Shown here: positions 1 to 64,000 of the stretch, one piece after another | Layout: each line of letters begins with the position of its first letter | Numbering within the stretch: position 1 is the first letter of the stretch | Source: Variovorax soli NBRC 106424 | GTDB taxonomy: Bacteria; Pseudomonadota; Gammaproteobacteria; Burkholderiales; Burkholderiaceae_C | Length of the DNA stretch: 64,000 nucleotides | Assembly: GCF_001591385.1 (NCBI RefSeq) | Contig: NZ_BCUU01000013.1 | Coordinates: forward strand, 1-64,000 | Reading direction: 5' to 3' | The notes under the pieces: model-generated | Seen by the model: the letters and a program-made list of their open reading frames with translations, nothing else | What the model was told of the DNA's origin: nothing | Database searches by the model: none | Made by a program: the position numbers and the translations under genes

Positions 1-1
1 T

Positions 2-553
2 GCGCCCGCCGCAGCGGGTCCTGGCCCGGGGCCGAGTGCGGAAGCGGGTGTGGGTCCGGGTGCGGGTGCAGCGACGGGTGCAGCGACGGGTGCGGCCACG
101 GCCACCGCCGACGCAAGTGCTGCAACGGCCACGCCGCCGCTCGCGCCGCCGCCGCTGACGCCGCCCGCGCCGGACGTGTGCAAGGGCGCATTGGTCTACA
201 TCCAGGTGTACGGCCAGTCGGCGCGCGAACAGGCGCGCGCCTTCCGCAAGCCATGGCGCGCGCTGGGCGCCACCGTGCCGCCGGTGGAAGACGTGCTCGA
301 AAGCTCGCGCGCCGCCGGCCGCGCACCGCCGGCAGGCCACCGGCAGCCCACCATCCTCTATCACGATGGCGCGCAGATTCCGTGCGCCGAGGCCATGGCG
401 CGCACGCTGCTGCCGCCGGTCACGCGCTGGGCGGTGCGGCCGCTGGGCGACTATGTGCAGGCCACCAGCGGCACCATCGAGGTGTGGCTGCCGCGGCCGG
501 TGCCCACGGCATCGGTGCGCGCGCCAGGCAGCGGCACGGCCGAGGGCTACTGA
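2..553 (+). CDS. Hypothetical protein, C-terminal part (5' end outside window)
   Basis: The frame is open from base 2 and ends with TGA at 551-553, so the true start lies upstream of the window. The first 55 or so visible residues are low complexity: Gly/Ala/Thr repeats with the unit GAAT, then a Pro-rich stretch. A compact domain of about 110 residues follows, beginning at CKGALVYIQVYG. It contains several Trp and Tyr residues, two Cys and a C-terminal WLPRP segment. The linker looks like a flexible spacer between an unseen N-terminal part and this domain. I do not recognise the domain. The neighbouring CorA-like gene converges on it with only 27 bases between the stops. A GTG at 50 could serve as an internal start but has no ribosome binding site, so truncation by the window edge is more likely. 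Confidence 0.6.
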   Translation, partial: APAAAGPGPGPSAEAGVGPGAGAATGAATGAATATADASAATATPPLAPPPLTPPAPDVCKGALVYIQVYGQSAREQARAFRKPWRALGATVPPVEDVLESSRAAGRAPPAGHRQPTILYHDGAQIPCAEAMARTLLPPVTRWAVRPLGDYVQATSGTIEVWLPRPVPTASVRAPGSGTAEGY

Positions 554-580
554 GTGGGAGCGTGCCGACGGGCTGCGGGA

Positions 581-2275
581 CTACTCCGCCCCGCGCCGCC
601 ACACGTTCACGAACGACGCGAACTTGCCGCGCAGCGTTTGCCGGTCGTCCGACAGCGCGTCGATGAAGTCCGACAGGCGCTTGGACTTGATCATGGTGTA
701 GACCGTGAGCCAGGTGGTGAGCGCGCCCACCACGGCGAAGTAGGCCAGCTTCCTGCCCAGCGGCGCATCGGCCTCGGCCAGCAGGTTCATGCCCAGGAAG
801 CCGGTGGTGATGGTGCCGATCAGCCCGAACAGCGTCACCACCGTGAGCCGCACCACCGTGTTGGCCTGGCGGCGCAGGCTGTCGGCATCGAGGTAGGTGT
901 TCATGTCGCCGATGCGCTCGCGTACCTCTTCGTACAGGGCGTCGGTGCCCAGGTGGCGCGCGCACAGGTGCGACAGCGCCTTCACCTGCGCCTGCTGCGA
1001 GATCTCGTGGAACCAGTAGCGGTGCGTGAAGCGCAGGAAGCGCTCGAAGCTGGCGCGGATGGCCCGCTTGAAGCGCTTGACGCTGCTGGTGCTGCGGATG
1101 TCCAGGCGCTTCAAGGCCTCCACCAGCTGGTCGGAGAACATCAGCAGCGAGGCCTTCTGGAAATGCGCGATCAGGAAGAGCAGGAAGTGCTGGTGCCTGA
1201 ACTGCGCCAGCACGCCGCGGTCGCGGCAGCCGTAGAACTCGGAGCGCGCATCGCCCACCACGATGAGCGCGTGGCCGTTGCACAGGTAGCGCGTGTTGGG
1301 CGCGGCACCGGCGTCCATCCAGAAGCGGTCGTAGCAGTAGCGGGCCTCGAAGTCGGCCAGGTGCTCCTCGCCGTAGGGAAGCTGGCCCTGACCTTCGGCC
1401 GCGCCGGTGACCAGGCCCAGCCGCACGAAGTCGGCCCGCGTGAGCTTGCGCGGATCGTCCAGCGCCAGGTAGGCCATCATCGGCATGCGGTAGTACTCGA
1501 TCTGCCGGTAGCGCAGCGCGCCGGGCTCGTCGGTGTGCTCGGCCACCAGCGGCTGCATCACGTAGGCCCAATGCGATGCGGTGCGCGGCGCACGGTGCGT
1601 GGCCACGTGCCGCAGGAAGGCCTCGCGGTCCTGGGCGTCGGAGCGCGCCAGCACGCGGCCCTCGGCATCGAGCCATTCCGAGCTGCTCATGCAGTGCAGG
1701 GCGGCGCCGCTCGCGTCCCAGCCGGCGGGGTAGGCGCGGCCGCATCGATAGAGCATCTCCTGCGCCTGGGCCAGGGAGAGGTCGTTGCCGGCCAGCTCGA
1801 CGTTGAGGATCACCACGTCCACATCGAAGAAGAAGTACAGGTCGATGTGCACCACCTCGAGCGTGATGGGTGCGTCGCCCGCGCGCGGCACCACGCGCAG
1901 CGCGGCGATGTCATGGCGGCGGAACACGCGCAGGGGCGACTCGATGACCGGGTCGGCGCCCGAGGCGCTCCGGTTGGCCCGGCCTTCGCCGTACAGGAAC
2001 TGCTGCACGTAGGGCAGGAAGCTCACGAACTCGTTGTAGTGGCGTTCGTGAAAAGCGTCGCTGCTGCCGGTGTATTCGTCGACCACCTCGCGCCAGGGCG
2101 AGGCGTCGCCCAGCTCGCGCATCAGCTCGGAGGCCGGGCGCCCCTGCCGTTCTGCGTTCTGGCCGTGCATGAGCCGCAGCGGCCACAGCAGCACCTGCCG
2201 CAGGTGCCTGACCTGGGGAGCTGCCGTCTCTTCTTGCTTTGCTTCGGGCAGCGCCTGTGCGATCACGCTTTGCAT
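581..2275 (-). CDS. CorA-like divalent cation transporter, divergent N-terminal domain
   Basis: This is a protein of about 564 residues. The last 100 residues match the CorA plan: a long helix ending in a Thr/Ile-rich first membrane segment that closes with TGFLGMN at about 491-497, a short acidic loop LLAEADAP, and a second membrane segment, LAYFAVVGALTTWLTVYTMI. The Gly-Met-Asn triplet is the selectivity signature of CorA-type Mg2+/Co2+ channels. The N-terminal 400 residues are much longer than usual for CorA and hold an aromatic run, YFFFDVDVVILNVEL, as in the alpha/beta part of CorA-related proteins. I chose the ATG at 2275. A TTG at 2296 extends the frame by 7 residues, and neither has a clear ribosome binding site. 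The family call rests on the GMN and two-helix layout, and the transported ion is not shown. Confidence 0.7.
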   Translation of the reverse strand: MQSVIAQALPEAKQEETAAPQVRHLRQVLLWPLRLMHGQNAERQGRPASELMRELGDASPWREVVDEYTGSSDAFHERHYNEFVSFLPYVQQFLYGEGRANRSASGADPVIESPLRVFRRHDIAALRVVPRAGDAPITLEVVHIDLYFFFDVDVVILNVELAGNDLSLAQAQEMLYRCGRAYPAGWDASGAALHCMSSSEWLDAEGRVLARSDAQDREAFLRHVATHRAPRTASHWAYVMQPLVAEHTDEPGALRYRQIEYYRMPMMAYLALDDPRKLTRADFVRLGLVTGAAEGQGQLPYGEEHLADFEARYCYDRFWMDAGAAPNTRYLCNGHALIVVGDARSEFYGCRDRGVLAQFRHQHFLLFLIAHFQKASLLMFSDQLVEALKRLDIRSTSSVKRFKRAIRASFERFLRFTHRYWFHEISQQAQVKALSHLCARHLGTDALYEEVRERIGDMNTYLDADSLRRQANTVVRLTVVTLFGLIGTITTGFLGMNLLAEADAPLGRKLAYFAVVGALTTWLTVYTMIKSKRLSDFIDALSDDRQTLRGKFASFVNVWRRGAE

Positions 2276-2345
2276 CGGGCCAGTGTAGGCGTCCAATGCA
2301 CGGGCTGCGCATCGGGGACAGCCGGTACGTAGAATCCCTAGGTTG

Positions 2346-2363
2346 GCTGAAACCGGTTTCAGC
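2346..2363. promoter_or_regulatory. PtxS-type LacI operator heading the kgu-like operon
   Basis: GCTGAAACCGGTTTCAGC is an 18-bp perfect palindrome with a central CpG, the layout of LacI-family operators. Its core TGAAACCGGTTTCA is identical to the operator established for PtxS of Pseudomonas, the regulator of 2-ketogluconate genes. It lies 61 bases before the first gene of the operon, whose last gene encodes a LacI-family protein. A possible -10 box, TAGAAT, stands at 2330-2335, so binding here would block the start of transcription. No convincing -35 box is seen. I found no second copy in the window. Confidence 0.85.
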
Positions 2364-2423
2364 TACAGTCCGTGCCAGCGTCGAAGAGGCGCTCAAGGTA
2401 TTTGGACGAACCGGAGACAAGCC

Positions 2424-3110
2424 ATGTGGAAGGATGACGACGAGCTGTTCGGCCTCATGCGCCAGCGCCTGTTTCCGGCGGTGGTGGGCGACATCCTCGA
2501 CGGCATGGGCTACCTGCGCCAGTTCCTGCATCCGCAGATCAAGCCGGTGGAGCCGCGCATGGTCATCGCCGGCCGTGCGATGCCCGTGCTCGAGACGCTG
2601 TGCTTCGACGCCACCAGCGAGCAGGGCAAGTCGGAGGTTGCGCGCATGCCCTTCGGCCGCCTGTTCGAGGCGCTGGACGACCTGAAGCCCAACGAGGTGT
2701 ACGTGGCCACCGGCTGCGCGCCGCAGTTCGCGCTGTGGGGCGGCCTGATGACCACGCGCGCCATGCATTTGAAGGCTGCCGGCGCGGTGCTCGACGGCTA
2801 TTCGCGCGACACCAACGAGGTGCTGGAGCTGGGCCTGCCCGTGTTCTCGTACGGCGGCTATGCGCAGGACCAGGGTCCGCGCGGCAAGGTGGTGGACTGG
2901 CGCATCGGCGTGGAGATCAACGGCGTGCGCATCAACCCCGGCGACATCGTCTTCGGCGACCGCGACGGCGTGCTTGTCATTCCGCGGGAGGCCGAGGAAG
3001 AAGCCATCCGCAAGGGCCTGGAAAAGGCAAGCACCGAGAACCGCGTGCGCGACGCTATCAACAAGGGCATGAGCACCGTAGAGGCCTTTCGCACATTCGG
3101 CGTGATGTAG
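2424..3110 (+). CDS. RraA-family protein (aldolase/decarboxylase-like)
   Basis: This 228-residue protein has the RraA/MenG-like fold markers. They are an N-terminal VGDILDGMG segment, a glycine-rich middle with GGLMTTRAMHLKAAG, the signature DGYSRD at about 124-129, and FGDRDGVLVIP near residue 185. The family includes 4-hydroxy-4-methyl-2-oxoglutarate aldolase/oxaloacetate decarboxylases and the RNase E inhibitor RraA. The conserved Arg-Asp of the enzymatic members is present here. The ATG at 2424 is preceded by CCGGAGACAAGCC, a good ribosome binding site. It is the first gene of the kgu-like operon, so an enzymatic role on a keto acid is more likely than RNase control. The actual substrate cannot be read from sequence. 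Confidence 0.85.
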   Translation: MWKDDDELFGLMRQRLFPAVVGDILDGMGYLRQFLHPQIKPVEPRMVIAGRAMPVLETLCFDATSEQGKSEVARMPFGRLFEALDDLKPNEVYVATGCAPQFALWGGLMTTRAMHLKAAGAVLDGYSRDTNEVLELGLPVFSYGGYAQDQGPRGKVVDWRIGVEINGVRINPGDIVFGDRDGVLVIPREAEEEAIRKGLEKASTENRVRDAINKGMSTVEAFRTFGVM

Positions 3111-3139
3111 CGCCTGCATTTTTCTTTCTCTCGTTTTCC

Positions 3140-3811
3140 ATGAACTACCAGTTCCAGTTCGACGCGGTGTTTGCCGCCTGGCCCCTGCTGCTCAAGGGCA
3201 CGTGGATCACCATCCAGCTCTCGCTGGTGGCCACGCTGCTGGGCCTTGTCGTGGCCATCGTCTGCGCATGGGGCAAGACCTCGGGGCCGGCGCCGCTGCG
3301 CTTCGTGATCAACGCCTACATCGAGATCATCCGCAACACGCCCTTTCTGGTGCAGCTGTTCTTCTTCTTTTTCGCGCTGCCGGCCATCGGGCTGCGCTGG
3401 TCGCCCTACACCGCGGCGCTCACCGCCATGGTGGTGAACCTGGGCGCCTACGCCACCGAGATCATCCGCGCGGGCATCGAGTCCATTCCCAAGGGGCAGA
3501 TCGAGGCGGGCAGGGCGCTCAACCTCAAAGGCTGGGAGATCTTCCGTTTTGTCGTCATCAAGCCCGCGCTCAAGGCCATCTACCCGGCGCTCACCAGCCA
3601 GTTCATCCTGCTGATGCTCAGCTCGGCGGTGGTGTCGGTCATCTCGGCGGACGACCTCACCTCGGTGGCGGCCAACCTGCAGTCGCAGACCTTCCGCAGC
3701 TTCGAGATCTACATCGTGGTGGCAGCCATCTACCTGGCGCTGGCGCTGGCCTTCTCGGCGCTGTTCAAGCTGATCTACCAGCGCGCCTTGAATTACCCCG
3801 ACCGTCGATAG
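3140..3811 (+). CDS. Polar amino-acid-type ABC transporter permease (first)
   Basis: This 223-residue inner-membrane permease begins MNYQFQFDAVFAAWPLLLKG. It has the short five-helix plan of HisM/GlnP-type permeases. The cytoplasmic EAA loop is clear: IPKGQIEAGRALNLKGWEIF at about 117-136, which docks on the ATPase. It is the first of two paired permeases, followed 13 bases later by the second. The ATG at 3140 is chosen because homology to the family starts there, although the region just upstream is pyrimidine-rich and shows no ribosome binding site. Family members normally carry amino acids, but the operon context suggests a sugar acid such as 2-ketogluconate. Confidence 0.88.
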   Translation: MNYQFQFDAVFAAWPLLLKGTWITIQLSLVATLLGLVVAIVCAWGKTSGPAPLRFVINAYIEIIRNTPFLVQLFFFFFALPAIGLRWSPYTAALTAMVVNLGAYATEIIRAGIESIPKGQIEAGRALNLKGWEIFRFVVIKPALKAIYPALTSQFILLMLSSAVVSVISADDLTSVAANLQSQTFRSFEIYIVVAAIYLALALAFSALFKLIYQRALNYPDRR

Positions 3812-3824
3812 GAGCCGAATCATC

Positions 3825-4478
3825 ATGCGTACCTTCGGCTATCCCGAATTCCTCTTCATTCTCGAAGCAGCCAAGTGGACGTTGGCGCTGTCGGCCATCG
3901 CCTTCATCGGCGGCGCCATCCTGGGCCTGGTGATCGCGCTGGCGCGCACCTCGGACAACCGGCTGGCGCAGGTGCTGTCCACCGGCTTCATCCAGATCTT
4001 CCAGGGCACGCCGCTCTTGCTGCAGCTGTTCCTGATCTTCTTCGGCGCACCGGTGATTGGTTTCGACATTAACCCGTGGATCGCCGCGGGCGTGGCGCTG
4101 GTGCTCAACAGCGCGGCCTTCCTGGGCGAGATCTGGCGCGGCTGCATCCAGGCCATTCCGCGCGGGCAGACCGAGGCGGCGCACGCGCTCAATCTGAGCT
4201 ATGTGAACCGCATGCGCGACGTGGTGCTGCCGCAGGCCTTCAAGATCGCGCTGCCGCCGACCGTGGGCTACGTGGTGCAGATCATCAAGGGCACGTCGCT
4301 GGCGGCCATCATCGGCTTCACCGAAGTCACGCGCGCCGGGCAGATCATCAACAACGCCACCTTCCAGCCGCTGCATGTGTTCACCACCGTGGCCGCCATC
4401 TACTTCGCGATCTGCTGGCCGCTGTCGCTGCTGGCGGCGCGCATGGAGCGCAAGCGGGCACGCGCGCTGGCTCGCTGA
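3825..4478 (+). CDS. Polar amino-acid-type ABC transporter permease (second)
   Basis: This 217-residue permease is paralogous to the gene before it. Hydrophobic helices start at WTLALSAIAFIGGAILGLVI. The EAA loop reads IPRGQTEAAHALNLSYVNRM at about 110-129. It begins 13 bases after the preceding stop and has AGGAG upstream of the ATG at 3825. It would form a heterodimer with the first permease and work with the binding protein and ATPase encoded next. The C-terminus is Arg-rich and cytoplasmic. Confidence 0.9.
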   Translation: MRTFGYPEFLFILEAAKWTLALSAIAFIGGAILGLVIALARTSDNRLAQVLSTGFIQIFQGTPLLLQLFLIFFGAPVIGFDINPWIAAGVALVLNSAAFLGEIWRGCIQAIPRGQTEAAHALNLSYVNRMRDVVLPQAFKIALPPTVGYVVQIIKGTSLAAIIGFTEVTRAGQIINNATFQPLHVFTTVAAIYFAICWPLSLLAARMERKRARALAR

Positions 4479-4520
4479 ACGATTTCCCTTTCTTCCAACT
4501 TCCTAACGGAGACGATTGAC

Positions 4521-5321
4521 ATGACCGCATCGATCATCACGCGCCGTGGCGCAACCGCCGTCCTCGCCGCCCTCGGCCTGGGTGCTGCTCTCTTCAGCTC
4601 GGCCGCTTCGGCGCAGAGCCTGGCCGACATCAAGAAGAAGGGCGAGGTCACCATCGGCATGCTGGTCGACTTTCCGCCCTACGGCACCACCAACGCGCAG
4701 AACCAGCCCGACGGCTACGACGCCGACGTGGCCAAGCTGCTGGCCAAGGACTGGGGCGTGAAGGCCAACATCGTGCCCGTCACCGGCCCCAACCGCATTC
4801 CCTTCCTGCTGACCAACAAGGTCGACCTGCTGGTGGCTTCGCTGGCCGTCACGCCCGAGCGCGCCAAGCAGGTGACCTTCTCGCAGCCCTATGCGGCCGC
4901 CACCATCGTGCTGTACGGCAAGAAGGGCGCCAACATCAAGAGCGCCACCGACCTGAAGGGCGTGCGCGTGGGCGTGGCCCGCGCCAGCACGCAGGACGTG
5001 GTCGTGACCCAGTCCGCGCCCGAAGGCACCGAGATCCGCCGCTTCGACGACGACGCCTCGGCCATGCAGGCGCTGATGTCCGGCCAGGTCGATGCCATCG
5101 GCTGCTCGGTCACCGTGGCGGCGCAGATCGCCAAGCGCGTGCCCGCCGGCACCTTCGAGGAGAAGTTCACCCTCAAGCAGCAGGCCATGGGCATCGCCAT
5201 GCGCCCGGGCCAGGACGACCTCCTGAAGAACGTGAACGAGTTCGTGCAGAAGAACACCGCCAACGGCGAGCTGAACAAGCTCTACCAGAAGTGGCTGGGC
5301 GCCGACTTTCCCAAGTTCTGA
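4521..5321 (+). CDS. ABC transporter periplasmic substrate-binding protein (PAAT family)
   Basis: This 266-residue protein has a typical Sec signal peptide: MTASIITRRG, a hydrophobic core, and a likely cut after AASA before QSLADIKKKG. The mature part follows the SBP family 3 pattern, with VTIGMLVDFPPYG near the start, GYDADVAKLLAKDWG, and a VGVARAST hinge region. Such proteins usually bind polar amino acids. The binding-pocket Arg of amino-acid binders falls in a segment I cannot resolve by eye. Its position between two permeases and an ATPase in a sugar-acid operon suggests an organic or sugar acid ligand. AACGGAG precedes the ATG at 4521. Confidence 0.9.
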   Translation: MTASIITRRGATAVLAALGLGAALFSSAASAQSLADIKKKGEVTIGMLVDFPPYGTTNAQNQPDGYDADVAKLLAKDWGVKANIVPVTGPNRIPFLLTNKVDLLVASLAVTPERAKQVTFSQPYAAATIVLYGKKGANIKSATDLKGVRVGVARASTQDVVVTQSAPEGTEIRRFDDDASAMQALMSGQVDAIGCSVTVAAQIAKRVPAGTFEEKFTLKQQAMGIAMRPGQDDLLKNVNEFVQKNTANGELNKLYQKWLGADFPKF

Positions 5322-5357
5322 CCCGTTAGCGAAAAGACGACTGAGCGAGAAGCCGCA

Positions 5358-6128
<771 letters not shown>

Positions 6129-6149
6129 AACGCGTCGCAAGGAGCCGCC

Positions 6150-6908
6150 ATGCCGCCTGTCCTGATCTCACTCACCGCCTACGGCGCCGCCGAAGTCGGC
6201 CGCCACGGCCAGCCCTGGTTCGCACGACTGGCCAGCGAAGCGGGAGCGGATGCCGTCGAGGTGCGCGGCGAACTGCTGCGTGACGACGGACTGCACGAAG
6301 AACTGGCCCTGCTGGCGCCGTTCACCGCCGTCTATTCCGAGCCCCTGCTGCTGTGGACGCCGGACGGCGAGCTGGACACGGGCGCGCTGGAGCGCGGCAT
6401 CACGCGCGCCACGGCGCTGGGCGCGCCGCGACTGAAGATGTCGATCGGCGGCTGGGCGCGTGCCTCTGGCGATTCGCTCTTCGAGCTCAAGTCCATCCTG
6501 GCCGAGCACCCGGCCGTCGAACTGCTCATCGAGAACGACCAGACCGAAACCGGCGGCACACTGGGCGCGCTGCAGGCCTTCTTCGCCGCGGCCGATGCCG
6601 CGGGGCTGCCGCTGCCCATGACCTTCGACATGGGCAACTGGCATTTCGTCGGCGAATGCCCGCTGCGCGCCGCCGAGGCGCTGGCCTCGCGCGTGCGCTA
6701 CGTGCATTGCAAGGGCGTGCAGCGGCTGCCCGCCAAGTGGGTGGCCGTGCCTATGGTCCAATCCGTGGCGCCGTGGCGCGCGGTGCTGCGTGCGCTGCCC
6801 GCCACCGTGCCCCATGCCATCGAATACCCGTTGATGGGCGACGACCTGCTGGCCGTCACCCGCGAAGAAATCGCGCACCTCCGGCGCCTGCGCGCCGCCG
6901 CCCCATGA
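6150..6908 (+). CDS. kguE: KguE-like TIM-barrel epimerase/isomerase
   Basis: This 252-residue protein of the xylose-isomerase-like TIM-barrel superfamily starts MPPVLISLTAYGAAEVGRHG. Likely metal or substrate residues are seen in LIENDQTETGG, MTFDMGNWHFVGE, YVHCKGV and AIEYPLMGDD, the Glu/Asp/His positions of this fold. It matches in size and in its opening the KguE proteins encoded with 2-ketogluconate kinase and reductase in Pseudomonas, whose exact reaction is not firmly known. AAGGAGCCGCC gives a strong ribosome binding site. The stop overlaps the start of the kinase gene in an ATGA arrangement, so the two are translationally coupled. Confidence 0.82.
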   Translation: MPPVLISLTAYGAAEVGRHGQPWFARLASEAGADAVEVRGELLRDDGLHEELALLAPFTAVYSEPLLLWTPDGELDTGALERGITRATALGAPRLKMSIGGWARASGDSLFELKSILAEHPAVELLIENDQTETGGTLGALQAFFAAADAAGLPLPMTFDMGNWHFVGECPLRAAEALASRVRYVHCKGVQRLPAKWVAVPMVQSVAPWRAVLRALPATVPHAIEYPLMGDDLLAVTREEIAHLRRLRAAAP

Positions 6909-7870
6909 CCCGACTCTCTGCCGACCCTTCCGCCTTCGACGTTGCGTTGTTCGGCGAGGCCATGCTGCTGCTGGTGGCCGACCAGCCCGGCCCCATCGAG
7001 AACGCGCAGGCCTTCCACAAGCGCACCGCTGGGGCCGAGACCAACGTGGCCATCGGCCTGTCGCGCCTGGGCCTGAAGGTGGGCTGGGCCAGCCGGCTGG
7101 GCACCGACTCCATGGGCCGCTCGCTCATCGCCACCATGAAGGGCGAGGGCATCGACTGTTCGCACGTCATCTGCGACGAAACGCAGAAGACCGGCTTCCA
7201 GTTCAAGGGCCGCGTCACCGACGGCAGCGACCCGCCGGTGGAATACCACCGCAAGGGCTCGGCCGCCAGCCACATGGGCCCGCAGGATATTGACGAGCCC
7301 TGGCTGCGATCGGCGCGCCACCTGCATGCCACCGGCGTGTTCCCCGCCATTTCGGCAAGCGCGTTGCAGGCCGCGGTCAAGTCCATGGAAGTGATGCGCG
7401 CTGCCGGCCGCACCATTTCCTTTGACACCAACCTGCGGCCCACGCTGTGGCCATCCACCGAGGTGATGCGCGAGCAGATCAACCGCCTGGCCGCCATGGC
7501 CGACTGGGTGCTGCCCGGCATCGAGGAAGGGCTGCTGCTTACCGGCCACGACCAGCCCGAAGCCGTGGCGCGCTTCTACCGCGAGCGCGGCGCCAGCCTG
7601 GTGGTGGTCAAGCTCGGCGCGGCCGGTGCGTACTACGACGGCGAGGACTGCGGCACCGGCTTCGTGGCGGGCTTTCCGGTCGCGAAGGTCATCGACACGG
7701 TGGGCGCGGGCGACGGTTTCGCGGCCGGCGTGGTCAGCGCGCTGCTGGAAGGCAAGCCGGTGCCTGAGGCCGTGCGCCGCGGCGCCTGGATCGGCGCCCG
7801 CGCGGTGCAGGTGCTGGGCGATACGGAGGGACTGCCCACGCGTGCCGAACTCGACGCCGCAGGACTCTGA
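6905..7870 (+). CDS. kguK: PfkB-family 2-ketogluconate kinase (KguK/KdgK-like)
   Basis: This is a 321-residue sugar kinase. It has the N-terminal PfkB region (FGEAMLLLVADQPG, AGAETNVAIGLSRLG) and the C-terminal signature DTVGAGDGFAAGVVSA, with the catalytic Asp in GAGD. Its closest family type by pattern is 2-keto-3-deoxygluconate kinase or 2-ketogluconate kinase. Its neighbours, a KguE-like epimerase and a KguD-like reductase, favour phosphorylation of 2-ketogluconate. The ATG at 6905 overlaps the preceding stop by four bases. A KDG kinase role remains possible because the two activities share this fold. Confidence 0.85.
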   Translation: MTRLSADPSAFDVALFGEAMLLLVADQPGPIENAQAFHKRTAGAETNVAIGLSRLGLKVGWASRLGTDSMGRSLIATMKGEGIDCSHVICDETQKTGFQFKGRVTDGSDPPVEYHRKGSAASHMGPQDIDEPWLRSARHLHATGVFPAISASALQAAVKSMEVMRAAGRTISFDTNLRPTLWPSTEVMREQINRLAAMADWVLPGIEEGLLLTGHDQPEAVARFYRERGASLVVVKLGAAGAYYDGEDCGTGFVAGFPVAKVIDTVGAGDGFAAGVVSALLEGKPVPEAVRRGAWIGARAVQVLGDTEGLPTRAELDAAGL

Positions 7871-7876
7871 AGCGAC

Positions 7877-8869
7877 ATGAGCGACAAGAAGAAGGTCCTG
7901 GTCTTCCGCGAACTGCCCGACGACCAGCTCGCCCGCCTCATCGCCGTGCACGACGTGACGGTGGCCAACCCGCGCATCGCGGCGCAGAAGGCCGCGTTCG
8001 ATGCGGCCCTGCCCGGGGCGCAGGGCCTGATCGGCTCCAGCTACCCCATCGACTCGGCGGTGCTCGCGCGCGCGCCCAAGCTGGAGGTGGTCTCCAGCGT
8101 GTCGGTGGGCGTGGACAACTACGAGCTGGCCGCGCTGCATGCACGCGGCATCCTGCTGTGCCACACGCCCGGCGTGCTCACCGAGACCGTGGCCGACACG
8201 GTGTTCGCCCTGCTCATGGCCACCAGCCGCCGCGTGGTCGAGCTGGCCAACCTGGTGCGCGAAGGCCGCTGGAACAAGAACATCGGCCCCGAGCTGTTCG
8301 GCCGCGACGTGCATGGCAAGACCCTGGGCATCCTTGGCTTCGGCCGCATCGGCCAGGCCCTGGCCCGGCGCGCAGCGCTGGGCTTCGGCATGCCGGTGCT
8401 CTACCACGCAAGGCGCCCGGTCGACCTGGCCGCGCAGGCGCCCGAACTGGCGGGCCGCGCGCAGCACGCCAGCTTTGCCGACTTGCTGGCCCGGTCCGAC
8501 ATCGTGGTGGCCATGCTGCCGCTGTCGGAGAGCACGCGCGGCCTCATGAATGCCGACGCCTTCGCGCAGATGAAGCCGGGCTCGATCTTCATCAATGGCG
8601 GACGCGGCGCCACGGTGCGCGAAGACGCGCTGCTGGCCGCGCTGGACAGCGGCCACCTGCATGCCGCTGGGCTGGACGTGTTCGCCACCGAGCCGCTGCC
8701 GCTGGATTCGCCGCTTCGCACGCATCCGCGCGTGACGGCGTTGCCGCACATCGGCTCGGCCACGCACGAGACGCGCCACGGCATGGCGGTGCTGGCCACC
8801 AGCAACCTGCTGCAGGCCCTGGCCGGCGAGCGGCCGGCTGCCACCTACGACACCGGCGCAGGCGCATGA
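7877..8869 (+). CDS. kguD: D-isomer-specific 2-hydroxyacid dehydrogenase (KguD-like reductase)
   Basis: This 330-residue dehydrogenase has the Rossmann motif LGILGFGRIGQALARRA. The catalytic set of the family is visible: Arg in INGGRGATVRE, Glu in FATEPLPLDS and His in LPHIGSATHETR. Enzymes of this type reduce glyoxylate, hydroxypyruvate, 2-ketogluconate or 2-keto-6-phosphogluconate with NAD(P)H. Beside a 2-ketogluconate-type kinase it most likely reduces 2-keto-6-phosphogluconate to 6-phosphogluconate, feeding the Entner-Doudoroff or pentose phosphate route. It begins six bases after the kinase stop. Confidence 0.85.
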   Translation: MSDKKKVLVFRELPDDQLARLIAVHDVTVANPRIAAQKAAFDAALPGAQGLIGSSYPIDSAVLARAPKLEVVSSVSVGVDNYELAALHARGILLCHTPGVLTETVADTVFALLMATSRRVVELANLVREGRWNKNIGPELFGRDVHGKTLGILGFGRIGQALARRAALGFGMPVLYHARRPVDLAAQAPELAGRAQHASFADLLARSDIVVAMLPLSESTRGLMNADAFAQMKPGSIFINGGRGATVREDALLAALDSGHLHAAGLDVFATEPLPLDSPLRTHPRVTALPHIGSATHETRHGMAVLATSNLLQALAGERPAATYDTGAGA

Positions 8870-8918
8870 CGCCTGTCCCGGCAGGCCCAGACAGACAACA
8901 ACAAGGGGGGAACCTGCA

Positions 8919-9980
8919 ATGAGCACACGCACTTCCGTGCAACGCCCGCCGGGCCGCGCCACCATTGCCGACGTGGCGAAGAAGGCGGGTGTTTCCAAGG
9001 CCACCGTCTCGCGCTTTCTCAACCATCGCGAGCGGCTGCTGAGCCCCGACATCGCCGCCAAGGTGGAGGCCGCGGTGGCCGAGCTGGCCTACGCACCCAG
9101 CCCGATGGCGCAGGCCCTCAGCCGAGGCCGCTCGCGCCTGATCGGCCTGGTGGTGGCCGACGTGAGCAACCCCTTTTCGGTGGCCGTGCTGCGCGGCGCC
9201 GAGAAGGCCTGCCAGCAGGCCGGCTACCTGCTGATGCTGTTCAACCTGGGCAACGACGGCAGCCGCGAGCGCGAAGCCATCGATGCGCTGGCGCGCTACC
9301 AGGTGGACGGCTTCATCCTCAACACCCTGGGCCGCGGCGCCACGGCGGTGGATGCCGATGCGCTGCACGGCAAGCCGTCGGTGCTGGTCGACCGGCGGCA
9401 TCCCGGCATGCGCGCGGACTTCGTCTCGCTCGACAACCCGGGCGCGATGCTGGGTGCCTGCGAGCACCTGGCGGCGGGCGGCTACAAGGAGCTGCTCTAC
9501 ATCTCCGAGCCCTCCAAGGGCGTGAGCTCGCGCCGCGAGCGCATTGCCGCTTTCGGCGACTGCGTGAAGGCCCAGGGCGCGCGCATGGCCGGCGAGGTGT
9601 TCGAATGCCATGACGACTCGCACCCCGACGCCCATGCCGAGCTGGACCAGGCGCTGCTGGCCCTGAAAAAGCGCGCCGTGCGCGGCCGGCGTGCGGCGGT
9701 CGTGGCCGGCAACTCGGTGGTCACGCTGCGCGTGGCGGCGGCCATGACGCGGCTGGGCTGGACTTTCGGCTCCGACCTGGGCTTCATCGGCTTCGACGAA
9801 ACCGAATGGGCCTCGCTCGTCGGCCCCGGCCTCACCACCATCGCCCAGCCGACCGACGACATCGGCCATGCCGCCGCCAGCTGCCTCATCGAGCGGCTGC
9901 AGGGCTTCGAAGGGCCGCCGCGCCAGCTGCTGCTGCCGGGGCAGCTGATCGTGCGCGGGTCTTCGAAGGGCCAGCCCTAG
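8919..9980 (+). CDS. ptxS: LacI-family regulator, PtxS-like
   Basis: This is a 353-residue repressor. The N-terminal helix-turn-helix reads ATIADVAKKAGVSKATVSRF at about 18-37, with the hinge region around MAQALSRGRSRLIGLVV, then a periplasmic-binding-protein-like effector domain. It is the last gene of the operon, and the operon promoter carries a perfect copy of the PtxS operator. PtxS in Pseudomonas is released by 2-ketogluconate, so substrate induction with autoregulation is inferred here. AAGGGGGG lies upstream of the ATG. A small hairpin (GCATTC, six bases, GAATGC) at 9989-10006 follows the stop but lacks a T run. Confidence 0.88.
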   Translation: MSTRTSVQRPPGRATIADVAKKAGVSKATVSRFLNHRERLLSPDIAAKVEAAVAELAYAPSPMAQALSRGRSRLIGLVVADVSNPFSVAVLRGAEKACQQAGYLLMLFNLGNDGSREREAIDALARYQVDGFILNTLGRGATAVDADALHGKPSVLVDRRHPGMRADFVSLDNPGAMLGACEHLAAGGYKELLYISEPSKGVSSRRERIAAFGDCVKAQGARMAGEVFECHDDSHPDAHAELDQALLALKKRAVRGRRAAVVAGNSVVTLRVAAAMTRLGWTFGSDLGFIGFDETEWASLVGPGLTTIAQPTDDIGHAAASCLIERLQGFEGPPRQLLLPGQLIVRGSSKGQP

Positions 9981-10076
9981 CGTGGCGCGCATTCATTACG
10001 GAATGCAACGAAAGAACTAATTTCCAGAGGGCAGTCGCATAATCGCCGCGCATTGACGCAAGAACAGGGAGGCGCA

Positions 10077-10445
10077 ATGGAAGAGCTATTGGCCGCTCGG
10101 GCCCGGTGGATCCGGGCCTACTTCGATGGCGACGTCGACATGCTCGACAAGCTGGAGGCAACCGACTTCAGCTCGACCTGCAGGCTGGGCAACCAGACCA
10201 AGAAGGAGCAGCTCGAAGGCATCACCTCCGCGGTGCGTGAAGGCTGCTGGTTTGCCGATGGCAGCACCGGCGAGGACCTGGAGCGCCACATCCACCTGCT
10301 GGGCGACATCGCCCTGGTCCACGGCGTCATCCGCACCGAGGCCTTCGGGCAGTTGCCGCCCTCGGTGGCCTCCACCGAGGTGTGGCAGCGCGCCGGGCCG
10401 CATTGGCGGGTGCTGCGGCTGCACTTCAGCGCGGCCAGGCGCTGA
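10077..10445 (+). CDS. NTF2-like (DUF4440/SnoaL-type) protein
   Basis: This 122-residue cytoplasmic protein shows the pattern of a small cone-shaped alpha/beta NTF2 fold: an N-terminal helix MEELLAARARWIRAYFDGD, then a beta-rich part with VHGVIRTEAFG and a C-terminal HWRVLRLHFS strand. Such proteins act as small enzymes or binding modules, and the role here is unknown. The ATG at 10077 has GGGAGGCGCA before it, which is why it was preferred to a TTG 24 bases upstream. A CATAAT box at 10038-10043 could be its -10 element. Confidence 0.65.
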   Translation: MEELLAARARWIRAYFDGDVDMLDKLEATDFSSTCRLGNQTKKEQLEGITSAVREGCWFADGSTGEDLERHIHLLGDIALVHGVIRTEAFGQLPPSVASTEVWQRAGPHWRVLRLHFSAARR

Positions 10446-10466
10446 AGCGGTGCGGGTGGTGGCCGC

Positions 10467-11345
10467 TCAGACGCCGAGCCAGGCGGTGAGCGTCTTTTCC
10501 ACTTCCGCCGAAGGCGCCACGAATGCGCTGTAGCCCGAGGCCGCCAGGGCCTTCCTGCCCGCATCGCTGCTCGACAGATCCAGCAGAGTTTCGCGGACCT
10601 GGGCGGTGGTGTTCGCATCCAGCTTGGTGGATGCCAGCCACTGCTTGATCGGCACTGGGCGCGATTCGGCGCAAGTCTTGCCGCCGCTGCCCTTCCAGGC
10701 CTTGATCACGCCGGTCGAAGCTGTGGCGCCATAGGTGGTGAAGCCGTTTTGCACATAGAAAGGCACGGCGTCCTGGTAGCGCGTGTTCGACAGCTTGACG
10801 CTGCCCTCCGCCAGGCCCTGCTCCCGCAGCATGGCGCGGGTGATGACGCTGGTGATGGAGTCCGGGTCGGGCGTGACCAGGCTCTTGCCGGCGACTTCCT
10901 TCCAGTTGGTGATGGGCTGCGCGTCCTTGCACAGGAAGGAGACCTTGTAGTCGGTGTAGCCGGCGGTCCAGGCCACGCTCTTGTAGCGGCCCGACTTGGT
11001 GGCCTCGAAGGCCAGGTGCGCCGGGTGCAGGAACACCAGGTCCACCTGCTGCGCCTGCATGGCCGCGCGCGAGGCGTTGTAGGTGCTCAATATCTTGATG
11101 GAGACCGGCTGCTTCAGCGCCTTGCCCAGGGCATCGGCAATGGGGGCGAACTTGGCCTCGATCTCGGGGTCGGTCGCGCGGTAAGTCACGCCCTCCGTCA
11201 CGCCGATCACCAGGCCCTGGGCCGAGGTGGCGGCGCTGGCCAGCAGCAGCGCCGCCAGAAGCGGCAGGCGGCTGCCGGTGCCAGGCAGCGCCTTGGAATG
11301 CGTCATGGGGAGCGGGCGCTGCGCGCGCGCGTGGCTGTCTTGCAT
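10467..11345 (-). CDS. PhnD-like phosphate/phosphonate ABC binding protein
   Basis: This 292-residue protein has a signal sequence (LPLLAALLLASAATSAQG) followed by a PhnD/PtxB-like mature domain. The visible family motifs are VIGVTEGVTYRAT, a FAPIADALGKAL segment, VDLVFLHPAHLAFEA, and TPDPDSITSVITRA where PhnD proteins contact the phosphonate group. No permease or ATPase gene is adjacent, so it is an orphan component, either working with a transporter elsewhere or acting as a sensor. The ATG at 11345 has GGAGACAAG just upstream. A more upstream frame reaches 11417 without a ribosome binding site. Confidence 0.82.
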   Translation of the reverse strand: MQDSHARAQRPLPMTHSKALPGTGSRLPLLAALLLASAATSAQGLVIGVTEGVTYRATDPEIEAKFAPIADALGKALKQPVSIKILSTYNASRAAMQAQQVDLVFLHPAHLAFEATKSGRYKSVAWTAGYTDYKVSFLCKDAQPITNWKEVAGKSLVTPDPDSITSVITRAMLREQGLAEGSVKLSNTRYQDAVPFYVQNGFTTYGATASTGVIKAWKGSGGKTCAESRPVPIKQWLASTKLDANTTAQVRETLLDLSSSDAGRKALAASGYSAFVAPSAEVEKTLTAWLGV

Positions 11346-11464
11346 CTTGTCTCCGGATCTCTTTGTTCTGCGTGGAAATCTGCTCGCGGACGGGGCGCCG
11401 CGCCGCTGTGTGTCCAAGGTCTACGGGACGGTCTTCGGCCCGGTGAGCGGGCGCCACCGGCCGC

Positions 11465-11899
11465 TCAGGAAGGCCGGCCAGGGCTCATGTCCATGAAGTC
11501 GGTCGCCGGAAATTCGCGGGCCGCGACGGCCCCGGCAGGGGCGGCCGGCTTGCCGAACTCCATGAAATCGGTCGGTGCAAAAGCCAGGTCGCGGCGCTGC
11601 TGGGCGTGGGCGGCCTGGCGGCGACGGGCCTGCTCGCGCAGGCGAGCCAGGTCGGCGCGGACTTCTTCCAGCGTGCGCATGGCCTGGGTGGTGGCTTGCG
11701 TGGCGGCGGGGTCGGTCGCCACCATCGGCTCCACCACGATGGGGACCAGGCCGGTCGGAACGGCGGGCCGGGCCGCGTGCGCGCGCAGCGGCATTTGACC
11801 CGGACGCGCCTTGACCGCATCCGCCGGTTTGGCGCGGGGCGGAAAGACCGGCTGGTTCAGGATTCGAATGATCGTGCCGAACAGTTGCGAAGCGTCCAT
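11465..11899 (-). CDS. Hypothetical protein with twin TDF-Met motifs
   Basis: This 144-residue soluble protein was not recognised. It has an N-terminal MDASQLFGTIIRILNQPV helix, a Pro/Ala-rich linker, a charged helix (about 80-110, LEEVRADLARLREQARRRQA) likely to form a coiled coil, and two related short motifs near the C-terminus, PTDFMEFGKP and ATDFMDMSPG. The duplicated TDFM suggests a docking tail. The ATG at 11899 is preferred over a TTG 27 bases upstream. It lies upstream of the PhnD-like gene on the same strand, separated by 119 bases. Confidence 0.5.
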   Translation of the reverse strand: MDASQLFGTIIRILNQPVFPPRAKPADAVKARPGQMPLRAHAARPAVPTGLVPIVVEPMVATDPAATQATTQAMRTLEEVRADLARLREQARRRQAAHAQQRRDLAFAPTDFMEFGKPAAPAGAVAAREFPATDFMDMSPGRPS

Positions 11900-12049
11900 G
11901 GCGGGCCAGACCCAAAGTTTTACCAAATGTTAATTTGAGTTTCAGGAAGTGCAAGAAATGGTCCGGCGTCAATCCCTCAACCTGTCAACAAATGCACGAA
12001 ACGCCGTGGCCGCCGGCGGGGATTGGGGTCGAGGCGATACTTCGGACTT

Positions 12050-12463
12050 ATGCAGATTGAAGAAAAGCCGCCCTTCGACACCCCCTTCGAATGGATCGGC
12101 GGCGAGCCCAAGGTGCAGGCGCTGGTCGACCGCTTCTATGACCTGATGGAACTGGACCCGGCCTATGCGCGGCTGCGTGCCGTGCACGGCCCATCGCTCG
12201 AGAACGCGCGGCAGCGCCTGTTCTGGTTCCTGTGCGGCTGGCTGGGCGGACCGCAGCACTACACCGACCGCTTCGGCCACCCCATGCTGCGGGCGCGCCA
12301 CCTGCCGCAGAGCATCGGCGGCCACACCATCGGCATCAGGGAGCGCGACGAATGGCTGGCCTGCATGGACCAGGCCATGGGCGAGACGGGCGTGCCCGAG
12401 GGCTTGCGCGAACGCCTTCGGGGCAGCTTCTTCCAGACCGCCGACTGGATGCGCAACCGATAG
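12050..12463 (+). CDS. Group II truncated hemoglobin
   Basis: This 137-residue globin is of the trHbO type. Supports are the N-terminal PFEWIGGEPKVQALVDRFYDLM, WLGGPQHYTDRFGHPMLRARH containing the proximal region, and the C-terminal QTADWMRNR. The His in the GHPMLRARH segment is the expected haem-binding residue. Such globins bind oxygen or nitric oxide and are often reduced by partner flavoproteins. The gene starts 20 bases before a FAD-dependent reductase in the same direction, so a reductase-globin pair is plausible. No strong ribosome binding site precedes the ATG. Confidence 0.85.
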   Translation: MQIEEKPPFDTPFEWIGGEPKVQALVDRFYDLMELDPAYARLRAVHGPSLENARQRLFWFLCGWLGGPQHYTDRFGHPMLRARHLPQSIGGHTIGIRERDEWLACMDQAMGETGVPEGLRERLRGSFFQTADWMRNR

Positions 12464-12483
12464 AAGAACCCCAGGAGATTTCC

Positions 12484-13713
12484 GTGAACCCCATCGTCAT
12501 CATCGGCGGCGGCCATGCCGCAGCCCAGCTGTGCGCCGGCCTGGCCGAGGCCGGCCAGGCCAGCCGCGTCCATCTCGTGTGCGAGGAAGCATGCGAGCCC
12601 TACCACCGGCCGCCGCTTTCCAAGACCTTCCTCAAGAGCGCCGACCAGGCCATGCAGCCGCACCGGCCGGCCAACTGGTTCCAGGATTCGGGCATCCACC
12701 TGCACCTGGGCGATCCGGCGGTGGCGCTCGACCGGGCGGCGCGCACGGTCACGCTGCGCTCGGGCACGGTGCTGCCTTTCGAGCGGCTGGTGCTGGCCAC
12801 CGGCAGCCGGGCCCGGCGCCTGCCTGCGCTGGGCGATGCGGCGCTGGACAACGTCATCACCCTGCGCGCGGCCGACGAGGCGCAGCGCCTGCGCGAGCGG
12901 CTGGCGCAGGCGCAGCAGGTCACGGTGCTGGGCGGCGGTTTCATCGGCCTGGAAGTGGCGTGCACGGCGCTGGCGCTGGGCAAGAAGGTGCGCGTGGTCG
13001 AGGTGGCGCCGCGGCTGCTGGGCCGCGCCGTATCGCCGGCGCTGTCGGAACATGTGCTGCAGACGCATCGCGCGGCCGGCATGGACATCGTGCTGGGCGC
13101 CAGCGTTGGCGGTTTCCAGGCCCAGGGCGGCCGCCTGGCCTCGCTGGAAGTGAATGGCGAGAGCCAGCCGGTCGACCTGCTGGTGCTGGGCATCGGCGCG
13201 GTGCCCGAGACGGCGCTGGCGCAGGCCGCGGGCATCGAGTGCGCCGACGGCGTGGTGGTGGATGCGCACATGCAGACCAGCGACCCGGCCGTGCTGGCCG
13301 TGGGCGACTGCACGCGCTTTCCGGACCGTCGCGGCGGCGGCGGCGCGCTGCGGCTGGAGTCGGTGCAGAACGCCAATGACCAGGCGCGCACCGCGGTGGC
13401 CACGCTCACCGGCGCGCCGCGCGCCTACGACGCGCTGCCATGGTTCTGGTCGGACCAGGGCAGCCTGCGCTTGCAGATGGCCGGCCTGGTGCCGGCACAA
13501 GGCACGCCGGGCATGGTCACCGTGCGCCGCCCGGGCCCGAACGAGACGGCGTTCTCGCTGCTGCACTACGTGGACGGGCAACTGGTGTGCGTCGAATCGG
13601 TGAATGCGCCGATGGACCACATGATGAGCCGCAAGCTGCTGGAGGCCGGCAAGAGCCCGGCGCCCGAACAGGCGGCGGATGCGGCGGTGCCGCTCAAGAG
13701 CTTCCTGGGCTGA
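12484..13713 (+). CDS. FAD-dependent ferredoxin/rubredoxin reductase
   Basis: This 409-residue flavoprotein has two dinucleotide-binding folds: an FAD site VIIGGGHAAAQLCAGL at the N-terminus and an NAD(P)H site VTVLGGGFIGLEVACTAL at about 150. VLAVGDCTRF is the C-terminal FAD motif. The PPLSKTFL segment is typical of ferredoxin-NAD reductases of oxygenase systems and their BenC-like relatives. The start is GTG at 12484 with CCAGGAGATTTCC before it. It directly follows the truncated hemoglobin, which may be its electron acceptor, but no ferredoxin gene is adjacent. Confidence 0.85.
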   Translation: MNPIVIIGGGHAAAQLCAGLAEAGQASRVHLVCEEACEPYHRPPLSKTFLKSADQAMQPHRPANWFQDSGIHLHLGDPAVALDRAARTVTLRSGTVLPFERLVLATGSRARRLPALGDAALDNVITLRAADEAQRLRERLAQAQQVTVLGGGFIGLEVACTALALGKKVRVVEVAPRLLGRAVSPALSEHVLQTHRAAGMDIVLGASVGGFQAQGGRLASLEVNGESQPVDLLVLGIGAVPETALAQAAGIECADGVVVDAHMQTSDPAVLAVGDCTRFPDRRGGGGALRLESVQNANDQARTAVATLTGAPRAYDALPWFWSDQGSLRLQMAGLVPAQGTPGMVTVRRPGPNETAFSLLHYVDGQLVCVESVNAPMDHMMSRKLLEAGKSPAPEQAADAAVPLKSFLG

Positions 13714-13728
13714 ACGGCGCGGCCTGCC

Positions 13729-14391
13729 TCAGCGCGCGCCGGGCGCCAGCAGCACCAGCAGCGCGCCTGCGCCGCCTTCGGCCGGCTTGGCCTGCACGAA
13801 GGCCAGCACCTCGCTCTTCTGGATCAGCCAGCGCTGCGTCTTGACCTTGAGCACCGGCTGCCGGCCCGGCGAGCCCAGGCCCTTGCCGTGCACCACGCGC
13901 ACGCAGCGCACGCCTTGCTTGCTGGCGTTGCGGATGAATTGCGACAGCGCCTCGCGCGCTTCGTCGCTGCGCATGCCGTGCAGGTCGATCTCGCGCTGAA
14001 GCGACCATTCGCCGGCGCGCAGCTTGCGCGTCACGTCGGTGCCGATGCCGGGGCGGCGGAAGCTCATCGCGTCGTCGGCGTCCAGCAGCGTGGTCACGTC
14101 GAACTCGTCGGACATGGCTTCGCGCAGCACGCGCTGCTCGTCCAACTGGTGCTGCATGGGAATGGGGGCCGGTGGCTCGGGCGTGAGCGGCACCGCATGC
14201 TTCTGGTCGCCGCGCAAGGGGCGGGTGGCGCCGACGGCGCGCGCGAAGAGGTTCTGCTCGGCGTGGCGCTTCTTCTGCGCCGCGGCGCGGGCGGCCGCTT
14301 CGGCCGCTGCCTTCTCGCGCTGTTCGGCCAACTGGCGGGCCACGCCCTTCAGATCGGCCAGGGTCTTGATGGTGGGTCCTTTCGATGCCAT
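13729..14391 (-). CDS. Smr/MutS2-domain protein
   Basis: This is a 220-residue protein. The C-terminal half carries an Smr domain: EIDLHGMRSDEAREALSQFI at about 137-156, a GVRCVRVVHGKGLGS segment, and LKVKTQRWLIQKSEVLAFVQA. The HGKG loop and DLHG are the conserved positions of this nuclease-like domain. The N-terminal half is charged and rich in Ala/Glu, likely helical. A possible alternative start lies 9 bases upstream (14400). It follows RadC on the same strand and overlaps none of its neighbours. The role is probably in nucleic acid cleavage or ribosome rescue, as known for family members. Confidence 0.85.
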   Translation of the reverse strand: MASKGPTIKTLADLKGVARQLAEQREKAAAEAAARAAAQKKRHAEQNLFARAVGATRPLRGDQKHAVPLTPEPPAPIPMQHQLDEQRVLREAMSDEFDVTTLLDADDAMSFRRPGIGTDVTRKLRAGEWSLQREIDLHGMRSDEAREALSQFIRNASKQGVRCVRVVHGKGLGSPGRQPVLKVKTQRWLIQKSEVLAFVQAKPAEGGAGALLVLLAPGAR

Positions 14392-14449
14392 GGAACGCAT
14401 CCTACGGGAGGGGAATGGCCCTGCGCCGAGCCCTTGCGCGATTTCCCGG

Positions 14450-15127
14450 CTACAGCAGGCCGCGCTCGGCCATGGAGAGGGCCGCCCCGCGCGCCACGAT
14501 GACGTGGTCCAGCACCCGCACGTCCAGCAGCGCCAGGGCGGCCTTGAGCGCCTGCGTGAGCGCCTCATCCGCCCGCGAGGGTTCGGCGCAGCCGCTGGGG
14601 TGATTGTGGGCCAGCACCACGGCGGCGGCATGCAGGTGCAGGGCGCGGCTGGCCACTTCGCGCGGGTAGACGCTGGTCTGCGTCAGGCTGCCGCGAAACA
14701 GCTCCTCCATGGCGATCAGCCTGTGCTGCGCATCGAGGAACAGCACGGCGAAGACCTCGTGGCTGCGCGCGCCGATGGCCAGCTGCAGGTAGTCCTTGAC
14801 GGCGCCGGGCGAGTCGAAGGCGGGGCGCTGCTGCAGGCGCTCGGCCAGGGCGCGGCGGGCCAGCTCCAGCACGGCGGCCACTTCGGCGCGCTTGGCGCTG
14901 CCGCCCAGGCCCTTGACCTGCGCCAGGTCGGCGAGGCTGGCGTGCAGCAGGCCGGACAGGCCGCCGAAGCGATCGAGCAGCTCCTGCGCCAGCTGCAGTA
15001 CGTTCTTGCCGGCCAGGCCCGTGCGCAGCAGCAGGGCGAGCAGTTCGGCGTCGCCCAGGGCGGCGGGGCCGCGCGCGATGAGTTTCTCGCGCGGGCGCGC
15101 CTCCAAGGGCAGATCCTTGAAAGACAT
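14450..15127 (-). CDS. radC: RadC-family JAB1/MPN domain protein
   Basis: This 225-residue protein has an N-terminal helix-hairpin-helix-like part ([29 protein letters not shown]) and a C-terminal MPN metallo-domain. The metal motif [14 protein letters not shown] is complete, with Glu in [13 protein letters not shown] also present. Despite the old name, the family's role in DNA repair is unproven. It is divergent from the FKBP-type isomerase gene, and the shared region 15128-15192 holds a TAAAAT-like -10 box on the plus strand. Confidence 0.92.
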
Positions 15128-15192
15128 GGTGCTTTGGGGCCTTTGACCCCCCTCCCTAAAATACCGGGTTCAGTTTATTCGGACTCCCCACC

Positions 15193-15657
15193 TTGTCTGC
15201 GCCTACCTCCGCCGATGCCGCCGTCGTGACGCCCGGCTCCTTTCTCACGCTGCACTACCGGCTGTCGGGCCCTGCGGGCGATGTCATCAACACCTTCAAC
15301 GACAAGCCGGCCACGCTCTCGCTGGGCAACGGCGAGTTGTCGCCCGCGGTCGAGCAGCGCCTGCTCGGCCTGGCCGAAGGTGCGCACGTCACCTTCGAGC
15401 TGCCCGCCGGCGAGGCCTTCGGCGAGCGCAACCCCGAAATGCAGCAGTGGGTGGCGCGCAGCCTGCTGGCCAGGATGGGCGACCCCGACGAGCAGTACGC
15501 CGTGGGCGACGTGGTGCAGTTCCCCACGCCCGACGGGCAGGGCAGCTATGCCGGCGCCGTGATCGAACTGAACGACACGGCGGTGCGCTTCGACTTCAAC
15601 CATCCGCTGGCCGGCCAGCCCGTGACCTTCGAGGTGCGGCTGATCGGCGTGCTGTGA
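15193..15657 (+). CDS. fkpB: FKBP-type peptidyl-prolyl isomerase (FkpB/SlpA-like)
   Basis: This 154-residue isomerase belongs to the SlyD/SlpA branch. It has [18 protein letters not shown], an inserted-in-flap domain with [20 protein letters not shown], and [20 protein letters not shown]. The NHPLAG motif is typical. The gene directly precedes ispH, an association that is well known for fkpB in Gram-negative bacteria. The start is TTG at 15193. A GTG at 15226 is an alternative, and neither has a clear ribosome binding site. Confidence 0.9.
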
Positions 15658-15673
15658 CCGGGGAGGCGATCCC

Positions 15674-16636
15674 ATGAGCGTCAACGAGATCATCCTGGCC
15701 GAGCCGCGGGGCTTTTGCGCCGGCGTGGACCGCGCCATCGAGATCGTGGAGCGCGCCATCGCCAAGTTCGGTGCGCCCATCTATGTGCGCCACGAGATCG
15801 TGCACAACACCTATGTGGTGAACGAGCTCAAGTCCAAGGGCGCGATCTTCATCGAGGAACTCGACGAGGTGCCCGAGGGCGCCACGCTCGTGTTCAGCGC
15901 CCATGGCGTGAGCAAGGCGGTGCAGGCCGAGGCGCGCGAGCGCGGCTTTTCCATCTTCGACGCCACCTGCCCGCTGGTGACCAAGGTGCATGTGGAGGTG
16001 GCCAAGCTGGCCAAGGAAGGCTACGAGTTCATCATGATCGGCCACAAGGGGCACCCCGAGGTGGAAGGCACGATGGGGCAGCTGTCCAGCGGCATCCACC
16101 TGGTGGAAGATGTGGAAGACGTGGCCCGCGTGCAGCCCGCGCAGACCGAGAAGCTGGCGGTGGTCACGCAGACCACGCTGTCGGTCGACGACGCGGCCGA
16201 CATCTCCGCCGCGGTGCGCGCGCGCTTCCCCAAGGTGCGCGAGCCCAAGCAGCAGGACATCTGCTATGCCACGCAGAACCGCCAGGACGCGGTGAAGGTG
16301 CTCAGTCCGCAGGTGGATGTGTTGATCGTGGTGGGCAGCCCCACCAGCTCCAACAGCAACCGCCTGCGCGAGCTGGCGCAGCGCCTGGGCACCGAGGCCT
16401 ACATGGTCGATTCGGCCGAGGAGCTGCAGGCGTCGTGGTTCGATGGCAAGACGCGCGTGGGCCTCACCGCTGGCGCTTCCGCGCCCGAGGTTCTGGTCAC
16501 GCAGGTGATCGAGCGCATCCGCGCTCTGGGCGCCGTCTCGGTGCGCAAGATGAGCGGCATCGAGGAGACCATCAAGTTTCCCCTGCCCAAGGGCCTGAAG
16601 CTGGACGAACAGCACACGCCGGGGCACATCTCGTGA
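15674..16636 (+). CDS. ispH: 4-hydroxy-3-methylbut-2-enyl diphosphate reductase
   Basis: This 320-residue iron-sulfur enzyme carries out the last step of the MEP isoprenoid pathway. The three cluster cysteines fall in [24 protein letters not shown] and [21 protein letters not shown] and the substrate-binding SNRLRELA and [11 protein letters not shown] motifs are present. GGGGAGGCGATCCC gives a strong ribosome binding site. It is co-transcribed with the FKBP isomerase upstream and overlaps the dehydratase downstream in a GTGA junction. Confidence 0.97.
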
Positions 16637-17589
16637 GCGCCGCCGGCTGGCGCACGTCGATCGATGCGGCAGCGGCGCGCCTGCGCGAGTCGGGCCGCGG
16701 CTTCGTGCGCGAGACGCCGCTGTGGAAGCTTTCCGGCGCGCTCTTCGGCATTGCGCAGCCGGGCGTCGAGGTGTGGCTCAAGCTCGAGCATCTGCAGGCC
16801 AGCGGCAGCTTCAAGGCGCGCGGCATGATGAACCGGCTGCTGTCGCACGCCATCCCGCCAAGCGGCGCCATCGTGGCTTCCGGCGGCAATGCCGGCATCG
16901 CCACGGCCGGCGCGGCGCAGGCGCTGGGCGTGCATTGCGAGGTGTTCCTGCCCGAGGTGTCGTCCGAGGCCAAGCGTGCACGCCTGCGTGCGCTCGGCGC
17001 GCAAGTGGTCATCGGCGGCGCTGCCTATGCTGACGCGCTGGCCGCCTGCCTGGCGCGCCAGCGCGAAAGCGGCGCGCTGCTCACGCATGCCTACGACCAG
17101 GAGGAAGTGGTGGCCGGCGCCGGCACGCTCGGCCGCGAGATCGAAGGGCAGGGCGGCCTGCCCGACAGCGTCTTGGTGAGCGTGGGCGGCGGCGGCCTCA
17201 TTGCCGGCTTGGCCGCCTGGTTCGAGCGCCGCAGCCGCGTCGTCGCGCTGGAGCCCGAATTGGCCCCCACCTTGTTCCGCGCCCGCGAAGCCGGCGAGCC
17301 TGTGGACGTCGAAGTCAGCGGCATCGCCGCCGATTCGCTGGGCGCCCGCCGCATCGGCAGCTTTGCGTGGGAACTCACGCAAGCCCATGTGCGCGACGCA
17401 CTGCTGCTGCCCGACGCGGCCATCCGCAGCGCCCAGCTGTGGCTGTGGAAAGAACTGAAGCTGGCCGTGGAACCGGCAGCCGCCTTGCCCCTGGCCGCCC
17501 TGCAATCCGGCGCCTACCAGCCCCGCCCCGGCGAAAAGATCTGCCTGATCATCTGCGGCGCCAACGTAGACCCCGGCACCCTCAACTAA
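16633..17589 (+). CDS. PLP-dependent threonine/serine dehydratase-like protein
   Basis: This 318-residue fold-type II PLP enzyme has the Schiff-base lysine in [14 protein letters not shown] at about 55-68. The phosphate loop [11 protein letters not shown] lies near residue 185, and a C-terminal CGANVDP segment is present. The ASGSFKxR and SxGGGGL pattern is that of threonine/serine dehydratases. The regulatory ACT domain of biosynthetic IlvA is absent, so this is a catabolic or housekeeping form. It starts at GTG 16633, overlapping the ispH stop, which implies translational coupling. Its exact substrate is not certain. Confidence 0.85.
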
Positions 17590-17648
17590 CCCGACGCACC
17601 CGCGACCGCGGCAAAGCGAAGCGAGCCGCAAAACACCAGTCCCGCACC

Positions 17649-17700
17649 AAGGATCCGGCTTTGCCGGTCCTTAGGTGGGGTCTCCCCCTCGGGGGGTGGA
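17649..17700. repeat. Intergenic double hairpin
   Basis: Two inverted repeats sit side by side between convergent genes. The first pairs AAGGATCCGGC at 17649-17659 with GCCGGTCCTT at 17663-17672, with one bulged base. The second is a C5/G5 stem around TC near 17684-17697. There is no T run, so these are not classical terminators. They resemble the short intergenic repeats common in Comamonadaceae genomes, but copies elsewhere cannot be checked here. Confidence 0.4.
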
Positions 17701-17735
17701 GTTACACGACCGAAGGGAGTGAAAAGCCGGGGGGC

Positions 17736-18137
17736 TCAATGTTCGCAATTGACCATCCAAGGCACGCCGAACTTGTCCACCAGCATGCCGAACCCCTTGG
17801 CCCAGAAGGTTTCCGCGAACGGCATGGTCACCTTGCCACCGGCCGACAGCGCGTCAAACAAGCGCTTGCCTTCTTCCACGCTCTTTCCTTGCACCGAGAG
17901 CGTGAAGCCTTCGTAGCCCTTGTGCGGCATGCCGGGCGGCATGTCCGAGGCCATCAACTGGTGGCCGCGCGCCTCGAGCGTGGCGTGCATGATCTTGTTC
18001 TTGTAGGCGTCCGGCGTGTCCTTGCCCATCGGGCTTTCGGCAAAGGTCATCGAGAAGGTGATCTTGCCGTCCAGGCATTTCGCATAAAAAGACAGCGCCT
18101 CGGCTGCGTTGCCATCAAAGCTCAGATACGGTTGCAT
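17736..18137 (-). CDS. VOC-family protein (PhnB/glyoxalase-like)
   Basis: This 133-residue protein starts MQPYLSFDGNAAEALSFYAK and has the paired beta-alpha-beta-beta-beta layout of PhnB-like VOC proteins. GKDTPDAYKNKIMHATLE and GWAxx-type ending FGVPWMVNCEH are visible, the last being the conserved terminal motif of the family. AGAGGAGTC precedes the ATG. It converges with the dehydratase gene and is divergent from serS. Function beyond the fold is unknown. A second VOC protein of the same type lies at 41249-41704. Confidence 0.8.
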   Translation of the reverse strand: MQPYLSFDGNAAEALSFYAKCLDGKITFSMTFAESPMGKDTPDAYKNKIMHATLEARGHQLMASDMPPGMPHKGYEGFTLSVQGKSVEEGKRLFDALSAGGKVTMPFAETFWAKGFGMLVDKFGVPWMVNCEH

Positions 18138-18161
18138 TGCGTTGACTCCTCTGGGGATTGA

Positions 18162-19550
<1,389 letters not shown>

Positions 19551-19613
19551 ACCCGGTGCTTGCAGGGCATGCAAAAAGCTCTGCTAGAATCATGGGCTCG
19601 ATAGACACACACC

Positions 19614-19704
19614 GGAGAGGTGGCAGAGTGGTCTAATGTACCTGACTCGAAATCAGGCGTGGGTTCATAGCCCACCGAGGGTTCGAATCCCTCCCTCTCC
19701 TCCA
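19614..19704 (+). tRNA. tRNA-Ser (anticodon CGA)
   Basis: The 91-base gene folds as a class II tRNA. It has a 7-bp acceptor (GGAGAGG with CCTCTCC), an anticodon stem CCTGA/TCAGG with loop CTCGAAA, a long variable arm, a T arm GAGGG-TTCGAAT-CCCTC, and an encoded CCA at 19702-19704. The anticodon CGA reads UCG serine codons. Position 73 reads T rather than the usual G. The 3' end is the integration site of the downstream element, and the tRNA is left intact at the integrase-proximal junction. Confidence 0.97.
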
Positions 19705-19705
19705 G
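19691..19705 (+). repeat. attL core, direct repeat in tRNA-Ser 3' end
   Basis: CTCCCTCTCCTCCAG covers the end of the T arm, the 3' acceptor strand, the encoded CCA and one further base. An identical copy stands at 31496-31510. tRNA 3' ends are the favoured targets of P4-type integrases. Confidence 0.85.
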
Positions 19706-19708
19706 AAC

Positions 19709-19734
19709 AACCCGCCTCGTGCGGGTTTTCTTTT
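19709..19734 (+). terminator. Rho-independent terminator after tRNA-Ser
   Basis: AACCCGC pairs with GCGGGTT around a four-base loop and is followed by a T-rich tract ending at 19734. It ends transcription from serS and the tRNA inside the left end of the island. Confidence 0.8.
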
Positions 19735-19738
19735 GCCC

Positions 19739-19783
19739 AAAGCCCCGCAAACCCGCATGAATACTGGGTCTCGGGGCTTTTTT
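19739..19783 (+). terminator. Second hairpin terminator, left end of island
   Basis: AAAGCCCCG at 19739-19747 pairs with CGGGGCTTT at 19772-19780 across a 24-base loop and is followed by more Ts. The same stem bases occur in the host-side terminator after the right attachment site at 31552-31579. Confidence 0.55.
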
Positions 19784-19827
19784 GCGTCCGCACCGGTCCG
19801 CGCGCGTTCTCCAAGGTTCATAATCTA

Positions 19828-19863
19828 TACATAGGAAGAAACGTAGGAACGAACGTAGGAGCA
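19828..19863 (+). repeat. 12-bp direct repeats, likely integrase arm sites (left)
   Basis: Three tandem units in exact 12-base register are seen: TACATAGGAAGA, AACGTAGGAACG and AACGTAGGAGCA. Two more copies of the unit in the same orientation and register lie at 31413-31436 near the right end. The paired location beside the attachment sites suggests arm-type binding sites for the integrase. The last unit also holds the ribosome binding site of the integrase gene, so binding could repress its own translation or transcription. Confidence 0.65.
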
Positions 19864-19868
19864 CCATC

Positions 19869-21245
19869 ATGGCTATCGCCAAGCTCACCGTGGCAGAGAT
19901 CAAGGCGCAGATGAAAAAGCCGGGCCGCCGCTTAATCGGAGACGGCGCGGGCCTGTGGTTGCACAAGGGAGCCGCGCTCGGCGTGGCCAGTTGGGTGTTC
20001 AGGTACGAGCGCGGGGGTAAGGTGCGCCACGTGGGTCTCGGGCCGCTGCACACCATCTCGTTGGAGATGGCCCGCACCAAGGCGCAGGAGGTCCGTGCGG
20101 CACTCTTGGAAGGCCGAGACCCGGCCGAGGAACGCGCCACCCACAAGCGCACCGCCACCTCGCGCGCCGCCCGCGCCGCTGCCCTGGGCAAGACTTTTGA
20201 GGAATTGGCGCTTGAACACATCGAGCGCAACGCGCCCGGGTGGGCCGAGAAGGCGAAGAAAGCCGCCTTGGCCGCAGGCAAGGAGCCGCCCAAGAAGGGC
20301 AGCGAAAACCAATGGCGCCAAAGCCTCACCGAGTATGCGTTTCCCATTCTTGGCCGCCTGCGCCCCGACGAGATTCAAACCGAGGATGTGCTGCGCGTGC
20401 TCCAGCAAGAGACCACCGCACGCGACGGCACCAAGGGCACCTTGTGGAACACGAAGAACGAAACCGCCGCACGGGTGCGCGGACGTATCGAGAACATCTT
20501 GGACGCGGCCATGGCGCGTGGCGTGGCCGCCAAGCGGCCCAACCCTGCGGCCTGGACCGGAGCCCTGGAGCACCTCCTGCCTGCAAGAGCGAAGGTCCAC
20601 AAACCCGTGCCCTTCGCGGCGCTGGACTGGCGCGAGATTCCCAAGTTCATGCGCGACTTGCGCAAGCGCCCCGGCGATGGTGCGCGGGCGCTTGAGGTAG
20701 CCATCTTGACCGGCGCGCGTACCAACGAGGTGGTGGGCTTGAAGTGGTCGGACCTACACGACCTGCAAGGCGAGGAGGCCGCGTGGTTGCTGGCCGATGC
20801 TGCCATGAAGATGGGCGAGCGCCATGCGGTGCCGCTGCCCGCGCGGGTGGTGGACATACTCACCGCGCAGCCTCGGCGCCCGGATTGCGCCCACGTGCTT
20901 GCGGCGCAAAAGAGCGCAGATGCACCATGGCTCGCGCTGGGTGAAAACGCCATGCTCGCCGTCCTCGATGAGATGAAGGTGGCCGCCACCGTGCATGGCA
21001 TGAGAGCCGCATTTCGCACCTGGGTCCTGGAGAACACCACCTTCAAAAAGGAACTCGCCGAGCTTTGCCTCGCCCACACCACTGGCGAGTCCGACGCCGA
21101 AAGGTCCTACATCCGAGGCAGTGCCTTCGATCAGCGCCGGGAACTATTGGAAGCTTGGGCCCATTACTGCGAAGGCCTGCCGCCCGTGGACCCCCACGTT
21201 CGAGTCCCTGCCAAGCGCGGCGCAAAGCTGACGGCAGTGGGTTAG
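19869..21245 (+). CDS. int: P4-type tyrosine integrase of the island
   Basis: This 458-residue site-specific recombinase has an N-terminal DUF4102 arm-binding domain (LTVAEIKAQMKKPGRRLIGDGAGLWLHK region). The SAM-like core-binding domain is at about 110-240 and the catalytic domain follows. The catalytic Arg is in LTGARTNEVVGL, the His-x-x-Arg is HGMRAAFR, and LAHTTGESDAERSYIR supplies the second His and the Tyr nucleophile. GTAGGAGCACCATC gives the ribosome binding site. It lies directly inside the tRNA junction, pointing into the element, as in P4-like islands. Confidence 0.95.
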   Translation: MAIAKLTVAEIKAQMKKPGRRLIGDGAGLWLHKGAALGVASWVFRYERGGKVRHVGLGPLHTISLEMARTKAQEVRAALLEGRDPAEERATHKRTATSRAARAAALGKTFEELALEHIERNAPGWAEKAKKAALAAGKEPPKKGSENQWRQSLTEYAFPILGRLRPDEIQTEDVLRVLQQETTARDGTKGTLWNTKNETAARVRGRIENILDAAMARGVAAKRPNPAAWTGALEHLLPARAKVHKPVPFAALDWREIPKFMRDLRKRPGDGARALEVAILTGARTNEVVGLKWSDLHDLQGEEAAWLLADAAMKMGERHAVPLPARVVDILTAQPRRPDCAHVLAAQKSADAPWLALGENAMLAVLDEMKVAATVHGMRAAFRTWVLENTTFKKELAELCLAHTTGESDAERSYIRGSAFDQRRELLEAWAHYCEGLPPVDPHVRVPAKRGAKLTAVG

Positions 21246-21666
21246 GTAAGTCGGCTCCCGGGGGTCGCCCTGGCGGTATTGAATTGCAACGAACGTATGC
21301 GAACGTTTGCGAATTTCCAAAGAGCGGATTTTCTGGTGTTTTGCTCTTTGAGCCGAGAAGAATTGGCCTGGAGATGAAATTTCCATGCCAAAGTGAGTGA
21401 CTGCTCCGGCGAATTGCGTTTGCACACGCGAGAGTGAGGGCTCTAGATGTTGGTCAATTGAATGGCTGGTAATGACACTCGTAGACATTCGTTTTTGGCT
21501 TGGTGAACAGTAGGGGGCAAAAGCTAAATTCTCCGAATGTCTGTAAGGTTCGCTCAAGTCCACAGAAGTACGGAAGTTAAAAAACAAAAGCCTCGGGTTT
21601 TCCTATTGATCTAGTGGTGGGTCTGAAAATAATTTGGCGAGTCTCTTCAATTGGAGGGCGCACCAA
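21246..21666. other. Gene-free AT-richer regulatory stretch
   Basis: About 420 bases between the integrase and the AlpA-like gene contain no supported coding sequence and are clearly lower in G+C than the flanks. Two 10-base direct repeats, GAACGTATGC and GAACGTTTGC, stand at 21291-21310. An A/T-rich block with AATAAT lies close to the AlpA-like gene. This is the likely site of satellite promoters and of regulator or excisionase binding. Confidence 0.5.
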
Positions 21667-22035
21667 ATGCAATTCAATCAAGCCATATTGGCTCCTGGCT
21701 CGGCAAATTCGGGGCAACGCTTAATGCGCTTGAGTGAGGTTTTGGCCCTCACGACGTTGGGCCGCACCGCCTTGTTTGCGGCGGTGGCGGCAGGGACATT
21801 TCCTCCGCCGCGCAAGCTGACCGGCAGCGGCCGGGCCGTCGCCTGGGTAAGTGGGGAAGTGGACGCATGGATGTGCTCGCGCCCCCCATCTACTGCCAAT
21901 GGGTGGCAACCACCCGAGCGGGCGGTATCGGCCACGGCGCAGCCCAAGACTCTGAGCAAGCACGGGCGCCCTATTGGAAGGCCACCGAAATCCCGGACCC
22001 CGGAGACCACCGGCAGCGGCGCCGCCGCTGGATGA
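21667..22035 (+). CDS. AlpA-family regulator with AT-hook-like tail
   Basis: This is a 122-residue protein. The middle part is an AlpA/MerR-like helix-turn-helix: LMRLSEVLALTTLGRTALFA, then GTFPPPRKLTGSGRAVAWVSGEVDAWM. AlpA proteins activate integrase and excision genes in P4-like islands. After about residue 80 the tail is basic and Pro/Gly-rich, with GRPIGRPPKSR, two GRP cores as in AT-hooks, which is unusual for this family. TTGGAGGGCG precedes the ATG at 21667. A TTG 33 bases upstream lacks a ribosome binding site. Confidence 0.82.
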   Translation: MQFNQAILAPGSANSGQRLMRLSEVLALTTLGRTALFAAVAAGTFPPPRKLTGSGRAVAWVSGEVDAWMCSRPPSTANGWQPPERAVSATAQPKTLSKHGRPIGRPPKSRTPETTGSGAAAG

Positions 22036-22155
22036 CAAACGGGCCGGGGCTCTCGCCACCGACCCGCCGCCAACTTCGCGAACCATTTCCACGCGCAAGT
22101 CTAGGCAGCGACCGCGAGAGGTGCAACCCGGCCCTCCAACCCCCTGGAGGGAGCC

Positions 22156-22389
22156 ATGGCACCCAACACTCAGTCCGAGCACGCCCGTGATGGCCTGGAC
22201 CTCTTGGTGGACATCCGAGATGCCCGCCGCCGCATCGCGCTGGCGATGTCGGCCTTGGAGGACCTGCGCGGCAATCCGGTAGTGGACCTCGCGGCCATCA
22301 ACCGCCACCGCCGCCTCCTGGGCGCGGAATTGCGGGCGGCCTGGATCATCGCGCGGGACATCTTGGCCAGCTGCGGGAGGCGCGGATGA
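22156..22389 (+). CDS. Small helical hypothetical protein of the island
   Basis: This 77-residue protein was not recognised. It is almost all predicted helix, with LLVDIRDARRRIALAMSALE and a second basic helix HRRLLGAELRAAWIIARD. GGAGGGAGCC precedes the ATG at 22156. The stop overlaps the start of the helicase gene by four bases (ATGA), so it is probably real and co-translated with it, perhaps as a replication accessory protein. Confidence 0.55.
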   Translation: MAPNTQSEHARDGLDLLVDIRDARRRIALAMSALEDLRGNPVVDLAAINRHRRLLGAELRAAWIIARDILASCGRRG

Positions 22390-23987
22390 ATGCGCGCGAT
22401 GTCACCGCCGAGGCCGACGCGGAAGGGGATGGCCTGCGGGTGCCACCGCACGACAACGATGCCGAGTGCGGGGTGCTCGGCGGCTTGCTCATGGACAACA
22501 CGGCATGGCCCGTGGTGCGCGACAAGATCAACGCCGCCGACTTCTTTCGGCATGAACACCGCCTCATTTTTGTGGCCATCTCTGCTTTGTTGGAGTCCGG
22601 TGAACCCGCCGATGTCATCACGGTATATGCGCGGCTCCAACACGACGGCCGTGCCGAGGAGGTCAATGGGGTCTCGTATCTGGACAAGCTGGCGCAATAC
22701 CGGCTCGCGCCGGACCACCTGGGCGCCTACGCGGACATCGTGGCCAAGTGCGCCACTCAACGTCGCATGGTCGCCGCTGGCGACGCCATCACCGCCCTTG
22801 CGTTCAATCCACAGGGCCGCGCATTGGCCGAGATCATGGGCGAGGCCCGGGGCCTCGTGGAACGCGCCGCCAATGGCCAGGTGGTGGCCTCCACGCCCTG
22901 GCGTTGGGCCGAACCCGCCCGCGTGGACCTCACCGCCGTCGCCGTACGCGGTGCACCCGAACGGTTTTGGTTCCGGCGCGACTGGATGACCACCGGGCCC
23001 ATGCTCCTGGCCGGTGCGGGTGGCATGGGCAAGTCATTGCTCGTGCAACAGGAGGCCACCTTGGGCGCCATGGGCGCACCCTTCTTTGGGCAGGCCTGCG
23101 AACCGTACAAGAGCCTTCTGTGGTGCTGCGAGGATGATGTAGATGAACTGGAGCGGCGCCAATTGCGCATCTGCCAGCACCACGAGGTGGACTTGGCCAA
23201 GTTGGCCGACACCGGCCGCTTGCTCATCGAGTGCCGCAAGGGTTCAGACAACGCACTCATGGAGGAGTTGGGCGGGCGCCTCCTGCCCACGCCGCAACTC
23301 GCGCTCCTACGCGAGCAAGTCAACGATTTGGGCGTGGAGGTCCTGTGGCTGGACAACGCCGCGCATGTGTTCCTCGGGGACCATGACAACCGCGTTGCTG
23401 TCACCACGTTCGTCAATGCGTTGGGCGCCCTGGTGGGGGGCCGTCCCTTCATGGTGGCCATCGTGACCCACCCGGCGCGCGCCAGAGATTCCGAATGGAG
23501 CGGCTCGGTGGCTTGGGAGGCCGCCGTGCGCATGCGCTGGTTCTTCGGGGACAAGCTGCCCGACCAAAAGGATGCGGACGCAGAGGGCTCCGCCAGCAAC
23601 GTGCGGTTCCTTGCCCGCCGCAAGACCAACTACTCTGCGCGCGACTACGCCCGCTTCATTACCCGCGAAGGCCTCTTGGTGCCCGACATCGCGCCCACCA
23701 GCGGCCTCCTGTCTGCGCTCACTGACCGGCACACCGAGGACCTCGTGTTGCGTGGATTCACCGCGCTGGAGGCCATCGGAGTGCGCACAACGGATGGCGT
23801 CACAAGCCCCGACTTTTTGCCGCGCCAGATCATGGCCAAGGGATGGGCCGAGGGCCTCACCAAGAACGAATTGAGCCGCGCCATGAATCGCCTCATGGGC
23901 CGTGGCGTTCTGGTTCGGGCAGTCATCGGCCAGCACGCCAACCGCTCCCAGAAGTACGGCCTTATTCGCAAGGACTCCGCCCCATGA
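22386..23987 (+). CDS. DnaB N-domain / RepA-like helicase fusion
   Basis: This is a 533-residue replication protein. Residues of about 18-125 match the helical DnaB N-terminal domain (DNDAECGVLGGLLMDN, INAADFFRHEHRLIFVAI). Residues of about 190-400 are a RecA-fold ATPase of the RSF1010 RepA type, with Walker A LLAGAGGMGKSLL, SLLWCCEDDVDELERR and Walker B VEVLWLDNAAHVF. The C-terminal 100 residues look like a winged helix (LPRQIMAKGWAEGLTKNELS). The start overlaps the previous gene. Iteron-like repeats and a large hairpin follow its stop, consistent with an origin served by this protein. Confidence 0.85.
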   Translation: MNARDVTAEADAEGDGLRVPPHDNDAECGVLGGLLMDNTAWPVVRDKINAADFFRHEHRLIFVAISALLESGEPADVITVYARLQHDGRAEEVNGVSYLDKLAQYRLAPDHLGAYADIVAKCATQRRMVAAGDAITALAFNPQGRALAEIMGEARGLVERAANGQVVASTPWRWAEPARVDLTAVAVRGAPERFWFRRDWMTTGPMLLAGAGGMGKSLLVQQEATLGAMGAPFFGQACEPYKSLLWCCEDDVDELERRQLRICQHHEVDLAKLADTGRLLIECRKGSDNALMEELGGRLLPTPQLALLREQVNDLGVEVLWLDNAAHVFLGDHDNRVAVTTFVNALGALVGGRPFMVAIVTHPARARDSEWSGSVAWEAAVRMRWFFGDKLPDQKDADAEGSASNVRFLARRKTNYSARDYARFITREGLLVPDIAPTSGLLSALTDRHTEDLVLRGFTALEAIGVRTTDGVTSPDFLPRQIMAKGWAEGLTKNELSRAMNRLMGRGVLVRAVIGQHANRSQKYGLIRKDSAP

Positions 23988-23988
23988 C

Positions 23989-24092
23989 CTGCACAAACTC
24001 CTGCACAAATTCGCGCCCAAACTATCCAGCACACCCGCACAAACTTGCGCACACACACATCCCCCCTTTAGGGGGGTGTGGTGAGTGTGTGC
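23989..24092. other. Putative replication origin: iterons and hairpin
   Basis: Right after the helicase stop come CTGCACAAACTC (23989-24000) and CTGCACAAATTC (24001-24012), with a related CCGCACAAACTT at 24035-24046. A large imperfect hairpin spans 24049-24092 around the perfect stem CCCCCC-TTTA-GGGGGG (24061-24076), flanked by CA-rich and TG-rich arms. Iterons plus a hairpin beside a rep gene is the usual layout of autonomously replicating satellites. The assignment is inference. Confidence 0.45.
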
Positions 24093-24111
24093 AGATTGTT
24101 GGAGTGCGTGC

Positions 24112-24576
24112 ATGACCAAACCCACCAATGCCCGCCGCTCCCTGCGCGAGATGGCCGCGTTGTGGGGCCCTTCGTCCACGCCATCACCGACCACCGAAAG
24201 GAACAACGCCATGGACCACCCCTCCATCACACGCACCCCAGACGGCGATTACTGGATGTCCCCCGGAGCCATCCTCTGGCAAGGTGCGCTTACCGCCTAT
24301 GCGCCCCTCGGCAGCAAGCACGGCAGTGAATCCCCCGAGGGCCGCGACAATGCCCGCCGCTTCGTCATGTCAGTGCTCGCCGCCGCCCGAGAGGCCGGAA
24401 TGCCCGCCGCTGCCGTGCGACAACTGCAACGGGTCGCCGAGCGGGTCACCAACCACGCGAGTGACACTCGCAGCATGCGTGAGCTATTGGCCCACTGCGA
24501 ACGGGCCGCCGCGCATGTAGCGCGCCCAAAACTTCTGGAGTTGATCGTCACCGCCATGAAAGGGGATGAGTCGTGA
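24112..24576 (+). CDS. Hypothetical island protein
   Basis: This 154-residue protein was not recognised. The first 40 residues are polar and disordered (MTKPTNARRSLREMAALWGP). A conserved-looking part follows: DYWMSPGAILWQGALTAYAPLG, then helices ARRFVMSVLAAAREAGMPAAAV and ELLAHCERAAAHVARPKLLE. TTGGAGTGCG precedes the ATG at 24112. Its GTGA junction with the HNH gene indicates coupling. It sits between replication and packaging genes. Confidence 0.6.
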   Translation: MTKPTNARRSLREMAALWGPSSTPSPTTERNNAMDHPSITRTPDGDYWMSPGAILWQGALTAYAPLGSKHGSESPEGRDNARRFVMSVLAAAREAGMPAAAVRQLQRVAERVTNHASDTRSMRELLAHCERAAAHVARPKLLELIVTAMKGDES

Positions 24577-24968
24577 AGCTACTCAAGCCCTCCTTGCCCA
24601 TGCTGCGCTCCAACCTGCCCACCCTGGACCACGAGAACGTGGGTGGTGTGCAGTCCAAGCGCCTGCGTGGCGGGAACCTCACGGCCTTGCGCCGCCGCAT
24701 GTTGGCCGCCTCTGGCCAACGGTGCCAATGCGAGGAGTGCCAAGCCTCGGGCCTGCCCATGGCCCTCACCATGGCCACCATGGAGTTGGATCATCGCGTC
24801 CCGCTCGCCCTCGGTGGTGGGCATGAGCTATCGAACCTGCGCGCGGTCCACGTCACATGCCACCGACGCATCACCGCCGAGCAAGCGCCCATCCTGCAAG
24901 GCCGCACCTGGGCCGATGCGGTGGACATGCCACTGAGCAAGCCCTCCGACTTCGATGTGTGCGGATGA
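24573..24968 (+). CDS. HNH endonuclease
   Basis: This 131-residue nuclease has Cys pairs in GQRCQCEECQASG and VHVTCHRR that form the zinc site. The catalytic HNH core reads MELDHRVPLALGGGHELSNL. Small HNH proteins encoded just before terminase genes are needed for DNA packaging in many HK97-type phages. Here the next gene is terminase-small-like, so the same role is inferred. The start is GTG at 24573 with AGGGGATGAG before it, overlapping the preceding stop. Confidence 0.88.
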   Translation: MKLLKPSLPMLRSNLPTLDHENVGGVQSKRLRGGNLTALRRRMLAASGQRCQCEECQASGLPMALTMATMELDHRVPLALGGGHELSNLRAVHVTCHRRITAEQAPILQGRTWADAVDMPLSKPSDFDVCG

Positions 24969-25166
24969 TCGGCGCTGCATTAAAAGAACGCGTTTAAGCC
25001 GGGGGACCCCTTCGAGCTAGCGCGAACGGCTCGGGACCGGGCGATTGCTGCCGGGCGTGCCGCTACTTCTCCGTTTTCTTGGTGCCCTTGAAATTCGGGC
25101 GCCCGCGCGCGAAGAATGGGCTCACTTAACCGCCGCTGATCGGCGTTGATCGAAGGGAAAACGACG

Positions 25167-25406
25167 ATGACCGCAAGACGACGAGTGGACGCCACGGTGG
25201 CAACGCCTGGGTTGGACTACCTGCGCGCGGTGCTCGCGGACCCGCGCAGTACGAAGGCCCAAAAGCTCAAGGTGGCCTTGGTATTGGCGGCCAGCGAGAA
25301 GGCGCGCATCACCCGCGCGTTTGAGCCCACCAAGAAGGAGCGGGAGGTGGCTGCGGCCAATGCGCCCTCGGACTGGGACGCCCTGCTCACTCCAACAAAG
25401 CAATGA
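25167..25406 (+). CDS. Terminase-small-subunit-like protein
   Basis: This is a 79-residue protein. The segment TPGLDYLRAVLADPRSTKAQ followed by KLKVALVLAASEKARI has the pattern seen in small terminase subunits of HK97-type phages (a P-x-x-Y-x-x-x-V-x-x-D-P helix, then an Ala-rich helix). It follows the HNH nuclease, the usual gene order of a packaging module. AAGGGAAAACGACG precedes the ATG at 25167. The stop overlaps a new ATG (ATGA) whose frame ends early. The assignment is by motif and position only. Confidence 0.5.
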   Translation: MTARRRVDATVATPGLDYLRAVLADPRSTKAQKLKVALVLAASEKARITRAFEPTKKEREVAAANAPSDWDALLTPTKQ

Positions 25407-25519
25407 GCCCCTTTGGACCTCCTGGCCGCCCGGTTCCGGATCGGGTTGTGGCATGCTCCGACCGGCCGTTGTCGGCCAGAAGCGGACCTACGGCAGGAGG
25501 TCGCGGTTTGTCCGTTTAA
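25403..25519 (+). pseudogene. Truncated coupled reading frame, possible remnant of a packaging gene
   Basis: An ATG at 25403 overlaps the previous stop in the same ATGA style as the other plus-strand island genes, but the frame (starting MSPFGPPGRPVPDRV) runs only 38 codons. In phage gene order the large terminase would start here. The frame meets the inverted ECF41/CMD cargo about 60 bases later. I read it as the 5' stub of a gene removed when the cargo arrived. The peptide is too short to identify the parent. Confidence 0.3.
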
Positions 25520-25583
25520 GGTGCGCCGCAGCAGCCCTCCGAGGCCAGCGACGCTGGGTTGGCGCACCTGCTTTACGCTGACA

Positions 25584-26033
25584 TCAGGCCTTTGCCCGTG
25601 GCTTCAAGCGGAAGCTGATCCCCATGCGGTTGATCGCGTTCATGGCGGCGATGGTCAGCGTCAAGTCCACCAGGTCTTTCTCCCCGAATACCGCTGCAGC
25701 TGCTGCATAGGCCTCGTCAGATGCATGCGTCTCACTGACGCGCGTCACTTCCTCGGACCAGGCCAGCGCCGCGCGCTCCTGCTCAGTGAACAGGTAGGCG
25801 GCTTCGTGCCACACGGGGACCAGCACGATTTTCTCGACGGACATACCTTCCTTGATGAGATCCCGCGTGTGGATGTCGATGCAGTGCGCGCAACCGTTGA
25901 GCTGCGAGACCCGGAGAAAGACGAGGTGGACGAGTAGGCTTGGCAGGCTCGTTCCAGTCGTGACGAAGTGGTGAAGGCCGCCCACGGCCTTTGCACCTTC
26001 GGGCGAGACGGCGAACCAATTTGCGCGCTGCAT
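25584..26033 (-). CDS. Carboxymuconolactone decarboxylase/AhpD-like protein (island cargo)
   Basis: This 149-residue protein of the CMD/AhpD family has the redox motif CAHCIDIHTRDL with Cys-x-x-Cys and the downstream His. LPSLLVHLVFLRVSQLNG and DEAYAAAAAVFGEKDLVDLTLTIAAMNAINRMGI complete the helical family pattern. Such proteins act as alkylhydroperoxidase-like reductases. AAAGGAAAGCAACGT precedes the ATG at 26033. A match to the ECF41 promoter lies 63 bases upstream, and an ECF41 gene follows on the same strand upstream, so control by that sigma factor is expected. Confidence 0.88.
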   Translation of the reverse strand: MQRANWFAVSPEGAKAVGGLHHFVTTGTSLPSLLVHLVFLRVSQLNGCAHCIDIHTRDLIKEGMSVEKIVLVPVWHEAAYLFTEQERAALAWSEEVTRVSETHASDEAYAAAAAVFGEKDLVDLTLTIAAMNAINRMGISFRLKPRAKA

Positions 26034-26095
26034 ACGTTGCTTTCCTTTGCTGTGAGGGGTTACGCGGGCCACACATTGCGACCCACTGCCTGTAA

Positions 26096-26122
26096 GACGT
26101 TTGAGCAGCAGCAGTTGTGACA
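26096..26122 (-). promoter_or_regulatory. ECF41-type promoter of the CMD gene
   Basis: Read on the minus strand the site is TGTCACA, 16 bases, CGTC. This is the -35/-10 pair known for ECF41 sigma factors, with matching spacing. In window coordinates TGTGACA is at 26116-26122 and GACG at 26096-26099. It points at the CMD gene and lies between it and the ECF41 gene. Confidence 0.8.
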
Positions 26123-26189
26123 GCGCGCACTGGCCTTTTATGGCTGTGCGAGCCGACAGCGCTTGAAAAGTAAGAGGCGAGCTAATTCT

Positions 26190-27107
26190 CTAGGCCATCT
26201 GACGTTGTCGATGCGCCAGATGCTCCAGATGGTGGAGTTTCTCGGGGTTGCGCTGAAGGCGCACGCGAGCGATTCGACCGTCCTGGATCTCGAACATCTG
26301 GACGGAATCCAGAGCATCCCCAACGTAGCGGAGAAGCGCCCATTCGCCGTTCAACCTTGTGAGGTCGAATCGCATGTTCGTGCCGTGGCGCAGTTGCGAA
26401 GCCAAGTACATCTGAGCGATGCGCCGCCCGCCTACCAGCGGCTTTGCAAGCCTTGGAACAATGTCACCAAAATCGCTCAGGAACTGAGCTTCTTCCGCGA
26501 GCAATGCTTGAATGTCCGAGAAGTTTCCCTTTGAGATGGCCTGGACCAGGCGTTGCAACAGGTCCAACTGCTCCTGAGGTCGAGGCGGGGCTTGGTTGCC
26601 AATGGAACTGCGGGCTTTCGCAACGCGTTGTTTGGCCCGATGAACGACTTGCCGAGCGGCAGCCTCGCTTTTGCCGATGGCTGCCGCGATTTGGTCATAG
26701 TCGGCGTCGAACACTTCCCTCAGCAGGAAGGCGGCCCGAGACTCGGGCGAAAGGCAATCCAGGAGCACAAGAAACGCAAAGGAGACATCGTCTGCCAGCT
26801 CGCGCGCCTTCTCGGGCGTTGTCGGCTCCTCCATCAACAATGGCTCGGGCAGCCATAGGCCTGGATAGGCCTCGCGCCGTATCTTTGCCGTGCGGAGGCG
26901 GTCAATTGCCATCCGAGTGGTCACAGTGACAAGCCACGCCTCTGGCTTGGCAACTTCTGCGCCGGACACTTCGACTTCCTCATGCCAACGAAGCCAAGCG
27001 TCCTGCGCCAGGTCCTCAGCCTCTTGAACAGAAGCAAGCATGCGATACCCAATGGCCACCAGCCTTGGGCGCAGGCGTAAGAAGAGTTCTTCATTGGCGA
27101 TGGACAT
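26190..27107 (-). CDS. ECF41-type sigma factor with SnoaL-like C-terminal domain (island cargo)
   Basis: This 305-residue sigma factor has region 2 at about 10-75 (AIGYRMLASVQEAEDLAQDA, VTTRMAIDRLRTAK). The ECF41 linker motif WLPEPL is at about 85. Region 4 is at about 115-165 (LSPESRAAFLLREVFDADYD, IGKSEAAARQVVHRAKQRV). The last 120 residues are an NTF2/SnoaL-like domain that in ECF41 proteins controls activity in place of an anti-sigma factor. The terminal RNPEKLHHL corresponds to the family NPDKL motif. The ATG at 27107 is preferred over an upstream GTG. Its base composition is lower in G+C than the flanking island genes. Confidence 0.9.
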   Translation of the reverse strand: MSIANEELFLRLRPRLVAIGYRMLASVQEAEDLAQDAWLRWHEEVEVSGAEVAKPEAWLVTVTTRMAIDRLRTAKIRREAYPGLWLPEPLLMEEPTTPEKARELADDVSFAFLVLLDCLSPESRAAFLLREVFDADYDQIAAAIGKSEAAARQVVHRAKQRVAKARSSIGNQAPPRPQEQLDLLQRLVQAISKGNFSDIQALLAEEAQFLSDFGDIVPRLAKPLVGGRRIAQMYLASQLRHGTNMRFDLTRLNGEWALLRYVGDALDSVQMFEIQDGRIARVRLQRNPEKLHHLEHLAHRQRQMA

Positions 27108-27337
27108 GGTGAGAGAGTCTAAGCAGGCCCGATTCCGGGGTAATACTGCCACCCCGCAAGAAGCTGATCGGCAGCTTCGGGCCCGGAGCGGACGGAAGCC
27201 CATGAGGCCTTAACTTCCACCGACAGGCTGCACCCCTGTTTGCTGATCTGCGCGCGTAGGCGTACCCTTCGCCCGACGCGGACCGCAGAGCCCGCTCGGG
27301 ACTCACCTTGAGGGAACCACCCCCAAGGAGCCCTGAC
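27108..27337. other. Junction between cargo and capsid genes
   Basis: This 230-base stretch between the ECF41 start and the next island gene has no supported coding sequence. It should contain the sigma factor promoter, on the minus strand, and the right boundary of the cargo insertion. I see no TGTCACA-type site here and no clear target-site duplication matching the 25520-25583 side. Confidence 0.4.
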
Positions 27338-27625
27338 ATGCCCGATGAAGTTCTTGACCGTCCGCCCCGCGCCATTGCCGGCGCTCCCACGCCTCCCAAG
27401 AAGCCCATCACCGGTCGCGCTGGTGATGGCGGTGATGACCGGGAAGGGTTCCGGCTCTTCTTCAATGCGCTGGTGCGCTGGTACATCCACACACCCAAGC
27501 CCGAGCGCCTGAACCTCCCCAAAGGCGCACCGTACAGCGTGCTTGTAGAGCACATCAACGCGGCGGTTGCGGAGCGCGCCGCGCGCGAGGCCGCGATGGC
27601 CAGCGTCCGGAGGGTGCAGCCATGA
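27338..27625 (+). CDS. Small island protein before the capsid gene
   Basis: This 95-residue protein was not recognised. It has a Pro-rich disordered start (MPDEVLDRPPRAIAGAPTPP) and a helical end (FRLFFNALVRWYIHTPKPER, HINAAVAERAAREAAMAS). CCAAGGAGCCCTGAC gives a strong ribosome binding site for the ATG at 27338. It overlaps the capsid gene by four bases. By position it could be a scaffold, a head-assembly helper or the remnant of a longer gene order. Confidence 0.6.
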   Translation: MPDEVLDRPPRAIAGAPTPPKKPITGRAGDGGDDREGFRLFFNALVRWYIHTPKPERLNLPKGAPYSVLVEHINAAVAERAAREAAMASVRRVQP

Positions 27626-28755
27626 GCGCCGCCACCGTCCTGGCGCCGCGCGCCAATGTCGTTCAAGCCCGTGATGTGGCCCGCGAGGCTACCCGCATGG
27701 CCATCTTGCGCGCCATGGGCGTGATGGGCTTGGCGCAAGCCCAAGGCCAGAGCCTGGAAGCCACGTTGGCCGCGAGCGTGAGCGAGGCCGAGATGGCGCT
27801 CACCCGCGCGGCCATCGGCTCCATCAATCGCAGTCCGCAGGGACCAGCCGTGACCACGGACCCGGAATGGGCCGGACTCTTGGCCGAGCCGAGCGTGGAG
27901 GCCTTCGTCTCGCTTTGGGCCGATGTGGGCATCGTGACCGCGCGGGCGCCGCTGCGCCGGTTCGTCTTCAACGGAAAGGCGCTGAAGCTGCCAATGCGCA
28001 CGAACATGGGGCCACCCAACTTGGCGGCCCACTGGCGCAGCGAAGGCAAGGGCATCCGCGTAGGGGCCATGCGCGTGGGCACGCAAGTGCTCGCGGGCCA
28101 ATCCATGGGCATCTTGAGCACCACCACGTTGGAGATGCTCAACGCGGCCGGGCCCGGTGTGCTGGATGCGGTGGTCCGCGCGGCCATCGTCATCGACTCG
28201 GCCACCGTGTTGGAGGCCACCGTGTGGAGCACCGACCCGGCCACCGGTGACGTGCCCGCAGGCCTGGGCAACGTACTGCCCGCCAACACGGCCATCTCCT
28301 CGGGCGCCACTGCCGACGCCATCACCGCCGACCTCCTCGCGCGCCTTGGCGCATTGATCGCGGCGGGCTATGGTTCGCCCTCCACGTTCCTGGCCATGAA
28401 TCGGCTCAACGAGGCCGCGCTCTATGCCAAGCTGCCCGAGATGCAGGCGCGCGCCACCGTGCTGGGTCTGCCGGTGTACGCGAGCGCCGAGATGCCGATG
28501 GACACGGTGTTTCTCGTGGATGGTGGCGCCGCGTGTTTCGGCGCGGACCCAGTACTCATCGAGACCTCGCAAAGTACGCTCTTGCACGAAGAGGGTGATG
28601 CAAATGCGGTGGCCGAGAACCTCGGCGCGGCCACGGCCCATCCGCAAAGGAGCGTGTGGCAAACCAACGCACTGTCCTGGCGCGGAACACTGAGCACCGG
28701 TTGGTGGGCACCACCGGGCGCGGTGCAAGTCCTCACGGGCGTGGCCTGGGCGTAG
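27622..28755 (+). CDS. HK97-fold phage major capsid protein
   Basis: This is a 377-residue protein. The first 75 or so residues are helical, then the HK97 body begins. FNGKALKLPMRTNMGPPN and WRSEGKGIRVGAMRVGTQVLAGQSMGIL are the P-domain region with the long strands. The A-domain follows, and the ending SVWQTNALSWRGTLSTGWWA then PPGAVQVLTGVAW is the typical C-terminus of this capsid family. No portal, prohead protease or large terminase gene is nearby, which is remarkable for a capsid gene. The N-terminal helical part might act as a built-in scaffold. Confidence 0.85.
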   Translation: MSAATVLAPRANVVQARDVAREATRMAILRAMGVMGLAQAQGQSLEATLAASVSEAEMALTRAAIGSINRSPQGPAVTTDPEWAGLLAEPSVEAFVSLWADVGIVTARAPLRRFVFNGKALKLPMRTNMGPPNLAAHWRSEGKGIRVGAMRVGTQVLAGQSMGILSTTTLEMLNAAGPGVLDAVVRAAIVIDSATVLEATVWSTDPATGDVPAGLGNVLPANTAISSGATADAITADLLARLGALIAAGYGSPSTFLAMNRLNEAALYAKLPEMQARATVLGLPVYASAEMPMDTVFLVDGGAACFGADPVLIETSQSTLLHEEGDANAVAENLGAATAHPQRSVWQTNALSWRGTLSTGWWAPPGAVQVLTGVAWA

Positions 28756-28764
28756 GAGGCGGCC

Positions 28765-29223
28765 ATGATGATCCACTACAACGCCGAACGCATGTTGGGC
28801 GCCGCGACGGTCACCAAGGGCCGCATCCGCCGCGAAGGCGAGTTTTTGCGGGTGACCTGCCCTAATGGATACGAGTTGAACGTGGCGGGCCACCGCCCAG
28901 ACATCGCCGCGCATCTGGCCGGAGGCGGGCCGATGTCCTGGCCGCCGCGTCCTGGTGATCCCACCATTGGCCCGTCGCCCGCAGCGCGTACCGATAAGCG
29001 GGCAGTGCCGCGCAAAGGCTTCACGTTGCGCGAGGTGGAGATGCTCGGGGACATGCTCAAGCCGGTGTTGCGTCCATTGCTGGAGGCCCACGCCAAAGCC
29101 ACGCGTGGTCCCGCCAAGGCGCCGATGACCAAGGCGCAGGCCATGGCCCGCATCGCGGGCATTCAAGCCGCCGTGGCCGTTGCCGAGGCCCGCGCCGCCG
29201 CCGCGTTGCGGATGGCCACCTGA
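28765..29223 (+). CDS. Hypothetical island protein after the capsid gene
   Basis: This 152-residue protein was not recognised. The N-terminal 55 residues look beta-rich (TVTKGRIRREGEFLRVTCPNG, ELNVAGHRPDIAAHL), then comes a Pro-rich linker and a long Ala-rich helix ending AVAEARAAAALRMAT. TAGGAGGCGGCC precedes the tandem ATG codons at 28765. Position after the capsid suggests a head decoration or completion protein, but nothing in the sequence proves it. Confidence 0.6.
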   Translation: MMIHYNAERMLGAATVTKGRIRREGEFLRVTCPNGYELNVAGHRPDIAAHLAGGGPMSWPPRPGDPTIGPSPAARTDKRAVPRKGFTLREVEMLGDMLKPVLRPLLEAHAKATRGPAKAPMTKAQAMARIAGIQAAVAVAEARAAAALRMAT

Positions 29224-29281
29224 TCGGTCCATTTTTGGACGTATCTCCGGCGACGGTATTCCGGCCGGTGGGAGAACCACC

Positions 29282-29473
29282 ATGGCCAGCACCGACACCA
29301 CCGGCCGCTCCGACTCGCAACGCCGCCGCCCCGGCCGCATGGAACGGCTCGTCACACCGCGCCCGCTGCTGCACCCTTCGCGCATCTTGGAGGCCTCCAA
29401 GCGGTTCTCCGACATCACCGTGGCCAAGGGCATCACCAAGGCTGTCTCGGGCGCCACCAAAGGGCCGCGATGA
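29282..29473 (+). CDS. Small basic island protein
   Basis: This 63-residue, Arg/Ser/Thr-rich protein (MASTDTTGRSDSQRRRPGRM start) is strongly basic and largely disordered, with LEASKRFSDITVAKGITKAV as the only likely helix. GTGGGAGAACCACC precedes the ATG at 29282. It overlaps the sigma-like gene by four bases. A nucleic-acid-binding role is possible but not shown. Confidence 0.55.
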   Translation: MASTDTTGRSDSQRRRPGRMERLVTPRPLLHPSRILEASKRFSDITVAKGITKAVSGATKGPR

Positions 29474-29730
29474 GCACCGGCAAGCCGGTGGCGCGCAAGG
29501 TGCTGGAGGCCCCCGTGGAGCGCGCCCACAGCACCGAGCCGATGACGTTGCAGGAGGTGGGCGAGGCCCTTGGTGTCACGCGCGAGCGGGTGCGGCAGAT
29601 TGAGGAACGGGCCTTGCGCAAGTGCGCCACGCTCCTGGCCGAGCGCGGCATCAGCGCGGACATCTTGGACGATGAGTTGGGCGCCACTGCCAGCTTGCTG
29701 GCCACGATGAGCCGCAACATGCGGCGGTGA
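29470..29730 (+). CDS. Free-standing sigma-70 region-4 protein
   Basis: This 86-residue protein has at its centre TLQEVGEALGVTRERVRQIE followed by ERALRKC. This is the helix-turn-helix of sigma-70 region 4.2, in the form used by primary sigma factors, where it reads the -35 box and contacts the RNA polymerase beta flap. Regions 1 to 3 are absent. The protein ends in a short acidic and helical tail (ADILDDELGATASLLATMSR). It is the last plus-strand gene of the capsid cluster and is coupled to the gene before it. It may redirect host or helper polymerase toward or away from certain promoters. Confidence 0.82.
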   Translation: MSTGKPVARKVLEAPVERAHSTEPMTLQEVGEALGVTRERVRQIEERALRKCATLLAERGISADILDDELGATASLLATMSRNMRR

Positions 29731-29735
29731 TTTGC

Positions 29736-30491
29736 CTATTGGACGCTGGGAGCCGAATGCAGCGCCAACCGCTCTAGCGAGCCAAACGGGAGCACTTTGG
29801 CCACGTTCTGCAAGATGGCCGCCTCCCGCTTGGCGCCCTCGGGGTCCGCCCGGTCATCCACCACTACGAGCAGCGGTAGCGCCGCGTTGTCGTGCGCGGA
29901 CCGGATGTCCACCAACCGCCTAAGCACCGCGCTGGCGGACCGGGGGTTAGGCGTAGCCACGGCCACGCCCTGGCCATCAAACAAGAAATCCAGCCGATGG
30001 GGCTTGCCACTGATGCCGGTGAACTCTGGGTTCTCGGTGATCGTTGCCGTAGGCTTCCAAGCCCGCAAGGCCGTGGCCACCTCATCCACCAAGAAGGTCA
30101 CATCCGTGCTCGCTCCCTCTTGATCCTTCTCCCACCGACACACCTCCAGCATCGCGGCCATGTACCGGCCGAAGGCATCCGCCGCCTGAGCCTCGGGCGC
30201 CCATGCCTCCATGTCGCCTTGGTCCGAGAACGTGGCGCCGTGGGCCTGCGCAGCCGTGGTGAGAAACCGGGTGTGCCTGCCGTCTTCCAACCGCATGCCC
30301 CGGCCCGTGAAGTGCATGACGGTGTGGCCATCATCAAAGAACCGCACCTGTCCGTTGGCCATCTCCACATAGACCGGCACCGCATCACCATCGGCAAACC
30401 GGAAAGGAGTAGACACGTGCGCCACCATCCCGCCTTCATCGAGCGGGGTGCAATCGAAACCCAACAGTGTGGTGAGGTGGGCGCAAATCAT
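29736..30491 (-). CDS. DUF1828-type protein of unknown function
   Basis: This is a 251-residue protein. The N-terminal 90 residues match the DUF1828 pattern: CTPLDEGGMVAHVSTPFRFA, then VPVYVEMANGQVRFFDDGHT. The C-terminal half has a Rossmann-like look, with RLDFLFDGQGVAVATPNPRS and LPLLVVVDDRADPEG. Its start overlaps the stop of the upstream partner gene (ATGA), so the two form an operon at the right end of the island, a usual place for accessory genes such as anti-phage functions. No catalytic site is evident. It converges with the sigma-like gene with only five bases between stops. Confidence 0.65.
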   Translation of the reverse strand: MICAHLTTLLGFDCTPLDEGGMVAHVSTPFRFADGDAVPVYVEMANGQVRFFDDGHTVMHFTGRGMRLEDGRHTRFLTTAAQAHGATFSDQGDMEAWAPEAQAADAFGRYMAAMLEVCRWEKDQEGASTDVTFLVDEVATALRAWKPTATITENPEFTGISGKPHRLDFLFDGQGVAVATPNPRSASAVLRRLVDIRSAHDNAALPLLVVVDDRADPEGAKREAAILQNVAKVLPFGSLERLALHSAPSVQ

Positions 30492-30958
30492 GGCTTCCCC
30501 TTGGGAGATGTCAGCTTAAACGTTTCCGGGTCTTCAATGGGTGGCTTGAATGTAATGTTGGCCCGTTGGCAAAAGTATTGCAGAGCCTCCTCAAAATCCC
30601 ACCTGGCCCAATCGGCGCGGCCCTCCTCCCGAGCGGTCCCGATGTGCTCGTGCGCATGCTCGTGCAAATTCTTAGGCCGGTGGGCCGTTGGCGTGATGTG
30701 CAGTTGGTACACCCGCAGCAACCCGCCGAGATGTGTCTGAAACAAGGTGAACTTGAAAGTTCGTTGCTTGGTCTTGGGTGACCTCGCAACCTGCAACCAG
30801 ACTTGAAAGCCCCCGAAGGAGCCGTCCGCCTCTACAAGTCCGCATTCCATGGAGTACATCCATGGCAAGACCTTGTTGGGCTTCCAGTCCGGCGCGTCCT
30901 GGCACTCGCGCGCGGCCTTCAATAGTTCTCTTGCCTCTGCCTCGGGTACGTCGTTCAA
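30488..30958 (-). CDS. Partner protein of the DUF1828 gene, unknown function
   Basis: This 156-residue protein was not recognised. It begins MNDVPEAEARELLKAARECQ and has a beta-rich centre (FGGFQVWLQVARSP, TFKFTLFQTHLGGLLRVYQL). A striking His-rich HEHAHEHIG follows at about 105-113, where metal or nucleotide binding would be possible, and then a helix WDFEEALQYFCQRANI. The start appears to be TTG at 30958 with GAGG nine bases upstream. The stop overlaps the DUF1828 start, so the two are translated together. The pair could be a defence or toxin-antitoxin unit. Confidence 0.55.
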   Translation of the reverse strand: MNDVPEAEARELLKAARECQDAPDWKPNKVLPWMYSMECGLVEADGSFGGFQVWLQVARSPKTKQRTFKFTLFQTHLGGLLRVYQLHITPTAHRPKNLHEHAHEHIGTAREEGRADWARWDFEEALQYFCQRANITFKPPIEDPETFKLTSPKGKP

Positions 30959-31036
30959 CGGCGCGGCCTCGTTGGGGGGTGGTGGTGCGCGATGGTAACG
31001 GAGCCGAGCCGCCCCAAAAGCTGGGGGAAGCCGCCA

Positions 31037-31303
31037 TCATGTAGATGCCCCCTCGGCCGTCTTGATCTTGGCGGCCAGTGGCACGCACCACCACGATTGC
31101 CGGTAGCGGTCGCCCTTGCTCTTGGAGCCCCGGAACACTACATCGTCGCCCGACAGGAGCACGCCGCCGCCTGCGATCTTCACTAGCCGCGCCGCGTACA
31201 AGCGGGCAACCTCCTCACCGGTCTCCACGTGGTGGAGAACCGCATGCACCTCGGCCGTGCCCTGGCCACGATCCACTGTGAGCACGCCCGAGCGGCCACG
31301 CAT
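31037..31303 (-). CDS. Small hypothetical protein at right end of island
   Basis: This 88-residue protein was not recognised. It is predicted all-beta, with GVLTVDRGQGTAEVHAVLHH, a GEEVARLYAARLVKIAGGGV segment and SWWCVPLAAKIKT. The ATG at 31303 is chosen. A GTG at 31369 would add 22 residues but lies inside an inverted-repeat cluster that looks regulatory. It is separated by 78 bases from the DUF1828 partner gene on the same strand and may belong to the same transcript. Confidence 0.45.
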   Translation of the reverse strand: MRGRSGVLTVDRGQGTAEVHAVLHHVETGEEVARLYAARLVKIAGGGVLLSGDDVVFRGSKSKGDRYRQSWWCVPLAAKIKTAEGAST

Positions 31304-31355
31304 GTAGAAGAGGTCCCCCGGTTTCTGTAGGGTGCCTCGTATTCGGAGCGGATAG

Positions 31356-31391
31356 ACAGTGCAAAACACTGTACAAGAATACAGTGTTTTG
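31356..31391. repeat. Cluster of three ACAGTG/CACTGT half-sites
   Basis: CAAAACACTGTA at 31362-31373 is a perfect inverted repeat of TACAGTGTTTTG at 31380-31391 with six bases between. A third half-site, ACAGTG at 31356-31361, pairs with the first copy at 31367-31372. Two alternative hairpins are possible. The site lies 105 bases inside the right attachment site and just upstream of the leftward gene at 31037-31303. It may be an operator or an accessory recombination site. Confidence 0.5.
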
Positions 31392-31412
31392 GGTGTCTTT
31401 TGAGGTGTTCTT

Positions 31413-31436
31413 AAACGTAGGAATAAACGTAGGAAG
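31413..31436 (+). repeat. 12-bp direct repeats, likely integrase arm sites (right)
   Basis: AAACGTAGGAAT and AAACGTAGGAAG are two tandem units in 12-base register, sharing ACGTAGGA with the three units at 19828-19863 near the left end. Both sets have the same orientation in the window. They end 59 bases before the right core. Confidence 0.65.
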
Positions 31437-31495
31437 AGATGGGTGACTTTTTTGAAAAGTCCGTTTCATGCGGGTTCCAGGCCGATTGTGAGGGA

Positions 31496-31510
31496 CTCCC
31501 TCTCCTCCAG
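31496..31510 (+). repeat. attR core, direct repeat
   Basis: CTCCCTCTCCTCCAG is identical to 19691-19705 in the tRNA-Ser 3' end. Bases upstream of it do not continue the tRNA T arm, so the crossover lies within these 15 bases. Confidence 0.85.
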
Positions 31511-31551
31511 GTATCGGTCCAAGGCAGTCCGCCAAGGACCACGAAACCTTC

Positions 31552-31579
31552 AAAAAGCCCCGCCAGTCGGGGCTTTTTT
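31552..31579 (+). terminator. Rho-independent terminator outside attR
   Basis: AAAAAGCCCCG pairs with CGGGGCTTTTT around CCAGT and ends in a T run. Before the island arrived this was probably the terminator of the serS and tRNA-Ser transcript. Confidence 0.8.
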
Positions 31580-31624
31580 GTGCGCGGATCTTCAGCGGCA
31601 TTCTTCGGCAGCCAGGGCTCATGC

Positions 31625-32128
31625 CTACTCGCGCGAGCGCTGCGCGGGCTTGAACGCCACCGGCAGGCTGCCCTCGGACTTGATCTCGCGCAGCACGATG
31701 GCCGAGCGCACGTGCGTCACGCCGGCCTGCTCGAACAAGGTCGTGTGCAGGAACCGTTCGTAGTGCTTGATGTCCGGCACCAGCACGGTGAGGATGTAGT
31801 CGGCCGGCCCCGTGGCCGAGACGCAGCGCACGATCTCGGGGCTGGCCTCGATCACGCGTTCGAAGTCGCGCACTTTGGACTCGTGGTGCCGGTCGAGGTT
31901 GACCTCGGTGACCGCCGCCAGGTTCAGGCCCACCTTCTCGCGATCGATCACGACGGTGTAGCCGCGGATCACGCCGCTGGCCTCCATCTCCTTGATGCGC
32001 CGCCAGCACGGGGTGGATGACAGGCCCACCTTGTCGGCGATCTGCTGGACCGTCTGGCGGGCGTCGCGCTGCAACTCCAGGAGGATCTTCAGCGAGTAGT
32101 TGTCCAGAGGAATGGAATCTTCGTTCAT
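31625..32128 (-). CDS. Lrp/AsnC-family regulator
   Basis: This 167-residue regulator has the N-terminal helix-turn-helix DNYSLKILLELQRDARQTVQ then IADKVGLSSTPCWRRIKEME. The C-terminal RAM domain (VSATGPADYILTVLVPDIKH) binds amino acids. It is divergent from an indolepyruvate ferredoxin oxidoreductase gene, so it most likely controls aromatic amino acid breakdown and itself. The C-terminal basic tail is short. Confidence 0.92.
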   Translation of the reverse strand: MNEDSIPLDNYSLKILLELQRDARQTVQQIADKVGLSSTPCWRRIKEMEASGVIRGYTVVIDREKVGLNLAAVTEVNLDRHHESKVRDFERVIEASPEIVRCVSATGPADYILTVLVPDIKHYERFLHTTLFEQAGVTHVRSAIVLREIKSEGSLPVAFKPAQRSRE

Positions 32129-32219
32129 GAAGCGATCCGAGGTGAATCTTCTCGAACTTAGGGTCTGTTCTCAAGGAAAGGAGAGGATATTTCTCATTGG
32201 CGAGAAGAACAATCCTTGA
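32129..32219. promoter_or_regulatory. Divergent promoter region with repeated TTCTC half-sites
   Basis: The 91 bases between the Lrp gene and the oxidoreductase gene hold TTCTC at 32149-32153, 32168-32172 and 32191-32195 and the inverse GAGAA at 32202-32206. CTTCTCG at 32148-32154 and CGAGAAG at 32201-32207 form an inverted pair. Evenly phased half-sites are usual for Lrp-type octamers, so this is a likely binding region. Confidence 0.45.
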
Positions 32220-35200
32220 ATGAATTGCTTGGCGGCGGCGCCTTCCGCTTCATCTTCGTCTGCCATTCAGCGGCCCGGCTACCAGCTGTCGGACAGCCTG
32301 TGGGCGCACTCGGGCGCCATCTTCCTCACCGGCACCCAGGCGCTGGTGCGCGTGCTTCTCATGCAGCGCGAGCGCGACGCGGCGCGCGGCTGGCGCACGC
32401 AGGGGTTCGTCAGCGGGTACCGGGGCTCGCCGCTGGGCATGGTCGACCAGGCCATCTGGAAGGCCGGCCCGCGATTCGAAGAGGCGGGCATCCGCTTCGT
32501 GCCTGCCATCAACGAGGAACTGGCCGCCACGCAGGTGCTGGGTACCCAGCGGGTCGAGTCCGATCCCGAGCGCACCGCCCAAGGTGTGTTTGCCATGTGG
32601 TACGGCAAGGGGCCGGGCGTGGACCGCGCCGGCGACGCGCTCAAGCATGGCAATGCCTACGGCTCGTCGCCGCACGGCGGGGTGCTGGTGGTGGCGGGCG
32701 ATGACCACGGCTGCGTGTCTTCCTCCATGCCGCACCAGAGCGACCAGGCCTTCATGGCCTGGAGCATGCCCGTCTTGCAGCCCGCCTGTGTGGCCGAGTA
32801 CCTGGAGTTCGGCCTGTACGGCTTCGAACTCTCCCGCTATTCGGGCGCATGGGTGGGCATGGCGGCGCTGTCGGAGGTGGTGGAGAGCGCCGGCACGGTG
32901 GACCTGGACCGCGTGCACGCGCGTGTGGATGCCTGGCGCGATGCCGACACGGTGCGTCGCATCACAGGCCACCGCGCGCCGGCCGACGGGCTGCACTATC
33001 GCTGGCCGGATCTGCCTTCCCTGCGCATCGAATCCCGCCTGGCCGACAAGCTCGAGGCGGTGGCCGCCTTTGCGCGCGTGAACAGCATCGACAAGCGGCT
33101 GATCGACAGCGAACGGGCCAAGGTCGGCATCGTCACCTGCGGCAAGGCGCACTTCGACCTGATGGAGGTGTTGCGGCGCCTGGAGGTCACGCCCGAATCG
33201 CTCGCCGCCATCGGGGTGCGCCTGTACAAGGTGGGCCTGAGCTTTCCACTGGAAAAGACGCGCATGCTGGACTTCGCCCAGGGCCTGCAGGAGATCCTGG
33301 TCATCGAGGAAAAGGGCGCCGTGGTCGAGACCCAGATGAGGAGCCTTTTCTACAACGCGCCTTCCGGGCTTCGCCCCGCGCTGGTGGGCAAGCTGGACCG
33401 CGAGGGCCGGCCCCTGGTGCCGGCACTGGGCGAGTTGCGGCCTTCGCGCCTGATCGAGCTGGTGGCGCACTGGCTGTCCGAGCACTTTCCGGGCAATGCG
33501 GAGCTGGGCGACCACTTCCAGCATGTGCGCGACTTCATGCCGCACGAGCTGTTGTCCAACGAAGCGGATGCGGTCAAGCGCCTGCCGTACTTCTGCGCCG
33601 GCTGCCCGCACAACACCAGCACGCGGGTGCCCGAAGGCTCCACGGCTCGCGCCGGCATCGGCTGCCACTTCATGGCCAACTGGATGGACCGCAGCACCGC
33701 GGGGCTGATTCAGATGGGCGGGGAGGGCGTGGACTGGATCTCGCACGCCATGTTCACGCGCACGCCGCATGTCTTCCAGAACCTGGGCGACGGCACCTAC
33801 TACCACTCGGGCTACCTTGCGATCCGGCAGGCCGTGGCCGCGCGCGCCACCATCACCTACAAGATCCTGTTCAACGATGCGGTGGCCATGACCGGCGGCC
33901 AGCCGGTGGACGGCATCATCAGCGTCGATGCGATCGCCCGGCAGGTGGAGTCCGAAGGCGTGAAGCAGGTGGTGGTGCTCAGCGACGCCATCGAGAAGTA
34001 CGAGCCGATCCGGCATCGGTTTCCGCAGGGCACGGAGTTCCACGACCGCAGCGAGCTCGACGCCGTGCAGCGGCGCCTGCGCGAGATCGCCGGCGTCACG
34101 GTGCTGATCTACGAGCAGACCTGCGCGGCCGAGAAGCGCCGGCGCCGCAAGAAGGGCGCACTGCCCGATCCGCCGCGGCGCCTGTTCATCAACCAAGCGG
34201 TCTGCGAAGGGTGCGGCGACTGCAGCGTGCAGAGCAACTGCGTGGCGGTGCTGCCGCACGAGACCCGCCTGGGACGCAAACGACAGATCGACCAGACGAA
34301 CTGCAACAAGGACTATTCCTGCGCCAAGGGCTTCTGCCCGAGCTTCGTGGGCGTCACGGGTGGCGCCCTGCGCAAGAAGATCGGGGTGCTCGCGGCCGGA
34401 CGCGACGCCTTCGCGCGGCATGTCGATGCCTTGGCGCACCCGGCGGCGCATGCCTGGACGGCGCCCTACGACCTGCTTGTGACCGGCGTCGGCGGCACCG
34501 GCGTCGTCACCGTGGGCGCGGTGATCGCGATGGCCGCCCACCTGGAAGGCAAGTCGGCCAGCGTGCTCGATTTCATGGGCTTCGCCCAGAAGGGCGGGGC
34601 GGTGCTGAGCTTCGTGCGCCTGGCCGATACGCCGCAACGCCTGAACCAGGTGCGCACCGATACGCAACAGGCCGACGCCATCCTGGCGTGCGACGTCGTC
34701 GTGGGTGCGACGCCCGAGGCCCTGCAGGCCGTGCGGCGCGGGCGCACCCGCATCCTGGCCAACACGCATCCGATCCCGGTGGCCGAATCGCTGCACAACC
34801 CGGATGCGGACCTGCGCATCGAGCAGTTGCTGGAGAAGATGCGCTTCGCGGCGGGGCCCGAGCAGGTACAGACCTTCGATGCGCAGTCCCTGGCGCAGGA
34901 GTTTCTCGGCGACACCCTGGCCGCCAACATTCTTGCGGTGGGGTACGCATGGCAGTGCGGCTTGATTCCGTTGAGCCTGGAGGCACTCACGCGTGCCATC
35001 GAACTCAATGCGGTGGCCGTGGAGACCAATCTGCTGGCCTTTTCCCTGGGGCGCCTTGCCGCCGCCGAACCAGCGGCCGTCGACGGATTGCGTGGCGGCC
35101 TCGAGGCGCAGGCGCAAGACGAGTCGCTCGACGCATTGATCGCGCATGCCCGTGCGCACCTCACCGCCTATCAGAACGCCGCCTGGGCGCAGCGCTTCGA

Positions 35201-35840
35201 GTCGCGCATCCGGGCGCTCGCGCAGCGCGAGCAGTTGCTTGCCGGCGGTGATCGCAGCCTGCCCGTGTCCCGCAATGCAGCGCGCAGCCTGCTCCGGCTC
35301 ATGAGCTACAAGGACGAATACGAGGTGGCGCGCCTGTACAGCGCCAAGGACTTTCGGGCGCAGTTGGCCGAGCAGTTCGAGGGCGAGTTCAAGCTGGAGT
35401 TCTACATGGCGCCGCCGCTGCTGTCGCGGCCGAAGAACGGGCAGCCGCCGGCCAAGATCCGCCTGGGCGCCTGGATGCTGCCGGCCATGAAGTGGCTGGC
35501 GCACGGCAAGCGGCTGCGCAGCACGGCCCTGGATCCCTTCGGACACACGGCGGAGCGCCGCCTGGAGCGCTCGCTCATCGAGCAGTTCGAACGCCGGCTG
35601 GACGAACTGGCCTCTGAACTGTCGGCCGACAACCAGAGCCTGGCAGCGCAGATCGCCGCCGTGCCGTTGACGATCCGGGGGTACGGGCACGTCAAGCTGG
35701 CGAATCTCGTCCTGGCGCGCGGCCGCGAGGCCGAGTTGATGCACCGCTTCCTGCCTGACCGCTATCCGCGTCCGGCCGCCGGCACGCAGGCGGGGCAGAT
35801 TCGTGGAATTGCCATCACCGCGGCGCATCAGGCGACCTGA
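32220..35840 (+). CDS. Indolepyruvate ferredoxin oxidoreductase (fused alpha/gamma type)
   Basis: This 1206-residue enzyme oxidatively decarboxylates aryl pyruvates with CoA and ferredoxin. The N-terminal part binds thiamine diphosphate and carries CAGCPHNTSTRVPEGSTARA and IGCHFMANWMDRS. The centre has ferredoxin-like cysteines VCEGCGDCSVQSNC and CAKGFC. The later part is the gamma domain, VTGVGGTGVVTVGAVIAMAA and LDFMGFAQKGGAVLSF. This large single-chain form is typical of aerobic proteobacteria. The first 20 residues are Ala/Ser-rich and the start at 32220 is not strongly supported by a ribosome binding site. The divergent Lrp gene is its likely regulator. Confidence 0.93.
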   Translation: MNCLAAAPSASSSSAIQRPGYQLSDSLWAHSGAIFLTGTQALVRVLLMQRERDAARGWRTQGFVSGYRGSPLGMVDQAIWKAGPRFEEAGIRFVPAINEELAATQVLGTQRVESDPERTAQGVFAMWYGKGPGVDRAGDALKHGNAYGSSPHGGVLVVAGDDHGCVSSSMPHQSDQAFMAWSMPVLQPACVAEYLEFGLYGFELSRYSGAWVGMAALSEVVESAGTVDLDRVHARVDAWRDADTVRRITGHRAPADGLHYRWPDLPSLRIESRLADKLEAVAAFARVNSIDKRLIDSERAKVGIVTCGKAHFDLMEVLRRLEVTPESLAAIGVRLYKVGLSFPLEKTRMLDFAQGLQEILVIEEKGAVVETQMRSLFYNAPSGLRPALVGKLDREGRPLVPALGELRPSRLIELVAHWLSEHFPGNAELGDHFQHVRDFMPHELLSNEADAVKRLPYFCAGCPHNTSTRVPEGSTARAGIGCHFMANWMDRSTAGLIQMGGEGVDWISHAMFTRTPHVFQNLGDGTYYHSGYLAIRQAVAARATITYKILFNDAVAMTGGQPVDGIISVDAIARQVESEGVKQVVVLSDAIEKYEPIRHRFPQGTEFHDRSELDAVQRRLREIAGVTVLIYEQTCAAEKRRRRKKGALPDPPRRLFINQAVCEGCGDCSVQSNCVAVLPHETRLGRKRQIDQTNCNKDYSCAKGFCPSFVGVTGGALRKKIGVLAAGRDAFARHVDALAHPAAHAWTAPYDLLVTGVGGTGVVTVGAVIAMAAHLEGKSASVLDFMGFAQKGGAVLSFVRLADTPQRLNQVRTDTQQADAILACDVVVGATPEALQAVRRGRTRILANTHPIPVAESLHNPDADLRIEQLLEKMRFAAGPEQVQTFDAQSLAQEFLGDTLAANILAVGYAWQCGLIPLSLEALTRAIELNAVAVETNLLAFSLGRLAAAEPAAVDGLRGGLEAQAQDESLDALIAHARAHLTAYQNAAWAQRFESRIRALAQREQLLAGGDRSLPVSRNAARSLLRLMSYKDEYEVARLYSAKDFRAQLAEQFEGEFKLEFYMAPPLLSRPKNGQPPAKIRLGAWMLPAMKWLAHGKRLRSTALDPFGHTAERRLERSLIEQFERRLDELASELSADNQSLAAQIAAVPLTIRGYGHVKLANLVLARGREAELMHRFLPDRYPRPAAGTQAGQIRGIAITAAHQAT

Positions 35841-35965
35841 GCCAAGAGGCTTGACGCGTCCGCTGTCACTTGGGCGTTAGGCGGAACCAGACAGGTAGGC
35901 CATCTTCGAATACAGTGATTGCGGCGCAATTTGCAATGTCGCTTGTTGCCGGCCGATCAAGACGG

Positions 35966-36313
35966 ATGAGCCCCATACTTCGAACCTGGACGTTCTGGAT
36001 TCATGCTTCGCTGCGCGAAGAGTGCCGGCTGCACCTGGAGGCGACCAAGCTGCCCGAAATGCGGTCGCAGCCCGGAAACCGGCGCGCGGCGGCTGTGTTC
36101 AGGGATCTGGAGGACGGTGCGACCGAGGTCGTGGTGATGTCGATCTGGGACTCGATGGCCAGCATCGAGGCGTTCGTGGGCAAGGACCTGCTCGCACCGA
36201 CGATCGACCCGGGCGATCGCCCCAAGCTGTTCGATCACGAACCGCAGGTGCGGCACTATCCCATGCGCTCGATCGACGACGTGCCCGCGCAATTGCGCAA
36301 GCTGGGGCTTTGA
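35966..36313 (+). CDS. Antibiotic biosynthesis monooxygenase-like (ABM) protein
   Basis: This 115-residue protein has the dimeric alpha/beta barrel look of ABM-type proteins: ILRTWTFWIHASLREECRLH, a FRDLEDGATEVVVMSIWDSM strand-helix segment, and a C-terminal HYPMRSIDDVPAQL. The WDSMASIEAFVG stretch is typical. It follows the oxidoreductase by 125 bases. The start at 35966 is chosen from where the fold begins, and an upstream frame extends to 35870 without a ribosome binding site. Confidence 0.6.
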   Translation: MSPILRTWTFWIHASLREECRLHLEATKLPEMRSQPGNRRAAAVFRDLEDGATEVVVMSIWDSMASIEAFVGKDLLAPTIDPGDRPKLFDHEPQVRHYPMRSIDDVPAQLRKLGL

Positions 36314-36347
36314 TCTGGGAGCGGCCGCAGCCGCCTGAATTGCCGGG

Positions 36348-37124
36348 TTACAGGGCGCCGCAAAGCGCCACGGCGTAGGCGGCGTCCCCGCGGGCGTCGA
36401 AGCCCTGCTTGGCGGGAAGCCGCAGGTCGACGGCGCCGCTGGGCGCGGCGCCGCGATCCATGGTGTTGGCAAAACGGCGCACGACGCCCTTGAGGGCTGC
36501 ATCCACCGTTTGCTGGGCGGAGCGCCGGCGCACGATGACCCCACGGATGCGGTTGCGGTCGTGCTGCACCAGTGCCTGGTGGTCGCCTTCCACCACGCAC
36601 AAGGTGCCATCCTCGGATTTCAGGACGTTCTGGAAGCGCTTCCAGACCGTTGCCACCGAAGGTTTGATGGAATCCAGTTCGCAGCCGCACTGAACGGCAA
36701 AGTCCGCGAGTTCGACATGCAGCGCGGAGGAAATGCACGACACCAGCTGTCCGCCGTCCGGTGCGGGGTCCGAGAAGCTGAAGGACACGTCACGCGAATC
36801 GGTGCTGTAGAGCTGCTCGTAGTGGGCACGGGCGTAGGCGTAGCGGCTGTCGGGGTCGACCCAGGCCGGCGACCAGGGCAGGACGAAGTATTGCGCCTCG
36901 GTCGGCCCCACGATCCAGGAAAGTGAGCGCGGCACCGGCGCTTCCTGCACCCAGCCTCGCAGCGCATCCATGGCGGCGGGACGTTCGCCCCCGAAGAACT
37001 GGAAGCTGGCCTTTCGGGAGACGCTGGCACGCCCCCAGACGCGTTTGACCTCGCAGGCAATCAGCGCGCCCGGCGCCAGATGCACGCGAATTTCAGCGCC
37101 ACTGAGATACCTTGCGAGTCCCAT
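36348..37124 (-). CDS. Hypothetical protein linked to the luxR gene
   Basis: This 258-residue soluble protein was not recognised. It starts MGLARYLSGAEIRVHLAPGA, has a beta-rich N-terminal part, the segment QYFVLPWSPAWVDPDSRYAY and a C-terminal helical part with RNRIRGVIVRRRSAQQTVDA. The alternating beta and helical pattern is somewhat like actin-fold pilus or secretion proteins, but I see no nucleotide motif. It lies 78 bases downstream of luxR on the same strand and may be under the same control. A GTG at 37157 would add 11 residues. Confidence 0.55.
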   Translation of the reverse strand: MGLARYLSGAEIRVHLAPGALIACEVKRVWGRASVSRKASFQFFGGERPAAMDALRGWVQEAPVPRSLSWIVGPTEAQYFVLPWSPAWVDPDSRYAYARAHYEQLYSTDSRDVSFSFSDPAPDGGQLVSCISSALHVELADFAVQCGCELDSIKPSVATVWKRFQNVLKSEDGTLCVVEGDHQALVQHDRNRIRGVIVRRRSAQQTVDAALKGVVRRFANTMDRGAAPSGAVDLRLPAKQGFDARGDAAYAVALCGAL

Positions 37125-37202
37125 GCGCGAATTGAACTGCGTTTGCAGGCGGCGCACAGCTCACAGAATTGATAGGTCCGCGATGGCGCGCGGCAAGGCA
37201 AG

Positions 37203-37916
37203 CTAGTTGAGCAGTCCGGAAAGCAGGGCCTGCACCACCGCGGCCGTCTTGTTGGCCGCTCCCAGCTTGTGCACCACGTTCTTGATGTGAAAGTTCACCG
37301 TCGGCACCGAAATTCCCAGGATCGCACCGATGTCGGCGGCGGTCTTGCCGTCTGCAGTCCACTTGAGGACCTCGATCTCGCGTGGCGTGAGGGGGACCTC
37401 GGGCTGCACGGCGTAGCGCGGCTTCATGAGGCGCGACAGCGCCAGGTGCGCGGCTTGCACCAGCCAGCGCATTTCGCTGTCCTTGGCCGCGAGTTCCTGG
37501 TCGCTGAGCAGTTCGGTCGAGCGCGACAGCGTCAGCATGCCGCCCACGCCGAAGCCGTCCAGGCTCGACTGGGCCCAGCCCACCCGCAGGCCGTGCTCGC
37601 GGGCTTCTTCCCACAGCGAACGTGCGGAGGCAAAGACCTCGTCCGTCCACACCAGCGGCCGCTGGCTTTGCTGCCCGTGCCGCACGCTGGGGTCCATCTG
37701 CAGGTAGCCGGCCGCCAGGTAGCGCGCCTGCCAGGCGGCGGGGTAGTCGTTGAGCGTGATCACCTTGGGGTTGGAAACCGGCACCGCCAGGCGCAGGCCA
37801 TAGGCACAGTGCTCGAAGCCCAGCCGGCGCGCCTCCGCCTGGAGCGCCGCGAACACGGCTTGCTCGCTGGACGCGCGATCCAGTGCTGTCAGCAGGTTCT
37901 CAGCAGATGGCTGCAT
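37203..37916 (-). CDS. luxR: LuxR-type acyl-homoserine-lactone receptor
   Basis: This 237-residue protein has an N-terminal autoinducer-binding domain and a C-terminal helix-turn-helix. The conserved ligand residues are visible: Trp and Tyr in AAWQARYLAAGYLQMDPSVR, the Asp-Pro pair there, and Trp in RPLVWTDEVF. The DNA-binding end reads LTPREIEVLKWTADGKTAAD, then IGAILGISVPTVNFHIKNVV. It is divergent from rsaM and luxI, which makes a complete quorum-sensing set. Activation of the rsaM-luxI side is inferred. Confidence 0.93.
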   Translation of the reverse strand: MQPSAENLLTALDRASSEQAVFAALQAEARRLGFEHCAYGLRLAVPVSNPKVITLNDYPAAWQARYLAAGYLQMDPSVRHGQQSQRPLVWTDEVFASARSLWEEAREHGLRVGWAQSSLDGFGVGGMLTLSRSTELLSDQELAAKDSEMRWLVQAAHLALSRLMKPRYAVQPEVPLTPREIEVLKWTADGKTAADIGAILGISVPTVNFHIKNVVHKLGAANKTAAVVQALLSGLLN

Positions 37917-38213
37917 GACGGACCCGCGTCCAGGCGAATGAGGTCTGTCGCCCGAAATGTGGCATGGCAGGCTCGGTGGGGTGTCGACGTGTTGGTGATC
38001 GAAATGAAACCCTGAGTGTTCAATTTACATGAATCGGGTCCGTCTGACTCGGGCGCAGTGCGGGCTGTGCTAACCAATGTGAAGAATTGTGCAGGGAAGC
38101 CGTCGGCCCTCACCTTTTTTTGAGGAGGACGCCGGGCCGTGATCCGCGATGAAATATTTGGAGGGCGTTGCGCGCGCTAGCCCTCACATGCCAACCGTAG
38201 GAGGAAATTGCGT

Positions 38214-38618
38214 ATGAGGATCGTGTCAGCCGACGGATACCTGCGGCTCCAGACGCAGGAACTGGGCAGCATTTCGCTGCAGCACCTCATTTCCAATGTC
38301 GACGACGAGGTCATCGACCCGGTCCAGCGTTGCGGGGCTGCCACAACCTTGTCGGGCTACACGGAGTGGGTCAGCCCGGCCGTGCCGGCGCTCAGCATCG
38401 GCTGGGACTGGGAGTGGCGAGGAACCCCCGGCCAGTCAGAGGTTGTGCGGCTGGGCCTTCCGCGAACCAACATCCTGGTGGTGTCGGAGTCCAGCGTGCC
38501 CATGACCTGGGAAGACAGCCTGCAGGTGCTGGCCCACTTCATCGACGCCATCGATTGGCAGCGTGCTGCGCTCGACGCCGCGTTCCGGGCCGGCACGGGG
38601 TCGACCTACAAGAACTGA
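38214..38618 (+). CDS. rsaM: RsaM-like (DUF4902) quorum-sensing modulator
   Basis: This 134-residue protein matches the RsaM/DUF4902 pattern by eye, with LQHLISNVDDEVIDPVQRCG, SGYTEWVSPAVPALSIGWDW and a C-terminal helix. It also has the characteristic position between luxR and luxI. RsaM proteins of Burkholderia and relatives dampen acyl-homoserine-lactone production by an unclear route and have a fold without known enzymatic sites. GTAGGAGGAAATTGCGT is a strong ribosome binding site for the ATG at 38214. It is followed 59 bases later by luxI on the same strand. Confidence 0.85.
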   Translation: MRIVSADGYLRLQTQELGSISLQHLISNVDDEVIDPVQRCGAATTLSGYTEWVSPAVPALSIGWDWEWRGTPGQSEVVRLGLPRTNILVVSESSVPMTWEDSLQVLAHFIDAIDWQRAALDAAFRAGTGSTYKN

Positions 38619-38651
38619 TAGTTCCGTATGCATGCGCGGAAGGCTGAAATC

Positions 38652-38669
38652 TCCCGATACAACTCGGGA
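38652..38669. promoter_or_regulatory. Inverted repeat just before luxI
   Basis: TCCCGA at 38652-38657 and TCGGGA at 38664-38669 flank TACAAC, eight bases before the luxI ATG. No normal ribosome binding site exists between the hairpin and the start. The hairpin could hide the ribosome entry region or be a protein-binding site. It does not match the usual lux-box consensus. Confidence 0.4.
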
Positions 38670-38677
38670 TTAACCAA

Positions 38678-39271
38678 ATGGAAGTACTCGCCGGCCGCCC
38701 CCATGAACTGACCCCTCAACTGCTCGAGAGCGTCGAGCGGTACCGCTACAAGGTCTTCGTCGAAATGCTGGGCTGGCAACTGGACACGCCGCCCGGCCTG
38801 GAGCGCGACCAGTTCGACCATTCGGGCACGCTTTATCTGGCGGCGCGCGATGCGCAGCAGAACGTGATCGGCACCGCGCGCCTGCTGCCCACCACCCAGT
38901 CCTACCTTCTGGGAGACGTCTTCCCGCAGTTGATGGGAGGCGCGGAGCCACCCAAGGATCCGTTGGTGTGGGAGCTGTCGCGGTTCGCCGCCGTCGACTT
39001 CACTGCCACCGGCACGGGGGCGCTCGGGCAGTTCTCGTCGCCCGTTGCGGTTGGTCTCCTGGAGAAGGCGATCGAAGTCGCGGCAGCGCAGGGCGCGCAG
39101 CGGTTGATCACGGTGTCCCCGTTGGGCATCGAGCGGCTGCTGCGCCGCGAGGGCTTCAGGGCGCACCGCGCCGCGCCTCCGCAGATCATCGACGGGCATC
39201 CCATCTTTGCCTGCTGGATCGACGTGACGCCTCGCTGTCCGCCGGTGGCACGCCGCGAGATGGCGCACTGA
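38678..39271 (+). CDS. luxI: Acyl-homoserine-lactone synthase
   Basis: This 197-residue autoinducer synthase has the family residues RYKVFVEMLGWQL near 23-35, FDHSGTLYLAARD and IGTARLLPTTQSYLLGDVFP, with the Arg and Asp positions that bind S-adenosylmethionine. VWELSRFAAVD carries the conserved Glu and Arg. A C-terminal PPQIIDGHPIFACWIDV strand completes the fold. Together with LuxR it forms the quorum-sensing circuit, and the acyl chain cannot be predicted. Translation start signals are weak, as noted for the hairpin before it. Confidence 0.95.
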   Translation: MEVLAGRPHELTPQLLESVERYRYKVFVEMLGWQLDTPPGLERDQFDHSGTLYLAARDAQQNVIGTARLLPTTQSYLLGDVFPQLMGGAEPPKDPLVWELSRFAAVDFTATGTGALGQFSSPVAVGLLEKAIEVAAAQGAQRLITVSPLGIERLLRREGFRAHRAAPPQIIDGHPIFACWIDVTPRCPPVARREMAH

Positions 39272-39302
39272 CATCGTTCTTCCAGCGCCGGATCTCGAGC
39301 GC

Positions 39303-39342
39303 AGAAATAGAAAAAGGGCCTCGCAGGCCCTTTTCTATTTCT
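39303..39342. terminator. Bidirectional terminator after luxI
   Basis: A long inverted repeat pairs AGAAATAGAAAAAGGGCC with GGCCCTTTTCTATTTCT around TCGCA, with one unpaired A. T runs on both strands fit termination of luxI and of the convergent small gene. Confidence 0.85.
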
Positions 39343-39362
39343 GGCGCTTCACTTGAGCAGGC

Positions 39363-39695
39363 TCATTCGAGCTGCGTGAAGTCCGTGTCGCCGCTGTGCG
39401 GGCGCGCCAGCCATTCGGACACCCAATCTTCCACGCGCTTGTTGACGCGTGCCACCGCGGCGGCACGGTCCTGTCCGCACAGCGTGAGCACCAGGCGGCA
39501 GCGCATCTCGGAGCCTTCCCACACTTCGGCCACGCCGCCGAACTCGCCGGCCGCGTCGGGGCCGAGCTTCAGGTCTAGGCGCCAGCCCGTGGGTAGAACA
39601 GCGCACGCGTCGTCTTGTTGCGCCTGTTGCTTGTCGTAGTGATCTTGGTTTTCTTGCAATGGGATTCCGTGCTCTGGATGGGGAGGCAACCGCAA
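39363..39695 (-). CDS. Hypothetical protein
   Basis: This frame of up to 110 residues was not recognised. The conserved-looking part is the C-terminal 75 residues, with LDLKLGPDAAGEFGGVAEVW, MRCRLVLTLCGQ and a helix VARVNKRVEDWVSEWLARP. The first start is TTG at 39695. A second TTG at 39659 is preceded by CGGAAT and may be the true start. It ends at the shared terminator and converges on luxI. Confidence 0.45.
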   Translation of the reverse strand: MRLPPHPEHGIPLQENQDHYDKQQAQQDDACAVLPTGWRLDLKLGPDAAGEFGGVAEVWEGSEMRCRLVLTLCGQDRAAAVARVNKRVEDWVSEWLARPHSGDTDFTQLE

Positions 39696-39814
39696 AGCTT
39701 ACGCGAGTTGGGCGGTGGCAAGTCAACCTCCGCGGAATGGACAAGCTTGCATGGCCCGGCGGATGGCCGCAGGATGGTTCTTCACGGCAGCCGCCGCGAA
39801 AGGAGACTCGGGCC

Positions 39815-40048
39815 ATGCCCATGGAACTGCTCAGACGCCTGGCCGACCAGGAACTGCCCGCGGCGCTCTATGCGCCCGCCGATATCGATCGGTTGCGAGT
39901 ACTTCGCGCAGCCGGCTTGGTCACCGCTCTTATTCCGCCGGTCGAGACGCTGGAAGGCGGCGCGCAGGTGCACAAGGCCGCGCAGGTGCTGTGCATCACG
40001 CCGAAGGGGCGCCGCGCACTTGCCGATGAAACCGAAGTTGCCGGCTGA
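39815..40048 (+). CDS. Small winged-helix-like hypothetical protein
   Basis: This 77-residue protein reads MPMELLRRLADQELPAALYA, then DIDRLRVLRAAGLVTALIPP and an ending VLCITPKGRRALADETE. A short helical bundle followed by a beta-hairpin and the TPKGRRAL end resembles winged-helix domains of MarR-like proteins. AAAGGAGACTCGGGCC precedes the ATG at 39815. No clear partner is adjacent. Confidence 0.6.
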   Translation: MPMELLRRLADQELPAALYAPADIDRLRVLRAAGLVTALIPPVETLEGGAQVHKAAQVLCITPKGRRALADETEVAG

Positions 40049-40241
40049 CGTTTCCCGGCGGCCCCTGCAGCCCGGCAGCGAAGAGCCGCCGCCCGAGCCG
40101 GTGCCCGGCCAGGACGACCCCGATCCCCAACCGAAGGAGCCGACCGGCCCTTCCACCGAAGAAGACGCGCAACCCCAGTTGCGCGGGTCTTGTCAGCCGA
40201 TTCCGACGCCCGCCGACACCCTCTTGGCGGACAGCCGTTGA
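40026..40241 (+). CDS. Small Pro/Glu-rich protein
   Basis: This is a 71-residue, highly Pro- and acid-rich frame (EEPPPEPVPGQDDPDPQPKE), overlapping the previous gene by 23 bases. It would be fully disordered. It could be a real coupled gene, but the composition also arises by chance in GC-rich DNA, so support is modest. Confidence 0.35.
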   Translation: MKPKLPADVSRRPLQPGSEEPPPEPVPGQDDPDPQPKEPTGPSTEEDAQPQLRGSCQPIPTPADTLLADSR

Positions 40242-40340
40242 ACCCGGCGGCTGACGGTTCGAGCCGCTGCCAGCCGGTGCCGGAAATTGCTGGCCGGGCT
40301 TATACCTTGCATACGGGATCTTCCCGAGCAGGAGACAGCC

Positions 40341-40523
40341 ATGAAAGGGCACGAGAACAACAACTGGGAACAACAAGAAGCGGATCGCATGGGTTGGCGC
40401 TATTGCTACGAATGCGTCTCTCCCAGCTCCGGTTCGAGGCTGCGGGTGACCGGCGAGGCCGAGGCGTACTTCTGGTACTTGCTGGGCTACCAGGTGCACC
40501 GGATGCTCGAGCGCGCACCGTGA
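40341..40523 (+). CDS. Small hypothetical protein
   Basis: This 60-residue protein reads MKGHENNNWEQQEADRMGWR, then YCYECVSPSSGSRLRVTGEA and a helix YFWYLLGYQVHRMLER. The Cys-x-x-Cys and aromatic-rich pattern suggests a folded mini-protein. CAGGAGACAGCC is a strong ribosome binding site, which supports it as a gene. Function unknown. Confidence 0.55.
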   Translation: MKGHENNNWEQQEADRMGWRYCYECVSPSSGSRLRVTGEAEAYFWYLLGYQVHRMLERAP

Positions 40524-40534
40524 GGGAGCCGATC

Positions 40535-40657
40535 ATGTTCATCCGTCTCGCGGCGGTGCCGGCCGCACCTGATCGCCGGCTCATCATTGCCTGTATCCGG
40601 GCGTGCATCTGGGCGGATGTGGAGGGCCGGCCTTTCTGCCGACTGCCCTGGAACTGA
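40535..40657 (+). CDS. Possible 40-residue peptide
   Basis: MFIRLAAVPAAPDRRLIIAC is followed by a short tail with IRACIWADVEGRPFCRLPWN. GAGGGAGCCGATC precedes the ATG at 40535, eleven bases after the stop of the preceding small gene. Only the start signals support it. Confidence 0.3.
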   Translation: MFIRLAAVPAAPDRRLIIACIRACIWADVEGRPFCRLPWN

Positions 40658-40671
40658 ATGCGTCCTGATGC

Positions 40672-41175
40672 TCAGCGGTGAAGACTGCGGTGGTGCTCGA
40701 CCAGGGCGTCCAGCGCGTGCTCGGCGGCCGCTTCGCGTACCTCGTTTCTTTCGCCGCTGAACACGCGCGTTTCGGTAAAGGCCTGTTCGGTGAGCGGGCC
40801 GGTGCGGAACACCCAGGCAAAGCACTGGGTGCCGGGTTCCAGATCCGCTTCACCATCCGGCACCTCGGCAACGCCTGTGTTCGCGATCGCCACATTCGCG
40901 TCGCTGCGGGCGAGGGCGCCGCGTGCCATCTCGAGTGCCACCGCTTCGCTCGTGAGTCCGTGCGCATCGATGGTGGCCGGCTTCACGCCCAGGTGCTTGA
41001 ACTTGGCCTTTGGGCTGTAGGCCACGAAGGCGCTTTCCAGCACGGCGCCCGCGCCGGGAACGTCCGCCAGGCGCGAGGCGATCAGGCCGGCAGTGCAGGA
41101 TTCGGCGGTGACCAATACCAGGTGGTGTGACTCGAGGTAGTCGGCAACCTGCTGGCCGTCGAGGGCGGTTTGCAT
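40672..41175 (-). CDS. pncC: CinA C-terminal-type nicotinamide-nucleotide amidase
   Basis: This is a 167-residue, stand-alone PncC-type domain. Family motifs are VLVTAESCTAGLIASRLADV with the catalytic Ser-Cys-Thr region, FVAYSPKAKFKHLGV, and IANTGVAEVPDGEADLEPGT. It deamidates nicotinamide mononucleotide in NAD recycling. AAGGAGCGCCCC precedes the ATG. It is the last gene of an ArsR-led minus-strand cluster with a VOC protein, DUF899 and AHSA1. Confidence 0.85.
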   Translation of the reverse strand: MQTALDGQQVADYLESHHLVLVTAESCTAGLIASRLADVPGAGAVLESAFVAYSPKAKFKHLGVKPATIDAHGLTSEAVALEMARGALARSDANVAIANTGVAEVPDGEADLEPGTQCFAWVFRTGPLTEQAFTETRVFSGERNEVREAAAEHALDALVEHHRSLHR

Positions 41176-41248
41176 GGGGCGCTCCTTTGCGTGCAGCTCT
41201 GGAGCGCGACCTTATGCCCGGCGGCCGTGCCGGACCTGTCGGACGATA

Positions 41249-41704
41249 TCAAACCCCGTCGTAGGCGGCCTGCAGCGCCGCGATGTCGATCTTGCTCATC
41301 TTCATCATGGCCTGCATGGCACGGCCGGCCCGTGCCCTGTCCTTGTCTCCCAGCATGCGGCTCAGAATGCCGGGGATGATCTGCCACGACAGGCCGAACT
41401 TGTCCTGGAGCCATCCGCAAGGCTGGTAGCTGCCGCCTTCGCCCAGGCGGGACCAGTAGTGGTCGACTTCCTCTTGCGATTCGCAATGCACATACAGCGA
41501 GATGGCCGGGGAGAACTGGAACTGCGGCCCGCCGTTGAGCGCCATGAACGACTGCCCCTCGAGCTCGAAGGACGCACCCATCATTTTGCCGTCGGGGCCC
41601 GGCATCAGGCTGGTGACGCGCGCGTTCCTGAAGATCGATGTGTAGAAGTCGATGGCGTCCTGCGCATTGCCGTCGAACCAGAGAAATGGGGTGATCATCT
41701 GCAT
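41249..41704 (-). CDS. VOC-family protein (PhnB/3-demethylubiquinone-methyltransferase-like)
   Basis: This 151-residue protein has ITPFLWFDGNAQDAIDFYTS, PGPDGKMMGASFELEGQSFM, a NGGPQFQFSPAISLYVHCES strand, and FGLSWQIIPGILSRML. This is the PhnB-like VOC pattern, with metal-site residues partly replaced. GCAAGGAACAGCC precedes the ATG. It lies 24 bases downstream of the DUF899 gene in the ArsR-led cluster. Its enzymatic role is unknown. Confidence 0.85.
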   Translation of the reverse strand: MQMITPFLWFDGNAQDAIDFYTSIFRNARVTSLMPGPDGKMMGASFELEGQSFMALNGGPQFQFSPAISLYVHCESQEEVDHYWSRLGEGGSYQPCGWLQDKFGLSWQIIPGILSRMLGDKDRARAGRAMQAMMKMSKIDIAALQAAYDGV

Positions 41705-41728
41705 GGCTGTTCCTTGCTGCCGGCCGGT

Positions 41729-42493
41729 TCAGTGGCAGCAGCCGTGCTGCGATGTCGCTTGCGGCTGCGGCTCGTATTCGTCGTGGCGGCGCACCCAGCT
41801 GCTCATCTTCGGGCCTTGCGCCGGCTCGCGGCGCCCCAGCGGCGTCATGTCGAGCAGGGCGTAGGCCGGCAGCAGGGCCTCGCCCCCGCGGCCGAAGGAC
41901 GAGTAGCTGTGGAACACCTCGCCCTGGTCGTTGCGGATGAAGGCGCTCAGGCCCGAGGCCTCTTCGCCCCAGGGCGCCTGGCGCTTGAAGTTGTAGTCGA
42001 CCTCGCCGGCCGCCACCTCCTCTGGGCGGAAGGACACCTTGAAGTCGTAGTTGAAATCGCTGCCGTGCGACGACACCCACGGAATGTTCCAGCCCATGCG
42101 TGAGCGGTAGCGGGCAATTTCTTCCAGCGGTGCGCGCGACACGGCGACCACCGACACGCCGTGGTGGCGCAGGTGCACGAGCACGCCGTCGATGTGGTCG
42201 ATCAGGAAGGAGCAGCCGATGCAGCCCGCCTCGTCGCCCGGCGCCAGCATGAAGTGGTAGACGAGCAGTTGCTCGTTCTCGCCGAACAGGTCGATCAGCC
42301 GCTGCTGGCCTGCGGACGTGCCGAAGCGGTAGTCCTTGTCGATGCGCACCCAGGGCAGGGCCCGTCGTTCCTCGGCCAGGCGGTCGTGGGCGCGGGTGAG
42401 TTCCTTCTCGCGCGCCACCAGGCGGCGGCTGGCCTCGATCCATTCGTCGCGGGATGCGACACGGTGCGGTTGCTTGTCGATGCGCATGTTCAT
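41729..42493 (-). CDS. DUF899 thioredoxin-fold protein
   Basis: This is a 254-residue protein of the DUF899 family. HRVASRDEWIEASRRLVARE, then FGENEQLLVYHFMLAPGDEA and GCIGCSFLIDHIDGVLVHLR, give the CxxC-like GCIGC site of this thioredoxin-related fold. GWNIPWVSSHGSDFNYDF is the typical family motif. The C-terminus ends in SQHGCCH, a short Cys/His tail that could bind metal. AAAGGA precedes the start. Genes of this type are often grouped with ArsR/AHSA1 pairs in soil bacteria, as here. Confidence 0.9.
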   Translation of the reverse strand: MNMRIDKQPHRVASRDEWIEASRRLVAREKELTRAHDRLAEERRALPWVRIDKDYRFGTSAGQQRLIDLFGENEQLLVYHFMLAPGDEAGCIGCSFLIDHIDGVLVHLRHHGVSVVAVSRAPLEEIARYRSRMGWNIPWVSSHGSDFNYDFKVSFRPEEVAAGEVDYNFKRQAPWGEEASGLSAFIRNDQGEVFHSYSSFGRGGEALLPAYALLDMTPLGRREPAQGPKMSSWVRRHDEYEPQPQATSQHGCCH

Positions 42494-42527
42494 GGCGTGG
42501 GTCCTTTGGGTGAAGTGATCGAGAGGT

Positions 42528-43007
42528 TCAGGCCGCGTTGTCCGCGCTCGACCCGAGAAAGCGTCCCAGCTTGTCGATGGTGGGAAGCCAGCCGCCCTCG
42601 TGGTCGTCGCGTTCGGCCTGGTCGAAGAACTGCTCGTGCAGGAAGTCCATTCGGGTGCCAGTTGTGGTGGGCACGAGCAGTACCGTCACCAGCGACTCGC
42701 GCTCGGGCGAGTCGCGCCAGGTCCAGGTGAACACAAGCTTTCGGGCATGCACCACTTCCTTGTAGATGCCGCTCACCTCATGTTCGTTGCCATTGACCAG
42801 GCGAAACGCCACGCAGAAGCTGCCGCCCACGCGCACGTCGGTGCGCGCATGGATCACCGAGTTGTCTTCGCCCGGGCCGAACCAGACGCTCAGCGCTTTC
42901 GGGTCGGTCCAGGCGTGCCAGAGCTGCTCCGGCGCGATGTCGGCGTAGATCCGCTGGATGCGGAGGATGGGGCGCTCGCGGGCGGCGGCAGCGGCTTCTT
43001 CGGCCAT
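42528..43007 (-). CDS. AHSA1/SRPBCC-family protein
   Basis: This 159-residue helix-grip protein has LRIQRIYADIAPEQLWHAWT, KALSVWFGPGEDNSVIHART, a VSGIYKEVVHARKLVFTWTW strand pair and a C-terminal helix. The fold binds hydrophobic ligands. AGGAGCTGACACC precedes the ATG at 43007. The gene begins inside the 3' end of the ArsR gene, an unusually long overlap of 118 bases, which suggests tight coupling. Confidence 0.9.
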   Translation of the reverse strand: MAEEAAAAARERPILRIQRIYADIAPEQLWHAWTDPKALSVWFGPGEDNSVIHARTDVRVGGSFCVAFRLVNGNEHEVSGIYKEVVHARKLVFTWTWRDSPERESLVTVLLVPTTTGTRMDFLHEQFFDQAERDDHEGGWLPTIDKLGRFLGSSADNAA

Positions 43008-43357
43008 GGTGTCAGCTCCTTCTGGTGGTAGAGGAATCGACCCAGCGCGTCGAAGCGCTCGGTCCAGAACTTCTCGTAGCGCGACAGCCACACGGCGGCC
43101 TCCTGCAAGGGCTGCGCGGAAAGTTCGCAGCGAACCACGCGGCCCTCTTTCGCGCGGGCAACCAGGCCGGCGTCTTCCAGCACGCGCAGGTGCTTCATGA
43201 ACCCCGGCAGCGACATGCCGTGGGGCTGCGCAAGTTCGGACACGCTGCGCTCGCCTTCGCCAAGCGCCAGCAGGATGTCGCGCCGGGTGCGGTCGGCCAG
43301 CGCGGCAAAGATGCGGTCGAGGTCGACGGATTCGCCAGGATCGGAAAACTTAACCAT
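42890..43357 (-). CDS. ArsR-family repressor with long C-terminal tail
   Basis: This is a 155-residue regulator. The winged helix is at about 10-85, with DLDRIFAALADRTRRDILLA, SVSELAQPHGMSLPGFMKHL and a RVVRCELSAQPL wing. No metal-binding Cys pair is present, so it is probably not a metal sensor. The normal domain ends near FLYHQKELTP. About 38 Pro/Ser/Arg-rich residues follow, because no stop occurs until the frame runs well into the AHSA1 gene. It heads the cluster AHSA1, DUF899, VOC and PncC. Confidence 0.82.
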   Translation of the reverse strand: MVKFSDPGESVDLDRIFAALADRTRRDILLALGEGERSVSELAQPHGMSLPGFMKHLRVLEDAGLVARAKEGRVVRCELSAQPLQEAAVWLSRYEKFWTERFDALGRFLYHQKELTPWPKKPLPPPASAPSSASSGSTPTSRRSSSGTPGPTRKR

Positions 43358-43445
43358 TGAGTTCAGTATTGACGCGTTTCCAGGGCCTGTCAAGGCGAAG
43401 GGGAACTGCGTGCCAGGAGTGGCACGCTCTTGCTACAGTGCGGGA

Positions 43446-44693
43446 ATGAGTCGAAGCAAGTCCCGTCCATCCGCCAGCAAATCCGCCCCTCAGGCGCCCA
43501 AGCCGACCGTCGCGCCGGCACCGCAGCCGTCCGCGGGCAGGCGCTTGTGGCTGGTGGGGGCGGTGGTCGTGGCCTGCGCCGCCGCGGGTTATGGCGGCGC
43601 CATGCTGCTGGCCGACAGCGGCGGCAAGAAGGCACCGCAGCTGCGCATTGGCGACGGCCGCATCGGACCCGAAGGCATGGCCTGGGTGCCCGGTGGCGAA
43701 TTCCTGATGGGCAGCGACAGCAAGCAGGCCCAGGCCAATGAAAAGCCCGCCCATCCGGCGCGCGTCGGCGGCTTCTGGATGGACCGCCAGCACGTCACCA
43801 ATGCGCAGTTCCGCAGGTTCGTCGAAGCCACCGGCTATCGGACCACGGCGGAGCTGCCCGCGGATTGGGAAACGCTCAAGGTCCAGCTGCCGCCCGGAAC
43901 GCCGCGTCCGCCGGACAGCGCGCTGGTCCCGGGCGCCATGGTCTTCGTCGGCACGCCCGCCGTGGTGGACTACAGCGACGTGACACGCTGGTGGCGCTAT
44001 GTGCCCGGCGCCGATTGGCGCCACCCGCAAGGCCCGGGCACCAACATCGACGGCAAGGACGACCATCCCGTGGTGCAGGTCAGCTATGCCGATGCGCTGG
44101 CCTATGCGAAGTGGGCGGGCAAGCGCCTGCCCACCGAGGCCGAATGGGAATTCGCCGCGCGCGGCGGCCTGGAGCAGGCCACCTACGCCTGGGGCGAGGA
44201 ATTCACGCCCGACAAGCAGCAGATGGCCAATGTCTGGCAGGGGCAGCAGGACCGTCGCTTTCCGGTGGTGAGCGCCAAGGCCGGCGGCGCCGCCGGCACC
44301 AGCCCTGCGGGCACCTTCCCGGCCAACGGCTACGGGCTGTACGACATGACGGGCAATGCCTGGCAGTGGGTGTCCGACTGGTATCGCGCGGACCAGTTCG
44401 TGCGCGAGGCCGCCAGCGGCAAGCTGGCCGACAACCCGCGCGGCCCGCAGGACAGCTTCGACCCCAGCGAGCCGGGCGTGCCCGTCAACGCGCCCAAGCG
44501 CGTCACCCGCGGCGGCTCTTTCCTGTGCAACGAAGACTTCTGCATGAGCTATCGCCCGAGCGCACGGCGCGGCACCGACCCGTACACCAGCATGTCGCAC
44601 ATCGGCTTCCGCCTGGTCATGGACGACGCGGCCTGGAAGGAACGGCAGAAGCAGGCGGCGGCGTCGGCCGCGCAGCCGGCAACGGGCGGCTGA
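43446..44693 (+). CDS. Formylglycine-generating enzyme-like (SUMF1) membrane-anchored protein
   Basis: This is a 415-residue protein. An N-terminal cytoplasmic tail and one membrane helix (RLWLVGAVVVACAAAGYGGA) come first. The SUMF1 domain follows from about 75 to 395: MAWVPGGEFLMGSDSKQAQA, HPVVQVSYADALAYAKWAGK, LPTEAEWEFAARGG, GNAWQWVSDWY. The copper-binding, catalytic cysteines are kept as CNEDFC at about 361-366, with the five-residue spacing of human FGE (Cys336 and Cys341). It should therefore convert a sulfatase cysteine to formylglycine. No sulfatase gene is in the window. Confidence 0.88.
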   Translation: MSRSKSRPSASKSAPQAPKPTVAPAPQPSAGRRLWLVGAVVVACAAAGYGGAMLLADSGGKKAPQLRIGDGRIGPEGMAWVPGGEFLMGSDSKQAQANEKPAHPARVGGFWMDRQHVTNAQFRRFVEATGYRTTAELPADWETLKVQLPPGTPRPPDSALVPGAMVFVGTPAVVDYSDVTRWWRYVPGADWRHPQGPGTNIDGKDDHPVVQVSYADALAYAKWAGKRLPTEAEWEFAARGGLEQATYAWGEEFTPDKQQMANVWQGQQDRRFPVVSAKAGGAAGTSPAGTFPANGYGLYDMTGNAWQWVSDWYRADQFVREAASGKLADNPRGPQDSFDPSEPGVPVNAPKRVTRGGSFLCNEDFCMSYRPSARRGTDPYTSMSHIGFRLVMDDAAWKERQKQAAASAAQPATGG

Positions 44694-44694
44694 C

Positions 44695-46131
44695 GTGCGC
44701 GGCAGCTCCGCATTTGCCGGCCTGGGAAATTCCTCCTTCGCCAGCCTGACGCCCGCGCCCGCCACGGCGGACGAGGCCGAGCCATGGGTGCGCGGAGAAC
44801 TCATCCGCAGCCTCATGCGCGCGGCGCGCGGCTCCTACCTGCTCGCCGCGGCGCTCATGCCGGCCATGATCGGCCTCAGCTGGGGCTATGTGCCCGTCTG
44901 GCAGCTGTTCGTGTGGCTGGTACTGGGCCTGATCGCCACCGCCTTCCGCGTGTGGGGCGAGCGCGTGTACGCCTCGCAGTACGCCGCACGCGACTCGTCC
45001 GCCCAGCAGCAGTTCATGGAGCGCTACCACCCGCTGTGGAGCGGCAGCGCCTTTGTCTGGGGCCTGTCGGTGCTGATCTTCTTCGAGCGCACGCCGCTCA
45101 TGAACCAGTTCATGAGCTGGCTCATCGTGGCGGGCGTGGCCACCTTCCCGCTCAATGGGCTGTCGCTGCATCCGCCGCTGTTGCGCCGCTATGTCAACAC
45201 GCTGTTCCTGACCATGATGGCGTGCGTGGCGCTGCGGGTCACGCAGATGGATCTGAGCAATCCGCACTTCAACTACGGCTTCCTCGCATTGCCGCTGCTG
45301 CACTGGTGGATGCTGCTGCGCGCCAGCCGGCGCATCCACGAGACGGCGCGCAACAGCTTCGAGTTGCTCTATCACAACCACATCCTGATCAACTCGCTCA
45401 CGCAGCAGCGCCAGGCAGCGGTGGCGGCGGTGGCCATGAAGAACCGCTTCCTGGCCAGTGCCGCGCACGACATGCGCCAGCCGGTCCTGGCGCTGTCGCT
45501 GTACGCGGACTGGCTGCGCAACGAGCCCGAGCTGGTGCAGGACATCGCGCCCAAGATCGTGCGCGCCACCCATGCGGTGAACGCGCTCTTCGACTCGCTG
45601 TTCGACCTGGCGCGCATCGACTCGGGCCAGGTGCGGCTGCACATCGAGCGGGTGGACGTGAAGCAGCTGCTGCACGACCTGGAGCTGCAGTACCGCCCGG
45701 TGGCCGAGGCCAAGGGCCTGAGCTTCCGGGTGCATGCAAGAAGCGGCACCGTCCTCACCGACCCCATCCGTGTGCGCCGCATGATCGGCAACCTGATCGC
45801 CAACGCCATCAAGTACACGCCCGAAGGCGGCGTGCTCATCGCCTCGCGCCAGACCAGCGAAGGGCTGCGGGTGGAGGTGTGGGACACCGGCATCGGCATC
45901 GCCCGCGAGCACCTGCGCGACGTGTTCCTGGAGTTCTACAAGGTGGCCGACCATGCCGGCACGTCGGACGGCTTCGGGCTGGGCCTGGCCATCGTGGCGC
46001 GCCTGTCGCATGCGCTGGGCCATCCGGTCAGCGTCCGTTCCCGCCTGGGGCGCGGCAGCGTGTTCCGGGTGGCGCTGAACGATGCCGACGAGATGCAGGC
46101 GCAGGCGCGCATCACGGGCGCGGTGGGCTAG
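44695..46131 (+). CDS. Membrane histidine kinase
   Basis: This is a 478-residue sensor. About six hydrophobic segments fill residues 40-215. Then come the phospho-acceptor region FLASAAHDMRQPVLALSLYA with the His, and the ATPase domain with NLIANAIKYTPEGG (N box), VWDTGIGIAREHL (G1) and DGFGLGLAIVARL (G2). It has no receiver domain. It starts at GTG 44695, two bases after the stop of the FGE-like gene. The convergent LuxR-type response regulator at 46213-46818 is the obvious partner. Confidence 0.9.
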   Translation: MRGSSAFAGLGNSSFASLTPAPATADEAEPWVRGELIRSLMRAARGSYLLAAALMPAMIGLSWGYVPVWQLFVWLVLGLIATAFRVWGERVYASQYAARDSSAQQQFMERYHPLWSGSAFVWGLSVLIFFERTPLMNQFMSWLIVAGVATFPLNGLSLHPPLLRRYVNTLFLTMMACVALRVTQMDLSNPHFNYGFLALPLLHWWMLLRASRRIHETARNSFELLYHNHILINSLTQQRQAAVAAVAMKNRFLASAAHDMRQPVLALSLYADWLRNEPELVQDIAPKIVRATHAVNALFDSLFDLARIDSGQVRLHIERVDVKQLLHDLELQYRPVAEAKGLSFRVHARSGTVLTDPIRVRRMIGNLIANAIKYTPEGGVLIASRQTSEGLRVEVWDTGIGIAREHLRDVFLEFYKVADHAGTSDGFGLGLAIVARLSHALGHPVSVRSRLGRGSVFRVALNDADEMQAQARITGAVG

Positions 46132-46152
46132 GCTGGTTCGCTCATCCAAATG

Positions 46153-46182
46153 AAAACGCGCGCCGATGGCGCGCGTTTTTTT
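46153..46182. terminator. Bidirectional terminator between kinase and regulator
   Basis: AACGCGCGCC at 46155-46164 pairs with GGCGCGCGTT at 46168-46177 around GAT, with flanking A and T runs. Confidence 0.85.
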
Positions 46183-46212
46183 CTTGGCGGCGAGCTTGCG
46201 CCGCGCGCTCGA

Positions 46213-46818
46213 TCAGGTGTTGCTGCTCATCAGCAGACCGTGGTTGCGGGCGTGGTGCAGGGCTTGCGTGCGGCTCTTCACGCCCAGGCGGCGGAACAGG
46301 CGCCACAGGTGCACCTTCACCGTGTGCTCGCTGATTTCGAGCTGGGTCGCGATCTCGCGATTGCTCATGCCCTTGTCGAGCATGGCGATCAACTGCGTCT
46401 GGCGCTTGGACAGCTTGCCGCTGCTGGCGGGGGTGGCTTCCTCGCGCTCATCGTCGGCCTGCAGCAGGCCGCGCAGGGCGGCGGTGAGTTCTGCGGAGCC
46501 GGCCGACTTCTCGATGTAGATGTCGGCGCCGGCCTCGATGCAGGCTTCTTCCATGTCGCCTGCCGGCGAAGCCGAATACACCGCGATTGGAATGCCCGGA
46601 TAGCTGTTCTTGACGGCCAGCACGCCAGAGACGCCGGTGGTGTCGGGCAGCTTGAGGTCCAGGCAGAAGAGGTCGGGCGTGCCGTGCTGGCGCACTGCGG
46701 CAGCCAGGCGGTCCAGGCGTTCGAGTTCGACGATGTTCTCGGCCGGACGCAGACGGCGCAGCACCATCACGATGGCGTCACGCATCAAGGGGTGGTCGTC
46801 GATGACGTAAATGCTCAT
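46213..46818 (-). CDS. NarL/LuxR-type response regulator
   Basis: This 201-residue protein has a receiver domain (IYVIDDHPLMRDAIVMVLRR; the phospho-acceptor Asp in LFCLDLKLPDTTG; Lys in YIEKSAGSAEL). The helix-turn-helix reads LSKRQTQLIAMLDKGMSNRE, then IATQLEISEHTVKVHLWRLF. It converges with the histidine kinase gene and shares its terminator. The genes it controls are not evident. Confidence 0.92.
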   Translation of the reverse strand: MSIYVIDDHPLMRDAIVMVLRRLRPAENIVELERLDRLAAAVRQHGTPDLFCLDLKLPDTTGVSGVLAVKNSYPGIPIAVYSASPAGDMEEACIEAGADIYIEKSAGSAELTAALRGLLQADDEREEATPASSGKLSKRQTQLIAMLDKGMSNREIATQLEISEHTVKVHLWRLFRRLGVKSRTQALHHARNHGLLMSSNT

Positions 46819-46903
46819 GCTTCTTTTCTACTCTCATGCACCGCTGCTGGCTGAACCCTGCTCTTGTGATTGTTCTCGGGCGCGGTGCGCTTGTCCTATC
46901 CCT

Positions 46904-48235
46904 TTACTGATCGCCTGTTGGGTTGGCGAGCGCTTCCAGCACTTTTACTGCAGATAGCGCAGTTTGATTGTCGACGGGTTCCAGTAAATCTGCGTAGGAA
47001 TTCACGAAATCGCGGGGTGTTTGTTGCATCCCGCCAATAACAAGGCCCGCTTCTTGCGGTGTCTTGAAGCCGCGGCTTTGCAAAAGCGTACTTCCTTGTT
47101 CATCCAGCAACTTGAAGTAGAACATTCCGTCTCGTTCCCGATACTGCTTGAAGCCCGCCTTGCTGGATTTGGCCGCCTTGGCCGCCTTGGGGGCGGCAGC
47201 TTTTGCGCCCGAGGCCAGGCTGCGCAGGCCCACGGCGTGTCGCAAACGTGACATGAGCGGCCGCGAAATCGCCCGGGCCTTCTCGGCGCCGGCCAGCAGG
47301 ATGGTCTCGATCTGGGACGGGTCGGCCATCAGCGCTTCGTAGCGCTCACGCTTGGGCGCGATTTCACGGTCGATCCGCTCGAACAGCATCTGCTTGGCGT
47401 CGCCCCAGGCGATGCCGTCCGCGTAGGCGCGGCGCAGCGCCTCGGTCTCTTCCTCGCTGGCAAAGGCCTGGTAGATCTGGAAGAGGGCGGAGCCTTCCGT
47501 GTCCTTGGGCTCGCCCGGGGCGCGCGAGTCGGTCACGATGCCGGCGATCAGCTTTTGCAACTGCGCGCGCGGGGTGAAGAGCGCAATGGTGTTGTCGTAG
47601 CTCTTGCTCATCTTGCGGCCGTCCAGGCCCGGCAGGAGCGCCACCGCGTCGTCGATCTCGGCCTCGGGCAGCACGAAGTGCTCGCCGTACAAATGGTTGA
47701 AGCGCTGCGCGACGTCGCGCGCCATCTCCAGGTGCTGGGCCTGGTCGCGGCCCACCGGCACCTTGTGGGCGTTGAACATCACGATGTCGGCCGCCATCAG
47801 CACGGGATACATGAACAGGCCCGCGCTCACGTCGGCGTCGGGGTCCTCGCCGCGCGCCTCGTTCTTGTCGACCGCGGCCTTGTAGGCGTGGGCGCGGTTG
47901 AGCATGCCCTTGGCGCTCACGCAGGTGAGCAGCCAGGTGAGTTCCGGAATTTCGGGAATGTCGGACTGGCGGTAGAAGGTCACGCGCTGCGGATCGAGCC
48001 CGCAGGCCAGCCAGGTGGCGGCGATTTCGAGCGTGGAGCGCTGGATGCGCGCCGGCTCGTCGCACTTGATGAGCGCGTGGTAGTCGGCCAGGAAGTAGTA
48101 GCTCTGCACGTCGCTGCGCAGGCTGGCCTGCACCGAGGGGCGCACCGAGCCCACGTAGTTGCCCAGGTGCGGCGTGCCGGTGGTGGTGATGCCGGTGAGG
48201 TAGCGGGTGACTTTGGAGGAAGACGACGAAGTCAT
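46904..48235 (-). CDS. trpS: Tryptophanyl-tRNA synthetase with C-terminal DUF1508-like domain
   Basis: This 443-residue class I synthetase carries the HIGH-type motif [12 protein letters not shown] near 19-30 and KMSKS within [11 protein letters not shown] near 206-216. The catalytic part ends by about residue 335. A Lys/Ala-rich linker ([20 protein letters not shown]) and an added domain follow: [20 protein letters not shown], then [14 protein letters not shown]. This matches the YegP/DUF1508 repeat, normally a stand-alone small protein. It is the last gene of a long minus-strand run. Confidence 0.93.
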
Positions 48236-48248
48236 GGCGAAAAAAGCT

Positions 48249-48920
48249 TCAGCGCAGCAGCGCCGCGAAAGGGGTCAGCAGGAAGTTGATGGCCTGGTAG
48301 CCGAAGTCCATGAGCGGGCGCAGCCACCAGTTGCCCACCACGCCGGCAATCACCAGGCCCATGACGATGAAGAAGCCATAGGGCTCGATGCGCGCCAGCA
48401 GCTCTTGCGCGCCGCCGCGCGGCAGCAGGCCGGCCAGCACGCGTCCGCCGTCGAGCGGCGGCAGTGGAAAAAGGTTGAAGGCCCACATCACCAGGTTGAC
48501 CAGCACGCCGGCCTGGCACATTCGCACGAAAAATGGCTCCTGGATGCCCACGGCCAGCAGCCCCACCAGCAGCAGCGCCCAGAGAATGGCCTGAACGAAG
48601 TTGGAGGCCGGACCCGCCAGTGCCACCCACACCATGTCGCGCTTGGGGTGTCTGAGATGCCCGAAGTTCACCGGCACCGGCTTGGCATAGCCGAACAGGA
48701 AGGCGCCCGAGGTCGCGAAATACAGCAGCAGCGGCATCGCAATGGTGCCGATCGGGTCGATGTGCTTGATCGGGTTGAGCGTGACCCGGCCCATCATCCA
48801 CGCGGTGTTGTCGCCCAGGTAGCGGGCCGCATAGCCGTGGGCCGCCTCGTGCACGGTGATGGCGAAGATCACGGGCAGGGCGTAGATGAGGACGGTTTGA
48901 ACGAGTTGATTGATATCCAC
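48249..48920 (-). CDS. Site-2-protease-type M50 metallopeptidase
   Basis: This is a 223-residue integral membrane protein. The zinc motif is [14 protein letters not shown] near 23-36, with the second metal motif [18 protein letters not shown] at about 164. It has five or six hydrophobic segments and the Asn-Pro-Leu/Asp-Gly family pattern. There is no PDZ domain, as in short archaeal/bacterial members. It is 13 bases upstream of trpS and in the same transcript. Confidence 0.92.
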
Positions 48921-48963
48921 CCTCGAATTGTCTCAGAGCCCCGCAGGCGCTCCTCCGACGGGG

Positions 48964-49599
48964 CTAGAGGCCCAGCGGGGCGAGGGCGCCGCGGCCCTGG
49001 CGGATGACCACCGGGTCGCCGCCTTCGCCCATGGGGGTCAGGTCGACCACGGTGGTGGGCTCGGAGGGGCAGGCGCCCGCGTCGATCACGCCGCCGATCT
49101 GCTTTTCGAAACGCTCGCGGATTTCCTGGGCGTCGTTCAGGGCCTCGGTCTCGCCGGGCGGGATGAGGGTGGTGGCCAGCAGCGCCTCGCCATGGAGCAT
49201 GAGCAGTTCGCTCAGCACCGTGTGCTCCGGCACGCGCAGGCCGATCGTCTTGCGCTGCGGATGGCTCACCCGGCGCGGCACTTCCTTGGTGGCTTCGAGC
49301 AGGAAGGTGTAGGGCCCGGGCGTGGCGGACTTGAGCAGTCGGTACTGCTTGTTGTCCACCCGCGCATAGTTGGCCAGCTCGCTCAGGTCGCGGCACAGCA
49401 GCGTGAGGTGGTGCTTCTCGTCGACCTGGCGGATGCGCCGCAGGCGCTCCACCGCGTCCTTGTCGTCGAGGTGGCAGGCCAGCGCGTAGCTGGAGTCGGT
49501 GGGCACGGCAACGATCTCGCCGCGCGCCAGCAGGGCCGCCGCCTGCTTGAGGAGGCGCTGCTGCGGGTTGTCGGGGTGGACTTCGAAAAACTGGGCCAT
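48964..49599 (-). CDS. yciO: YciO/Sua5-family protein (threonylcarbamoyl-AMP synthase-like)
   Basis: This 211-residue protein shows the Sua5-YciO-YrdC fold, with RGEIVAVPTDSSYALACHLD, the basic KHHLTLLCRDLSE segment, and TPGPYTFLLEATKEVPRRVS. It lacks the long Sua5 extension. YciO proteins are related to TsaC but their role in tRNA t6A synthesis is weak or unproven. It lies between a DMT permease and the M50 protease in one minus-strand run. Confidence 0.88.
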   Translation of the reverse strand: MAQFFEVHPDNPQQRLLKQAAALLARGEIVAVPTDSSYALACHLDDKDAVERLRRIRQVDEKHHLTLLCRDLSELANYARVDNKQYRLLKSATPGPYTFLLEATKEVPRRVSHPQRKTIGLRVPEHTVLSELLMLHGEALLATTLIPPGETEALNDAQEIRERFEKQIGGVIDAGACPSEPTTVVDLTPMGEGGDPVVIRQGRGALAPLGL

Positions 49600-49619
49600 G
49601 GTTGCTGCAGTCTACGGAA

Positions 49620-50549
49620 TCAGGACTCGGCGGGTTCGATGGGCACGCGGCGTTCCTTGACCGTGAGCCAAGCGCCGGCGGCGCCGCATACCGCGATCAG
49701 GCCGATACCCATCAGCGAGACAACGTCGGGCACGCGCGCGAACACCAGCCAGCCACCCAGCATGGCAAAGCCGATCTGGGCATAGAGATAGGGCGTGAGC
49801 GTGGAGGCCGGGGCGCGCTGGAAGGCCAGGATCAGCATGAAATGTCCCACGGTGCCCATGAAGCCCATGAGGCACAGCAGCGCCCACCAGTGCCACGACG
49901 GCAGCGCGGTCCACGCAAAGGGCAGCAGCAGCGAGCAGATGATGGCGCCCACCCAGCCGCTGTAGAAGTTCATGGTCAGCGGATTCTCGGTCTGCGCCAG
50001 CTTGCTGGTCAGCACCTGGAACCAGGCGTTGGTGGCCACCAGCCCCAGCGGCAGCAGCGAGGCCCAGCTGAAGGCATCGCCGCCGGGACGCAGCACGATC
50101 AGCGTGCCCACGAAGCCGCCGGCGGTCAGGCCCCAGCGCAGGGGCGAGACGGTTTCCTTGAGGGTGGTGGCCGCCAGCAGCGTGACCACCAGCGGCACCA
50201 CCAGCACGATGGCGGTGAATTCGGCCATGGGCATGTAGCGCAGGCTCAGGAAGGCCAGCACGCTGGAGGCCATCAGCAGCGCGCCGCGCAGCAGGTGGAA
50301 CCTGGGATGCGCGGTGCGCAGCACCGCGAGGCCGTGGCGCGGCAGCAGCACCGCCGCCATGGCGGCCGCCTGGAAGGTGTAGCGGAACCAGACGCCCATG
50401 ATCACCGGCACTGCCGCGGTCGACACCTTGGTGGCCGTGTCCAGCGTGGCGAAGCAGGCCGTGGCCAGCACCACCAGGCCGATGCCGGCCAGGATGCGTT
50501 CGGATTCGAGGTCGCGCGTGCCCTTGGGTACGGGCTGGACTACGCTCAT
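49620..50549 (-). CDS. EamA/DMT-family permease
   Basis: This 309-residue inner-membrane protein has ten predicted helices in two EamA repeats, the first around LAGIGLVVLATACFATLDTA and the second around ASLLPLGLVATNAWFQVLTS. Such proteins export or exchange metabolites such as amino acids or nucleosides. It has no recognisable substrate signature. It is preceded by the PHP gene with 19 bases between, suggesting an operon. Confidence 0.9.
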   Translation of the reverse strand: MSVVQPVPKGTRDLESERILAGIGLVVLATACFATLDTATKVSTAAVPVIMGVWFRYTFQAAAMAAVLLPRHGLAVLRTAHPRFHLLRGALLMASSVLAFLSLRYMPMAEFTAIVLVVPLVVTLLAATTLKETVSPLRWGLTAGGFVGTLIVLRPGGDAFSWASLLPLGLVATNAWFQVLTSKLAQTENPLTMNFYSGWVGAIICSLLLPFAWTALPSWHWWALLCLMGFMGTVGHFMLILAFQRAPASTLTPYLYAQIGFAMLGGWLVFARVPDVVSLMGIGLIAVCGAAGAWLTVKERRVPIEPAES

Positions 50550-50568
50550 CGAGCCGGGCCTCCGGCGT

Positions 50569-51423
50569 TCACCGGACGCGGCTTTCCAGCAGTTCCCACA
50601 CCGGTTTCAGGTTGCCGGGCAGCCAGGGCAGTTGACCGAGGTCGCAGTGGCTTTCGTCGGGGCTGTGGAAGTCGCTGCCGCGCGATGCGGCAAAGCCGAA
50701 CTCGATGGCTTTCTCGGCGTATTCGACGTATTCGGGCGGGCTGTGGCTGCCGGTGACCACCTCGATGGCCTGGCCGCCGTGGGCCTTGAATTCGAGGAAG
50801 AGCGCGTACTCTTCGTTGGCGGTGAACTTGTAGCGGCCCGGGTGCGCAATGACGGCGAGGCCGCCGGCGTCGTGGATCCAGCCGATGGCGTCCTTCAGGT
50901 TGGCCCAGCGGTGCGGCACGTAGCCGGGCTTGCCTTCGGTGAGGTACTTGCGGAATACCTCGTTGGTGTCCTTGCACCAGCCGCCTTCGACGAGGAAGCG
51001 CGCGAAGTGGGTGCGCGAGATGAGCTCGGGGTTGCCGACGAACTTGAGGGCGCCTTCGTAGGCGCCATGGATGCCCACGCGGGCCAGGCCCTCGGACATT
51101 TCCTGTGCGCGGCGCCCGCGCCCGCCCCGGGTGTCGTACAGGCCCTGCTTCATGGCGGCATCGTCGGGGTCGAAGCCCAGGCCCACGATGTGGACGGTTT
51201 CGTTGGCGAAGGTGACGGAGATCTCGGTGCCGGTGAGGTACTTGATGCCGTTGGCCTTGGCGGCGGCTGCCGCGCGGTGCTGCCCGCCAACCTCGTCGTG
51301 ATCGGTGAGCGACCACAGCTCCACGCCGTTGGCGGCCGCGCGTGCCGCCAGTTCCTCTGGCGTGAGCGTGCCGTCGGACACCACGGAGTGGCAGTGCAGG
51401 TCGGCATTGAGGATCGAGGTCAC
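50569..51423 (-). CDS. PHP-domain phosphoesterase (RNase AM / nucleoside bisphosphatase type)
   Basis: This is a 284-residue protein. The PHP metal ligands are visible: DLHCHSVVSDG at the N-terminus, WSLTDHDEVGG, TGTEISVTF, VIAHPGRYKF and a C-terminal RGSDFHSPDE. Members of this type hydrolyse 3',5'-nucleoside bisphosphates or trim small RNAs 5' to 3' (RNase AM). It precedes the DMT permease on the same strand. Confidence 0.92.
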   Translation of the reverse strand: MTSILNADLHCHSVVSDGTLTPEELAARAAANGVELWSLTDHDEVGGQHRAAAAAKANGIKYLTGTEISVTFANETVHIVGLGFDPDDAAMKQGLYDTRGGRGRRAQEMSEGLARVGIHGAYEGALKFVGNPELISRTHFARFLVEGGWCKDTNEVFRKYLTEGKPGYVPHRWANLKDAIGWIHDAGGLAVIAHPGRYKFTANEEYALFLEFKAHGGQAIEVVTGSHSPPEYVEYAEKAIEFGFAASRGSDFHSPDESHCDLGQLPWLPGNLKPVWELLESRVR

Positions 51424-51512
51424 CGGGCGATCTTATTCCTTCCGGCCCTGGCCTGCCGGAGGCCGGCCATTCCTGTTCGCAGCCCTGTGGGCAGGGCTTC
51501 GTGGCGGCAGCG

Positions 51513-52583
51513 TCAGACGGGCGGCGTGTCGCTGCGCCCCGCTTCGGTCGCGGCAAACACATGCCAGGCCGCCATGAACATCGCCGCAATCACCGGCCCG
51601 ATGACGAAGCCGTTGATGCCGAACAAGGCCAGCCCGCCCACGGTCGACATCAGCACGATGTAGTCGGGCATCTGCGTGTCCTTGCCCACCAGCACGGGGC
51701 GCAGGACGTTGTCGATCAGGCTGATGACGAACACGCCGATCAGCGTCAGCGTCACGCCCTGCCAGACGCTTCCGGTGGCCAGGAAGTAGACCGCCACCGG
51801 CCCCCAGATCAGCGCCGCACCCACCGCCGGCAGCAGCGACAGGATGGTCATGACCACGCCCCACACGAGTGCCCCCTGCACACCCAGGCCCCAGAACGCC
51901 AGGCCGCCGATCAGGCCCTGCACCACTGCCACCACGATGTTGCCCTTGACCGTGGCGCGCACCACCGTGATGAACTTGTCCAGCAGAAAGTTGGCGTGCG
52001 GCCGGGCCAGCGGCAGCGCGTCGCGGATGGTGGCCGACAACTGCCTGCCGTCGCGCAGCAGGAAGAACAGCATGTACAGCATCAGCCCGAAGCTGACGAG
52101 GAACTCGAAGGTGTTCTGCCCGACGGCCAGCGCGCGCGTCGCGATCTGCTGGCTGGCCGCAGCGGCGCCCTGCGCCACCTTGTCGAGCATGGCCTCCAGG
52201 TCGCCCAGGCCGATCCGGTCGAGCAGGTCCATGGCCCAGCGCGGAATGGCATTGATCATCTGCTGCAGGTAGCGCGTGAAGCTCATGTCGCCCGAACGCA
52301 TGCGCTGCGATACGTTGGCCGCTTCGCCCACCAGCGACATCACGATCGCCACCAGCGGCAGGATGACGATCACCAGCGCCACCGTGAGCGTGACGAGTGC
52401 GGCGAGGTTGCGCCGCCCCTTCATCCGGTGCACCAGCCGCCGGTAGACCGGCGTGAAGAGAATGGCCAGCGCCACGCTCCACATCACGGCGCCGGCAAAG
52501 GGCAGCAGCACCCAGCAGAAGGCCACGGTAATCGCTGTCAGCAGCAGCAGGAAGGCGCCGCGCTCGAGTTGGGGAGTTCGCAT
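51513..52583 (-). CDS. AI-2E/PerM-family transporter
   Basis: This 356-residue membrane protein has about eight hydrophobic segments, the family motif VVAVVQGLIGGLAFWGLGVQ and the typical late IDNVLRPVLVGKDTQMPDYI followed by a GIxGxxxGP segment. The family includes transporters of AI-2-type molecules and ion/H+ antiporters, so the substrate is open. It heads the minus-strand run towards trpS. Confidence 0.9.
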   Translation of the reverse strand: MRTPQLERGAFLLLLTAITVAFCWVLLPFAGAVMWSVALAILFTPVYRRLVHRMKGRRNLAALVTLTVALVIVILPLVAIVMSLVGEAANVSQRMRSGDMSFTRYLQQMINAIPRWAMDLLDRIGLGDLEAMLDKVAQGAAAASQQIATRALAVGQNTFEFLVSFGLMLYMLFFLLRDGRQLSATIRDALPLARPHANFLLDKFITVVRATVKGNIVVAVVQGLIGGLAFWGLGVQGALVWGVVMTILSLLPAVGAALIWGPVAVYFLATGSVWQGVTLTLIGVFVISLIDNVLRPVLVGKDTQMPDYIVLMSTVGGLALFGINGFVIGPVIAAMFMAAWHVFAATEAGRSDTPPV

Positions 52584-52636
52584 GATGGTCGGCCGACTTT
52601 AGCCCAGCCGGCCGACGGTTGGCCAACGCACCATGC

Positions 52637-53095
52637 TCAACGGTCGAGCTGCCGCAGGTGGGGGCCCAGGAGGTCCGCCGCGCCCTGCAGCAGTGCGAAT
52701 TCCTCGTCGGGCAGGGGCACGCTGTGCATGTCGAAATGGCTCAGGGTTCCCCACATCGTTCCCTCGTCCTGCAGCATCAGCGGCACGCTGTGGTACGAAA
52801 TGACGACGCCCTGGTACGGATTGCCGTCAAGCCGCCGGTCCTGGCGCGAATCCTCCGTCCTGAACACCTGGTCGCGCAAAACGAACTGGCAGAAGCTGTG
52901 CTTGAACGGCACTGCCAGCAGGAAGTCGGGGCGGATCTGGTCGAGCTTGTCGCGAAGCAGCACGTTGCGCAGCAGGTCGCCGTCGAAGCGGTACACGGCG
53001 GTGTAGCGGTGCGCCACACCGTTGTTCAGGTATTCGAGCAGGGCGTCCGGGCCGCCTTCCGAGAGGGCAGAGCGCAGGGCTTCGAGTGTGCGCAT
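52637..53095 (-). CDS. GAF-domain-like protein
   Basis: This is a 152-residue protein. ALLEYLNNGVAHRYTAVYRF, a central RPDFLLAVPFKHSFCQFVLR and a C-terminal MWGTLSHFDMHSVPLPDEEF then a helix match a small GAF domain. These bind small ligands or act as free sensor modules. ATCGGGAGCGAAGACC precedes the ATG at 53095, which is preferred to a start 84 bases upstream. It is divergent from the aldo/keto reductase gene. Confidence 0.75.
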   Translation of the reverse strand: MRTLEALRSALSEGGPDALLEYLNNGVAHRYTAVYRFDGDLLRNVLLRDKLDQIRPDFLLAVPFKHSFCQFVLRDQVFRTEDSRQDRRLDGNPYQGVVISYHSVPLMLQDEGTMWGTLSHFDMHSVPLPDEEFALLQGAADLLGPHLRQLDR

Positions 53096-53229
53096 GGTCT
53101 TCGCTCCCGATGGGTTCGTGAAAGATGAAGAGCTGACGCTGCTCGTTTGACTATGGCAGGCGCGTCGCGCCTTGTCCATAGAGGGCGCGCCGCGATGCGG
53201 GCGAGCGCGGCGGCCGGCGCTGGTCTACG

Positions 53230-54105
53230 ATGCCGCCCATGGACACGCTTGAACTGCGAGGCGGCGCGGGCCGCATTCCCGTACTGGGCATGGGGACGTG
53301 GCACATGGGCGAGGACAGGGGCGAGCATGCGGCCGAACTCGCGGCCCTGCGCGCCGGCATCGACATGGGCTACCGCCTGATCGACACGGCCGAGATGTAT
53401 GCCGAAGGCGGCGCGGAACAGCTGGTGGGCGAGGCCGTCGCGCAGGCGGTGCGCTCGGGCAGCGTGGAGCGCGAGGACCTGTTCATCGTCAGCAAGGCCT
53501 ACCCCCACAACGCCGGACGCCAGGGCCTGCCGGCTGCCTGCGCCTGCAGCCTGGAGCGCCTGGGCCTGGACTATCTGGACCTCTACCTGCTGCATTGGCG
53601 CGGCGAGCATCCGCTCAAGGAAACGGTCGACGGCATGCGGGCCCTGGTCGCGGCCGGCCGCATACGCCGGTGGGGCGTGAGCAACCTCGACGTGGACGAC
53701 ATGGAAGAGCTGGTGGCGGCCTGCGGCGGCGAGGCGCAGCTGGATTGCGCGGTGAACCAGGTCTATTTCTCGGTGAGCGAACGCGGCCCCGAGTTCAGCC
53801 TGCTGCCCTGGCAGCAGGCGCGGGCGATGCCGCTCATGGCCTACAGTCCGGTGGACCAGGGCGCGGTGATGCACGATGCGGGCCTGGCCAAGATCGCCGC
53901 CGGCCTGGGCGTGAGCGCCGCGCAATTGGCGCTGGCCTGGGTGCTGTCGCGCCAGGGCACGGTGGCCATTCCCAAGGCGGTGCGCCAGGCGCACCTGAAG
54001 CAGAACCTGGAGGCGGCGCAACTGGTGCTGAGTCCGCAGGTGCTGGAAGAGATCGACCGCCTGCACCCGCCGCCCGGGCGCAAGCGCCCGCTGGCCATGA
54101 TCTGA
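53230..54105 (+). CDS. Aldo/keto reductase
   Basis: This is a 291-residue NADPH-dependent reductase. The catalytic tetrad falls in YRLIDTAEMYAEGG (Asp and Tyr), IVSKAYPH (Lys) and YLLHWRG (His). The cofactor loop SAAQLALAWVLSRQGTVAIPK lies near the C-terminus. Family length is normal. A second ATG three codons on is also possible. Substrate unknown. Confidence 0.92.
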   Translation: MPPMDTLELRGGAGRIPVLGMGTWHMGEDRGEHAAELAALRAGIDMGYRLIDTAEMYAEGGAEQLVGEAVAQAVRSGSVEREDLFIVSKAYPHNAGRQGLPAACACSLERLGLDYLDLYLLHWRGEHPLKETVDGMRALVAAGRIRRWGVSNLDVDDMEELVAACGGEAQLDCAVNQVYFSVSERGPEFSLLPWQQARAMPLMAYSPVDQGAVMHDAGLAKIAAGLGVSAAQLALAWVLSRQGTVAIPKAVRQAHLKQNLEAAQLVLSPQVLEEIDRLHPPPGRKRPLAMI

Positions 54106-54161
54106 CCGGCATGTTCGCCGGTCTGGCGGGCGCGGGCGGTGCAAGTCGTACATTGCTGTCC

Positions 54162-54512
54162 ATGAAGACCATTCACCGCCTTGCCGCCGCGGCGCTTCTT
54201 GCCTGCAGCGCCGCGGCCGGCCATGCCCAGGGCACCAGCTGCGAAGACATCCGCGCACAGATCGATGCCAAGGTGCGGGCCTCCGGCGTCAACGACTTTT
54301 CCCTGGCCATCCTCGACGCCGATGCGCCCAGCAGCGGCCGCGTGGTGGGTAGCTGCGAGCTGGGCACCAAGAAGATCGTCTACGAGCGCAGCGCATCCGG
54401 GCAGCCGCAGCAGCAAACCCCGCAGCAGGCCCGGCCCAAACCCAAGTCCTCGCCCATCATCACCGAATGCAAGGACGGCTCGGTGAGCATGGGCGGCGAC
54501 TGCAAACCCTGA
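54162..54512 (+). CDS. Secreted DUF1161-like protein
   Basis: This is a 116-residue protein. A signal peptide, MKTIHRLAAAALLACSAAAG then HAQ, is followed by TSCEDIRAQIDAKVRASGVN and a short beta part VVGSCELGTKKIVYER, the DUF1161 pattern with two Cys. After about residue 80 comes a Gln/Pro-rich linker and a small CKDGSVSMGGDCKP end with two more Cys. It is probably periplasmic with two disulfides. Confidence 0.75.
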   Translation: MKTIHRLAAAALLACSAAAGHAQGTSCEDIRAQIDAKVRASGVNDFSLAILDADAPSSGRVVGSCELGTKKIVYERSASGQPQQQTPQQARPKPKSSPIITECKDGSVSMGGDCKP

Positions 54513-54538
54513 TTTCTTTCTTTCAACCCGACCGACCT

Positions 54539-54946
54539 ATGAGCTCGACCCCCCTTGATCCCATCGACACCTGGCATCGCGTGCTCAAGGAGCGCAACGT
54601 GCAGGCGCTCGATACGCTGCTGGCGCCCGGCGCCATATTCCACTCGCCCGTCGTCCACACGCCGCAGGCAGGGCGCGCCATCACCAAGGCCTATCTCTCG
54701 GCCGCGTTGCAGGTGCTGGGCAACGAGAGCTTTCGCTACGTGCGCGAAGTGCGGCAGGGCCGCGATGCGGTGCTCGAGTTCGAGCTGGAGCTCGACGGCA
54801 TCCACATGAACGGCGTCGACATGATCCGCTGGAACGAGCAGGGCCAGATCACCGATTTCAAGGTCATGGTGCGGCCGCTCAAGGCCATCAACCTGCTGCA
54901 CCAGAAGATGGCGGCCATGCTGCAGGCCAAGTCTGCGAATGGCTGA
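54539..54946 (+). CDS. NTF2-like/SnoaL-type protein
   Basis: This 135-residue protein has the helix PIDTWHRVLKERNVQALDTL then LAPGAIFHSPVVHTPQAGRA, a VREVRQGRDAVLEFELELDG strand and a C-terminal ITDFKVMVRPLKAINLLHQK, the pattern of NTF2-like proteins. The ATG at 54539 has no ribosome binding site. The stop overlaps the Tag gene start by eight bases. Confidence 0.8.
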   Translation: MSSTPLDPIDTWHRVLKERNVQALDTLLAPGAIFHSPVVHTPQAGRAITKAYLSAALQVLGNESFRYVREVRQGRDAVLEFELELDGIHMNGVDMIRWNEQGQITDFKVMVRPLKAINLLHQKMAAMLQAKSANG

Positions 54947-55778
54947 AGACGCAAAGACGAAGGTGCCGCAGCGCTGCGCCTGGGCCGGCACCGATGCGCT
55001 CATGCAGGCCTATCACGACGACGAGTGGGGCGTGCCCGAGCGCGACCCGCGCGCCTTGTGGGAATGCCTGATGCTCGAAGGCTTCCAGGCGGGCCTGTCG
55101 TGGATCACGGTGCTGCGCAAGCGCGAGGCGTTCCGCCAGGCCTTTCACCAGTTCGATCCGCGCCGCGTGGCCGGCATGACCGAGAAGGACGTGTTGCGCC
55201 TGCTGGACGACCCCGGCATCATCCGTTCGCGCGCCAAGATCGAGGCCACCATCCAGGGCGCGAAGATCTTCAACGAGATGGCCGACCGGGGCGAGGACTT
55301 CAGCGCGTTCTGCTGGTCCTTCACCGACGGCCGGGTGCTGCGCGGCAACGGCGGCGCAGTGCCGGCGAGCACGGCGCTGTCGGAAACCATCTCGAAGGAA
55401 CTCAAGCGCCGCGGCTTCAAGTTCGTCGGACCGACCATCGTGTATGCCTGGATGCAGGCGGTGGGCATTGTGGACGACCACACGGCCGGCTGCTTCAGGC
55501 ATGGCCGCCGGGCGCGCCTGCACAATGAATCACTCCATGGAAGCGCGCCGCCCGGCGCGATGACGACAATGGATTTCGACTCTCCAAGACGCCTGCGCGT
55601 CGGCCAGCCCATCACCCCCGAGCAGTTCGAGGAACTGAGCGACGAGCAACTCGAGCGGCTGGTGCCCAAGGCCTACCGCGAATACTTCCCGGGCAAGGAC
55701 TTCTGTGCCGACGGCTACTTCTACCTGCACGACGGCACGGCGTGGAGTTTCTACCGGGGCGGTTTCCTGGACGAGTAG
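54939..55778 (+). CDS. tag: DNA-3-methyladenine glycosylase I with unusual C-terminal extension
   Basis: This is a 279-residue protein. Residues 1-190 are a full Tag glycosylase: QRCAWAGTDALMQAYHDDEW, LMLEGFQAGLSWITVLRKRE, and the terminal zinc region VGIVDDHTAGCFRHG. Tag proteins normally end there. The frame then continues for about 90 residues: a basic, low-complexity stretch, then RLRVGQPITPEQFEELSDEQ and GKDFCADGYFYLHDGTAWSF. This looks like a separate small protein joined in frame. Either the genes fused by loss of a stop, or the second part has its own start at one of the ATG codons near 55560-55569. Confidence 0.88.
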   Translation: MAEDAKTKVPQRCAWAGTDALMQAYHDDEWGVPERDPRALWECLMLEGFQAGLSWITVLRKREAFRQAFHQFDPRRVAGMTEKDVLRLLDDPGIIRSRAKIEATIQGAKIFNEMADRGEDFSAFCWSFTDGRVLRGNGGAVPASTALSETISKELKRRGFKFVGPTIVYAWMQAVGIVDDHTAGCFRHGRRARLHNESLHGSAPPGAMTTMDFDSPRRLRVGQPITPEQFEELSDEQLERLVPKAYREYFPGKDFCADGYFYLHDGTAWSFYRGGFLDE

Positions 55779-55865
55779 GCGAGGCGGTTGCTTCCTGTCA
55801 CTCGTCTCGGGCAAGGTAGTAGTTCTCCTACAGACAGCAGGCGCGCCAACGTCCATCGTTGGTCC

Positions 55866-56069
55866 ATGACACAGCCCATCGAACTCCTCGTCGAAGAGCC
55901 CGCCCCGGGCTCTTATGTCTGGCGCCTGCTGCTCACCGACGAGCAGGGCGGCCATCCGCGGGTGCTGCGCATGGCGCCCGACCCGGCCGACAGCTATGAA
56001 GTCGCGCTGGCCGCCGGCCAGGCGGCGCTGCGCAGCGAGATCCGGCGCCACACCGCTGCGGCCGAATAG
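55866..56069 (+). CDS. Small hypothetical protein
   Basis: This 67-residue protein reads MTQPIELLVEEPAPGSYVWR, then LLLTDEQGGHPRVLRMAPDP and an Ala-rich helix. The small alpha/beta pattern is plausible for a folded protein. It stands alone between the tag gene and the convergent BMP lipoprotein gene. Function unknown. Confidence 0.5.
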   Translation: MTQPIELLVEEPAPGSYVWRLLLTDEQGGHPRVLRMAPDPADSYEVALAAGQAALRSEIRRHTAAAE

Positions 56070-56092
56070 CCGCCGAAGCCACGCCCAGGCGC

Positions 56093-57148
56093 TCAGGCGG
56101 GCGTGGCGAATTCGGGCCCGTCGTAGGTGGTGGGAACGTGCAGGCGCCCGCCCGCAATCTCGGCCGCGACCCGCTCGATGCGTTCGCGCACTGCGGCCGA
56201 AACGTCCTGCGCCATCGTGAGGCGCACCGCGTCGCGCTGCGCCAGTCCGATCTTGCGGATTTCTCCCGTGGGAAAGCGGCCGTCCTGCAGGTCGCGCACC
56301 GCCTGGAACACGCCGACGCTGACGTCGGCAATGGCCGAACCCACGAAGACCTGCGGGTCGCGCGCGACCCAGTCGCCCACGTTGCCGATCTGGCGCCGGC
56401 CCTGTTCGCGGCAGACCTGCGTGACGCCGTCGCGGCCCGCGTTGAGCATGGTGAAGATCACGTCCGCGCCGGCCTGGCTTTGCGCCAGTGCCACCTTGCG
56501 CGAGAGCGCGTTGTCGTCCTGGTTGCCCGAGAAGTTGGTGAGCAGGCGCACCTTCGCATCGGTGGCGCGCACGCCGGCGGCGTAGGCCGCCCGGCCCTTG
56601 AGCCCCGGCACCACGCGGATGCCCGACATGTGGCCGACCACGCCGGTGCGCGTGGTCGAAGCGGCCAGCACGCCGGCCAGGTAGGCCGATTCTTCCTGCA
56701 GCACGTCGTAGCTGGCCAGGTTGGCGCCGCGCACTGCGCCCTGCGTGACCACGAAGAGCGTGCCGGGATGGCGCTCGGCCACTTCGGCGCAGGCTTCGTT
56801 GTTCTGTCCGCCGTGGGCCACGATCAGGTCGGGCTTGTCCTTGGCCAGGTCTTCCAGCGCCTGGGCCAGCAGGGCCTTCTGCGGGGCGATGCCGTCGATG
56901 TAGCGGGTCTGCACGCCCAGCTCCGTGCCGGCGCGCTGCAGGCCGCGCCAGCCGGCTTCCATGAAGCCCTGGTCCTTCACGTTGCCGGCGAACAGGGCCG
57001 CGACCTTCAGCGGCGGCGAGCCGGTTGAACTGCGCGCGGTGGCGCCGCAGGCCGCCAGCAGGGGCAGGGCGCAGGCGCTGGCCAGCAGGTGGCGGCGCGA
57101 GGGCGAGGCAGGGGCAGGAAACTTCGTCATGGCAGGCAGCAATCGCAT
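56093..57148 (-). CDS. BMP/PnrA-family lipoprotein, ABC-type nucleoside-binding
   Basis: This is a 351-residue lipoprotein. A lipobox LPLLAAC ends the signal, so it is anchored outside the inner membrane. The BMP domain follows: VAALFAGNVKDQGFMEAGWR, DLIVAHGGQNNEACAEVAER, and VGHMSGIRVVPGLKGRAAYA. Members bind nucleosides or purines for ABC import. No permease or ATPase of that type is near. It follows the NCS2 permease by two bases, so it may serve the same purine uptake. An alternative start is the ATG at 57130. Confidence 0.85.
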   Translation of the reverse strand: MRLLPAMTKFPAPASPSRRHLLASACALPLLAACGATARSSTGSPPLKVAALFAGNVKDQGFMEAGWRGLQRAGTELGVQTRYIDGIAPQKALLAQALEDLAKDKPDLIVAHGGQNNEACAEVAERHPGTLFVVTQGAVRGANLASYDVLQEESAYLAGVLAASTTRTGVVGHMSGIRVVPGLKGRAAYAAGVRATDAKVRLLTNFSGNQDDNALSRKVALAQSQAGADVIFTMLNAGRDGVTQVCREQGRRQIGNVGDWVARDPQVFVGSAIADVSVGVFQAVRDLQDGRFPTGEIRKIGLAQRDAVRLTMAQDVSAAVRERIERVAAEIAGGRLHVPTTYDGPEFATPA

Positions 57149-57150
57149 GC

Positions 57151-58659
57151 TCAGTGCGCCTCTGCCTGCTTGGCCGCGGCGATGATGGCCGCCTCGTCCT
57201 GCTTGGCGCCGTTGAGGAACAGGTTCAGCAGCACGGCGGCCACCGAAGCCAGCAGGATGCCCGACTCCACCAGCGAGTGGATGGCATGCGGCATCCACTG
57301 CTTGAAGTTGGGGGCGATCAGCGGAATCATGCCGATGCCGATGGACACCGCCACGATCATCGGGTTGTTGCGGTTGGTCTTGAAGTCCACGCCCGCCAGG
57401 ATGCGGATGCCGGTGGCAGCCACCATGCCGAACATGACCAGGCCCGCGCCGCCCAGCACCACGGTGGGCAGCGACTCGACCAGCGCCGCCATCTTGGGCA
57501 GCAGGCCCAGCACGATCAGGATCACGCCGCCGGCCACGCACACGTAGCGGCTCTTGATGCCGGTGACGGCCACCAGGCCCACGTTCTGCGAGAAGCTGGT
57601 GTAGGGAAAGGTGTTGAAGATGCCGCCGATGAGCGTGCCCAGGCCGTCGGTGCGCAGGCCCTTGGCCAGGTCCTTCTGCGTGATGTTCCGGTCGGTCATT
57701 TCGCCCAGCGCCAGGAACATGCCGGTGGACTCAATCATCACCACGATCATGATCAGCGTCATGGTCAGGATCAGGATCGGGTCGAACTGGGGCATGCCGA
57801 AGTGGAAGGGCAGCACCACGTCGAACCAGTCGGCACGCGCCACCTTCTCGAAGGTCATGAAGCCCGTGGCGGCCGACACCACGCCGCCGATGACGATGCC
57901 CAGCAGCACCGAGATGTTGGCGATGAAGCCCTTGGCGTACTTCACGATCAGCAGGATGGACACCAGCACCAGGGCCGAGATGCCCAGGCCGGTGAGGTCG
58001 GCGTACTTGGGGTTGGGCATGGTCGGGACGATCGACAGGCCCTTGGGCACCGGCGGCAGCGCCGAGCCGGGCGAGGTGACGTCGGCCAGCCACTTGGCGT
58101 AGACCGGGTCCACCAGCGCCGGGGCCGTCGGGCCGACCGGGTTGCCGAAGATCCAGTTGATGCCCACGCGCATCAGGCTCACGCCGATCACCAGGATGAT
58201 GGTGCCGGTGACCACCGGCGGGAAGAAGCGCAGCATGCGGCTGACCAGCGGCGCGATGAGGATCGAGATGATGCCCGCGCCGATGATGGAGCCGAACAGC
58301 AGCTGCGCGCCGGCGTGCCCGCCGTTGGCATTGGCAATGGCCACCATGGGGGCCACCGAGGCGAAGGTCACGCCCATCATCACCGGCAGGCGGATGCCGA
58401 ACCATTGCGTGGCGCCCATCGCCTGGATGAGCGTGGCGATGCCGCAGCAGAACAGGTCGGCCGAAATCAGCAGGGCCACTTCGTGCGGGCTGAGCTTGAG
58501 CGCACGGCCCACGATGAGGGGCACGGCCACGGCGCCGGCGTACATCACCAGCACGTGTTGCAGGCCCAGGGCCGTGAGCTTGCCGGCGGGCAGGCGCTCG
58601 TCGACCGGGTGGACGCCTGTGGAGGCGGAGGTTTCATTGGAGGTGGCAGCAGCCGACAT
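57151..58659 (-). CDS. NCS2-family nucleobase permease (uracil/xanthine type)
   Basis: This 502-residue permease has about 14 helices. Family motifs are LQHVLVMYAGAVAVPLIVG near the start, VMMGVTFASVAPMVAIANAN, MIVVMIESTGMFLALGEMTD around the substrate site, and NTFPYTSFSQNVGLVAVTGI. The last two are the conserved signatures of the uracil/xanthine/uric acid NCS2 group. AGGAGAAAAGCCAAG precedes the ATG at 58659. A TGTATACA operator lies 67 bases upstream, so control by the adjacent GntR protein is likely. Confidence 0.92.
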   Translation of the reverse strand: MSAAATSNETSASTGVHPVDERLPAGKLTALGLQHVLVMYAGAVAVPLIVGRALKLSPHEVALLISADLFCCGIATLIQAMGATQWFGIRLPVMMGVTFASVAPMVAIANANGGHAGAQLLFGSIIGAGIISILIAPLVSRMLRFFPPVVTGTIILVIGVSLMRVGINWIFGNPVGPTAPALVDPVYAKWLADVTSPGSALPPVPKGLSIVPTMPNPKYADLTGLGISALVLVSILLIVKYAKGFIANISVLLGIVIGGVVSAATGFMTFEKVARADWFDVVLPFHFGMPQFDPILILTMTLIMIVVMIESTGMFLALGEMTDRNITQKDLAKGLRTDGLGTLIGGIFNTFPYTSFSQNVGLVAVTGIKSRYVCVAGGVILIVLGLLPKMAALVESLPTVVLGGAGLVMFGMVAATGIRILAGVDFKTNRNNPMIVAVSIGIGMIPLIAPNFKQWMPHAIHSLVESGILLASVAAVLLNLFLNGAKQDEAAIIAAAKQAEAH

Positions 58660-58710
58660 CTTGGCTTTTCTCCTGACAGGGAAGAAGGCTCGGGACCTGG
58701 ATCCCGCATG

Positions 58711-58736
58711 GTTTGTACGCGAAACTGTATACAAAC
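58711..58736. promoter_or_regulatory. GntR-type operator before the NCS2 permease
   Basis: TGTATACA at 58726-58733 is the core palindrome, the same core found in the nested operator at 61973-62014. GTTTGTA at 58711-58717 and TACAAAC at 58730-58736 form an additional inverted pair. TGTATACA-like sites are typical of FCD-type GntR regulators, and such a gene lies at 58829-59551. Confidence 0.65.
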
Positions 58737-58828
58737 TAGCATGCACGCCGTATGGCGGAAAACCCCGATTCCGCTGCAGTGGGGTGCAGCACAAACCTCG
58801 CGCGGGTGGCTTCCCGCAGTGAAAAGCG

Positions 58829-59551
58829 TCAGGCCAGCAGGGCCTTCACCAGGTCCAGCTGGCGGTTGGGCGTCTCGTTGTCCAGGTCGAGGTTGGCCTC
58901 GATGCGCGACAGGTGCTCGGCCATGCAGTCGACCGCCGCCTGCACGTTGCCGCTCTTGCAGATGCGCAGCAGCTCGGAATGCTCGTCGGACGAGCAGTGC
59001 GGGTCGTTGGACGAGTGGTAGAGCATGGCGATGAGCGAGCTGCGCGCCACCAGCTCGCGCACCAGCTCGGTCAGCGTGTGGTTGCCGGCCGCCTCGGCCA
59101 GCGCCACGTGGAAGTCGCCCAGCAGCCGTTCGCGCACCGTGCCGGTGGTGGTGCCCGACTTGAGCGCGCTGCGCTCGAAGTGGATGTGCTGCTCCAGCGC
59201 CTTGTAGTCCGCCGGCCTGGCCTTGGCGATGAAGGCGCGCACCACCTCGCTCTCCAGCAGGCGCCGCACGCCGAACACTTCGCGCGCCTCCTGCACGCTG
59301 GGGCGGCTGACGAAGGCGCCCTTGTCCGGAATGATCTCGATCAGCTTGTCCTTCGAGAGGGTGAGCAGGGCTGCGCGGATCTTGGTGCGGCTGACCGAAT
59401 AGACCCGGCCCAGCGCCTCTTCACGCAGCCAGGTGCCGGGCGGCAGGCGCTTCTCGACGATGGCGGTGGCGATGTCCTGCGCAATGCCCTCGACGGTGGC
59501 GATCTTGTCGGGCACGGGGTCGGCGGCAGGTTTCTGGGGGGCGGCGGGCAT
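58829..59551 (-). CDS. GntR-family regulator, FCD subfamily
   Basis: This is a 240-residue regulator. The winged helix is at about 20-90, with DIATAIVEKRLPPGTWLREE then RVYSVSRTKIRAALLTLSKD. The FCD effector domain has metal-ligand positions in the AFIAKARPADY, FHVALAEAAGNHTLTELVRE and DEHSELLRICKSGNVQAA segments. It lies between the racemase and the NCS2 permease. A start at 59602 would add 17 residues, and neither has a good ribosome binding site. The effector is probably a nucleobase-derived or hydantoin-type compound. Confidence 0.9.
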   Translation of the reverse strand: MPAAPQKPAADPVPDKIATVEGIAQDIATAIVEKRLPPGTWLREEALGRVYSVSRTKIRAALLTLSKDKLIEIIPDKGAFVSRPSVQEAREVFGVRRLLESEVVRAFIAKARPADYKALEQHIHFERSALKSGTTTGTVRERLLGDFHVALAEAAGNHTLTELVRELVARSSLIAMLYHSSNDPHCSSDEHSELLRICKSGNVQAAVDCMAEHLSRIEANLDLDNETPNRQLDLVKALLA

Positions 59552-59630
59552 GGGCCGATTGTGCCGGGCACGCGGAGGCCGGCGCAGGTGCCGGGGCTTC
59601 ATGGCGGCAAGCCCCGGCGCGGCCAGCTTC

Positions 59631-60398
59631 TCAGGCGGCCCGCTGCAGCAGCGGCTTGTGGCCGGCCGGCAGGGTGAAGTCCGACAGCAGCCCGGTCATG
59701 GGCTTGGGCAGCGGGTGGGCCAGTTCGCCATGCTTGCTGGTGGCCAGGCGCAGGCTCACGATCGATTCGACCAGCTGCGTGGCGGCCGCCACACCGTCGA
59801 TCACCGGCACGCCCAGCTGACCGCTGATGTACTGGCACAGGTCGGCCATGCCGGCGCAGCCCAAGACGATGGTGTCGCTGCCGTCTTCGGCCAGCGCGCG
59901 GCGGCACTCGTCGACGATGCGCTCGCGCGCGTTGCTGCCGGGCTTTTCCAGGTCGAGCACCGCGATCTCGCAGGCCCGCACGTTGGCGCAGAAGCGCTTC
60001 ATGCCGTAGGCCTCGGCCAGGTGCCAGGCCTGGCCCATGGTGCGCGCCAGGGTGGTGACCACGGAAAAGCGCGTGCCCACCAGGCTGGCCATGTGCATGG
60101 CGGCCTGCGCGATGCCGATCACCGGGCCGCGTGCCAGTTCGCGCGCGGCCAGCAGGCCCGGGTCGCCGAAGCAGGCCACGATGTAGCCATCCACCGCCTC
60201 GAGTTCGCCCGTGGCCACTTCCTGCAGCAGGCCCGGCACGGCCAGCGCCTCGTCGTAGTGGCTTTCGATGGAGACGGGCCCCATGGCCGGGCTCACCGCG
60301 ATGATCTGGGTGCCCGGCCGGGCCGCCGCGCGGGCGCATTCGCCGATCTTGTCGGTCATGCTCTGCGTGGTGTTGGGGTTGATGACTTTGATGCGCAT
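59631..60398 (-). CDS. Asp/Glu/hydantoin racemase-family protein
   Basis: This 255-residue racemase starts MRIKVINPNTTQSMTDKIGE. The two catalytic cysteines are in YIVACFGDPGL and VLGCAGMADL. This is the hydantoin/allantoin racemase subgroup. With an NCS1 permease upstream (24 bases) and an FCD-GntR regulator downstream, it should act on allantoin or a substituted hydantoin. The hydantoinase gene itself is not in the window. Confidence 0.9.
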   Translation of the reverse strand: MRIKVINPNTTQSMTDKIGECARAAARPGTQIIAVSPAMGPVSIESHYDEALAVPGLLQEVATGELEAVDGYIVACFGDPGLLAARELARGPVIGIAQAAMHMASLVGTRFSVVTTLARTMGQAWHLAEAYGMKRFCANVRACEIAVLDLEKPGSNARERIVDECRRALAEDGSDTIVLGCAGMADLCQYISGQLGVPVIDGVAAATQLVESIVSLRLATSKHGELAHPLPKPMTGLLSDFTLPAGHKPLLQRAA

Positions 60399-60422
60399 GT
60401 CGGTAGGAAGGAAAAAGGGAAA

Positions 60423-61919
60423 TCAGGCGCGCCGCGACAACGCCAGATAGATGACGAAGCCCAGCGCCATGCCGATGAACCAGGCGTAGTTGGCTGCGCC
60501 CTGCAGCGTGGGAACCAGCACGCACAGCGTGGGCACCACGGCCGCGGGGATCAGCGCCCACACCGCCTTGCGGTTCACGCCGTTGGTGTACCAGTAGGCG
60601 CCCTGGGGGCTCATGGTGTAGAGCGCGTCCACGTCCACATGCTGCTTGCGCACCAGGTAGAAGTCGGCAATGAGGATGCCGAACAGCGGGCCGATGAAGG
60701 AGCCCAGGATGTCCAGCGTGTAGTGGATGACCTCGGGGTTGTTGTAGAGGTTCCACGGTGTGATGAAGATCGAGCCCACCGCGGCGATCATGCCGCCGGT
60801 GCGCCAGCTGATCTTGCTGGGCGCGCAGTTGGAGAAGTCGAAGGCCGGCGACACGAAGTTGGCCACGATGTTGATGCCCACGGTGGCGATCATGAAGGTG
60901 AGTGCGCCCAGCACGACGGCCGTGGTGCTGTCGATCTTCGCCACGGTGTGCACCGGGTCGGTGATGAGCTCGCCGAACACCGGCAGCGTGGCGGCGGTGG
61001 TGATCACCGACAGCAGCGAGAAGAACAGGAAGTTGACCGGCAGGCCCCAGAAGTTGCCCTTCTTCACCGCGTCGAAGCTCTTGCCGTAGCGCGAGAAGTC
61101 GCCGAAGTTGAGCATCGGGCCGCTGAAGTAGCTCACCACCAGCGCAATGGCGCTGAGCATCACCGGCACGGCGGCCACGCCTTCGAACTTGACGCCGCCC
61201 AGGTTCATGTCGATGTTGTTCCAGCCGGCCTTCCACACCAGCCAGCCGCACAGCACGGCCATCACCACGTACACGGCCGGGCCGGCCCAGTCGATGAAGC
61301 GGCGGATGGCTTCCATGCCGTGCCAGAACACGAAGGCCTGCAGCACCCACATGAGCATGAAGGCGATCCAGCCCAGCGTGGACAGGCCGGCAAAGCCGTG
61401 CAGCTTCACGTCCGCGTAGGGCGCCAGGTTGGGAAAGAAGTGCAGCGCCAGCAGCATGAAGGCGCTGGAGGCCAGGTAGGTCTGGATGCCGTACCAGGCC
61501 ACCGCGATCAGCCCGCGGATGACGGCCGGCACGTTGGCGCCCAGCACGCCGAACGATGCCCGGCAGATCACCGGGTAGGGCGTGCCCGTCACCTGGCTGG
61601 GCTTGGCCACCAGGTTGCAGAAGAACTGCACGATGCAGATGCCCACCACGAGCGACACCAGCACCTGCCAGCTCGACAGGCCCAGCGAGAACAGGCTGCC
61701 GGCCGTGATGTAGCCGCCCACGCTGTGCACATCGGACATCCAGAAGGCAAAGATGTTGTATTGGCTCCAGCCCTGCTTCTTCAGCGGGGCGAGGTCTTCG
61801 TTGGTCAGGCGCGGGTCGTAGCCCGGCTTGATCAGGGCGTTGGATTCCTCCGCATGCCCTGCCGCGGCATGGGAGGTGCCGGGCAGGGGGGCGGTGGCTT
61901 GGGTGACAGCGGTGCTCAT
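60423..61919 (-). CDS. NCS1-family nucleobase/allantoin/hydantoin permease
   Basis: This is a 498-residue, 12-helix symporter. SQYNIFAFWMSDVHSVGGYI near residue 50 is the substrate-site helix of NCS1 proteins. GIQTYLASSAFMLLAL, WVLQAFVFWHGMEAIRRFID and a NFSNCAP-like PAFDFSNCAPSKISW segment also fit. It resembles allantoin/hydantoin members such as PucI and Mhp1. CATAGGAGACAAACCC precedes the ATG at 61919. It heads the racemase and GntR genes on the minus strand and is fronted by a nested palindromic operator. Confidence 0.92.
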   Translation of the reverse strand: MSTAVTQATAPLPGTSHAAAGHAEESNALIKPGYDPRLTNEDLAPLKKQGWSQYNIFAFWMSDVHSVGGYITAGSLFSLGLSSWQVLVSLVVGICIVQFFCNLVAKPSQVTGTPYPVICRASFGVLGANVPAVIRGLIAVAWYGIQTYLASSAFMLLALHFFPNLAPYADVKLHGFAGLSTLGWIAFMLMWVLQAFVFWHGMEAIRRFIDWAGPAVYVVMAVLCGWLVWKAGWNNIDMNLGGVKFEGVAAVPVMLSAIALVVSYFSGPMLNFGDFSRYGKSFDAVKKGNFWGLPVNFLFFSLLSVITTAATLPVFGELITDPVHTVAKIDSTTAVVLGALTFMIATVGINIVANFVSPAFDFSNCAPSKISWRTGGMIAAVGSIFITPWNLYNNPEVIHYTLDILGSFIGPLFGILIADFYLVRKQHVDVDALYTMSPQGAYWYTNGVNRKAVWALIPAAVVPTLCVLVPTLQGAANYAWFIGMALGFVIYLALSRRA

Positions 61920-61972
61920 GGGTTTGTCTCCTATGGCTGGCGTGGGTGGATGTGGGTTCAAAGGCCGTTCAC

Positions 61973-62014
61973 TGATTGCACCCCATATTTGTATACAAAA
62001 AGTGGGTGCAATCA
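61973..62014. promoter_or_regulatory. Nested concentric palindromic operator before the NCS1 permease
   Basis: A 12-bp perfect palindrome TTTGTATACAAA at 61988-61999 is surrounded by a second, perfectly centred inverted repeat: TGATTGCACCC at 61973-61983 and GGGTGCAATCA at 62004-62014. Both share the centre between 61993 and 61994. The inner core is the FCD-GntR type site also found at 58726-58733. The outer arms could be a second regulator's site or could extend contacts. Confidence 0.75.
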
Positions 62015-62099
62015 AGAAAGATTGTGTAAGGACAGCCTCCGTGTTTTCCCTTGCCCCGGCGCTCGGCGGGATGTCGCGCCGTCGACGGCGAAGCCAAGA

Positions 62100-62113
62100 T
62101 GACAGAGATGTAA
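62100..62113 (+). promoter_or_regulatory. Possible CopR/CusR-type box before copA
   Basis: TGACA, four bases, TGTAA matches nine of the ten key bases of the copper-response pattern TGACA-N4-TGTCA known for CusR/CopR regulators. It lies 75 bases before the copA start. The regulator genes are not in the window. Confidence 0.4.
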
Positions 62114-62187
62114 GGTTTCGGTCGCGTGCCTGTTGGCATGGCGCCATACGATCCGGCCAGGCAAATCCATCGAGAGCAACCAAACCC

Positions 62188-64000
62188 ATGCACAAGAAGG
62201 TTCCCTTCGCGCCCCAGGCGACCCGCCAGCTGTTCGAGCGGCGGCGATTCGTCCAGGGCCTGGCCGCCGGCGGCGTGATGCTCGGGCTGTCGCCGTTCGC
62301 GCTGCCGGCGCATGCGGCGCGCCCGGGCGAAGCCGGCCCGTCCGTCCCCGAGCTGAGCGGTACGGAATTCAATCTCGAAGTCTCCGAACTGCCGGTGAAC
62401 TTCACCGGCAACGCGCGCATGGCCGTGGCCGTCAACGGTTCCATTCCCGCGCCCACGCTGCGCTGGCGCGAGGGCGACGAAGTCACCATCCGCGTGACCA
62501 ACAAGCTGCGCGAGGACACCTCCATCCACTGGCACGGAATCATCCTGCCCTTCCAGATGGACGGCGTGCCGGGCATCAGCTTCGCGGGCATTCCGCCGGG
62601 CACCACCTTCACCTACCGCTTCAAGGTGGAGCAGGCCGGCACCTACTGGTACCACTCGCACTCCGGCATGCAGGAGCAGATGGGCATGTACGGCGCCATC
62701 GTCATCGAGCCGCGCGAAGGCAATGGCACGCGCGTGCAGCGCGAACACGTCGTGCTGCTGTCCGACTGGAGCGATGAAGACCCCATGCGCGTCTTCGCCA
62801 AGCTCAAGGCCCAGAGCGACTACTACAACTTCAACCAGCCCACCGCGGTGGACTTCTTCCGCGACGTGCAGGCCGAGGGCATGAAGGCCGCGCTCGACAA
62901 GCGGCGCATGTGGAACCAGATGCGCATGAGCCCGACCGACCTGGGCGACCTGTCGTCCGCGACGCTGACCTACCTCATGAACGGCACCACGCCCGCCGGC
63001 AACTGGACCGGCCTGTTCCGGCCCGGCGAGAAGGTGCGCCTGCGCTTCATCAACGGCTCGGCCAACACCTTCTACGACGTGCGGATTCCGGGGCTCAAAC
63101 TGCGCATGGTCCAGGCCGACGGCGTGGACCAGGAGCCGGTCACGGTGGACGAGTTCCGCTTCGGGCCCGGCGAAACCTACGACGCCATCGTCGAGCCGAA
63201 GGACGACGCCTACACGGTGTTCGCCCAGTCGATGGAGCGCACCGGCTATGCCCGCGGCACCCTGGCCGTGCGTCCGGGCCTGACCTCCGACGTGCCGGCG
63301 CTGGACCGCCGCGAGTGGCTCACCATGGCCGACATGATGGGCGCCATGGGCGGCGGCACGGCTGGTGGCGGCATGGACCATGGTGCGATGAACCACGGCG
63401 CCATGAACCACGGCGCCATGAACCACCATGGCGCGATGGCGAACGCCGACGGCATGAACTCGGCGCATGCCGGTCACGCCATGCCCGCAGGTGCATCGGC
63501 CTCGCTGGCGCGCCCGAGCACGGTGGCTCGGCATGCGCGAACCGAGTACGGCCCCAGCACCGACATGCGCGTGGACATGGCCCGCACCAACCTGGACGAC
63601 CCCGGCATCGGCCTGCGCAACAACGGCCGGCGCGTGCTCACGCTGGCAGACCAGCACACCGTGGGTGGCCCGATGGATGTGCGCGGCGCCGAGCGCGAGA
63701 TCGAGCTGCACCTCACCGGCAACATGGAGCGCTACACCTGGTCGCTCGACGGCCTGGAATTCGGCAAGTCCACGCCGGTGACCCTGCGCTATGGCGAGCG
63801 GGTGCGCGTCATCCTGCACAACGACACCATGATGACCCACCCCATGCACCTGCATGGCATGTGGAGCGAACTGGAGGCGCCCGACGGCAGCTTCCTCGCG
63901 CGCCGCCACACGCTGCCCGTGCAGCCGGCGCAGCGCATCAGCTTCCTCGTCACCGCCGACGCGCTGGGGCGCTGGGCGTGGCATTGCCACCTGATGCTCC
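62188..64000 (+). CDS. copA: CopA-type multicopper oxidase (3' end outside window)
   Basis: At least 604 residues are in the window, and the frame is open at its end. A Tat signal (ERRRFVQGLAAGG) directs the folded enzyme to the periplasm. Copper motifs in order are HWHGI, YWYHSHSG, HPMHLHGM and WAWHCHLML, the type 1, 2 and 3 sites. A His/Met-rich stretch of MNHGA-type units at about residues 395-435 (MDHGAMNHGAMNHGAMNHHG) is the copper-loading loop typical of CopA. It oxidises Cu(I) to Cu(II) in copper resistance. It is divergent from the NCS1 permease, with 268 bases between. Confidence 0.95.
   Translation, partial: MHKKVPFAPQATRQLFERRRFVQGLAAGGVMLGLSPFALPAHAARPGEAGPSVPELSGTEFNLEVSELPVNFTGNARMAVAVNGSIPAPTLRWREGDEVTIRVTNKLREDTSIHWHGIILPFQMDGVPGISFAGIPPGTTFTYRFKVEQAGTYWYHSHSGMQEQMGMYGAIVIEPREGNGTRVQREHVVLLSDWSDEDPMRVFAKLKAQSDYYNFNQPTAVDFFRDVQAEGMKAALDKRRMWNQMRMSPTDLGDLSSATLTYLMNGTTPAGNWTGLFRPGEKVRLRFINGSANTFYDVRIPGLKLRMVQADGVDQEPVTVDEFRFGPGETYDAIVEPKDDAYTVFAQSMERTGYARGTLAVRPGLTSDVPALDRREWLTMADMMGAMGGGTAGGGMDHGAMNHGAMNHGAMNHHGAMANADGMNSAHAGHAMPAGASASLARPSTVARHARTEYGPSTDMRVDMARTNLDDPGIGLRNNGRRVLTLADQHTVGGPMDVRGAEREIELHLTGNMERYTWSLDGLEFGKSTPVTLRYGERVRVILHNDTMMTHPMHLHGMWSELEAPDGSFLARRHTLPVQPAQRISFLVTADALGRWAWHCHLML

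What the first reader, a model, noticed from the sequence alone, without database searches (positions are those of the whole stretch)
19691..31510. Compact phage-satellite-like island with a lone capsid gene
Between the two 15-bp att repeats lie an integrase, AlpA, a DnaB-N/RepA helicase, an HNH nuclease, a terminase-small-like protein and an HK97-fold capsid, but no large terminase, portal, protease or tail genes. Capsid-forming satellites described so far carry more of the head module. This one may borrow everything but the shell, may build small particles with helper parts, or may be a decayed one. The combination with its own sigma-like protein and cargo is unfamiliar to me.
Basis: partly seen in the sequence, partly recalled or inferred. 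Interest (0 to 1): 0.88.

Follow-up and report, generated by a model that had tools for sequence, protein, structure and literature searches.

The report
Small phage satellites with lone capsids
This stretch of a soil bacterium's chromosome looks like an 11.8-kb parasite of phages that carries its own gene for the virus shell but no other recognised head or tail gene, and it belongs to a recurring family of similar-sized elements, so it is probably a real, intact kind of element rather than a broken virus, close in layout to one already known from E. coli.

Summary
The island lies between 15-bp repeats at 19691-19705 and 31496-31510, at tRNA-Ser; two Variovorax relatives show the empty site. 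It encodes integrase, AlpA, a DnaB-N/AAA protein, HNH and an HK97-type capsid; no TerL, portal or protease was found. 'Terminase-small-like' is only weakly supported.

It does not look decayed. Seven of 101 Variovorax genomes carry nine such islands (10.5-11.8 kb), each with tRNA att repeats, an open capsid frame followed by the same small gene, and no TerL, portal or protease detected. The nine capsids form one clade (98/96) beside phage capsids with longer N-termini. Six further att-bounded islands of this kind were found outside Variovorax, two apparently with a tape-measure gene.

The layout has precedents: E. coli EcCICFT073, a Gram-negative PICI, has int-AlpA-primase-SSB-capsid-decoration in 11.2 kb with an unrelated capsid; SaPIbov5 Ccm is a lone capsid homologue that gives small heads.

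Best reading: PICI-type satellites that supply a capsid subunit, and probably a partner, for small heads, borrowing portal, large terminase, protease and tail. Whether the shell is all-satellite or mosaic is open. No induction or particle was tested.

The parts
19614..19704 (+). tRNA-Ser(cga), integration site
   Evidence: ARAGORN
19691..19705 (.). att repeat, left copy
   Evidence: sequence; empty site in L082/L085
31496..31510 (.). att repeat, right copy
   Evidence: sequence
19869..21245 (+). tyrosine integrase, 458 aa
   Evidence: PF13356, PF22022, PF00589
21634..22035 (+). AlpA-type protein (true start probably further in)
   Evidence: PF05930 9.9e-13
22156..22389 (+). small ORF, unknown
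   Evidence: no Pfam or PHROG hit
22386..23987 (+). replication protein, DnaB N-domain + AAA_25
   Evidence: PF00772, PF13481
24085..24576 (+). ORF, unknown
   Evidence: no hit
24573..24968 (+). HNH endonuclease
   Evidence: PF01844 2.8e-8; PHROG 333
25167..25406 (+). possible small terminase (weak); homologues in L049 and L050
25584..26072 (-). cargo: carboxymuconolactone decarboxylase family
   Evidence: PF02627
26190..27203 (-). cargo: ECF-type sigma factor with SnoaL-like C-terminus
   Evidence: PF04542, PF08281, PF12680
27308..27625 (+). small ORF overlapping the capsid start by 4 bases
27622..28755 (+). HK97-type major capsid protein, 377 aa, short N-terminal region
   Evidence: PHROG 617 1.5e-8; nine-member clade; aligns to L051 from residue 58
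28765..29223 (+). capsid partner 'c6', directly after the capsid in 9 of 9 Variovorax islands
   Evidence: HMM trained on the same nine; low-confidence model with two long C-terminal helices
29282..29473 (+). small ORF
29470..29730 (+). small sigma-region-4-like HTH protein, also after c6 in L007 and L048
   Evidence: PF04545 8.1e-13
29736..30491 (-). cargo: DUF1828 protein
   Evidence: PF08861; homologue in L029
30488..30958 (-). cargo: unknown, paired with the DUF1828 gene here and in L029
31037..31369 (-). ORF, unknown

Best explanation
The island is an intact, integrated phage satellite of Gram-negative PICI type. Shown: exact tRNA integration with att repeats, an integrase/AlpA/replication module, and a capsid + c6 module conserved in nine islands, with no TerL, portal or protease detected. 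Inferred: when a helper phage is active the island excises and replicates with its own proteins; its HNH, a possible TerS or another adaptor directs the helper's large terminase to its DNA; its capsid protein, with c6, gives heads small enough for about 11 kb; portal, protease (if needed), large terminase and tail come from the helper. It is left open whether the shell is entirely satellite protein or a mosaic with helper capsid protein, as for Ccm.
For: Nine islands in 7 of 101 Variovorax genomes, each bounded by 15-45 bp tRNA repeats and 10.5-11.8 kb long, mean 11.2, SD 0.44. Open capsid frame in 9 of 9; dN<dS in 36 of 36 pairs; one clade, 98/96. c6 follows the capsid in 9 of 9. TerL, portal and protease HMMs give no hit at E<=0.05 in any of 15 att-to-att islands (best 0.61), while leave-one-out recovers 10/10, 11/11 and 9/9 known ones. 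L011 carries a clear TerS (PHROG 83 9.3e-16; one member of the scan, presumably the same, hits Terminase_4 at 2.4e-11). G000, with two islands, also has an HK97-like prophage-type region, a possible helper. EcCICFT073 has the same order and size. Ccm is a precedent for a lone capsid homologue giving small heads.
Against: No induction, excision, packaging or particle was tested. No cos-like DNA is shared between the islands and the G000 prophage region, only matches of chance length. phrog_9 TerL was found in only 1 of the 5 island genomes searched (G868 and G879 not searched, other TerL families not searched), so a resident helper is not evident in four of them. [quoted passage not shown] The capsid fold model was poor (pLDDT 41) and no PDB sequence matched the profile. 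Reverse-strand cargo departs from the one-directional layout stated for Gram-negative PICIs. Uniform size has no control set.
Confidence: 0.62

Rival explanations
1. Ccm-like mosaic: the satellite capsid protein cannot close a shell alone but joins helper capsid protein (for example as pentamers) and so redirects the helper to small heads. This is the mosaic branch of the best explanation, so its odds overlap with it.
For: Ccm is 355 aa with an 87-residue delta domain, 24% identical to the helper protein, without a protease identified in its element, and alone forms no capsids. The satellite proteins are 341-390 aa with a shorter N-terminal region than phage relatives and no protease detected. 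Their local identity to the G000 prophage capsid is 23-29% over part of their length, E from 9e-11 to 6.
Against: A conserved partner gene (c6) in 9 of 9 islands suggests a module of its own. The nearest phage capsid type (L051) was seen in 1 of 101 Variovorax genomes.
Confidence: 0.3
2. Decayed prophage or decayed cfPICI in which cargo replaced TerL, portal and protease.
For: In the window, HNH and the possible TerS are followed by reverse-strand cargo where TerL, portal and protease stand in phages. Satellite-like loci of other genera, and L054, carry partial head modules (L027, L030, L032, L033, L054). In two Sinorhizobium records the capsid match is broken.
Against: Nine similar-sized, att-bounded islands with open frames and one capsid clade, all lacking the same genes. 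Loss once, long ago, is possible; present decay is not what is seen.
Confidence: 0.08
3. The capsid protein is an anti-phage weapon: it poisons helper head assembly, and the island is not packaged in small heads.
For: Satellites interfere with helpers; EcCICFT073 packages phage-sized DNA despite its capsid gene.
Against: In EcCICFT073 deleting the capsid gene did not relieve interference. The similar island sizes fit a head constraint better, by inference.
Confidence: 0.12
4. An encapsulin-like protein compartment unrelated to packaging.
For: A lone HK97-type protein without portal or terminase.
Against: No encapsulin family hit; nearest relatives found are phage head proteins; it sits in an integrative element with int, AlpA and replication genes.
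Confidence: 0.03

Closest known systems
EcCICFT073 and Gram-negative PICIs (PMC6092414: passages and section 6 read; region read in NC_004431.1)
   Same: int, AlpA, primase, SSB, capsid, small partner, no TerL or portal annotated; 31-bp repeats 11.2 kb apart. By BLASTP at E<1e-3 its integrase matches those of 8 of 15 islands (the window at 1.5e-6), its AlpA 2, its primase 1 and its SSB 1.
   Different: Its capsid shows no detectable relation to the nine (no hit with their HMM; hhalign E 0.7), nor its decoration protein to c6. No tRNA is annotated at its ends in the stretch read. It packages phage-sized DNA.
SaPIbov5 Ccm (PMC8569155: abstract and passages read)
   Same: A lone HK97-fold capsid homologue with a short N-terminal domain, in a satellite in which no protease was identified.
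   Different: Gram-positive host; helper cos site present; Ccm shown to sit in pentamers with helper protein. No sequence comparison was made here.
Capsid-forming PICI (definition read in passages of PMC10690885 and PMC11389934; the original paper was not read)
   Same: Satellite with its own capsid gene.
   Different: cfPICIs carry capsid, protease, portal, connectors, both terminase subunits and HNH; protease, portal, TerL were not found in the window.
PmCI172 of Pasteurella (PMC6092414 passages)
   Same: Gram-negative PICI with a capsid homologue and small heads by microscopy.
   Different: Its sequence was not examined here.

Membership tests
Capsid-forming PICI | Own major capsid protein | tested here: met
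Capsid-forming PICI | Own protease, portal, connectors, TerL | tested here: not met
   Pfam/PHROG scans; HMMs for TerL, portal and protease with leave-one-out control; connectors only by the family scans
Capsid-forming PICI | Own TerS and HNH | tested here: inconclusive
   HNH clear; TerS weak
Gram-negative PICI (EcCICFT073 type) | Integrase, AlpA, replication gene in this order at an att site | tested here: met
Gram-negative PICI (EcCICFT073 type) | One-directional transcription | tested here: not met
   Core genes on +, but five cargo or unknown ORFs on - (25584-27203, 29736-31369). The source states the feature for the set it studied; no transcripts were seen
Gram-negative PICI (EcCICFT073 type) | Attachment site not used by prophages | not tested
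   No survey of prophages at this tRNA was made
Gram-negative PICI (EcCICFT073 type) | Induction and transfer by a helper phage | not testable with these tools
   needs induction experiments
SaPIbov5 / Ccm type | Capsid homologue that redirects helper head size | not testable with these tools
   architecture similar; function untested
SaPIbov5 / Ccm type | Helper cos site in the island | tested here: inconclusive
   No shared site with the one prophage region looked at in G000; true helper unknown
P4-like satellite | Psu / Sid-type genes | tested here: not met
   No such Pfam family among the 16 window proteins scanned; the gene list is recalled
Encapsulin | Encapsulin family match | tested here: not met
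   Pfam scan of the six capsids of A1, the window's among them, gave only Phage_capsid, in 1 of 6

The most novel reading that the evidence does not exclude
A widespread, unnamed class of satellites in Variovorax and Alphaproteobacteria (Sinorhizobium at least) encodes only the shell: a shortened capsid protein plus one or two small assembly partners (c6, and in 7 of 9 Variovorax islands, though not in the window, a peptide gene with an LGxxLRxx[LF] motif just upstream) that by themselves set an about 11-kb head, onto which helper portal, terminase and tail are docked across unrelated head families.
Probability: 0.32. Interest if true: 0.76.

Novelty: new variant of a known kind. Interest (0 to 1): 0.55.

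Why it matters
Satellites are sorted by how much of the virion they make. These islands sit between PICIs that at most remodel heads and cfPICIs that make whole heads. A lone capsid is seen in at least three settings not joined by the sequence evidence here (EcCICFT073 with a capsid not detectably related, the Variovorax clade, and the separate L112/L114 branch). That suggests selection for this minimal state and makes a plain question testable: can a satellite's shell protein accept another phage's portal and terminase, or does it co-assemble with the helper's?

Tried and rejected
Rejected: present-day decay, encapsulin (see rivals). Led nowhere: AlphaFold of the capsid with the few permitted rows (pLDDT 41), so no fold search was run; PDB sequence search with profile A1, 0 hits at E<=1; INPHARED phages with the window capsid, no match; scans of genome and viral contigs with single proteins, no relative or only the query's own contig; viral contigs with a three-row profile, none, with profile A1 one phage-type contig, L024; genome contigs with the three-row profile, only two islands already known (L055 = L009, L056 = L011); cos-like DNA shared with the G000 prophage region, none; conserved sites near the capsid, found only between pairs and one of them coding; anti-phage genes by PADLOC, 3 families in 57 proteins, not pursued; papers joining Variovorax, satellite, prophage and capsid: 0. 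Other literature searches; no description of these islands was seen in their listings, but the library is open-access only, lists were capped, and most hits were seen as listings only.

Limits of the absence claim: the PHROG tally of 57 proteins showed 25 of 38 families, that of 93 proteins 25 of 105, and the Pfam tally of 93 showed 25 of 40; only the Pfam tally of the 57 is complete (15 families). The 57 leave out integrases, capsids and some short ORFs of the 86 listed; the 93 leave out 22 ORFs of up to 125 aa from the 115 listed. The tallies do not say which protein matched. The HMMs cover the HK97-like type only; the recovered genes were training rows, which is why repeats it leave-one-out and att to att. 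The LGxxLRxx[LF] motif was picked after seeing the sequences, so its count (9 matches upstream of capsid in 7 islands, 3 elsewhere in 15 islands) is descriptive.
Full report
What is there. The window lies in a Variovorax genome (G000). The island runs from the 3' end of tRNA-Ser(cga) to a second copy of a 15-bp repeat, 19691-19705 and 31496-31510. Of 29 relatives' loci compared, two (L082, L085) have the window's right flank immediately after the tRNA, 88% and 90% identical over 76-77 bp; three more have only a 27-bp match at the same spacing; 24 have none. So the ends are real.

Gene content. On the + strand: integrase, AlpA, a small ORF, a DnaB-N/AAA_25 replication protein, an unknown ORF, HNH, a small ORF (25167-25406), then after a reverse-strand cargo pair (CMD family and an ECF-type sigma factor) a short run: small ORF, capsid, c6, small ORF, sigma-r4-like HTH. 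Three reverse-strand ORFs close the island, one of them DUF1828. The pairing of an ECF sigma with SnoaL-like end and a CMD gene recalls the ECF41 group; that label is from memory. The capsid matches PHROG 617 'major head protein' (1.5e-8); of six relatives scanned, the window's included, one reaches Pfam Phage_capsid (1.3e-4).

The possible small terminase. The window ORF itself hits nothing. Homologues in L049 and L050 are 58 and 56% identical and hit three TerS PHROGs at E 0.013, 0.069 and 0.01. An HMM from two TerS C-terminal regions scores L049 at 0.0018, W at 0.029 and L050 at 0.41 among the nine islands; profile comparison gives P 0.0033 but a probability of only 9.7%. HNH followed by this ORF occurs in W and L050; in the G000 prophage region HNH is likewise followed by a short gene before TerL, a TerS by position only. 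I rate it as possible, not established.

Relatives in the genus. The window capsid found relatives in 5 of 101 genomes searched, its own included. A profile of six found 11 of 101 Variovorax genomes. Contexts of all 11 were read: seven genomes hold nine lone-capsid islands (W and L007 in G000; L008, L009, L010, L011, L048; L049 and L050 in G868); G876, G057 and G862 hold phage-type loci (L051, L052, L053), and G023 an int-primase-capsid-protease element (L054). The nine islands have perfect repeats of a tRNA end: Ser(cga) 15 bp, Ser(gga) 19, Val 45, Gly 23, Asn 45, Cys 44, Gly 20, Arg 15, Gly 23, in the order W, L007-L011, L048-L050. Sizes are 11.8, 11.8, 11.4, 10.9, 11.3, 10.5, 11.2, 10.8 and 11.2 kb. 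No control set of capsid-free islands was measured, so the similar size is suggestive only.

What they lack and share. Pfam and PHROG scans of 57 further proteins from six islands gave, in the lists shown, one packaging match, TerS, which is L011's. Scans of 93 proteins from nine more loci showed tape-measure families but no TerL, portal or protease in the parts of the lists shown. HMMs built from 10 TerL, 11 portal and 9 protease sequences of this study gave no hit at E<=0.05 in six-frame translations of 15 att-to-att islands (best: TerL 0.61 in L126); leave-one-out models recovered 10 of 10, 11 of 11 and 9 of 9 of the known genes. The gene after the capsid, c6, is present in 9 of 9 (its HMM was trained on the same nine, L009 being weakest at 2.4e-15). 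A low-confidence model of the window c6 shows a small beta part and two long C-terminal helices (pLDDT 59, two-row alignment). Upstream of the capsid, 7 of 9 islands encode a peptide motif LGxxLRxx[LF]; the window and L007 do not.

Evolution. In a tree of 24 capsids the nine form one clade (98/96), joined next by L051 (99/95) and then L024 (100/100); the root is a midpoint. Local alignments with L051 start at satellite residues 3-67 against L051 residues 110-161, an offset of 83-105 residues except L049 (138, perhaps a late start call); with L024 the offset is 70-123. So the satellite proteins have a clearly shorter N-terminal region than these phage forms. dN is below dS in 36 of 36 pairs, but dS is near saturation except for L049/L050 (0.17 against 0.43).

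Beyond Variovorax. At family level 10 of 399 genomes matched at 1e-10: G000, four with prophage-type loci (L025, L026, L028, L034) and five with satellite-like loci whose capsids lie outside the nine (L027, L029-L033), several with more head genes; L029 and L030 are cut by contig ends. At order level 1 of 399 matched at 1e-20, G000 itself. At phylum level 3 of 388 matched at 1e-15: G000, a phage-type locus (L113) and L112. A plasmid search gave one record, Sinorhizobium sp. K101 (L114). L112 and L114 are lone-capsid islands with 47- and 49-bp tRNA repeats, 9.8 and 10.8 kb. A sweep of the order of G1062 found 11 of 387 genomes, 12 places; I read seven and two before (L112, L113), leaving those of G1283, G1169 and G1069 unread. 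L126, L128 and L129 are att-bounded islands of 11.6, 10.8 and 10.4 kb and L127 of 16.1 kb, all with capsid and without TerL, portal or protease by the HMMs. L130 and L132 look alike but no att site was found (L132 was not scanned for tRNAs), and L132's capsid frame is short; L131 is phage-type. The scans hold tape-measure matches in one (Pfam) and two (PHROG) proteins, presumably the long ones of L126 and L127. L112 and L114 pair together (95/92) away from the nine, so the lone state needs two changes on that tree (L112 is a long branch). Against conservation there: in Sinorhizobium C101 and M103 the nearly identical capsid match is in two pieces, one base longer, a frameshift or sequencing error, and a Bradyrhizobium plasmid has the match under two separate annotated proteins.

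Helper. G000 holds an HK97-like prophage-type region: TerL by PHROG, HNH, protease, capsid and portal by similarity to proteins labelled here, and long tail-like genes. It is a possible helper; no shared packaging site was found. phrog_9 TerL was absent from the other four island genomes searched; other TerL families, and G868 and G879, were not searched.

Comparison with what is known. cfPICIs are described as having capsid, protease, portal, connectors, both terminases and HNH (passages of PMC10690885), so the island is not one. Gram-negative PICIs are the closest: EcCICFT073 was reported to encode a putative capsid and a head decoration protein, deletion of either not relieving interference, with phage-sized packaged DNA, while PmCI172 has a capsid homologue and makes small heads (passages of PMC6092414). 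I read the EcCICFT073 region: int, AlpA-like, primase, SSB, capsid 351 aa, decoration protein, with a 31-bp repeat 11.2 kb apart. Its capsid is not detectably related to the nine. Ccm of SaPIbov5 shows that a lone capsid homologue, 24% identical to the helper's, can redirect head size by taking the pentamers, yet forms no capsid alone (passages of PMC8569155).

Judgement. The island is most likely an intact satellite with PICI-type layout and a lone HK97-type capsid module, one of a family. The mechanism after excision is inferred. I give 0.62 that the capsid protein takes part in making heads for the island, split about evenly between an own shell and a mosaic.

Noticed in passing
L126 6701-8533, L127 6155-8368, L032 12454-15099, L031 12018-14933: Small int-capsid islands that also seem to encode a tail tape-measure protein (PHROG for L032; presumably L126 and L127; L031 by similarity and size only) but no other recognised tail gene; such a satellite might set its helper's tail length.
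   Followed up: partly
L027, L030, L032, L033, L054: Satellite-like loci of related genera, and L054 in Variovorax, carry different partial head modules: capsid+protease+HNH+TerL, capsid+portal, capsid+protease.
   Followed up: partly
upstream of capsid in L008, L009, L010, L011, L048, L049, L050: A short gene with one or two LGxxLRxx[LF] motifs lies just before the capsid in 7 of 9 Variovorax islands, in several overlapping its start; possibly a scaffold-like peptide.
   Followed up: partly
window 25584-27203: Divergent cargo of an ECF-type sigma factor with SnoaL-like end and a CMD-family gene inside the satellite.
   Followed up: no
window 29736-30958 and L029 7929-9175: The DUF1828 gene and its neighbour occur as a pair near the end of two different satellite-like loci.
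   Followed up: no
L009 11865-12530 and L011 12211-13026: A protein of the radical-SAM type (two members; PHROG 13321 and a weak 'DNA repair photolyase' match) is shared cargo in two islands at 76% DNA identity.
   Followed up: no
G000, G868, G923: Three genomes carry two lone-capsid islands each at different tRNA genes.
   Followed up: yes
NZ_CP104135.1 and NZ_CP104127.1: The Sinorhizobium island's capsid gene has near-identical matches in two further isolates, but there in two pieces.
   Followed up: no
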